A stretch of DNA of 34,150 bases from a virus. A program made the position numbers and the translations under genes. This document shows positions 1 through 34,150 of this stretch, one piece after another. The notes under the pieces are model-generated. The model was not told the origin of the DNA. It made no database searches and saw only the letters and a list, made by a program, of their open reading frames with translations. The DNA lies in the IMG/VR virus record IMGVR_UViG_3300020470_000097, positions 1-34,150 of that record. One strand, 5' to 3'. Each line of letters starts with the position of its first letter. The stretch's first letter is position 1.

Positions 1-2128
1 CTGATGTTATTGCATAGCCTGCTTCTCTACCAATAATGACATTATCATCACCTGTCATAGCAGCATTAGCAGCACCTTGTCCTATAATTGTACATCTTGC
101 AGCTGTAGTTAATCCACTACCTGCCTGATAACCAAGAGCAACATTATTAGCACCAGTTGTACAAGCACCTAATGCACTTCTACCAACAGCAGTATTAGCA
201 CTTGCAGTTGTATTTGCATCAAGTGCAGCAGTACCTACGGCTGTGTTATCAGCACCAGTCGTATTTGCAGCCATTGCATTATAACCAATAGCAACGTTTG
301 AGTTAACGGTGGTACTTGCAGTTAATGCATCATAACCAAGAGCAGTATTCTGTGCTCCAGTGGTATTAGCATCTAATGCATTATGTCCCATAGCAACGTT
401 ATAATTACCTGTTGTATTTGCAGTTAATGCATTTACACCAACAGCAGTGTTATTATCACCAGTTGTATTGGATCCTAAAGCATTGTTTCCAATTGCTACA
501 TGATTAGCTCCTGTTGTATTAGCATCTAAAGCACCTCTACCGAAAGCATTATTTTGTGTTCCTGTTGTGTTTACTTTTAATGCATCATATCCAACAGCAG
601 TATTATTAGATGCTGTTGTGTTTGATTCTAATGCTTGATATCCAACAGCAGTATTATTTGCTCCTGTTGTGTTTGTTTTTAATGAATCACTACCAACAGC
701 AGTATTATAATCTGCAGTTGTAATATTAGCTCCTGCATTTTGACCAACAGCAGTATTATTTGCCCCTGTTGTAGTATTGGTCATTGCAGACCTACCTAAA
801 GCAGTATTCTTATCTGCTGTTGTTGCTGAAAGTAATGCATTATCACCTAAAGCAGTATTAAATTCACCAGTTGTATTTGATTTTAATGCACCGTGACCAA
901 CACCAGTATTATAACCTGCAGCAGTTACTTTTAATGCTTCTGTACCAACAGCAGTATTATAACTTGTAGTGGTATTTGTTTTTAATGCCTCAAAACCAAG
1001 AGCAGTATTATTTGCCCCTGTTGAGTTTGAAATTAATGCACTATTACCAACACCAACATTTTTTGTTCCTGTTGTATTTGAATATAATGCGTGATATCCA
1101 ACAGCAGTAAGACCACTTGTAGTTGTGTTTGCCCATAATGCTTGTCTACCAACAGCAGTATTCTGTGATCCTGTTGTGTTAGCCTTCAGAGCCCTATGTC
1201 CAACAGCAACGTTTGCAACTCCCGTTGTGTTTGTAGTTAATGCCTCAAATCCTACTGCGACTGTATCATTAGTAGTTGTAGCTGCATCCAAAGCACGGTT
1301 ACCTACCACTACATTTTGATGAGCAGTTGTACCTGATTCTAAAGCTTTATTACCAATAGCAACATTATTACTACCTGTTGTAACTGAAGCTAATATACCC
1401 GAACCAAGTCCAACATTAAGAAGAGTTCCACCTGTTTTAATTTGAGGAGCAGTTACTATACCAGCAGCAGTTATTGTTCCACCAACTCCAGCAAGACCAA
1501 TCTCTAAACCTGACCTCGCAGTTATTAAACCTACAGCATCTACGTTAGTTACATCTTCATAGGTTATTGTACCACCTACTGAAAGATTACCACCAACGGT
1601 CATACTTAAAGCAACACCTACACCACCACTTACTTGTAATGCACCTGTGGTAGTAGATGTCGAATCAGTGGTATTAGTAATAGTTACAATACCTGCAGAA
1701 ACCAATTCTGTTATATCTTCAAAATATACACCACCAGTAAATGTAGAAGCACCTGATACAAGTACGTCATTAAATGTAGAACCACCAGATACAATACTAT
1801 CTCCATTAACAGTTAAATTACCACCAACGGCAAAATTATTTGTTGCATCACTTACATTCCCTACATTAAATGCCTTATATGCAATAACTTCTACAATATC
1901 TCCAGCATTCGCATAGCTAGTTAAACCTACACTATTTCCAGCACTGGCAGTATAATCCTGAACATCAATTAACCTTACACCATTAAGATATACATCTACA
2001 TATCCAGGAGTATACCCCGAATTAAATGTAAAATCAGTCTGAATACCAGTTGGTGAGTAATTCTGACGAGCAATGATTACCGCCGCATCACCAGGATTCC
2101 TTCCAATATAACCGCCTTTATCTGCCAT
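1..2128 (-). CDS. Long tail-fibre protein with 17-residue repeat stalk (3' end outside window)
   Basis: The gene starts at ATG 2128 and is open to the window edge, giving 709 visible residues with the C-terminus missing. The first ~110 residues (MADKGGYIGRNPGD, then a TPGYVDVYLNGVRL segment) form a short beta domain that I recognise as a common start of marine T4-like fibre proteins. It is followed by a linker with the ITYEDVTNVDAVGLITARSG motif typical of cyanophage fibres. From residue 255 on, the protein is a string of about 27 units of 17 residues with the form NTAVGxxALxxNTTGxx, resembling the left-handed beta-roll of trimeric autotransporter heads and many phage fibres. It is probably a trimeric receptor-binding fibre, and a chaperone or tip domain is expected beyond the edge. 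It begins 2 bases after the preceding gene, with AGGGG upstream inside that gene, so it is co-transcribed with it. The fibre role is confident; the receptor is unknown. Confidence 0.85.
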   Translation of the reverse strand, partial: MADKGGYIGRNPGDAAVIIARQNYSPTGIQTDFTFNSGYTPGYVDVYLNGVRLIDVQDYTASAGNSVGLTSYANAGDIVEVIAYKAFNVGNVSDATNNFAVGGNLTVNGDSIVSGGSTFNDVLVSGASTFTGGVYFEDITELVSAGIVTITNTTDSTSTTTGALQVSGGVGVALSMTVGGNLSVGGTITYEDVTNVDAVGLITARSGLEIGLAGVGGTITAAGIVTAPQIKTGGTLLNVGLGSGILASVTTGSNNVAIGNKALESGTTAHQNVVVGNRALDAATTTNDTVAVGFEALTTNTTGVANVAVGHRALKANTTGSQNTAVGRQALWANTTTSGLTAVGYHALYSNTTGTKNVGVGNSALISNSTGANNTALGFEALKTNTTTSYNTAVGTEALKVTAAGYNTGVGHGALKSNTTGEFNTALGDNALLSATTADKNTALGRSAMTNTTTGANNTAVGQNAGANITTADYNTAVGSDSLKTNTTGANNTAVGYQALESNTTASNNTAVGYDALKVNTTGTQNNAFGRGALDANTTGANHVAIGNNALGSNTTGDNNTAVGVNALTANTTGNYNVAMGHNALDANTTGAQNTALGYDALTASTTVNSNVAIGYNAMAANTTGADNTAVGTAALDANTTASANTAVGRSALGACTTGANNVALGYQAGSGLTTAARCTIIGQGAANAAMTGDDNVIIGREAGYAITS
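2..1366 (-). repeat. 51-bp tandem repeat array encoding 17-residue beta-roll units
   Basis: About 27 degenerate 51-base units lie in frame in the fibre gene. Each encodes a version of N-T-A-V-G-x-x-A-L-x-x-N-T-T-G-x-x. One unit (NTAVGTEALKVTAAGY, near 910-960) is one codon short but keeps the frame. Units differ in sequence, so this is an old, diverged array and not a recent expansion. The array continues to the window edge. Confidence 0.9.
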
Positions 2129-2130
2129 AG

Positions 2131-2670
2131 TTAGCTAACCCCTGTCAAGATACTTAGATTTACGTCTATTGCATCTTTACTTGTGCAATAAACTCTTACT
2201 TCATCAGTTGCCTCAAGTACACTCTTTCCAGCATCGCTGATGACGAATGAACTTCCTGTTGGAACTGGAATATTACCAGCAAGAATACCAGTAACATCAG
2301 CACTTGAATCATAAACCTCAACAGTCAAATTAACTGAATTGGCAGTCAAGTTTGCAAAAGTTCCACCAATCAAAATACTCTTAGTTGCTGCAGGAGATGT
2401 ATAACAGGTTGTTGGTCCAAGGAAATTAAAGACTTGACTTGATGCTGCTACAGTATTAACTGATAAAGTATCAGTAACCACCGTACCAACACCTATTGAT
2501 GAAATTCTTGTTCCTGCTAAGAAGTGTTGATTATCAACTAGATGACTTACCCCAACACCAACAGTCGAAATTCCAGTAATCCATGTAGTTGTAACCCCAA
2601 TAGCACCATCCGTACTAGTAGATACAATACCACACGTCCTTGTTATTTTATTCGAAAAAGCTTCTGCCAT
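2131..2670 (-). CDS. Small beta-rich virion structural protein, fibre cassette
   Basis: This 179-residue protein is rich in Thr, Ser, Val and Gly, has no membrane segment, and looks all-beta. The C-terminal third has the pattern NIPVPTGSSFVI, GKSVLEATDEVRVYC and DAIDVNLSIL. I recognise this type of strand pattern (a 'leader-IPxGSS-vLExxDxirV' domain) in small structural proteins of marine phages. The gene sits between two repeat fibres and ends 2 bases before the long fibre gene, so it may be a fibre-associated or attachment protein. An AATAAATA box at 2693-2700 gives a plausible late promoter. No clear Shine-Dalgarno sequence is visible before ATG 2670. The precise role is not known. Confidence 0.75.
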   Translation of the reverse strand: MAEAFSNKITRTCGIVSTSTDGAIGVTTTWITGISTVGVGVSHLVDNQHFLAGTRISSIGVGTVVTDTLSVNTVAASSQVFNFLGPTTCYTSPAATKSILIGGTFANLTANSVNLTVEVYDSSADVTGILAGNIPVPTGSSFVISDAGKSVLEATDEVRVYCTSKDAIDVNLSILTGVS

Positions 2671-2692
2671 TGGTTTTTAATGTGTTAAGAGT

Positions 2693-2700
2693 TATTTATT
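2693..2700 (-). promoter_or_regulatory. Possible late promoter box, AATAAATA variant
   Basis: On the minus strand this reads AATAAATA, one base from the T4 late -10 box TATAAATA. It lies 23 bases from the start at 2670. The mismatch and AT-rich surroundings keep the confidence low. Confidence 0.35.
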
Positions 2701-3917
2701 TAACCGCCAAGAGCGATTACTAATCCAATTGATGGAATTGACCCACCATTTAAAGAAACGGTTGCTATGGTTGATGCAGAACCAATAGTAAGAGTACCAT
2801 CAGTATCAACATATAGAACAGTACCACCAGCACCAACTTGGAAAGTGCCACCTGCTGCGACTATATTTGCACTACCAAAGGTAGCCATGCCAGATACATT
2901 GACATCATCTAATTCAGTGTGACCGTCTATGTCTACTGCACCATTAAAGTCAGCAGCACCAGCAAATGTTGACGCACCAGATACATTTACATCATCTAAT
3001 TCAGTATGACCATCTACATCTAAAGCTCCATTAGCATCTATAGTACCAGCAAAGGTAGATACTCCAGATACATTAAGATCATCTAATTCAGTATGACCAT
3101 CAACATATACATCTTTCCATTCTAATGAAGAAGTACCTAAGTCAATAGCACCATCAGATGCAGGTACTAAAGCAGCATCAAATCTACCTGTTGGCGTAAT
3201 TGTATCTGAGGTTGCATCACCTAAATCTACATTTCCTTTAAAGTTAGCAGCACCAACAAATGTTGACGCACCAGATACATTAATATCATCTATTTCTGAA
3301 TGACCATGTACATCTAATGCACCTGCTAAGTCTAATGAACTATTAGCATCTATAGCACCAGTAAATGTTGATGCACCAGATACAGTTACAGTAGTAAGGT
3401 CAGTATGACCATTAGCATCTATATTACCATGAAATGTAGATACACCAACAACAGAAAGTGCAGCACCAACACGAACGTCTTGAGCACTCGAAAGTCCAAC
3501 GAAAGTCGAAAGACCTGTTATGTAGAGGTTCCTACCTGTAACCTCATCGTATGAAATATCTCCAGTAACGTCTAAATTACCTGTAATTCTGGCATCACCC
3601 TTAACATAGAGTGAAGTTGAACCAGTAGAAACTGCGGATCGAACGTCTAGTAAAAAAGAAGGGGCATCTGTACCAACACCTACCGAATTACCAATAGAAG
3701 TAAGAGTAGTTTGGGCAGAACCAATTTTTACGTCGCCAATGAAAGTAGAAAATCCTGCGGCATATACTGACGTTGCACCTATACCTCCAGCAACATCAAG
3801 GGTATACCCAGGAACCGTTGTGCCAATACCGACCTTATCTGTTGCGGCATCCGCTAAGATAAGATTAGTGTTGACTTCTAATCCATTTTTGACTACAAAA
3901 TTCTTATTGACAGCCAT
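2700..3917 (-). CDS. Repeat-containing tail-fibre-like structural protein
   Basis: This 405-residue protein starts MAVNKNFVVKNGLEV, a start I recognise from marine T4-like fibre proteins. It then has a KVGIGTTVPGYTLDVAGG unit, the same VGIGTT module as in the 1978-residue gene. The middle is a chain of short units built on xGHTELDDxNVSGxSTFxG, present about five times in whole or degenerate form, as expected of an extended beta-stranded shaft. The C-terminus is hydrophobic and glycine-rich (GGSIPSIGLVIALGG). It has a strong purine-rich GGGGGAG about 12 bases before ATG 3917 and a CATAAATA late box further upstream, so it probably starts a transcript with the two genes after it. Its role as part of a host-recognition fibre is inferred from motifs and context. 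Confidence 0.8.
   Translation of the reverse strand: MAVNKNFVVKNGLEVNTNLILADAATDKVGIGTTVPGYTLDVAGGIGATSVYAAGFSTFIGDVKIGSAQTTLTSIGNSVGVGTDAPSFLLDVRSAVSTGSTSLYVKGDARITGNLDVTGDISYDEVTGRNLYITGLSTFVGLSSAQDVRVGAALSVVGVSTFHGNIDANGHTDLTTVTVSGASTFTGAIDANSSLDLAGALDVHGHSEIDDINVSGASTFVGAANFKGNVDLGDATSDTITPTGRFDAALVPASDGAIDLGTSSLEWKDVYVDGHTELDDLNVSGVSTFAGTIDANGALDVDGHTELDDVNVSGASTFAGAADFNGAVDIDGHTELDDVNVSGMATFGSANIVAAGGTFQVGAGGTVLYVDTDGTLTIGSASTIATVSLNGGSIPSIGLVIALGG
2890..3420 (-). repeat. Imperfect in-frame repeats encoding GHTELDDxNVSG units
   Basis: The DNA for D-G-H-T-E-L-D-D-x-N-V-S-G recurs near 2913, 2990 and 3085, with weaker versions near 3290 (HSEIDD) and 3390 (HTDLTT). The spacing is unequal. 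These are coding repeats of a fibre shaft, and they could allow length change by recombination. Confidence 0.75.
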
Positions 3918-3957
3918 TCGGGTTCACTCTCCCCCGCAAGTTTAATTTATCTTTATT

Positions 3958-3965
3958 TATTTATG
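3958..3965 (-). promoter_or_regulatory. T4-type late promoter box CATAAATA
   Basis: On the minus strand this reads CATAAATA inside a CATAAATAAATAAAG stretch. It lies in the only real gap between the 1104- and 405-residue genes and 41 bases before ATG 3917. The (T/C)ATAAATA box is the T4 late consensus also used by T4-like cyanophages. There is no recognisable -35 element, as expected for late promoters recognised by a gp55-type sigma factor. Confidence 0.6.
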
Positions 3966-3970
3966 AAAGT

Positions 3971-6900
3971 TTAAGTTACAGATCTGATGACTACCTTACA
4001 CTCACCAGTACTTCCACCTAATTGAGTATCGACTACTGTTACTGATCCATCAGTATATCCAGTACCACCTCCTCCACCAGCACCATTTTGACCACCAGCA
4101 CCGCCAGTAGCACCATGACCACCTTGACCACTAAGAATTAATGGGAGATTAGTACCCAATCCAAGTCCTGCAGTTTGCATAATATTAAATCCTGCCTTAA
4201 ATCCTCTAGTAATTCTAGCAGTATTTGTCACAGGTGTTCCCCTATCTAATCTAAAGAACTGATCTCCACTCATATCAGAACAAGCACCAATTCCCCGATC
4301 AGACCAATAAATTCCCTGTGAACAAGTTAATGTGCGTCCTCCAAGATTTCCAGTTGCTATAGTATCACCAAAATATCTAAGATCAGCATTAGGATAAACT
4401 GAACCAAAAACTCCACGTTCTGTTAATTGTCCATTTGGTATAGCAACAGCACCTAGACCACCATCTCTACCAAATCCTGATTCACCTGTACTTACATTAA
4501 TACCACCACCTTTACCACCAACAGATACAGATCCTCCACCTCCACCTTGTCCAACACACGCAATTAATGTTGCCTTTCTATAAACAAATGGAGTATTAAT
4601 TAAATCAGTAAGTCCTGCAATAACATATTCTTCATTCTTCTTCATTGTAAATCTAATTCGAGAATATCCACCTTCACCACCTTCCTTAAATGCAACAGAT
4701 GCTGCTCCAGTATTATCAGTACTATCAAGTCCTTTTCCACCATAAAGATCCATTTCTATATTCAGATCCCTATCAGGTGCATAGAAACTAATTAATTGAC
4801 CCAATCCCAAAACGGATGCATTAACAGAAGTTCTCTCAAAAACATAATCTCCATTTGACAGGTTGATTGTTGAAAGACTAGCATTAGGAATATTACCAAT
4901 TTCTTCTATAGCAATAAGATTTTGATCAAGAGAAGAAACGGTAGCAAAATTAACAACATCACTTTTAAGAGGAGAATTAGTTGCGGTTGGATGAGTTATA
5001 ATACACTGAACTGTATGAATACCTACTTGATCAGAATTTACAACAAAATCGGTACTATCTCCTCCAATAACATTCATCTCCGTCTTTACAGAAGGTTGAT
5101 CACTATCTGCAGTATTATATCGAAGAACAGCATATCCTGCCCAAGGAAATCTTCTTCCCCCTAACATATCACTTGCATTTGACCATGTACTAATCAAACT
5201 AACATGAGAAGAGGAATAAGCACTTGCTCCACCATACCCACCTGCAGACTTTCGATTATCAACTATTCCATAATCTCCACCAACACCCCATACATCAGAT
5301 CTGATATTATTAATACCAGCACCACCGCCGCCACCGCCTCCACCATTAACAGTAGAAGGAGTAGTTTCACCAACACCACCATTAGTCAAATTTCCAATAA
5401 TTTCTGCTGGAGTATAATCTGTCCAGTCACCAGCATTAACACCATTACCACCATCTTTATCATATGATCTTCCTCTATTTGGATTATATCCTGTTCCACC
5501 ACCAGCACCACCGCCACCACCAGCGAGAATAACTGTACCAATACCACTGATCCAAAGAGAACTGGCACCACCGCCACCTCCTCCTCCACCAGCCCAAGCA
5601 AGTCCTCCTGCTCCACCACCATTTCCACCATAAGCTACCGTACTAGTACCACCTATACCATAAGCATTAGCATTACCAGATCTACCATAATTACCAGATA
5701 CACCTAATTTAATCTCCAATTCTTGATATCCATCAGGTAAAGAGAATGTTCCTCCACGACCAAAACCACCCCATCCACCTATAGCTGTACCAGCATTACC
5801 ACCATCTCCACCCGAACCACCAGAAATAACTAACTGAACATTGGTTGCACCCGCAGGAACAGTATGAGAAATATCTTTTGAAGAAGTAACCTCATAAAAA
5901 TTAGTTGCAGTATTAAATGTTATATTTCCAGATGTAGCATCTTGCCCATCAATCTGCCATTGATATGATAAATTCTCAGAATCTGCAGAGGTAGCAGTAA
6001 TACCAAAGGAAACATTTGTATCCAACAATCCTTGTCTATCAACTGGTTGATTTGTTATATCAATAAAAGGTTTAACTGTGACAATACCTACATTGGATGA
6101 ATGTGGTTCATTCCATGCCTGACCAGTCTCATATGGATTAACTCTCGTTGCATCATAATTAGGAGAGTAATCTGTCTCTAGATAAAACTTTCTTCCATTA
6201 TCTTCATCTGTCAAATTATAAATGGTTAGCATTGTTGTAGCACTACCTACAATAGTAGAACTATCAACTACCTTACCCACTCCTACTTCATACCACTGAT
6301 AGATAATATCACCAGCATTATCAGCAGTATATCCACTCGTCGAAAAACCTGCGGTAGCAACACCTGTAAAAATTCTAGTACTTCCTACACTAAAAACACT
6401 GTTTAAAACTGCTTTTCCTGCTCCTTCATTTTCAGCATCCCAAAATCCACCAGATCCTGCCATTACATAATCAGTATTAGTGCTGATGAATCCAGATCCA
6501 CCACCTCCACCCCAAGATCCTGGGTCAGTATCTATATCTCCACGTCCTCCACCACCACCATAGTATCCTCCACCGCCGCCACCGCCAGAATAAAGGATAT
6601 TTGATTCACCAGTTCCACCTTCTAAATCACCACCACTAGTATTCGTAATTCCACCAGTCCCATCTAAGCTAGCAGGACCTTTTCTACCACCACCAATTTG
6701 AGTACCACCACCTGCACCATCAAGTAATCCAGATGGACCTTTCGCAGTTCCACCCTCAACTCCTCCACCAAAACCACCAGCATTTCCAAGACCAGTAGTT
6801 GTAATACCACCTGATCCACCACCACCGCCTCCAGCGATTAGTAATGCATTTGCTTGAGAGACACTTCCTCTAAAAAGACCAGTATATCCACCACCAGAAC

Positions 6901-7285
6901 CGCCATTAGCTCCACCTGTTCCACCACTTCCTACTCCAACAGTTCCATTTTGAGAACCTACTTTACCAACCTCAAGTACATAACTAACACCTGACTCAAA
7001 TTTAACATCACCACTTACAGATCCACCTTTACCACCATTTTTACCACCTGCTGCACCATATAATCTTACACCTGCGGTAAAAGTATTAAGTGCAGTAAAT
7101 GTATATGTAGTATCCGAATCAAAAGCATCAACCGAACTCTCTAAATCGATAGTAGTATCCCCATCAGTTGTTGCGGGTGAAACCGTCAACATCGATGTAC
7201 TAGTAGCAGGATCCTGAGTAAATGACAACAGGGGACCATTGATGTCCAGCTGTGTCTGACTATCATTAAAAGTTTGATGTCCCAT
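3971..7285 (-). CDS. Polyglycine-domain adhesin-like fibre protein
   Basis: This 1104-residue protein contains three glycine-rich domains at about residues 70-290, 470-720 and 840-1100. Each starts with a beta segment (for example HTVPAGATNVQLVISGGSGG) followed by GG-rich loops and strands such as ALLIAGGGGGG. This is the layout of glycine-rich adhesin domains, with a poly-Gly sandwich as in phage fibre-tip adhesins. Between them are Ig-like segments with the strand signature YQW, near residue 330 (IIYQWYEVG) and 440 (LSYQWQIDG), and a third Ig-like piece near 750. The gene overlaps the stop of the 1978-residue gene by one base (TAATG type), so the two are translationally coupled. The most likely role is host-surface binding at the baseplate or fibre tip. 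The class is confident; the ligand is unknown. Confidence 0.75.
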   Translation of the reverse strand: MGHQTFNDSQTQLDINGPLLSFTQDPATSTSMLTVSPATTDGDTTIDLESSVDAFDSDTTYTFTALNTFTAGVRLYGAAGGKNGGKGGSVSGDVKFESGVSYVLEVGKVGSQNGTVGVGSGGTGGANGGSGGGYTGLFRGSVSQANALLIAGGGGGGSGGITTTGLGNAGGFGGGVEGGTAKGPSGLLDGAGGGTQIGGGRKGPASLDGTGGITNTSGGDLEGGTGESNILYSGGGGGGGYYGGGGGRGDIDTDPGSWGGGGGSGFISTNTDYVMAGSGGFWDAENEGAGKAVLNSVFSVGSTRIFTGVATAGFSTSGYTADNAGDIIYQWYEVGVGKVVDSSTIVGSATTMLTIYNLTDEDNGRKFYLETDYSPNYDATRVNPYETGQAWNEPHSSNVGIVTVKPFIDITNQPVDRQGLLDTNVSFGITATSADSENLSYQWQIDGQDATSGNITFNTATNFYEVTSSKDISHTVPAGATNVQLVISGGSGGDGGNAGTAIGGWGGFGRGGTFSLPDGYQELEIKLGVSGNYGRSGNANAYGIGGTSTVAYGGNGGGAGGLAWAGGGGGGGGASSLWISGIGTVILAGGGGGAGGGTGYNPNRGRSYDKDGGNGVNAGDWTDYTPAEIIGNLTNGGVGETTPSTVNGGGGGGGGAGINNIRSDVWGVGGDYGIVDNRKSAGGYGGASAYSSSHVSLISTWSNASDMLGGRRFPWAGYAVLRYNTADSDQPSVKTEMNVIGGDSTDFVVNSDQVGIHTVQCIITHPTATNSPLKSDVVNFATVSSLDQNLIAIEEIGNIPNASLSTINLSNGDYVFERTSVNASVLGLGQLISFYAPDRDLNIEMDLYGGKGLDSTDNTGAASVAFKEGGEGGYSRIRFTMKKNEEYVIAGLTDLINTPFVYRKATLIACVGQGGGGGSVSVGGKGGGINVSTGESGFGRDGGLGAVAIPNGQLTERGVFGSVYPNADLRYFGDTIATGNLGGRTLTCSQGIYWSDRGIGACSDMSGDQFFRLDRGTPVTNTARITRGFKAGFNIMQTAGLGLGTNLPLILSGQGGHGATGGAGGQNGAGGGGGTGYTDGSVTVVDTQLGGSTGECKVVIRSVT

Positions 7286-10200
7286 TAGGCGTAATTCTGT
7301 CCTCCGACAATACCATACATACCAACTGAAGAAACGTTAGTTCCGTCAAATATCTTAAACGAGTAAATATCAGTCCGACTTGCAGTTGTTGTTACTATAG
7401 GAACAACACCACCTGGCCAGTATACTGGGAATGTACTACCACCTCCCACATAGAAGGTATCAATACCAACTTTCCGACTACCTGTACCATCCTGACTCAT
7501 CTTAATTGTAAAGGATGTAGATTCAGAAGGAATATTATAAAGTCTAAATCCACTGATATCATCGGTAGCAGTACAAATAAATGACTGTGCCTTACTTAAA
7601 TCAACAGTAACTATATTAGAGTAGATTGTAAGAATACCAACCTGTTCTGAATAACTTCTAAACCTCGTATGTGCCTGAAGATCTATAGGTGCTGATGGAT
7701 TTGTAGTTCCTACACCAACCGATCCAACACCACTAATTACCATTACATCAGTAGTATTACCAAGTCCAACTTGGACAGATTGTAGTGGATTGGTAGTTCC
7801 AATACCTACCTTATTAACGGTTACTGTACCAGCAGCATTAGGAAGATGAACATTGGTCACTGTAAGCATTCCACTCACATATGCATCATTGCTAGTAGTA
7901 AATCCTACAAAATGTGAATCTCCATTTACATAGAAACTAGTACCAGAAGCACCAATATTTCCAACCTCAAGGGAGAATCGTGGTTGAGTAGTTCCTATAC
8001 CTACCTTATCTTGATTAGTATTATAAGTAATCGAACCTACACCAGATGTATAATTTCCCCATCCAGTAGCAGATACGTTAAGACTGGTTAATTCTGATCC
8101 ATCACCAGAGAATTTCTGTGCTGTTACAATACCAGAAACCCAAGCACCACCCTCAACATTTAACTTATAACCATTGGCAGTTGTACCAATACCAACACCA
8201 TCGCTATCTGCTGCGAATAATGAAGTTCCAGAACCAACTTGTAAGGTTAAATCAAATGGATTTGTAGTTCCGATGCCAACCTTATCGTAAACCTCAATAT
8301 TTAAATCTTTCTCAAGACTTACACTACCAAACCTTCTCCAATCGTTAGCAGTAGTATAAACCCATCCAGCATATCCACCTTCAGTTGGGTCAGAGTAGTA
8401 AACTACGTCACCAGGGTTACCTGCCAATACTGGAGTAGATCCAGCAAGAGCAAGTTTTCTAGAAACGATTTGGTCACCCTGAATGAAGAAGGAGTTTGCC
8501 TCAATACCTTTATCAGATGTTGATGTTAACTTATTAGAAAGAATAACAGGACCATTAAATTCAGATGTAATCTTGTTGTCTGATCCACCCTCAACCTTAA
8601 TTGATCTACTAAATGCTGCCTGTGATGATTCAGTAACGTTTAGAGATGCAAGGTTACCAATGTCCTCACCAGTAATTGTTCTAACTGGAGTGTCAAAGAT
8701 TTCTTCTGTTCCAGTTAATGCACTTAATCTCTTATAACCATTGTATGAAATACCCTTATCATTCATACCAGTGTAGTAGTTCATACCACCATCTTGTCTG
8801 GTAGACTGTGCTAAGAGTTCTTCTTGTCTACTAATATCCCTATCCTGTACAGATGGGAATGCAGTTGAATAGTTACCTGGACCAAAACCAACATACTCAA
8901 ATGTATGACCAGAAGCACGTAGAATTGAGTGCCTTCTAAGTTCTACAGGATATACTCTAATTCTTCTAACAACAGAATTAATAGCATGTGCTGTTGCTTT
9001 TGTACCTAACACACCACGGAAAACATCAAATGCTTCGTTTGCTGCACCAGTCGTAGTTGTCTTAACCCTCATTATCTCATCATTAACCATGAGATAATCA
9101 CCAATATTAATATCTAAATTCTGACTGCTTGTTATATTAATTGTAGCAGAAACAGCACTAACAGTCTGAGAAGATAGATCAGAAGTAAGATTATCATAAG
9201 CGATAATCATTCTACCATTTAAGTTCTCATTATTCTCAGTAATAACACCATCTCTTGAGGAATATCCTTCAGGGAACACCCAAGGAGTACCTGTTGCAGT
9301 TGGTACAGTAGTTCCAACACCAACAATAGCAGAGAATGAAGTTGCACTAATAATCTCATTGACTACCCAACTTCCATTATAAATCTCCGATGCTGTTGTA
9401 AATCCAGCAAATCGAACCTTCGTATCAGCCTTTAATCCATGTCGTTGTTCCGTTATAACAGTAGCAATTCCACTCACATTAGTGTAACTAAATGTGCTAG
9501 TCTGAATTCCTAATGATGCACCTGTTAGATATAAGTAAGAACCTGTAGTATTAGTTCCACCAATACCAGTTGTACTAAATCCAGTAACAGTAGACGCAGA
9601 AGATACTGTAATACTTGTTCCTGTAGTACCTATTCCAGTAATTCTGTATAGATCATTATATCCTTGATAAGTCTCAGAAGAAACTCCAGTAATCTTAAGT
9701 ACATCTCCAACGTTGTCATAAATTTGGTCAACCTTAACAACTGCTTGTGAGAATCCAGCATATGTAGTAACACCAACCACATTCATGGTGTTACCTATAC
9801 CATAGGAACCACCACCAGACATAATCTTAACAGCAGTAATCGTACCACTGGCATCAACAGTAAGTTTAGCAGTAGCATCTCTACCAGTTACAGATGTTCC
9901 AATACCAACCAATCTAGCATTGTAAATATCTCCTGCAGAACCAGATCCATATCCAGCACCACCAGAAACAATACTTAGGACAGTTGCTCTGTTTAATCCA
10001 TGAGGTATTAAAGTAGTAATGGTATGAGCAGTACCTGATTGAGATTGGATCTCAGTAATACCTACACCAATTGTAACGTCAGCATTATACTTGTTTAATG
10101 TCTCCTTTGTAAGACTATTTCTAACATCATCAATAGCAACCTCACCAATCTGACCTGAAATAGCAAATGATTTTGCTGCATTTGGATCAGATACAGGATT

Positions 10201-13200
10201 ATCTCTTACAACCTGTGGATATAATTCTTTAACAGGTTGTGAGAACTTCTCTGCTGTAAATGGACTAACAGTTGGAGAGTTAGATGCATTAAGGAAAGTT
10301 AGATAATAGATACCATCCTGTTCTCCAGCAATATATTCTTGTGCTTCTTCACTCTTAAAGACATAATAGGTATTCTCATATTTCTTTCTCTTAAAATATG
10401 GAAGTGCTGTAGTCCTATCAGATGTATCATTCGTAAATGAACCAGGGTCAGTTGATAAACCAACAGTAAATTGCTTGGCACTACTAATACCAGCAACCAC
10501 AAAGGTCATATCAAATCCAGATCCCTTAGTAGCAGATGTATTCTCACTACTCTTAACATTAACAAGTTCTACTTCAGATCCAATTGTAAGATCATGAGGA
10601 AGTTCAGTTGTTATAGTAGCATTAGTTCCATCCCAACTTGCATCTGCAATAAATCTAAAGTTTCTTTGCTCATTCTGATTGGAAAGTGATCCACTACCAA
10701 AGTAAGTCTGAATTTCTCCAGTAGTTGCACCAATTGCAGTATTAGATTCCTGTAAAATAAATCCATCACTAGGTGGTCTTGCTGTGCTACCAGACTTAGG
10801 AATAAGATATCTTGCACGATAAAGACTATCAAGTGGGTTTCTGTTATCAGTTCTTCTCTTAAAGAAAGTTCGGGGTGTTGCTTCACCTAACGCAGTAGAA
10901 CCAAGTCCAACAATCGTAGGATATATTGTATTATCAGTCGATGAAGTTGAAACATTTACGTACCACTGACTCTGACTACTATCATACTGAATTGGGTGTC
11001 CAATATCACCAGAGTTTTTATCTGTAACTCTACTAATGACCTTTAAAACACCACCTTTATTATTAATTGATAGTTCATTATCTTTTAACGCATCGTCAAG
11101 AGTCTTACCAAGTTTAATATTTACGTTAGTAGAAATACCAGAACCACTTGTAATTGCATAATAAACAGTGTTTGCAACCAATCCATCGGGAAGTTGTCCA
11201 GTATCTCCTATAACTCTAACAGTTTCACCATTAATAAAGTTATGAGCAGAACTTAAAGTAAGAACGTTTGCAGTTCCACCAGAACTATTACTACCAATAC
11301 TATTAATACCAGCAGCACTTCTATTAACTGTGAATACTTTTTCAGAACTAGATTCTGCAACTAAAGAACCTTCAGTATTGTTCTTTCCTTGCATAACAAT
11401 ACGTGAGGTATATTCTGAAGTAATACCTGCGGAAGATATCAAAGCTCTTACACTATCATTTTCTCTTGCACCAACTCTATAACCATCAATTACGTTTTCT
11501 GGAGGAGTGTCAATGTTTGATTGTCCATATAAGTAAAGGAATCCAGTTGATCCAACACCAACAGCAGATCCAGTTTTATTAACATCAATCAACTCAAATT
11601 CCACAGAAGTCTCAGTAAGAGGAATTTCTTTAGGTGGAATAATATGAGTGATATATCCTGTGTCGTCTTGACTAAATGATGTTCTCTTAAATCCTTTTGC
11701 TACAAGTGCTTTCGATCCAAAGTTAGAACTGGAGTTAGACATAGAGATGTCACCACCACTTCCAACAGCAAAGTGTTCAGCATAACCGATAGCAAATGAT
11801 GATGAGTTCTGAATTGTTGCATCATTTACTGTCTTAATATGATAGTTTCTATATGCTGGCTTATGTACTGCCTTAGAATCAGTACTTAATGGTTTCGTTG
11901 CATTACTATTATCATCATACGCACCAGTCTTAGGTGTAGAATTATTGTATATTACAAACGCATTATCATCTTTCTGTACCCCAATACCAGTGAATTGGGA
12001 TATAATCATAGACTTAAATCCAGTTGCCTTATCTCCATCAGCAAGACAACCACACATACCATAAACAGATCTCGAAGATACGTTAAGAATATATGGTGAT
12101 GCAGAAGTTACTGTATCAGAGGTAAGTGCTAATGTTGCACCAGCAGAAGAAGGAGCAGCATCATCGGGTGCAGTCTGTACATTATAAACTGCTACAGTAG
12201 CACTTGGTTTCTCAGCAACAACAAACTGTCCACTATATCCAGTTGCAGTAACTCCAGAAATACGGAATGGAGTATCTACTTGTAATCCATCAACAGCAGA
12301 TGTTGTAGTAACAGTTATCTTAGTCGTTGCAGTGCCTGAATCTCCAGCGTATATACTAGAAATACCAACAGATTCACCTGTGGAACCAACAATTCTATAT
12401 TCATCAATCTTGGGCTGAATATCCATTCCAGAAGAAGGATAATCAGGTTCGATTGCACGACCAGAAGATTGTCCATAAACTAGACCAACCTTCTCATAAT
12501 ACATATCCAAATCAGTACGAGTAGTACTATAAGTCTGGAACTCGTCACTGATACTAACAGCATTTACACCATCAGCATACTCAAATACAGTTAATTTATG
12601 GTGTGAGAAGTTTGGAATAACTTCGTTAGTTGTATAGTCAGTAATGCAAGTACCATTTGGATCTGCATCAAAGACACTAAACTGCCAGAAATAACATCCA
12701 CCAGTTACACGGAATATTGCTGATCTCTCAATATTATCGTTCGTTGGGTTTGGAACATACTTAGGACGAATCTTAGTCTTACGAAGATCCATACCAACTA
12801 AAGAAGTTCCTCTTGGTATTATAACTCCACCATATATACTATTCAGTTTATAAAGTTCATTGTCTGCAGAAGAAAGATCAAAGTTCGATGTAGAGTCAAA
12901 TGCAGGTAAATCATTAGATACAGTACCGTTTCTTAATCTATAGTTACTTGCACCATCAGGAATCCAACCAGGTCTATTATCTACAAGATGTTCGCCAGGA
13001 TATATTACAATCGTCGTCTTACCAAATCTATCATTATCCATCCCCTTTTGATATGAAAACCTTGAGGATTCAATCAAAGCACGTTGAATAGTCTTAAATG
13101 GGCGAGTAAGAGAATTACCTTGATTCTCAACACTATCTGTCGCATCTAAGTCATTTGGATTTACATAGAGGATAGTTCCTCTAGCAGATTTTAGAAAATT

Positions 13201-13221
13201 CTCTAATCGTGAGAGACCCAT
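7285..13221 (-). CDS. Large virion structural protein with beta-helix-like N-terminus and VGIGTT fibre modules
   Basis: This 1978-residue protein begins MGLSRLENFLKSARG, then ILYVNPNDLDATDS and RPFKTIQRALIE. That pattern (YVNP, gap, PFKTIQ, then VIYPGEH) is typical of the first coils of right-handed pectate-lyase-type beta-helices in phage tailspikes. GGVIIPRGTSLVGMDL near residue 130 continues the helix pattern. The middle is a long array of beta-rich repeats. The last ~340 residues contain five KVGIGTTNP-like units (about residues 1640-1850) that also occur in fibre genes. I recognise the N-terminus from T4-like cyanophage genomes, where it is a conserved large structural protein without an agreed function. 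It is probably a baseplate-attached fibre or tailspike-like protein. It leads the adhesin cassette, and no good late promoter consensus is visible before it. Confidence 0.75.
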   Translation of the reverse strand: MGLSRLENFLKSARGTILYVNPNDLDATDSVENQGNSLTRPFKTIQRALIESSRFSYQKGMDNDRFGKTTIVIYPGEHLVDNRPGWIPDGASNYRLRNGTVSNDLPAFDSTSNFDLSSADNELYKLNSIYGGVIIPRGTSLVGMDLRKTKIRPKYVPNPTNDNIERSAIFRVTGGCYFWQFSVFDADPNGTCITDYTTNEVIPNFSHHKLTVFEYADGVNAVSISDEFQTYSTTRTDLDMYYEKVGLVYGQSSGRAIEPDYPSSGMDIQPKIDEYRIVGSTGESVGISSIYAGDSGTATTKITVTTTSAVDGLQVDTPFRISGVTATGYSGQFVVAEKPSATVAVYNVQTAPDDAAPSSAGATLALTSDTVTSASPYILNVSSRSVYGMCGCLADGDKATGFKSMIISQFTGIGVQKDDNAFVIYNNSTPKTGAYDDNSNATKPLSTDSKAVHKPAYRNYHIKTVNDATIQNSSSFAIGYAEHFAVGSGGDISMSNSSSNFGSKALVAKGFKRTSFSQDDTGYITHIIPPKEIPLTETSVEFELIDVNKTGSAVGVGSTGFLYLYGQSNIDTPPENVIDGYRVGARENDSVRALISSAGITSEYTSRIVMQGKNNTEGSLVAESSSEKVFTVNRSAAGINSIGSNSSGGTANVLTLSSAHNFINGETVRVIGDTGQLPDGLVANTVYYAITSGSGISTNVNIKLGKTLDDALKDNELSINNKGGVLKVISRVTDKNSGDIGHPIQYDSSQSQWYVNVSTSSTDNTIYPTIVGLGSTALGEATPRTFFKRRTDNRNPLDSLYRARYLIPKSGSTARPPSDGFILQESNTAIGATTGEIQTYFGSGSLSNQNEQRNFRFIADASWDGTNATITTELPHDLTIGSEVELVNVKSSENTSATKGSGFDMTFVVAGISSAKQFTVGLSTDPGSFTNDTSDRTTALPYFKRKKYENTYYVFKSEEAQEYIAGEQDGIYYLTFLNASNSPTVSPFTAEKFSQPVKELYPQVVRDNPVSDPNAAKSFAISGQIGEVAIDDVRNSLTKETLNKYNADVTIGVGITEIQSQSGTAHTITTLIPHGLNRATVLSIVSGGAGYGSGSAGDIYNARLVGIGTSVTGRDATAKLTVDASGTITAVKIMSGGGSYGIGNTMNVVGVTTYAGFSQAVVKVDQIYDNVGDVLKITGVSSETYQGYNDLYRITGIGTTGTSITVSSASTVTGFSTTGIGGTNTTGSYLYLTGASLGIQTSTFSYTNVSGIATVITEQRHGLKADTKVRFAGFTTASEIYNGSWVVNEIISATSFSAIVGVGTTVPTATGTPWVFPEGYSSRDGVITENNENLNGRMIIAYDNLTSDLSSQTVSAVSATINITSSQNLDINIGDYLMVNDEIMRVKTTTTGAANEAFDVFRGVLGTKATAHAINSVVRRIRVYPVELRRHSILRASGHTFEYVGFGPGNYSTAFPSVQDRDISRQEELLAQSTRQDGGMNYYTGMNDKGISYNGYKRLSALTGTEEIFDTPVRTITGEDIGNLASLNVTESSQAAFSRSIKVEGGSDNKITSEFNGPVILSNKLTSTSDKGIEANSFFIQGDQIVSRKLALAGSTPVLAGNPGDVVYYSDPTEGGYAGWVYTTANDWRRFGSVSLEKDLNIEVYDKVGIGTTNPFDLTLQVGSGTSLFAADSDGVGIGTTANGYKLNVEGGAWVSGIVTAQKFSGDGSELTSLNVSATGWGNYTSGVGSITYNTNQDKVGIGTTQPRFSLEVGNIGASGTSFYVNGDSHFVGFTTSNDAYVSGMLTVTNVHLPNAAGTVTVNKVGIGTTNPLQSVQVGLGNTTDVMVISGVGSVGVGTTNPSAPIDLQAHTRFRSYSEQVGILTIYSNIVTVDLSKAQSFICTATDDISGFRLYNIPSESTSFTIKMSQDGTGSRKVGIDTFYVGGGSTFPVYWPGGVVPIVTTTASRTDIYSFKIFDGTNVSSVGMYGIVGGQNYA

Positions 13222-13272
13222 CTTATTAGCACTATAGTTCTTGTTATGGATTATTTAGCTTTAAAAAAAGCA

Positions 13273-13476
13273 TCACCAATCTGGGTAAAATGAACCCTCT
13301 GTGAGTTTTGTAATATACTGATAGATTAAATCCCAACCAAATACAAATGTTTCCCCATTCTCATCCTGCAAATAAAAAGGAATGTTTGGATGCATTCTTT
13401 TTGCAGTATAAAATTGACTAATCATTTCATAATCATCATCAATCCATCTTTCATTCTCTAATTCATTTTCATTCAT
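13273..13476 (-). CDS. Small acidic hypothetical protein
   Basis: I choose ATG 13476, giving 67 residues from MNENELENERW. Upstream in-frame ATGs at 13485, 13494 and 13497 are possible but would increase the overlap with the previous gene. With 13476 the start overlaps the upstream stop in an ATGAATGA arrangement, typical of coupled phage genes. The protein is acidic and aromatic at its end (FVFGWDLIYQYITKL, FYPDW). It has no membrane segment or known motif. The function is unknown. Confidence 0.6.
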   Translation of the reverse strand: MNENELENERWIDDDYEMISQFYTAKRMHPNIPFYLQDENGETFVFGWDLIYQYITKLTEGSFYPDW

Positions 13477-13648
13477 CTTGTCCATTGTATTCATCATTTT
13501 CTATCATAGTTTCCACTGTAGTGGCAACATCAATCATTGCTTCACGAAGGTCATACTTTTGTCCAGATTTATGAACGGGCAATTGGCTATCCAACAATGT
13601 CCAACGCCACTGCTTCATATTTTTAGAATACCAGAGTTTAATATCCAT
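13469..13648 (-). CDS. Small hypothetical protein, 59 residues
   Basis: On the minus strand ATG 13648 opens a 59-residue frame, MDIKLWYSKNMKQWRWTLLD followed by SQLPVHKSGQKYDLREAMID and a short acidic tail, ending in TGA at 13469-13471. It fills a gap that would otherwise be empty between two small genes on the same strand and overlaps the next one by 8 bases. The tryptophan-rich start (W-x5-QWRW) suggests a compact fold. There is no recognised family. Confidence 0.6.
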   Translation of the reverse strand: MDIKLWYSKNMKQWRWTLLDSQLPVHKSGQKYDLREAMIDVATTVETMIENDEYNGQDE

Positions 13649-13670
13649 AACTTATTTATTAAGTTATAAG

Positions 13671-13859
13671 TTACTTTGGTAAAGGGTTTGCATACGATAA
13701 TCTTTCTTCTGGGCAGGTATCACGTACAAAACTCAATACATTCATAAATTCATCTATAGTATCACATTCAACTACCTTCTTATCTCCTTCACTGGAATAT
13801 AGATAGACAGTTCTCTTTGATGGATCTACCACACACTTAGTCAAATACTCATCTTCCAT
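13671..13859 (-). CDS. Small hypothetical protein, 62 residues
   Basis: The protein starts MEDEYLTKCVVDPSKRTVYLY. A strand-strand-helix pattern (TVYLYSSEGDKKVVEC, then IDEFMNVLSFVRDTC) suggests a small alpha/beta domain, and there are three cysteines. It lies between the 258-residue protein and two other small genes, all in one orientation. I do not recognise a function. Codon use and spacing look like a real phage gene. Confidence 0.6.
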   Translation of the reverse strand: MEDEYLTKCVVDPSKRTVYLYSSEGDKKVVECDTIDEFMNVLSFVRDTCPEERLSYANPLPK

Positions 13860-13912
13860 AAACCTAGACCAATTATTTAAGTAGTATATACGAAAATAAA
13901 ATAGAAGTCAAG

Positions 13913-14689
13913 TTATTGAGTCCAAGTATTATGGGAACTCGAACTTGTTTTCTCCCAAGTTACGTTACCCTCATCATCAGTTTTTCTTTGTGGATGATCT
14001 TCACAACTCTTACCTTCATATTCTACAACAAGAGCATCTACATCCTTTCTTTCTCCATATACATGATAAAAACAATCTATTGGGAAATTTGCTTTTGACT
14101 GTAGATATATTTTAGTATCATCCCATCTTTTTATAATAATATCTTGATGAGCACCTATCGGTTGTAACTGAACAGAGATACTATCAGTATGCACCAATCC
14201 CTTCCAGTAATGAGGCAATTCTATAACCTTCTTATTCCTTAGTCTTCCTCTATAATATACACCAACTTCTGGTCCCTCAATACAAGCATGTGCAAGACGA
14301 TGACCTTCTCCTTTAGTTGGGTGATCTATATCAAAAAGTTTTGGTTTACCATCTGCAGCAGAAAATCTAGAAGCAAGTCTACCTTTCCAAAGACAATCTA
14401 CAGCACCAGTAACATACATATCCCCGACAACCATGACAGCATTTGGAGTTCCACCACTTACCATTAAAGCATGGGGAACAACAGGACAATCAGGATCATC
14501 ATTAGCAAGAGGTCCTACCATCATAGTAGCAGTTGCTGCTGGATATGCTTGAGGTGGACCAACAACCATTGGACCTTCTACATGAGCTGATCCATTGATC
14601 TTATTATCACCTTGTCCAATAGCAGGAGCAACTCCTGTTCCTACTTGCAACTGACCGCCACAATTTATATCATCGAATGCAAAAGACAT
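13913..14689 (-). CDS. Baseplate/fibre-associated protein with conserved GHRLxHxCIEGPE domain
   Basis: This 258-residue protein has two parts. The N-terminal ~115 residues are glycine- and methionine-rich strands (GPMVVGPP, ATMMVGPL, AVMVVGDMYVTGAVDC). From about residue 115 there is a compact domain, FDIDHPTKGEGHRLAHACIE, GPEVGVYYRGR, LPHYWKGLVHTDSISVQLQP, then IDCFYHVYGERKDVDALVVEYEG. I recognise this second domain at the C-termini of many marine T4-like fibre proteins, where it is thought to help folding or trimerisation. A strong AGGAGGT lies directly before the start. Being next to the beta-helix spike gene, it may cap or accompany the central spike, but a fibre role is equally possible. 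Confidence 0.7.
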   Translation of the reverse strand: MSFAFDDINCGGQLQVGTGVAPAIGQGDNKINGSAHVEGPMVVGPPQAYPAATATMMVGPLANDDPDCPVVPHALMVSGGTPNAVMVVGDMYVTGAVDCLWKGRLASRFSAADGKPKLFDIDHPTKGEGHRLAHACIEGPEVGVYYRGRLRNKKVIELPHYWKGLVHTDSISVQLQPIGAHQDIIIKRWDDTKIYLQSKANFPIDCFYHVYGERKDVDALVVEYEGKSCEDHPQRKTDDEGNVTWEKTSSSSHNTWTQ

Positions 14690-14697
14690 TTTACCTC

Positions 14698-15348
14698 CTA
14701 GTCTTGATTTTGATCTGCTTGATAACGTTGACCGCCAGTTTTAGAATCTTTGACGGAACATGCATCAGTTACACCACGGATTATAGACCCGTATACTTTT
14801 AAAACACTATTAGCAGTGACTTCACCAATTCCACTAGTGGAAAGTTTATACATCACTGAAGCATTGATTAAGACCTTTTTAGTCTCATGAATCATAAAAG
14901 ATTCAGTAGCACTGCATACTATATTTCCTTTAGAATCACCTTCACCAACAGCAACCAACTCAATATCAGTTCCCTGTAATCGAATTTTACCATTATGTGC
15001 TTTAATAATAATGTTACCATTTTTAGCTTCTAAAATCAAGCTATCCTCTGCTTCTACTCTATCGCTACCACATTCAACCTGAAATGCACCAGGACTTGTT
15101 GATGAAGTCCACCCCTTTCTTTGTCCATCATTATCTAATGAAAATGAATGACGAGAATCCTTTCCTTCTACCATAAAAGCAGAAGTTACAGAACCTACAT
15201 AATCAACTTGACCTAAAGTAATAGTACCATGATCATTTCCCCAACTTTGAGCAGTATAATTCTGCTTGGCAGTATCTCCACTACGATCAGGACCAACGTT
15301 TTTAGCACGTTGGTTTATATCATCTATGTTTACCTTTTGATCTGCCAT
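14698..15348 (-). CDS. Central spike-like protein with gp5C/VgrG-type beta-helix
   Basis: This 216-residue protein has a middle and C-terminal region of regular short strands (DSLILEAKNGNIIIKAHNGK, IRLQGTDIELVAVG, then IMIHETKKVLINASV-like strands). Alternating hydrophobic residues with NG turns every eight or so positions match the triple-stranded beta-helix of the T4 gp5 C-domain and of VgrG needles. In T4 this needle is part of gp5. The gp5 homologue here (25228-23183) lacks an obvious one, so this gene may supply it. It is 8 bases before the 258-residue gene and 17 bases after the giant gene. The assignment is by pattern, not by direct similarity. Confidence 0.6.
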   Translation of the reverse strand: MADQKVNIDDINQRAKNVGPDRSGDTAKQNYTAQSWGNDHGTITLGQVDYVGSVTSAFMVEGKDSRHSFSLDNDGQRKGWTSSTSPGAFQVECGSDRVEAEDSLILEAKNGNIIIKAHNGKIRLQGTDIELVAVGEGDSKGNIVCSATESFMIHETKKVLINASVMYKLSTSGIGEVTANSVLKVYGSIIRGVTDACSVKDSKTGGQRYQADQNQD

Positions 15349-15365
15349 TTTATTTAATCATTAAT

Positions 15366-18300
15366 TTACTGTGGAGTTCCTGGAATATTAAGTCTAGGAT
15401 CGTTACTGCTAACATCAGTACCCTGTCTAAGGATTGCAGAAGGTGGAGTAGTAACTTGAGCATCGATACTTTCTTGCTTGGTACTGTAGACACGAATCAA
15501 TACACCAGCAGTTTCATAGTATCCTGCATACCGAACACCATCTTTATAGAAGACAGCACCATAGTATTCTTTACCATTATACCATCCAGTCTGTTTTAAT
15601 CCAACTAAATCAGTAACCTGAATTAATTGATTAGATGGAACAGGTAATCCAGTTTCAGGATTAATATCATCTGGTAAAAGTACGGTGGTAGTAATAATAG
15701 AAGTAGCAGAACCATTAACTCCTGTAGGTTGAGGAGGGACTTGGGACAATCTTGGTGGTGCAGTAGGAGGTCCAAATGTAATAGTTGGCCATTGAGTCAC
15801 AGGTGGTGGTGGTGTTGGTTGCCCTTCACCCTCAAATGGTGGTGGCCAAACAATTTTAGTAATTTTTCCAAAAGGACCAAGTTCTACTGGAGTTTCTATT
15901 GGATCTCCTACACCAAAATCTATTTTTGCAACTGTATCAGGAGAGTAGTTTATTCCAGGATCAATAATTTTAAAACCTTTTATTACATTAATAACATTAT
16001 AATCTCCAGGAGTATCTCCTTTTGGTGGTTGATCAAATTTATTACCAGGATCAATAATTACAACATCATCAACAACTCCTTTACCATCTAATAACTTTGC
16101 ACAAGGTGGTGGAATACATTCAGCTGAAACTCCCATTGGATTTTTAGTCCAAGACTCACTATTAATAATACCATCAGAATCATATGTGGCTATCTCAAGA
16201 GGTTTAGTAATCTCTAATACAACACCTGTAGGATTCTCAAAGAAAACTGGACTATGTGTAGTAGTATTCTCTAACTCAATTCTAATATTATAATGACCTG
16301 CAGTACGTATACTAAAGATTCTGGTTATAGCATCTGCATCACCAAATTTACCCTGTTTAGAAACTAATACTTCTTCATCGTTAATAAAGAATTTTGCATT
16401 ATCATCCGCAATAAAAATTGCTTCATAATTTCCTACATGCTCAAAAGGAACATTTGACCAACTTAAAATTTTAGTTCCAAGAATATTATCATTAGGAGCA
16501 GATAAATCTTGTGTCTCCTTTTCAATTACAGCTACTGAATACTTATTCATAACACTTCCCCAATCTTTCTCAAGATAAGAGAAAAGATAAGGACCAGAAT
16601 ATGTTATTCCCTCTCTAGTAGTTCCTGTTCGAGTTAAATCCTTTGCTTTAAAAACAGGAGGTTCCCATTCAATTTTATATGTTATATCAAAAGTATTTCC
16701 TGATTTTCTTTTACCAACATCAATCTTTTTCTTATTAGATGTAGTAAAGAATCCTTCAGTAGCACCTATTTGTATATCATCGTCATCATTTGCACTAAAG
16801 TCTTCAATAAAATCACCAAAAATATATTTTCCTCGTGTAACTGTATTCTCTTCTCCTGGGCTACGTCCTAATTTCTTTATAAGACCCTGCTCACACTTAG
16901 TCTTCGCAGATATACCAGAAATATTTTTAGTAGCTGTTGCTACTACTTCATATTCAGTATTAAGTTTAACACCTCTAGTAACGAATGCACCATGACCAGT
17001 ATGCCAAATATTCTTACCAGCACCACCTACATCTTTCACGTCATCACCTCTTATCACAAACTCATGATTTCCACCCTTTTCCTTAAAGACAAATCTTAAT
17101 CCATTATGATTCCAATTATCACGTATACCTTGTCCCAAATCAGCTTTAGAAACACTCCAAAGGATTTGCCTGAAGTTACTTGCTACTGGTTTATGTCCAA
17201 AAACACCTGTATCATCAGTGCCATCAGCACTTCTATATTTTCCTACAGAACAAGTAACAATCATATTATTTCTTGGTTTACCGCTAGGATATTTACTGGA
17301 AGGTACTCCTCCTTTACCTAAATCATCAATACTTATTACTGTTCCATTTTTCGTCATTTCAGCAGTAACATTACTTTTATTACCAGAACTAGTAAAATAG
17401 CACCCATAATCTGTACCACTTTTTAAGGTAACTTTTTTCGTCTGAGTTCTTCTTAAAGATAAAACCTCAGTAGCTCCACTAGCTGATAACTCAACGGTCT
17501 TTGTCATACTACCTTTATCACCATAACCTGATGCTTTATTATTCCATTCTACTCCATTAATTCTAAATCCATCACCATGATTACGAGCATGATCCCTCCA
17601 ATTATATGAAATTGTTACGGTATCACTACCAGTACCAATTTTCTCAATTTGCGTACCATCTTGAGAAAATCTAGCATTACCACTTGTTATATGAATATTT
17701 CCATTACAATCACCACCATGATGATCTAATAAACATACTTTCTTTCCATTATCATAAACCCTATTAGAAAGAGGATAATTACGACTATGTAAATTTAACC
17801 ATTCTACTTGATTAGAATTAGTAGGATCACCAAGTTCTACTACAAAGAATCTATTAGTGTAATCTGCAGAATCAGTACTTGAAAAAGTAACATCTACTGT
17901 ATCACCAACTGGTGCTGGTATTTCTCCATATCCAGCCTTGGGCGTAAGAACATGTGAAAATAAATCAAACTTAACATCCCTAATTTGATGAAGATCACGA
18001 TCAGCAGATACAAATTCCTCATCACTAGCACCACCTTCTTTAACCCAATCTCTTGCACTAAAGATCTTCTTATTGATTGATCTTATCTTAGTGGTACTTT
18101 TATTCTTCACCCTAACCCTAAACTCTGAAGGTTCTGCTCCCTTGGCAATAAAAATTGTCTTTTGTTTCTCTTGTCTCCATCCAGGATTTGTTAATTTATC
18201 AATTTTTACACCATCTACATAAAATTCTGACTCATTATCAGAACACATTTTAAATGTATACCATCCATCATAAGGAATTTCTACACTCCATGTATTTTCA

Positions 18301-21300
18301 AACCATTTTCCACCCTCATCACTACCTTTACTTGCTTTTGGAGGGACAGGAGACATGGCATACTTATTCATAAACTCACCCCAATCTTGCTCTGGCAAGC
18401 TAGTTTTATCAAAATCACTAACCTTACTATAACAAGGATACCAAGTTTGATTAGAATTACTTGTAAATCTTGTCGTCCATAATGGATTATTAGGACATCT
18501 TCCTTCAGCCTTAGGTTCCTCTTCTTTAGGAGGTGGTGCTAATGGTGCTCTAATATTAAAAGCAACTCCCATTGGATTTTCATACCATGATTTAGCAGAA
18601 ACTCTATCTACTGTCCCATAAGAAACTTTAATATCAATGGCCAGAGACATTGGATTCAATCCTTTAATTTTAATATCATCTATACTTTGAGGGAATCTAG
18701 GTGCAGGTTGTGCTATAGATGCACCATCAGGAGGTCCTGCTACATAAGTACAAAATTGATAATTACCATATGAATTTTTTCTTCTATTCTCAAAATGTCC
18801 TCCATTAACTGTTAATACAAGATCAATCCAATTATAATCAGAGGCATCTTCTAACTCAACTCTACGATTACCATTGAGTCTTATTTTAGTTCTCTTCCAA
18901 CAATCTAGATATCCAGGTTGTCCTGGATATGAACGTTCCGTAGTAAATACACACTCATATTTTTTACCAATTTCTACCTTCCTCGTCATAGTCCCTTTTC
19001 TTGTCAATCTACCTAATTCAGCAATCGTAACACTATTAGTAAAACCAGCACGAGATGTAGTATTAAAAGTAACTTCAGTAGTTGCTGGTGCAGGAGGTTC
19101 TGGTACAAATAAATCATTAAATATTCTTTCTCTTCTTTTCTTCTTCTCTGCTTCGGTTAATTTTTTAAATCCAAATCTACCACCTTCTTTCTGAGTTAAA
19201 GTTGCCGTAAGTTTATAACTTCCTTTATCAAACCATTGAGTATAAAGAGAATCCCCTGTAGATTGTCCATTAATAAATCCATTTTTCTCAATACGAATTG
19301 TTTCATTTGGTCCCTCAAAATCAAGAACTACAGAATCATCTACTGCTACTCTAATATTATAAGAAGCACTAACTGGGAAATTTATATTATTCCATATAAT
19401 TTTATGATCTCCTGCATGGGGATTATCATTTAATTCTTCTGCAGATCTGTCCTCGTCTCTGGTAGGAAAAGGACAAATTCCAACCTTATTTAAGAATCCA
19501 CCCCTATCATAAACATTTGTTCTCCAGAGTCGTCTATTCGCATCATTAATATGAGTATCAGTAGCAAAAATATTTTTAGTTTGAATTTCAGTTGATGTTG
19601 ATCTAATTGGCTTAATAGGAGGAGTATTAACAATATGTTCATAAGTTATATCATAAGTCTGAAGACCTTCACCTTTCTTTTTTTCTCTCCAAGTAAAATC
19701 AGATATGAGTGGGGGAATATATGGATGTCTATATTTTCTTGTAAGTTTAAAATTACCTTTTGCAGCAAGAATTTGTAGACTAGAAGTTCCACCAGGTTCC
19801 GTAGGAATTAAACTACAATGAATAAGTTTATGCAATGATCCAATCTTTTGCTTACTTTCCCATGCCTGATGGAAATCCCCATCAATATCTCCATCACCAC
19901 CTCCTGGTATTTTTGCTGGTCCTTGCTCTACTCTATTTTGTGAATCATTAACGACTGTTGCTTTTACATCATAAACGGTATTAACTTTAACCGATTTAGT
20001 AAGTTGTGCTGATTTTTGAATATCTTTAGCTGTAATCGCAAAACTATGACTAGCATCTTGAGCTTTAAAATAAAATTGTAAATTATCTCCACCAAAATTT
20101 AATGGGTCTGGTGGTGGCACTTCTTTCTTTGGAACACTAAAAAGAATTTGATCTTTTGCTTGGCCATAATTAGGATGACCAAACAATCCTGTATCATCGG
20201 TGCCATCTTTACTACGGAACTTACCACTAGAAACAGTAACCACCATATCATCAGTCGGTGTTCTTACACCCAAATCTTCGATTGCGATTTTTGTTCCATT
20301 ATTTGTAATTTCACATCCCATAGGATTGGTCTCACAAGTAGTTGTAAAGTATACACCATAATCAAGACCACTTTTTAATGTAACAGTCTTTTGATCATTT
20401 CTTTCTAAAACTACTTCTCCTCCAGAAGCGAAATATTTGTTATAACCATGTTCACCTGTACCACCACCACTTCTAGTATTAAAGATTTCTTTAGTAGACC
20501 ATACCTCTTTATTCCAATATTTAATACTTACTGCAATACCTCCAGGATCACGACCAAAATTAGGATCTAGAACTCCATTTTTATTAGAAACAGTAAGTTG
20601 TATTTTAATCTCTTCACTATTGGGACTAAAAATCTTTTTCTTTATGGTATTATTCCAGTTACCACCTGATTTAAATGTAACTTCCTTAATAAACTGTTCT
20701 TGAAAACCTTTACCTGGTCTTACTCCTCCAGAAAGCTTAATAGTACCTTCACCATCTGTTTGATATTCAATCTCCATAAGATTTTGTCCTGAAGGAGGAG
20801 TCCAATATGCTACATAAGTATGCGTACCACCACCTCTCTCAACGAATGCGGCATTTTCTCTCATAAAACCATTCCATCCATTATTACCATAACCACACTT
20901 AACCCATTTTGGGTCTCCTACTCCATCAATAGGTGTTACATAAAATTTATTTGTACATCCTGCGTCCGATGTACTTTTAAAGGTAACATCAACAAGATCA
21001 CCAGCATCGCCCCCACCACCAACATTATCATCACCACGAATTTGTGAAGATTTAATATTAGCCCAACCATCAAAATTTACATCCTCATAAAGACCTGCAG
21101 CATCTTCAGCAACAAATGTTGTCCCTTCTTTCTGCTGAACAATAGCATCTTCTAATACAGGTGTATTAATCATATCCAATCTTACATTATATAACTTTCC
21201 AGTATCACCACTTTTTTGATCAACTGGCCAATTAAAAGTTTTTTTCAAAATCCAAGGAGCAGTATTCCAAGTAGACAAATCTCCTATTAATTGACCATCC

Positions 21301-23135
21301 AAATAAAACCTACATTCATTATCAGTCTGCCCTACAAAAGTATATTCACCTGGATATGGGAACAACATATCCCATTCCAACGTAAATAATTGATTAGCAT
21401 AATCACTTCCAGGATCATTAGACATTGGAACTGGTGATACTGCATACTTATTCATAAAGGATTGAGTGATTGCTCCTTCTTGTTCTGTAGCAAATTTATC
21501 ATCAGTAACACCTGCTTCATCCTCTAATTCCTTACGAGTAACAGTATAGTATAAATCATATGTACTATGTCCTTTAGTCTTAAAAGTTTCTTTCCAAGTA
21601 CCGTCTTTATTATGGGTAAAATGAGATACTGGTTCATTTTTAGTAATTCCATCCGAAGTATGCCACTTACCTTCTGCAGTAAATTTTCCTTTCCTAGCAC
21701 CTATTTGTATATCATCATTATCATTAGCAGATGCAACTAAATCAGCAAAAATAGCTGAACCTGTTTTCTGATCCCATTCATCCGCTAAAGTAACTTCTTC
21801 AGCGTTACGTCCCAAATTCTTAATAAGACCCTGTTCAGTTTTCTTACCTGCATATTCACCTATTGACTGAACTTCATAAAGAGTATCAGCTTTAATTTTT
21901 TTAGTAACAGACTGAATACCTTCAGTATCCCACAAATCATCACCCTTCTTACCTCTATCCTTTGTATTAACATCAGTAACATCAGTACATTTTATAGTAA
22001 ACTGATGTTTTCCATATCTACCTTGTTCTGGTTTAGCTTGACGATCAAGAACTTCTTGAAACTTAAATCTTAAACCACCACCACCTTTACGTACTGAATG
22101 AGCAACATGAACAAAAACATCAAAAGTAACATTTACCAAATCCTTATCTGTAGATTTATTTCCATCTGAAGCATTGATATCAGAATCAAGATTTCTAACA
22201 TCATATCCACCCCATGCCTTATGCTGTACAGCATACAATCTTCCTTTATTTGGAGGGTATTCTTTTCTGAGTGCGAAAATATACTCTGGATTTTTTATCA
22301 AACCACCATCAGAAGAAATCTGACTTGGTGGAAAAATATTACCCTTATATCTTGTTGCAAACCAAGGGGTTCTTAAGTTTGCAAGATACTCTTGATATTC
22401 TAATATTCTTCTTCTAAATAAATTTTCTTCTAAATTAGCATAAATGGTTGGATCCCATTCATTTAATTTTTTACCATCAAGATTATAGGTATATCCATAA
22501 GGAACTTCCGATGCACCTCCCTGACAAAGAGATTTTATATTAGCACCATCAGCAGTTCTAAGAGGAAAATAATCTTCTACATCTGTTTCTTCACCATAAG
22601 TCTCATATCCTCGATGAACTTCACCCAATATTGCTTCCGCAACAACCCCAGCTCCAATCTTAGCATTATCTTGTACATCAACTAAAGGTGGATATTGATA
22701 TCCAAAACCTCCCTCAACTAAATGAACAGCAATAACTGCACCATCATTACCAACCACAGGATTACCTTTGGCACCTACTCCACCACCACCCATAAATTCG
22801 ACTACAGGAGGAGCTTTTGGTTGGTCAAAAGTAATTCCTGGACAAGGATCATTAGGAACACCAGAAGAATCATAAGCAGAATCAGGTGTTAAATTATTAA
22901 CATCATTTATATTCATAAATCTCACTTTATCTCTATTCTTGATGATAAACTGAGCACCTGGATTTTTCTTGGCGTGAGTATTAGACTCACAAATAGTAAT
23001 ACCTGTTACATATCCCCTATCTGGATCAATATACCCCACACGGATATCCTGTTTCCGCATAGGTCCAAACAGAGTAAACTTAACGTCATTTTTACCCTGA
23101 CTTGGAATAAAATGTCTTGATTGGGAATATGTCAT
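15366..23135 (-). CDS. Giant modular virion protein with four PA14-like units
   Basis: This 2589-residue protein is soluble, beta-rich and strongly modular. Four PA14/GLEYA-like sandwiches are visible near residues 560-680, 1212-1320, 1587-1690 and 2194-2310. Each opens with a variant of FMNKYAVSPVP (FLNKVGICPFP, FMNKYAMSPVP, VMNKYSVAVI) and has the core YTF-x5-DNE-x2-FYLDG. A second family starts TVTLKSGxDYGxYFT and ends DGTDDTGxFGH (near 915-975 and 1900-1970, with a degenerate third copy near 1370). A third has VTFxSTxxAxxTNxF. NPMGV motifs close several modules. The ends carry GGFGYQYPPLV-type and Pro-rich segments. PA14 domains often bind glycans, so a host-surface or baseplate-peripheral role is inferred. 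A TATAAATA box lies 39 bases upstream. It sits between gp5 and the spike gene. Confidence 0.7.
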   Translation of the reverse strand: MTYSQSRHFIPSQGKNDVKFTLFGPMRKQDIRVGYIDPDRGYVTGITICESNTHAKKNPGAQFIIKNRDKVRFMNINDVNNLTPDSAYDSSGVPNDPCPGITFDQPKAPPVVEFMGGGGVGAKGNPVVGNDGAVIAVHLVEGGFGYQYPPLVDVQDNAKIGAGVVAEAILGEVHRGYETYGEETDVEDYFPLRTADGANIKSLCQGGASEVPYGYTYNLDGKKLNEWDPTIYANLEENLFRRRILEYQEYLANLRTPWFATRYKGNIFPPSQISSDGGLIKNPEYIFALRKEYPPNKGRLYAVQHKAWGGYDVRNLDSDINASDGNKSTDKDLVNVTFDVFVHVAHSVRKGGGGLRFKFQEVLDRQAKPEQGRYGKHQFTIKCTDVTDVNTKDRGKKGDDLWDTEGIQSVTKKIKADTLYEVQSIGEYAGKKTEQGLIKNLGRNAEEVTLADEWDQKTGSAIFADLVASANDNDDIQIGARKGKFTAEGKWHTSDGITKNEPVSHFTHNKDGTWKETFKTKGHSTYDLYYTVTRKELEDEAGVTDDKFATEQEGAITQSFMNKYAVSPVPMSNDPGSDYANQLFTLEWDMLFPYPGEYTFVGQTDNECRFYLDGQLIGDLSTWNTAPWILKKTFNWPVDQKSGDTGKLYNVRLDMINTPVLEDAIVQQKEGTTFVAEDAAGLYEDVNFDGWANIKSSQIRGDDNVGGGGDAGDLVDVTFKSTSDAGCTNKFYVTPIDGVGDPKWVKCGYGNNGWNGFMRENAAFVERGGGTHTYVAYWTPPSGQNLMEIEYQTDGEGTIKLSGGVRPGKGFQEQFIKEVTFKSGGNWNNTIKKKIFSPNSEEIKIQLTVSNKNGVLDPNFGRDPGGIAVSIKYWNKEVWSTKEIFNTRSGGGTGEHGYNKYFASGGEVVLERNDQKTVTLKSGLDYGVYFTTTCETNPMGCEITNNGTKIAIEDLGVRTPTDDMVVTVSSGKFRSKDGTDDTGLFGHPNYGQAKDQILFSVPKKEVPPPDPLNFGGDNLQFYFKAQDASHSFAITAKDIQKSAQLTKSVKVNTVYDVKATVVNDSQNRVEQGPAKIPGGGDGDIDGDFHQAWESKQKIGSLHKLIHCSLIPTEPGGTSSLQILAAKGNFKLTRKYRHPYIPPLISDFTWREKKKGEGLQTYDITYEHIVNTPPIKPIRSTSTEIQTKNIFATDTHINDANRRLWRTNVYDRGGFLNKVGICPFPTRDEDRSAEELNDNPHAGDHKIIWNNINFPVSASYNIRVAVDDSVVLDFEGPNETIRIEKNGFINGQSTGDSLYTQWFDKGSYKLTATLTQKEGGRFGFKKLTEAEKKKRRERIFNDLFVPEPPAPATTEVTFNTTSRAGFTNSVTIAELGRLTRKGTMTRKVEIGKKYECVFTTERSYPGQPGYLDCWKRTKIRLNGNRRVELEDASDYNWIDLVLTVNGGHFENRRKNSYGNYQFCTYVAGPPDGASIAQPAPRFPQSIDDIKIKGLNPMSLAIDIKVSYGTVDRVSAKSWYENPMGVAFNIRAPLAPPPKEEEPKAEGRCPNNPLWTTRFTSNSNQTWYPCYSKVSDFDKTSLPEQDWGEFMNKYAMSPVPPKASKGSDEGGKWFENTWSVEIPYDGWYTFKMCSDNESEFYVDGVKIDKLTNPGWRQEKQKTIFIAKGAEPSEFRVRVKNKSTTKIRSINKKIFSARDWVKEGGASDEEFVSADRDLHQIRDVKFDLFSHVLTPKAGYGEIPAPVGDTVDVTFSSTDSADYTNRFFVVELGDPTNSNQVEWLNLHSRNYPLSNRVYDNGKKVCLLDHHGGDCNGNIHITSGNARFSQDGTQIEKIGTGSDTVTISYNWRDHARNHGDGFRINGVEWNNKASGYGDKGSMTKTVELSASGATEVLSLRRTQTKKVTLKSGTDYGCYFTSSGNKSNVTAEMTKNGTVISIDDLGKGGVPSSKYPSGKPRNNMIVTCSVGKYRSADGTDDTGVFGHKPVASNFRQILWSVSKADLGQGIRDNWNHNGLRFVFKEKGGNHEFVIRGDDVKDVGGAGKNIWHTGHGAFVTRGVKLNTEYEVVATATKNISGISAKTKCEQGLIKKLGRSPGEENTVTRGKYIFGDFIEDFSANDDDDIQIGATEGFFTTSNKKKIDVGKRKSGNTFDITYKIEWEPPVFKAKDLTRTGTTREGITYSGPYLFSYLEKDWGSVMNKYSVAVIEKETQDLSAPNDNILGTKILSWSNVPFEHVGNYEAIFIADDNAKFFINDEEVLVSKQGKFGDADAITRIFSIRTAGHYNIRIELENTTTHSPVFFENPTGVVLEITKPLEIATYDSDGIINSESWTKNPMGVSAECIPPPCAKLLDGKGVVDDVVIIDPGNKFDQPPKGDTPGDYNVINVIKGFKIIDPGINYSPDTVAKIDFGVGDPIETPVELGPFGKITKIVWPPPFEGEGQPTPPPPVTQWPTITFGPPTAPPRLSQVPPQPTGVNGSATSIITTTVLLPDDINPETGLPVPSNQLIQVTDLVGLKQTGWYNGKEYYGAVFYKDGVRYAGYYETAGVLIRVYSTKQESIDAQVTTPPSAILRQGTDVSSNDPRLNIPGTPQ
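16300..21470 (-). repeat. Four degenerate NKY/PA14-like protein modules
   Basis: The four modules are recognised by the NKY-type lead near 21443-21460, 19469-19500, 18355-18374 and 16531-16560. Each is followed 90-150 bases further by a DNE/DDN-containing sandwich core. The second is the most diverged, with NKV in place of NKY. They are similar in protein but not in DNA, which points to old duplication. Confidence 0.6.
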
Positions 23136-23173
23136 TATAATTTTATACTTAACATAAAATCGACCTTAAACAT

Positions 23174-23181
23174 TATTTATA
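23174..23181 (-). promoter_or_regulatory. T4-type late promoter box TATAAATA
   Basis: This is a perfect TATAAATA on the minus strand in the short gap after the gp5 stop and 39 bases before the start of the giant structural gene. Position and spacing fit a phage late promoter recognised by a gp55-type sigma factor. It would start a second late transcript covering the giant gene and the genes after it. Confidence 0.65.
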
Positions 23182-23182
23182 G

Positions 23183-25228
23183 TCAATTCGTAGGATTGCC
23201 TTGATTATCAATCATCTTAGAAATTTGTTTTGCAGTTCTGTCACTCACTGGAATATCTTGTAAGTTTGGAACTGATACAGCACCTCTACCTTCTAACCAA
23301 GAAATATCTGGTTGATTCTTAGAAGGTTCTAAGAATGGAATTTGCGGAACTGCTGGAAGTTCTTGAGATTCAGTAAGATGCTTAGTAGCTTGTTCCATAA
23401 TTCCTTTCATATTTGGAATATTACTATCAGCTTGTGCTCCACCACCTCTTCCAAATTGATAAAAATCAGAAACTGCTTCATTACGTGGAGACTCAAAATC
23501 AAATACATTAGATTTTGTATTTAAAAATTGGAAAGCAGCCACCATATTAGTCTCAATACTTGAACGCTCAAAAGAAGCTGAAGTAATATTTGCCTTCTTT
23601 CCACTTGGAAGACGCATATTCGTCATTTCCTTAGCAGTATCCCTTAAATACATATTAGAATTCTCAAGAAGTTTAGTGTTAACTTTATCAAGTCTACTTT
23701 GGAAAGACATTATAGAATGCCCAACCAAATCCTCTGCAAAACAGGCAGGAACTTTAGGAGAAGTAAGTTCCTTAATATTGTTCTTAACATTACCCTGGTC
23801 ATCTACTTCCAAATTAATTGTTTCACCAGTATCAGGATGTACATAAGATGTCTGTCCTGCTATTTGAGCTGCTATTGATGCCTCTGCTCCTTTTACATCT
23901 AATGTTTTGTTTAGAGTACCTTTCATTTGTGCAGCAAGTCCATTAGTAATATCAATATATTCCCTTAAAGTCAATTCAGTAAACTTTTCTTTTACATCAG
24001 AATATTGCCATCTCTTACTCGAAGGTAATGCAGAAACTGCCTTTGTCTGTTCTTTATTATATTTTTTTAAAGTGTATTCCATTATTTTATTATAAATTAT
24101 CTTCTCATACTTTGCAATTTCTTTTGAAGTATCATCAATCTCTTTCTCCATATCTATCATAGGATTGGAAACTGCATCAGCATATTGTTGTTGAGAACTC
24201 ATATGCTTTTCCATCTTTGCCATCAAATTTTCAGTTGCTAATTGTATGGCTGTTGTAGCAGATTCTACTTGTTTGTCTGATTTTACAAGAACAACCTTTT
24301 CATTTCTTTTATCATCAAGTTTTATATCTCCAGCATTTATTATATGAGGAGAAGTTGCTCCTGCCTCAGTAGTAGCTCCAGGAACTGCAGCTGCCTGTGG
24401 TGAATTTGCTTGCTCGCATCTATTTTTCTTTCCTTCCTGAACAGCATTTGCAACAAACGTATCAATTGCTTCTTGCTTATAACGTGGTCCAAACTGTTCT
24501 TCAAGATTCTTAAAAGGTAGTCCTGATACAGGATCAATAAGATCGTCCGCTTCTATATCTTTACGTGCTTGTTGAGCATCTTGGAATTGAGTTTTACTTA
24601 ATGGACGATCAGGACGTTGACCGTACTGATTGAGCTTCATTCCTGGTGGAGGAGTAGCACATTCTGCTTGTTGCTCTGGACTTTTTGGTTTATCTGTTAT
24701 TAAATCCTTATCAGGAACAGTGGGTCTTGCAAGTTCTTTAGGTGGACTAATACTTTCAGCATATCCACTTTGTGCAATAACTCCAGGTTGATTATTAGTT
24801 ACTTTCGGATTCTTTGCAGCAGTTTGATATGATAATTCTGTTTGTGAGTTATTACCAAGAATTCCCATAATAACAGGAATTTCTTGATCACTACCATCCA
24901 TCCAAAATCCAAAGACAACATTACCTTGTCTTATTGCTGGAGTTTGATGAGCACTTGTCTGGTTACCACCTGCTGTGATGGGATACATGACGTTTGCCCA
25001 AGGCAATTGATCATCGGGAATACCATCTGCTTTGGTTCCACCCCAATCATGCATTCCCAAAATTCTTACTTTATATCTTCTACCCCAACCAGGAACTGAA
25101 TCTTTCTCCTTAAATTTTCCAGGATTTATGTTATCACGCCAAGTAGCATCATCGGCAACTTGACCGATCCACCACTTAAACTCTGTTCCTAGATAACCAG
25201 GATTAAATAACGATCCCCCTTCTGCCAT
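23183..25228 (-). CDS. gp5: Baseplate hub gp5-like protein (OB domain, no lysozyme)
   Basis: This 681-residue protein has a T4 gp5 OB-fold at residues ~20-135 (WWIGQVADDATWRDN, RRYKVRILGMHDW, PWANVMYP, GNVVFGFWMDGSDQEIPVIM). In T4 this domain sits on the gp27 trimer in the centre of the baseplate. After it come Pro/Gln/Ala-rich linkers and long helical segments (about 310-420) that probably form coiled coils. No lysozyme catalytic region and no beta-helix needle can be seen, unlike T4 gp5 (575 residues with both). Lack of lysozyme is usual in marine T4-like relatives. It follows gp27 and a 89-residue gene, as a hub cluster would. The identification of the OB part is strong; the role of the rest is unknown. 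Confidence 0.85.
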   Translation of the reverse strand: MAEGGSLFNPGYLGTEFKWWIGQVADDATWRDNINPGKFKEKDSVPGWGRRYKVRILGMHDWGGTKADGIPDDQLPWANVMYPITAGGNQTSAHQTPAIRQGNVVFGFWMDGSDQEIPVIMGILGNNSQTELSYQTAAKNPKVTNNQPGVIAQSGYAESISPPKELARPTVPDKDLITDKPKSPEQQAECATPPPGMKLNQYGQRPDRPLSKTQFQDAQQARKDIEADDLIDPVSGLPFKNLEEQFGPRYKQEAIDTFVANAVQEGKKNRCEQANSPQAAAVPGATTEAGATSPHIINAGDIKLDDKRNEKVVLVKSDKQVESATTAIQLATENLMAKMEKHMSSQQQYADAVSNPMIDMEKEIDDTSKEIAKYEKIIYNKIMEYTLKKYNKEQTKAVSALPSSKRWQYSDVKEKFTELTLREYIDITNGLAAQMKGTLNKTLDVKGAEASIAAQIAGQTSYVHPDTGETINLEVDDQGNVKNNIKELTSPKVPACFAEDLVGHSIMSFQSRLDKVNTKLLENSNMYLRDTAKEMTNMRLPSGKKANITSASFERSSIETNMVAAFQFLNTKSNVFDFESPRNEAVSDFYQFGRGGGAQADSNIPNMKGIMEQATKHLTESQELPAVPQIPFLEPSKNQPDISWLEGRGAVSVPNLQDIPVSDRTAKQISKMIDNQGNPTN

Positions 25229-25231
25229 ATT

Positions 25232-25501
25232 TTATTCGTCGTATACTCTACATTCAAATGAATCTGGATGATTATCACAATATACTTCTAGATGTTGATC
25301 TTCATGCCTTGTGTGCCAATCATTGATCTTAGCACCACCAAGATTCTCTTCATTCTCTTCATGAGCATGGAAAGCATCATTATGAAGTTCTAGATCCTTT
25401 TCTGAATACTCAAGCATTCCATGATTGACATGTTCCTTATGATCTTTTGGATCAATATAAACCTCATGGTTTAAATCGTGGTCTGGAACTTTAGTAGTCA
25501 T
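25232..25501 (-). CDS. His-rich acidic small protein
   Basis: This 89-residue protein has 12 histidines and many Asp/Glu residues, a few Cys, and no membrane segment (MTTKVPDHDLNHEVYIDPKD at the start; ECRVYDE at the end). The start is preceded by a strong AAGGAGGAAT. It is only 3 bases before the gp5 gene and 21 bases after gp27, so it is expressed with the hub proteins. The composition suggests metal binding, but no ordered zinc-finger pattern is visible. The function is unknown. Confidence 0.7.
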   Translation of the reverse strand: MTTKVPDHDLNHEVYIDPKDHKEHVNHGMLEYSEKDLELHNDAFHAHEENEENLGGAKINDWHTRHEDQHLEVYCDNHPDSFECRVYDE

Positions 25502-25522
25502 AATTGATTCCTCCTTAGATCA

Positions 25523-26974
25523 CTATCCGTTTTCTGCCGATCCTTTTCTACCTACTGAATCCCTTACTACATTAATTTTAGTGTAAGTTGATTCTGCAGA
25601 CATATAATGGCAGAGATCCCTTATAATATATAGTCCTCCACTTTGATTGTCAACCTCTGTTTGCTGCTCTGTTTTCTTACCAGCATCTAACATAGGAGAA
25701 TCAACAAAAACTGTATCTCCTGCATGTAAAGTAAAATCACCAGGAAGAGTAATAGAAATTTTAAAATTATTTACTTGATTTAATCTCTGAATCGCCTGAT
25801 TTAAAATCTTTGCAGGATTTGAGTTCTCTTCCTCTGATTTTTTAATTTGTTCTGCATCTGCTCCTTCTCCACTCTCACCACCAGAACCTTCAGGTAAAGT
25901 TCCTACATCAAGATATTTAAAAGTAGTTCTCGAAAAATCATTCGTATTACCTTTAGCAGATTTTATTGTTGGATTTAATACTGGTAATTTTTCACCCGCA
26001 AGTTTTAAATTCTTTTGACTGCCTTTATTATCGCCACCACCATCTCCTGGTTTATTATCTGCATTAGGATAAGTTACCTCATAAAAACAATTAAATGGAT
26101 TAAATGTTATTAAACGAGTAGCATATGCACCCTGATCTAACTTACTCTTTATATCGTTACGATTATCTTTTTCAAATGCAAGTGCTTTTATATCATATCC
26201 TGGAGGAATATTTGCCCCATCAGAATCTGGTGTTTCATTGTATATGATAGATTTCTTTTTTGGATTTTTTTCCTTATTAAATAACCAATCAACAGATCTG
26301 AAATGAAATCCTTCAGATGTTTCCCAAAGTAAATATCCAGCACTATTTCCTGAAGCATTACCACCATCTCCACCCTCTCCAGGAACTGCAAGAGTAGAAA
26401 AATAATTCATCATATAAAATGGTTTTTTATTATTCATTATCTTATTATAATTATTCTCTGTCTGCTCTATATGAAGTTCTTTTTCCGTTTCAAGATACTC
26501 TGGATCAGTTAAAATAGTTTCTATATGATCCGATATTTTACCATCAAGTCTAGTATTTAATCGTATCTTATCATTATCAAATAATTCTTTAGAATTCATA
26601 TCTAAAGTAACCATTGTTTTTCCAGAATCTTCCATAACTTCTGTTACTTTATTAACTAATAAAGTTACTGCAATTTCTTCATCATTAACATCTTGAAATG
26701 ATAATTCAACTGTCTCACTTCCAGTTATGGGTAATCCTGTAACTGCTGTAGTTAATTTTGCATCACCACCTTGAGGTTTAACAGCATTACCTGGGTCAAC
26801 ATAAGTAACAGAAGCATATATTACATCTTGGAGTAAACTCTCATAATACTTAAAGTTAACAGGTGCTCCTAAACTAGTAACATCAAAAGTTTTATTTTGA
26901 TCCGTATTAGATTTAATAAGCATTTTATTAATATTACCAGGACCAGTTGCTCTGGTACTTATTTTCTTTGCCAT
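25523..26974 (-). CDS. gp27: Baseplate hub gp27-like protein
   Basis: This 483-residue protein starts MAKKISTRATGPGNINKMLI and continues with the YYESLLQDVIYASVTYVD segment that I recognise from gp27-type hub proteins of marine T4-like phages. In T4, gp27 forms a trimeric ring that joins the tail tube to the gp5 spike. The later residues include a long charged, Gly/Glu-rich insert (about 340-390) and a C-terminal beta segment (DFTLHAGDTVFVDSPM, GGLYIIRDLCHYM). The length exceeds T4 gp27 (391 residues) because of inserts. A GGGAGGAAT ribosome site precedes the start. It is next to gp5, its expected partner. Confidence 0.85.
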   Translation of the reverse strand: MAKKISTRATGPGNINKMLIKSNTDQNKTFDVTSLGAPVNFKYYESLLQDVIYASVTYVDPGNAVKPQGGDAKLTTAVTGLPITGSETVELSFQDVNDEEIAVTLLVNKVTEVMEDSGKTMVTLDMNSKELFDNDKIRLNTRLDGKISDHIETILTDPEYLETEKELHIEQTENNYNKIMNNKKPFYMMNYFSTLAVPGEGGDGGNASGNSAGYLLWETSEGFHFRSVDWLFNKEKNPKKKSIIYNETPDSDGANIPPGYDIKALAFEKDNRNDIKSKLDQGAYATRLITFNPFNCFYEVTYPNADNKPGDGGGDNKGSQKNLKLAGEKLPVLNPTIKSAKGNTNDFSRTTFKYLDVGTLPEGSGGESGEGADAEQIKKSEEENSNPAKILNQAIQRLNQVNNFKISITLPGDFTLHAGDTVFVDSPMLDAGKKTEQQTEVDNQSGGLYIIRDLCHYMSAESTYTKINVVRDSVGRKGSAENG

Positions 26975-26998
26975 TTTAGTTTATTCCTCCCATTCTAT

Positions 26999-29416
26999 TT
27001 AACCATCCCCACGATATAAAGCCATAAAAGGACTAGCAGATTTTCCACCACCTTGACTTACAGGTGCAGATTCTTCAGCAGGGGCAAGACCACCACCAGC
27101 ACCAATAGGAATAGGAACTTCCTTAATTATTATACTACTATTTTTAGGATCTTCATAGAAAGCAAATTGTTCTAATTGTCCTATTCCTCTATTATTCTCT
27201 GCTTTTTCCCATAATGCATTAGCTTTAGGGTCATTATATCTTGGAGTTTCACTCATTATAAATTTATCTCTCTCTCGCTTAGATATTTTACCACCCACTA
27301 GATGACTCGTACTTCTTTTTGGGAAAATTTTATCATCTTTCTTATCTTTACCAAATAAACCTCTTAATCCTCCACCGCCACCATCTTCACCAATTTTTAC
27401 CAATTTATATCCATCAGGAACACTTGAAAACATTCCCTGAGTAAGATCCTTAAGACCACCCCAGATGTTTTTGCCAATTTCCTTTGCTCCTTCTATAACC
27501 TCACCAGCTTTCTTCTTAGCTTTTTCCCAATTTTCTTTTGCTTTTTGCTCTTGTTCTTCCTTTTTCTTTTCCTTTACTGATTTTGCTGTAACTGCTGGAG
27601 GTTTACCTACCTTATCAGCTGGTGCAGATGACCCTGCTGGAGGGAATATTCCTGGTAAAAATGAACTAGCAATATGTTTAGCTAAAAAAGGAATTCCAGG
27701 AGGACTTAACATAAAAAGATTAGGAATTTTCGTTAATCTTCCACCCTCAACATATCTATTAAGACCAGGAACAAATTGAGCAATAAATCCTAAAATTTCT
27801 TGTACTCCTGGAAGTTTTCTTAATGCATCAACTACTGACCACCCACCAATAAAAGGAACCCAATCTGGTATTGATACTGAAAGGAATTTTGCACCTCCAG
27901 GAATGTTTTGAAGAACATTACCAATTAAATCACCAGGTCGAATGTCTGGTATAGGAATAGTTGGAAAATTATCAATCATCCTTGCAATTCCATCCTTAAA
28001 GAAATTGTATATAGGTTCAATAAATGTCTTAAACGTATCTTTAAGTTTCTTACCAACTCCTTCTATACCACCACCCATTAGTAATTCATATATTAAATCA
28101 CCAACAAAAACACCAATAGTTTCACCAACCAATGTTCCAACAACAGGTATAGGTATAAAAGTTCCAAGTGCTCCACCCAATGCTGCACCAAGTGCTTTAA
28201 ATATTGCCTGACCTGGTGGTTCCCCTGACATGATGGAGACAACACCAACAATAAGAGGACCAAGAATAGGAATTCTACCAGCAAATTTAGCAACTTTTGG
28301 TCCTACCGTTTTCATTACTGGACCAAGAGTTTTTGCTGCTGGACCTAAGAACTTAGCAGCAAGTCCACCAACTTTACCTGCTGCTGCTCCTGCACCTTTA
28401 GAAAAAAGACCTCCTACCTTACTAAGTGCTTTTCCTCCAAGATTCTTAGCACCCTTCATCAATCCCTGTGCTAATTTTCCAGCAGCACCACCAGTCAATT
28501 TATTAATTAATCCACCAACTCCTTTAAGAATATTCTTTGCAATTTTAAATGCTCTAGTAATTGCTCCTTTTAGAATCTTCCATGTTCTCTGTATATTTGC
28601 AACAACTGCCTTAAATATCTTTTCACCTATCAACTTCCATATAAGAAATCCTTGGAAAAGATTCTTAAGGTTTTCCATGAAGATGCCAAATTTCTTCGCA
28701 CCTTCTTCACCAAAAGCACCTTTCACCATCCCCTGCATAAAGTTAACAAATTTATATGCACCATCAACAAAAGTTCCCAATACATTAACTGCAAATACAG
28801 CAATCTTAGCAATCCAATCTATTGCTCCAGCAATTATAGGAACGGCTTTCTGTAATGCAGGTAAGAAATCTACCATTCTTACCATAACCCATCCCATTAT
28901 TACACCTGTGAAGAATTCTAATAATTTTGCCCACAGACTCTTAACTTGTTTAGGAACCAATTTACCTAAATTTGGTCCTTTCTTTTTCTTCTTATCTTTC
29001 TCTAAATCTTCTTCTGCAGCAGAATCTTCTGCCTTACCTTCTAATAATCTTTGCTGTTCTAATTGTTTTTGCTGTAGAGTATAAGAACCTTTAAGAAGAG
29101 TATCAACTGCTATAACACTAGTTTTAATTTTTAATAAAGTTCCTTCTATTTGTTCTGATCCACCACCTCCTCCACCTGCAGCAGGAGTCTTTTGAATAGC
29201 CTCTGTAGACTTAGCAAGAGGCATTGGTGATACCTGTGCCTTAACAATTGCTCCACCTTTTTCTTCACCAACACCAGAATCTTGACCCATGATTTTTTGA
29301 GCACTTGCTCTTCTGGCATCAGTCTTTTTCTTTCGATTAAGTAATTTATCAGTAGCAATTTGTTTTGCCTTACCTTTAACGGCACCTGCTGCTGCTTTTC
29401 CTAATGCTGCCCACAT
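26999..29416 (-). CDS. Second tape-measure-like tail protein
   Basis: This 805-residue protein has a basic, Ala/Lys-rich N-terminus, a short charged coiled segment (about 110-150), and then a long hydrophobic region. Near residues 151-182 it carries VPKQVKSLWAKLLEFFTGVI, which resembles PVKSLWTKVMDFLVGVLLG in the gene before it. Further on are Gly/Ala-zipper stretches (for example ALGAALGGALGTFIPIPVVG near 400-430) as seen in tape-measure or membrane-insertion parts of tail proteins. The C-terminal third is Pro/Lys-rich. It begins 4 bases after the first tape-measure-like gene. It could be a gp29-type tape measure, a hub plug, or a partner inside the tail tube ejected into the host membrane. 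The family is inferred from composition and order. Confidence 0.6.
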   Translation of the reverse strand: MWAALGKAAAGAVKGKAKQIATDKLLNRKKKTDARRASAQKIMGQDSGVGEEKGGAIVKAQVSPMPLAKSTEAIQKTPAAGGGGGGSEQIEGTLLKIKTSVIAVDTLLKGSYTLQQKQLEQQRLLEGKAEDSAAEEDLEKDKKKKKGPNLGKLVPKQVKSLWAKLLEFFTGVIMGWVMVRMVDFLPALQKAVPIIAGAIDWIAKIAVFAVNVLGTFVDGAYKFVNFMQGMVKGAFGEEGAKKFGIFMENLKNLFQGFLIWKLIGEKIFKAVVANIQRTWKILKGAITRAFKIAKNILKGVGGLINKLTGGAAGKLAQGLMKGAKNLGGKALSKVGGLFSKGAGAAAGKVGGLAAKFLGPAAKTLGPVMKTVGPKVAKFAGRIPILGPLIVGVVSIMSGEPPGQAIFKALGAALGGALGTFIPIPVVGTLVGETIGVFVGDLIYELLMGGGIEGVGKKLKDTFKTFIEPIYNFFKDGIARMIDNFPTIPIPDIRPGDLIGNVLQNIPGGAKFLSVSIPDWVPFIGGWSVVDALRKLPGVQEILGFIAQFVPGLNRYVEGGRLTKIPNLFMLSPPGIPFLAKHIASSFLPGIFPPAGSSAPADKVGKPPAVTAKSVKEKKKEEQEQKAKENWEKAKKKAGEVIEGAKEIGKNIWGGLKDLTQGMFSSVPDGYKLVKIGEDGGGGGLRGLFGKDKKDDKIFPKRSTSHLVGGKISKRERDKFIMSETPRYNDPKANALWEKAENNRGIGQLEQFAFYEDPKNSSIIIKEVPIPIGAGGGLAPAEESAPVSQGGGKSASPFMALYRGDG

Positions 29417-29420
29417 ATGA

Positions 29421-32054
29421 TTATACCGTTATCCCCAATACTGCAATCTTACTTGCTGATATCTTTTTAGCAGGATCCATAAGAGGTAGCATCTTACCAC
29501 CACCAACACCTGCCATATTTTGACCTCCTCCCAATCCCGAAGTTAATGATTTATCAACCTGGACTCCACCACCCATATCTGAAGATTTTGCAGGTGGTTT
29601 AATAGCATCTCCTGCTGGAGGTTTGGCAGACTTCATTAAAGGACTTCCTTTTGGAATATCCGCAACTGCAATACCAATTACTTTATCTTCATCACCTTCC
29701 TTATCACCCATCATTGCACCCAACTTATCTTTTGCACCACTTACCAATTGCGCTAATGGATGTTTCATTGCTAATTTTTTAGCACCACCTAATATACCTT
29801 TACCCATATTAGCATTCATCTTCATAAGATTCTGAACACCAATCTTTGCTGTAGATACTTTATTCATTACAAACTCACCAGGAGTTAACATAGCAGGAAC
29901 AGTATCTTTATTACCACTTCCAGGAACATTACCTCCACCACTCATAGTCATTATATTAGATAATGTTGGAACAATACCACCAGCATTTAACCCAACTGCT
30001 TGTGCAGTCTCATCTGGGTTTAAGAACTGTGTTCCAGATTCCATATCAATTCTAATTGCTTCATCTCTTTTTGCATCTGATGCTTTCCATGCATCACTAC
30101 TATTAAGAATAGGAAAAAGAGTTTCTTCTGGTATACCTACAAGTCTTCCTTGCCCATCAGGATATTGTACAACATCCATAAAATTAATATCTTCATATCC
30201 TTTTACCTTACGTATAGATTCGACAAGTTGGGTCTGATGTTCTATCAAATCAGGCATCCCTATAGAACCACCCAATTCAGTCAATGTTTCTTTATCCTCT
30301 ATTACCTCACCTCCTTTTGTTTTGAGACTAGAGGTAAATGTTTCCTTATTATACATAAATTGATCTGGTAGAACTTGACCCATTCTATATCCAGTTGTTC
30401 CAAAATGAGATTTATCTCCAACAGGACCACCACCCGAATAAGCAGGTTTTCCATCCTTTTCTGTCGGTTTATTTGTACCACCAGCAGCAGCATTCATTGC
30501 AGCAAGAGTATCTACACCATATGCCTGTACTGCACCCTTACTTAAAACAAACTCACCATCGGTAAGCATTGCAGGGACTTTATCATCTCCTTTCTCACCC
30601 CGTATTTGCCCACCTTCTTTAGATTCTACAGGACCACCTTCCTTAAACTTAGACGACATCTCATCTAGTTTCAACTTTTCTGCATCAGTTCTATCTCCTC
30701 TTGGAGTAACAGATGTTAGCTCTGCAGGTTCTTTGGATTCTGATGGATCTTTTGTTTCAGGAGCATCACCACCAAGTTTCTTTGCATCATTTTCTATATT
30801 TTTTCCTAAATCTTCCCCTGTCTTTGTGGCATCACTCTCAACATTCTTTAATTCCTTATCAACTTTACCCCCAAAACTAAAAATTGATTTCACTATATTA
30901 ATAATCTTAGGAATACCCCATGCCAATAATGCAATTGTCCCAAGAATCATTCCTCCAGGACCTAATAAGGCTGGAACAAATGCCATGATACTTGCTAATA
31001 AAACTGGCCACCAATCTTTAAGGAATTTAAATAAAGAACTAACCTTATCTTTATTTGCAGGATCAGTAAACCACTCAAACAAACTCATAACAGCTCTTCC
31101 TAATAAGACCCCTACTAAGAAGTCCATCACTTTAGTCCATAAACTCTTAACAGGTGCAAGAACTTTTTCTCCTATCTTCTTTGCACCACCCATTATCTTA
31201 CCACCAGCCTCTAAGGCTTTCTCCTTCATTCCTCTTTTCTTCTTCTGCTGCTGTTCTCTTTGTTCAGAAACCTGTTCTTGACTAACTTTTTGTTGATCTA
31301 TTAATGTTTGTCTAATCGAATCAACACTACCAGCAATCGAATTAACAACACCTATTACACCATCTAAAGGAGATGCAGGTTGTTGTGATTGAGATACATC
31401 CTCTACTGTTTTTGATAGTCCATCTTTTTCTTGCTTATCACCTAACTTAAATCTTCTCTTTCTTTCTTCAGGACTTAGATACTCTCCTTTTTCATCTACA
31501 CCCATCACCCTCGATTTATATCCAGCATCAAATGGAGTTCCTTTTGCTAAATCTTTAGCACTTATCTTTCTCTTTTTAGCCTTAATTGGTGGTCTCTTTT
31601 TCCTTGGTTTCTTCTTCTTTGCTTCTGGTTTCTTTTTCTTTGGTTCTGTCTTTGGTTCTGGTTGATTACGAACATCATCTAAAACATCATCCAAACCTGG
31701 AGGTATTTCATCTTCTCCTTCAGGTGTCTCGTCTGTTACTTCAGGTTCTTTAGGTGTCTCGTCTGTTACTTCAGGTTCTTTAGGTGTCTCGTCTGTTACT
31801 TCTTCTTCTATTTTTTCTACTACTTCCTCTACTGCTGCTTCTGCTGTCTCTAATTCTGCAAGTCTTTTCTCAAGCCCAAGAACACGCACCAAGGTTTTCC
31901 TTTGCATTCCAAAGGACTTACTTAGTGTTTTATGTAATTGAGCAAGTTGAATAGGAATGTCTTTCTCAAGACGTTCAACTTTACCCGCTAGTTGATAGTG
32001 AGGATCATGCTTTGCTCTCAAAGCATCTATCATATTGGGTTTAGTACTTGGCAT
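29421..32054 (-). CDS. Tape-measure-like tail protein
   Basis: This 877-residue protein has a predicted N-terminal coiled coil (KVERLEKDIPIQLAQLHKTL and on, to about residue 110), an acidic Pro-rich segment with a tandem 10-residue repeat (EVTDETPKEP), and a lysine-rich segment (PKKKKPEAKKKKPRKKRPP). A membrane-like domain at about 299-400 contains KSLWTKVMDFLVGVLLG and LLGPGGMILGTIALLAW. The C-terminal half has two copies of a tape-measure signature, DKVPAMLTDGEFV (about 489) and DTVPAMLTPGEFV (about 716), common in tail-length proteins. It overlaps the 62-residue gene by 14 bases. A T4 gp29-type tail-length and DNA-ejection role is likely. Confidence 0.7.
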   Translation of the reverse strand: MPSTKPNMIDALRAKHDPHYQLAGKVERLEKDIPIQLAQLHKTLSKSFGMQRKTLVRVLGLEKRLAELETAEAAVEEVVEKIEEEVTDETPKEPEVTDETPKEPEVTDETPEGEDEIPPGLDDVLDDVRNQPEPKTEPKKKKPEAKKKKPRKKRPPIKAKKRKISAKDLAKGTPFDAGYKSRVMGVDEKGEYLSPEERKRRFKLGDKQEKDGLSKTVEDVSQSQQPASPLDGVIGVVNSIAGSVDSIRQTLIDQQKVSQEQVSEQREQQQKKKRGMKEKALEAGGKIMGGAKKIGEKVLAPVKSLWTKVMDFLVGVLLGRAVMSLFEWFTDPANKDKVSSLFKFLKDWWPVLLASIMAFVPALLGPGGMILGTIALLAWGIPKIINIVKSIFSFGGKVDKELKNVESDATKTGEDLGKNIENDAKKLGGDAPETKDPSESKEPAELTSVTPRGDRTDAEKLKLDEMSSKFKEGGPVESKEGGQIRGEKGDDKVPAMLTDGEFVLSKGAVQAYGVDTLAAMNAAAGGTNKPTEKDGKPAYSGGGPVGDKSHFGTTGYRMGQVLPDQFMYNKETFTSSLKTKGGEVIEDKETLTELGGSIGMPDLIEHQTQLVESIRKVKGYEDINFMDVVQYPDGQGRLVGIPEETLFPILNSSDAWKASDAKRDEAIRIDMESGTQFLNPDETAQAVGLNAGGIVPTLSNIMTMSGGGNVPGSGNKDTVPAMLTPGEFVMNKVSTAKIGVQNLMKMNANMGKGILGGAKKLAMKHPLAQLVSGAKDKLGAMMGDKEGDEDKVIGIAVADIPKGSPLMKSAKPPAGDAIKPPAKSSDMGGGVQVDKSLTSGLGGGQNMAGVGGGKMLPLMDPAKKISASKIAVLGITV
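31711..31800 (-). repeat. 30-bp tandem repeat encoding EVTDETPKEP
   Basis: A 30-base unit is present in two identical copies at 31741-31770 and 31771-31800. A third, partly matching copy covers 31711-31740 and shares the last ~16 bases. It gives a 10-residue acidic repeat in the first tape-measure-like protein. It keeps the frame and could vary in copy number. Confidence 0.9.
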
Positions 32055-32229
32055 TAGCCTTTTCTTGGTTCCGTTTTAGTTCCTCTTCTTCGAGGTGCAA
32101 TCTTAGAAGTCCAACATAAATGTCTCGCTCCCAAGGCATCATATTCTCAATTTCTGTTAATGAATATTTATGGTACTGCATCAAGGCAAAATTGAGACGG
32201 AAGTAATTCTCAAGGTCCATATGGACCAT
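32041..32229 (-). CDS. Small tail-assembly protein, probable frameshift extension of gp26 (gp51-like position)
   Basis: This 62-residue frame reads MVHMDLENYFRLNFALMQYH, then YSLTEIENMMPWERDIYVGL and a charged helix. The MPWERDIYVxLL helix pattern resembles the second part of tail-assembly chaperones encoded just upstream of tape-measure genes. Annotators of related phages often name genes in this position gp51. No Shine-Dalgarno sequence is visible before ATG 32229, and the frame is reachable from gp26 by a -1 shift at 32238-32244, so it may be made only or partly as a gp26 fusion of about 303 residues. It overlaps the first tape-measure-like gene by 14 bases, giving further coupling. Free initiation at ATG 32229 or 32220 is the alternative. 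Confidence 0.7.
   Translation of the reverse strand: MVHMDLENYFRLNFALMQYHKYSLTEIENMMPWERDIYVGLLRLHLEEEELKRNQEKANAKY
32214..32227 (-). promoter_or_regulatory. Perfect palindrome forming a hairpin downstream of the slippery site
   Basis: GGTCCATATGGACC is a perfect 14-base inverted repeat. In RNA it gives a 5-bp GGUCC/GGACC stem with an AUAU loop. It starts 10 bases after the slippery heptamer, close to the usual spacing for a frameshift-stimulating hairpin. It also covers the start region of the 62-residue frame. Confidence 0.5.
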
Positions 32230-32231
32230 GC

Positions 32232-32951
32232 CTAGGCGAAAAAAGATGCTAATCCCTCCAATACCACATCACTCTCAACTTTTGTTTTTGGATTAGTTAC
32301 TTTAATAGTATGAGACAATTTAGGCATAGTTTCGAAGAAAGTCTCAATTTGCTTAAATTGACTAGAATTCATTTGCTCTAAGAAATCATTTACTTCTTTC
32401 TTAGTACAATCAGCTGTTGCCCAAACCTCATCTTTATTATAAATTTTATCAATACAAGAAGCGATCAACTGGAATGACTGATCCATTTGATTCTTTTCAT
32501 TAAAATCAAAATTATTTTTAATAAATTGATCCAATGACGGATACTTCATTTCCATCATCAAATCTTCATCTATTTTAATTTGTTTAGTATGATCTTCATT
32601 TTTCTGAACTTGAATATCATCTAAATTAATGTCTACAGTTACTTGAGTTGCCCCATCATCAGGACAAACAATATTAACTTCCAATTCCTCACCAACAGAT
32701 TTACCTCTAATATTAAGGAACAAAAATTCAATATCAAAAGTAGGAAGTTGTTCTACTTTAATTCCCTTTGTTTGTACACAGTTCTTTAATACTGATTTAA
32801 TAGCAGTTGTGATCTGCTTATTATCTTCACTTTCTAAAGCAAGTACTAATAATTTTTCCTCTTTTACTAAAAAAGGTCTATATTGTACTGTCTCGTCTGT
32901 TGATGGTAAAACCAATTCATAGGTTGGCGTAGCAATCTTTGGTAATGGCAT
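32232..32951 (-). CDS. gp26: Baseplate hub gp26-like protein (tail-assembly chaperone-like)
   Basis: This 239-residue protein starts MPLPKIATPTYELVLPSTDE and continues VQYRPFLVKEEKLLVLALES, the recognisable start of the T4 gp26 baseplate family. The middle is an all-beta region with a KVEQLPTFDIEFLFLNIRGK segment, and the end is helical (IASCIDKIYN, EQMNSSQFKQIETFFETMPK). In T4, gp26 takes part in hub assembly. The gene lies just upstream of a short frame and the tape-measure genes, the same order as in tail-assembly chaperone systems. AGGAT precedes the start, and a TATAAATA box lies 28 bases before it. The last codons form an in-phase -1 slippery site (TCT TTT TTC). Confidence 0.85.
   Translation of the reverse strand: MPLPKIATPTYELVLPSTDETVQYRPFLVKEEKLLVLALESEDNKQITTAIKSVLKNCVQTKGIKVEQLPTFDIEFLFLNIRGKSVGEELEVNIVCPDDGATQVTVDINLDDIQVQKNEDHTKQIKIDEDLMMEMKYPSLDQFIKNNFDFNEKNQMDQSFQLIASCIDKIYNKDEVWATADCTKKEVNDFLEQMNSSQFKQIETFFETMPKLSHTIKVTNPKTKVESDVVLEGLASFFA
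32238..32244 (-). promoter_or_regulatory. Probable -1 programmed frameshift slippery heptamer T TTT TTC
   Basis: In the gp26 frame the codons read GCA TCT TTT TTC GCC TAG, so the heptamer T TTT TTC has the canonical X XXY YYZ phase. A -1 slip continues CGC CTA GGC ATG GTC CAT with no stop, joining the 62-residue frame. The gp26 stop is two codons after the heptamer. The match to phase and position is exact; function is inferred. Confidence 0.6.
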
Positions 32952-32978
32952 AATATCCTATAAAAATTTCAGTGCGTA

Positions 32979-32986
32979 TATTTATA
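32979..32986 (-). promoter_or_regulatory. T4-type late promoter box TATAAATA
   Basis: This is a perfect TATAAATA on the minus strand in the 52-base gap between the tube-initiator-like gene and gp26, 28 bases before the gp26 start. It is likely to drive gp26 and the tape-measure and hub genes as one late unit. Confidence 0.65.
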
Positions 32987-33003
32987 TATAAGGGTTTTTA
33001 AGA

Positions 33004-33777
33004 TTATGAACCAAAATAATCTAAAACATTCTGAGCTGCCTGTGAAGATACATTTAAACCAGTGGCATCATTAAGAATATCTATACCAAAATCAAGCAAA
33101 GGATTAACACCACTCTGTCCTGCTCCACTATTAACTGGTGGTTTGGTTGCTTGTGAAGAAATAGTCCCTCTATCTAACCCCATTAACACATATCTAACAT
33201 ATGTCATAGAAACTGTACATTTTAAAAGATTAGATCCATCATACGATAGTGGCATCGAAGTCATTGCCTTTGGCCATGCTTTAACAAATTGATACTGTAA
33301 TTGTCCACTATGTTTTTCCCAAAAACTTTTCTCAAATTTAGTAATAGTTAATCCACTAGAAGTATATCCATCATCACCATCAGGATATCTCGCCCTATAA
33401 TTATAATTCGCATATAGAGGATTTACTTGATCAGATTCATTTTCATTCATTACACCTCTCATCCATTTCTCAAAGAATTTTATAGGAACATAATTCTCAC
33501 CATCAACATAAAAAGTAAAATCCATACTTTCATCAAACATTCTTCTATATGCGTGTCTCTCAGTTACTCCAGTATAGTCATTAGTTATTTCTGACGTTGC
33601 TATATTAGATCCTGGTAATGATGCTTCGGTGCATTGCAAATTTAACCTTATCCTCTCACTACTCTCTAACTCACTCTGCATGAAGGGAGGTAGGGGAATC
33701 TGAACCTCAAAATGTGAAGTTAAAGCAGGATTAAGTAGATTAGCTTTTATGGCAGATGTGCCTCTTTTGGTAGGCAT
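33004..33777 (-). CDS. Tail-tube-fold baseplate protein (gp54/gp48-like)
   Basis: This 257-residue protein has the pattern of tail tube and tube-initiator proteins: a LTSHFEVQIPLPP strand near the N-terminus, ERIRLNLQCTEASLPGSNIA, then YRRMFDESMDFTFYVDGENY followed by IKFFEKWMRGVM. The C-terminal region MPLSYDGSNLLKCTVSMTYV resembles, from memory, the LSYDGDN segment of T4 gp54. In T4, gp48 and gp54 sit on the hub and start tube polymerisation. The length is shorter than T4 gp54 (320 residues). It is the first gene on this minus-strand stretch and divergent from gp4. The tube-fold class is likely; gp54 versus gp48 is not resolved. Confidence 0.7.
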   Translation of the reverse strand: MPTKRGTSAIKANLLNPALTSHFEVQIPLPPFMQSELESSERIRLNLQCTEASLPGSNIATSEITNDYTGVTERHAYRRMFDESMDFTFYVDGENYVPIKFFEKWMRGVMNENESDQVNPLYANYNYRARYPDGDDGYTSSGLTITKFEKSFWEKHSGQLQYQFVKAWPKAMTSMPLSYDGSNLLKCTVSMTYVRYVLMGLDRGTISSQATKPPVNSGAGQSGVNPLLDFGIDILNDATGLNVSSQAAQNVLDYFGS

Positions 33778-33779
33778 TT

Positions 33780-33787
33780 TATAAATA
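33780..33787 (+). promoter_or_regulatory. T4-type late promoter box TATAAATA for gp4
   Basis: This is a perfect TATAAATA on the plus strand in the 33-base divergent gap, with the gp4 ATG 24 bases after its end. It overlaps the leader of the minus-strand gene at 33777. No clear ribosome site follows. Confidence 0.6.
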
Positions 33788-33810
33788 CTATTTGACCTTA
33801 TATATTATGT

Positions 33811-34150
33811 ATGGCTGAAAGCAAAAAGAGTTTATTTAAACCCACAAAACCAAAGAAATATAAGGGTGATGTTAATAATATTATCTGTCGTAGTTCTTGG
33901 GAAGCAAAATTTTGCAATTACTGTGATATAAATGAAAATATTATAGAGTGGGGTAGTGAAGAATTTTGGATACCCTATCGATCTCCCCTAGATAATAGAG
34001 TACATCGTTATTTTCCAGATTTTCTTATCAAAATAAAAGAATCTACTGGAATAATAAAGACCTATGTGATTGAGGTGAAACCGAGAAAACAAACTCGTCC
34101 ACCTATAAAGAGAAAGAATGTGACAAAGAATTTTATCCGTGAATCTACAG
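33811..34150 (+). CDS. gp4: Head completion protein gp4-like, PD-(D/E)XK fold (3' end outside window)
   Basis: The first 113 codons are visible. An upstream ATG at 33807 is followed by a stop, so ATG 33811 is the start. The sequence GDVNNIICRSSWEAKFCNYC resembles the T4 gp4 (gp50) head completion family. The pattern of a PD-(D/E)XK nuclease fold is present: Glu31 in SSWEAKF, Asp70 in YFPDFLIK, and Glu88-Val-Lys90 in IEVKPRKQT. In T4, gp4 is needed to make filled heads ready for tail joining. It is the only plus-strand gene, so it belongs to a different transcript. The family assignment is good; nuclease activity is not shown. Confidence 0.85.
   Translation, partial: MAESKKSLFKPTKPKKYKGDVNNIICRSSWEAKFCNYCDINENIIEWGSEEFWIPYRSPLDNRVHRYFPDFLIKIKESTGIIKTYVIEVKPRKQTRPPIKRKNVTKNFIREST

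Follow-up and report, generated by a model that had tools for sequence, protein, structure and literature searches.

The window analysed here, i.e., the whole stretch of 34,150 nucleotides (34 kb), is part of the genome of a T4-like marine myovirus; the gp26 encoded there shares 81% identity with that of Synechococcus phage SynMITS9220M01 (Kyanoviridae). On the minus strand the order is tail tube gene, gp26, a frame of 62 aa, an ORF of 877 aa and an ORF of 805 aa. The features of the locus are as follows:

33004..33777, minus strand: tail tube protein gene, 5' of gp26 (PF23849, E 3e-14; phrog_45, E 7e-36).
32232..32951, minus strand: gp26, putative short tail assembly chaperone (TAC-N), 239 aa (PF12322, E 7e-77; phrog_150, E 1e-80; PDB alignments of a model).
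32238..32244, minus strand: slippery heptamer T TTT TTC in -1 phase, separated from the zero-frame stop by one sense codon, kept in relatives.
32232..32234, minus strand: zero-frame stop TAG of gp26.
32214..32227, minus strand: hairpin GGUCC-AUAU-GGACC, presumed frameshift stimulator (fold; excess stability over codon shuffles).
32191..32213, minus strand: second stem-loop, predicted as UUGAGA...UCUCAA, immediately 3' of the first hairpin (fold; +17..+39 class in relatives).
32041..32238, minus strand: -1 frame extension, RLG plus the 62-aa gp51 frame, predicted C-terminal part of the long chaperone (TAC-C) (phrog_634; open in relatives).
32041..32229, minus strand: 62-aa gp51 frame.
32041..32951, minus strand: predicted fusion gp26-51 (TAC-NC), 303 aa (one continuous phrog_150 match).
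29421..32054, minus strand: 877-aa ORF, probable tape measure or tail-interior protein (weak tape-measure PHROG matches and position).

An earlier note on this DNA had compared the gene order with that of lambda-like chaperone loci. The tail tube gene upstream is clear; the tape-measure identity of the 877-aa ORF is less firm, and the 805-aa ORF is a candidate as well. The 877-aa ORF starts within the gp51 frame and shares the last 14 nt of it. Its position and the weak PHROG matches point to a probable tape measure or tail-interior protein. It is placed like the annotated or candidate tape-measure genes of HTVC008M, phiM12, and RHph_I1_18, where a small ORF intervenes.

The 3' end of gp26 reads GCA TCT TTT TTC GCC TAG, with T TTT TTC in slippery phase. 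The -1 frame, TTT TTT CGC CTA GGC ATG GTC, is free of stops down to 32041. The predicted fusion comprises 238 + 65 = 303 aa and has the junction-spanning peptide ...GLASFF-RLGMVHMDLENYFR. The heptamer, its phase, the open -1 frame, and a fusion of about 303 residues had been claimed in the earlier note, and all agree with the minus-strand sequence. The same applies to the perfect 5-bp palindrome claimed 10 nt after the heptamer: GGTCC-ATAT-GGACC is located at 32227-32214 and folds as a 5-bp stem. Among the 10,375 codons of 17 ORFs in the 34-kb stretch the gp26 heptamer is the sole in-phase T TTT TT[C/T]. This uniqueness, together with the conservation in relatives, rules out a chance heptamer.

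Using gp26 and the small frame as queries, 123 unique junctions were gathered from IMG/VR. All of them show the small frame in -1 at an identical spacing and T TTT TTC as the heptamer. When named phages are added, T TTT TTC is located exactly at -10 in 135 of 142 unique junctions; the remaining seven are outgroups or have another spacing; in S-CRM01 and S-H34, which are among them, the heptamer lies at -7. In 121/121 relatives no stop interrupts the -1 frame over 60-66 codons, compared with a median of 9 open codons in the +1 frame. The third positions of the slip codons are T, T, and C in 135/135 close junctions. In the same close junctions the serine codon ahead of TTT TTC alternates between TCT (62) and AGT (57), always ending in T, and the glycine three codons before the first slip codon occurs with all four synonyms. 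Elsewhere in gp26 of close relatives phenylalanine is encoded by TTT and TTC at a ratio of 1090:423. Thus, third positions are frozen only at the slip codons.

Further gp26 scans yielded 65 unique divergent junctions, the gp26 of which are 33-59% identical to the query, except for copies of the probe phages; a scan of viral contigs with one Vibrio gp26 as query gave no match. Of the 65 divergent junctions, 64 retain T TTT TTC or T TTT TTT in phase, together with a gp51-type motif in the -1 frame. In the sole exception, L265, the run is one T shorter than in the near-identical sister L264, either by a homopolymer error or by a real mutation. The distance from the start of the heptamer to the zero-frame stop is 7, 10, 13, 16 or 31 nt across relatives; because it varies, it is the heptamer itself which is conserved and not the ending of the gene. 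In total, about 200 junctions were searched for the case which the earlier note had named as contrary to its proposal, i.e., both frames kept and the heptamer gone, and the proposal withstood this search. The junctions span Kyanoviridae and other marine contigs as well as phages of Vibrio (KVP40 genus, represented by Vibrio phage 1.081.O), Aeromonas, Cronobacter (S13), Stenotrophomonas, Variovorax, and Sinorhizobium. The heptamer is found in the KVP40-genus Vibrio phage, Aeromonas phage AS-zj, Cronobacter phage S13, Stenotrophomonas phage YB07, and the Variovorax phages. In Rhizobium phage RHph_I1_18 a T TTT TTA lies further upstream. Only the Ackermannviridae-like outgroups Serratia phage Kevin and Vibrio phage D493 combine an open -1 frame with the lack of a canonical heptamer. 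As to annotation, the extension carries none at all in AS-zj and S13.

The profile matches place gp26 in PF12322 and phrog_150. The small frame matches phrog_634, 'baseplate hub assembly catalyst' (E 4e-27), and additionally columns 241-277 of phrog_150. In T4, gp26 consists of PF12322 only, and gp51 of PF12322 plus the phrog_634 part. Residues 1-284 of the predicted fusion align in a single stretch to columns 5-277 of the 282 columns of phrog_150, with a score of 309.5 bits vs 272.2 for gp26 alone; T4 gp51 spans columns 13-280. By these alignments T4 gp51 and the predicted 303-aa fusion are collinear. The structure of gp26 was modelled with AlphaFold2 (pLDDT 86.9), and the model was compared with 465 PDB chains using VIA-align 2. 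The top three were the HK97 tail assembly chaperone 2ob9 (Z 7.8), 3fgx (7.7), and YqbN 3klu (7.1), followed at a distance by 4.8. We take 3fgx and YqbN to be relatives of tail chaperones. The three alignments cover 84-86 residues, all within residues 1-96 of gp26. A Foldseek search of the PDB with the gp26 model gave no significant match, and a profile sequence search of the PDB with gp26 found nothing. With Z-scores under 8 the model gives moderate support for a tail-chaperone fold in the short form.

Is the small frame a gene of its own? At the position of the source's ATG, two bases after the gp26 stop, an ATG is present in 82 and absent in 39 of 121 close relatives, and in 28 of 174 unique extensions none of ATG, GTG, and TTG occurs ahead of the conserved part. 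The earlier note had seen no ribosome site before the small frame; indeed, a Shine-Dalgarno core is absent in 113 of the 121 close relatives. The ATG is a counterpoint to the frameshift reading, as is the fact that the hairpin pairing positions +7 and +20 is not universal. With the ATG kept in roughly two thirds of the close relatives, a certain amount of separate gp51 may be produced. Accordingly, we assign a small though real probability to a combination in which ATG-bearing phages produce the frameshift fusion and, by reinitiation, a little free C-terminal piece. The ATG which this combination uses is common, not universal; a conserved ribosome site is absent, and the start-less phages manage without a free piece. 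It is very improbable that gp51 is a separate small gene, translated by termination-reinitiation at this ATG with no fusion being formed. GenBank records do give gp51 its own CDS, and gp26 stop and ATG, where it exists, are near each other. However, neither the frozen in-phase heptamer nor the open -1 frame between slip and ATG is explained in this manner, and in T4 gp51 both domains sit in one chain. Because start codons and ribosome sites are missing we reject an independent gp51 gene as the sole explanation. A complete gene for the long form does not exist here: the 62-aa frame alone follows gp26, which supplies the N-terminal domain. Just as improbable is a change of frame by RNA polymerase slippage on the six consecutive T, where one added base gives the -1 frame, because the phase of the run relative to the codons is constant in about 200 junctions, as required only by tandem tRNA slippage, and a run of six T is short for transcriptional slippage.

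A programmed ribosomal frameshift would probably profit from RNA structure downstream of the heptamer. In the source sequence the hairpin GGUCC-AUAU-GGACC and the second stem fold with -12.3 kcal/mol. With a z of only -1.74 against dinucleotide shuffles this fold is weak on its own. For 121 relatives codons were therefore permuted only among sequences which share the amino acid at the respective position of the -1 frame. The 28-nt window from the gp26 stop has -6.38 kcal/mol vs -4.41 in the shuffles, z -10.8, a score that, like the other shuffle z-scores, ignores relatedness and is inflated. The better control is that downstream windows are flat: those starting at least 24 nt downstream have no excess stability in the 121 relatives. 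In the divergent phages the same localised excess is seen, with a similarly inflated z of -7.8 at 18 nt past the heptamer. The full +7/+20 stem is present in 54% of the 121 relatives vs 38% expected, and 0/1000 shuffles were as high. A stability of -6 kcal/mol within 48 nt is reached by 93% of relatives vs 55% of shuffles.

The pairing partners downstream of the heptamer differ between phages. The 121 relatives divide into 53 with the +7/+20 stem only, 37 with the +17/+39 stem only, 19 with both, and 12 others. RNAalifold found no common structure when applied to all 121. A single universal hairpin is thus out, the +7/+20 stem being complete in just 54%. In disjoint sister pairs 43/70 single changes break the +7/+20 stem, and its pairing is kept in 15/23 double changes vs 0-8 in slid controls. 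We tentatively suggest, at somewhat less than even chances, that nearly all these phages keep a stimulatory hairpin within about 50 nt of the heptamer and that its pairing is rebuilt as +7/+20, +17/+39 or longer stems. This would be an undescribed turnover of the stimulator beside an invariant site; a search of the literature brought up no description of such a turnover.

The conserved heptamer, the often start-less extension, the collinearity with T4 gp51, the chaperone matches, and the local RNA structure lead us to conclude that a programmed -1 frameshift very probably generates a short (gp26) and a long (gp26-51) tail assembly chaperone. The frameshifted chaperone which the earlier note had envisaged is thereby supported by the relatives, by T4 gp51, and by the structural matches of the gp26 model. 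According to this prediction translation by most ribosomes would end at the gene 26 TAG and yield the short chaperone of 239 aa. A minority would move back by one base on T TTT TTC, with both tRNA-Phe re-pairing with TTT, probably aided by the mRNA hairpin just downstream. The slipped ribosomes would continue through the gp51 frame and yield the long chaperone of 303 aa. For the slip, its rate, and the binding of partners we draw on lambda gpG/gpGT, and the role of the hairpin is likewise our inference. By this analogy the short form would serve as a coat for the tape measure protein, and the long form would use its C-terminal part to recruit tail tube subunits.

How does this locus compare with known systems? 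As in lambda gpG/gpGT, a -1 slip is predicted at the end of a short chaperone gene which follows the tail tube gene and precedes the presumptive tape measure gene, with a short and a long product. Unlike in lambda, the protein sequence is a different one, the slippery site is T TTT TTC, and gp26 has about 150 extra residues past its HK97-chaperone-like domain. T4 gp26, PF12322 alone, and T4 gp51, PF12322 with the gp51 tail, correspond to the short form and to the predicted fusion, respectively; yet in T4 these are two separate, divergently oriented genes whereas here a single frameshift locus is predicted.

The abstract of a 2022 study of T4-like chaperone genes reportedly states that frameshifting is seemingly conserved in several T4-like groups and that T4 itself uses genes 26 and 51. 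This study is reported to identify genes for tail assembly chaperones in T4-like phages (Vladimirov, Gautam & Davidson 2022, Virology 566:9-15, doi 10.1016/j.virol.2021.11.003), and the logic of short and long forms is the same as here. Later papers credit Vladimirov et al. 2022 with poly-T slippery sequences in T4-like TAC-N genes (PMC12846349) and with some T4-like phages in which the short and the long form have a gene each (PMC10274946). For Pseudomonas phage Adele and the Vandenendeviridae/Andersonviridae a conserved -1 frameshift at a poly-T, GTTTTT, is likewise argued from the -1 frame being open in all genomes; these are other phage families with another motif (PMC12846349). The earlier note knew of no description of the mechanism for T4-like phages; the literature already cites the 2022 work for T4-like poly-T slippery sites. 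The frameshift is well supported and, we believe, real, yet it is not new in kind because T4-like poly-T chaperone sites are on record in these sources. A direct description of a frameshift in cyanophage gp26/gp51 was not found in the open-access literature. Novelty may lie in the hairpin analysis and in how deep the conservation reaches.

These findings support the view that a lambda-style pair of short and long chaperones serves tail building in T4-like phages other than those of T4's own group, with T4 genes 26 and 51 as the two-gene version of this pair. In hundreds of marine phage genomes, the entries named 'gp51 baseplate hub assembly catalyst' would then mostly be pieces of a frameshift product, with starts that are annotated wrongly or not at all.

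The gp51 frame, i.e., the 62-residue -1 frame which follows gp26 and constitutes the C-terminal part of the proposed fusion, is left out of the public annotations of the Aeromonas phage AS-zj and the Cronobacter phage S13, and in that of S-E7 its start is placed late (related phage sequences L164:3628-3795, L166:3580-3750 and L156:3712-3900). Missed or late-started annotations are to be expected if gp51 lacks an independent start codon.

In the Ackermannviridae-like Vibrio phage D493 and Serratia phage Kevin (L165:3535-3640, L168:3565-3670) the open -1 frame after gp26 is retained. The canonical heptamer is absent from these stretches, with CTT TTC AAG and GTT TTC ATC present instead; judged from sequence, another slip site may operate in these phages.

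The Stenotrophomonas phage contig L265 has five T at the slip site, whereas its near-identical sister L264 has six (L265:2249 versus L264:2250). The missing T puts gp26 into the +1 frame. The shorter run may stem from a sequencing error or else from real slippage.

Further features of the window are:

13671-13859, minus strand, tail-region 62-aa ORF; the heptamer CCCTTTA lies in phase (C CCT TTA), 13 nt upstream of the ORF's stop codon
29421-32054, minus strand, 877-aa ORF
26999-29416, minus strand, 805-aa ORF

The 877-aa ORF carries tandem repeats of the type EPEVTDETPK (31690-31790), which are in-frame and nearly identical in DNA between copies. Tape-measure-like matches are weak for both adjacent large ORFs; on sequence grounds, either one may be the tape measure of this phage group.
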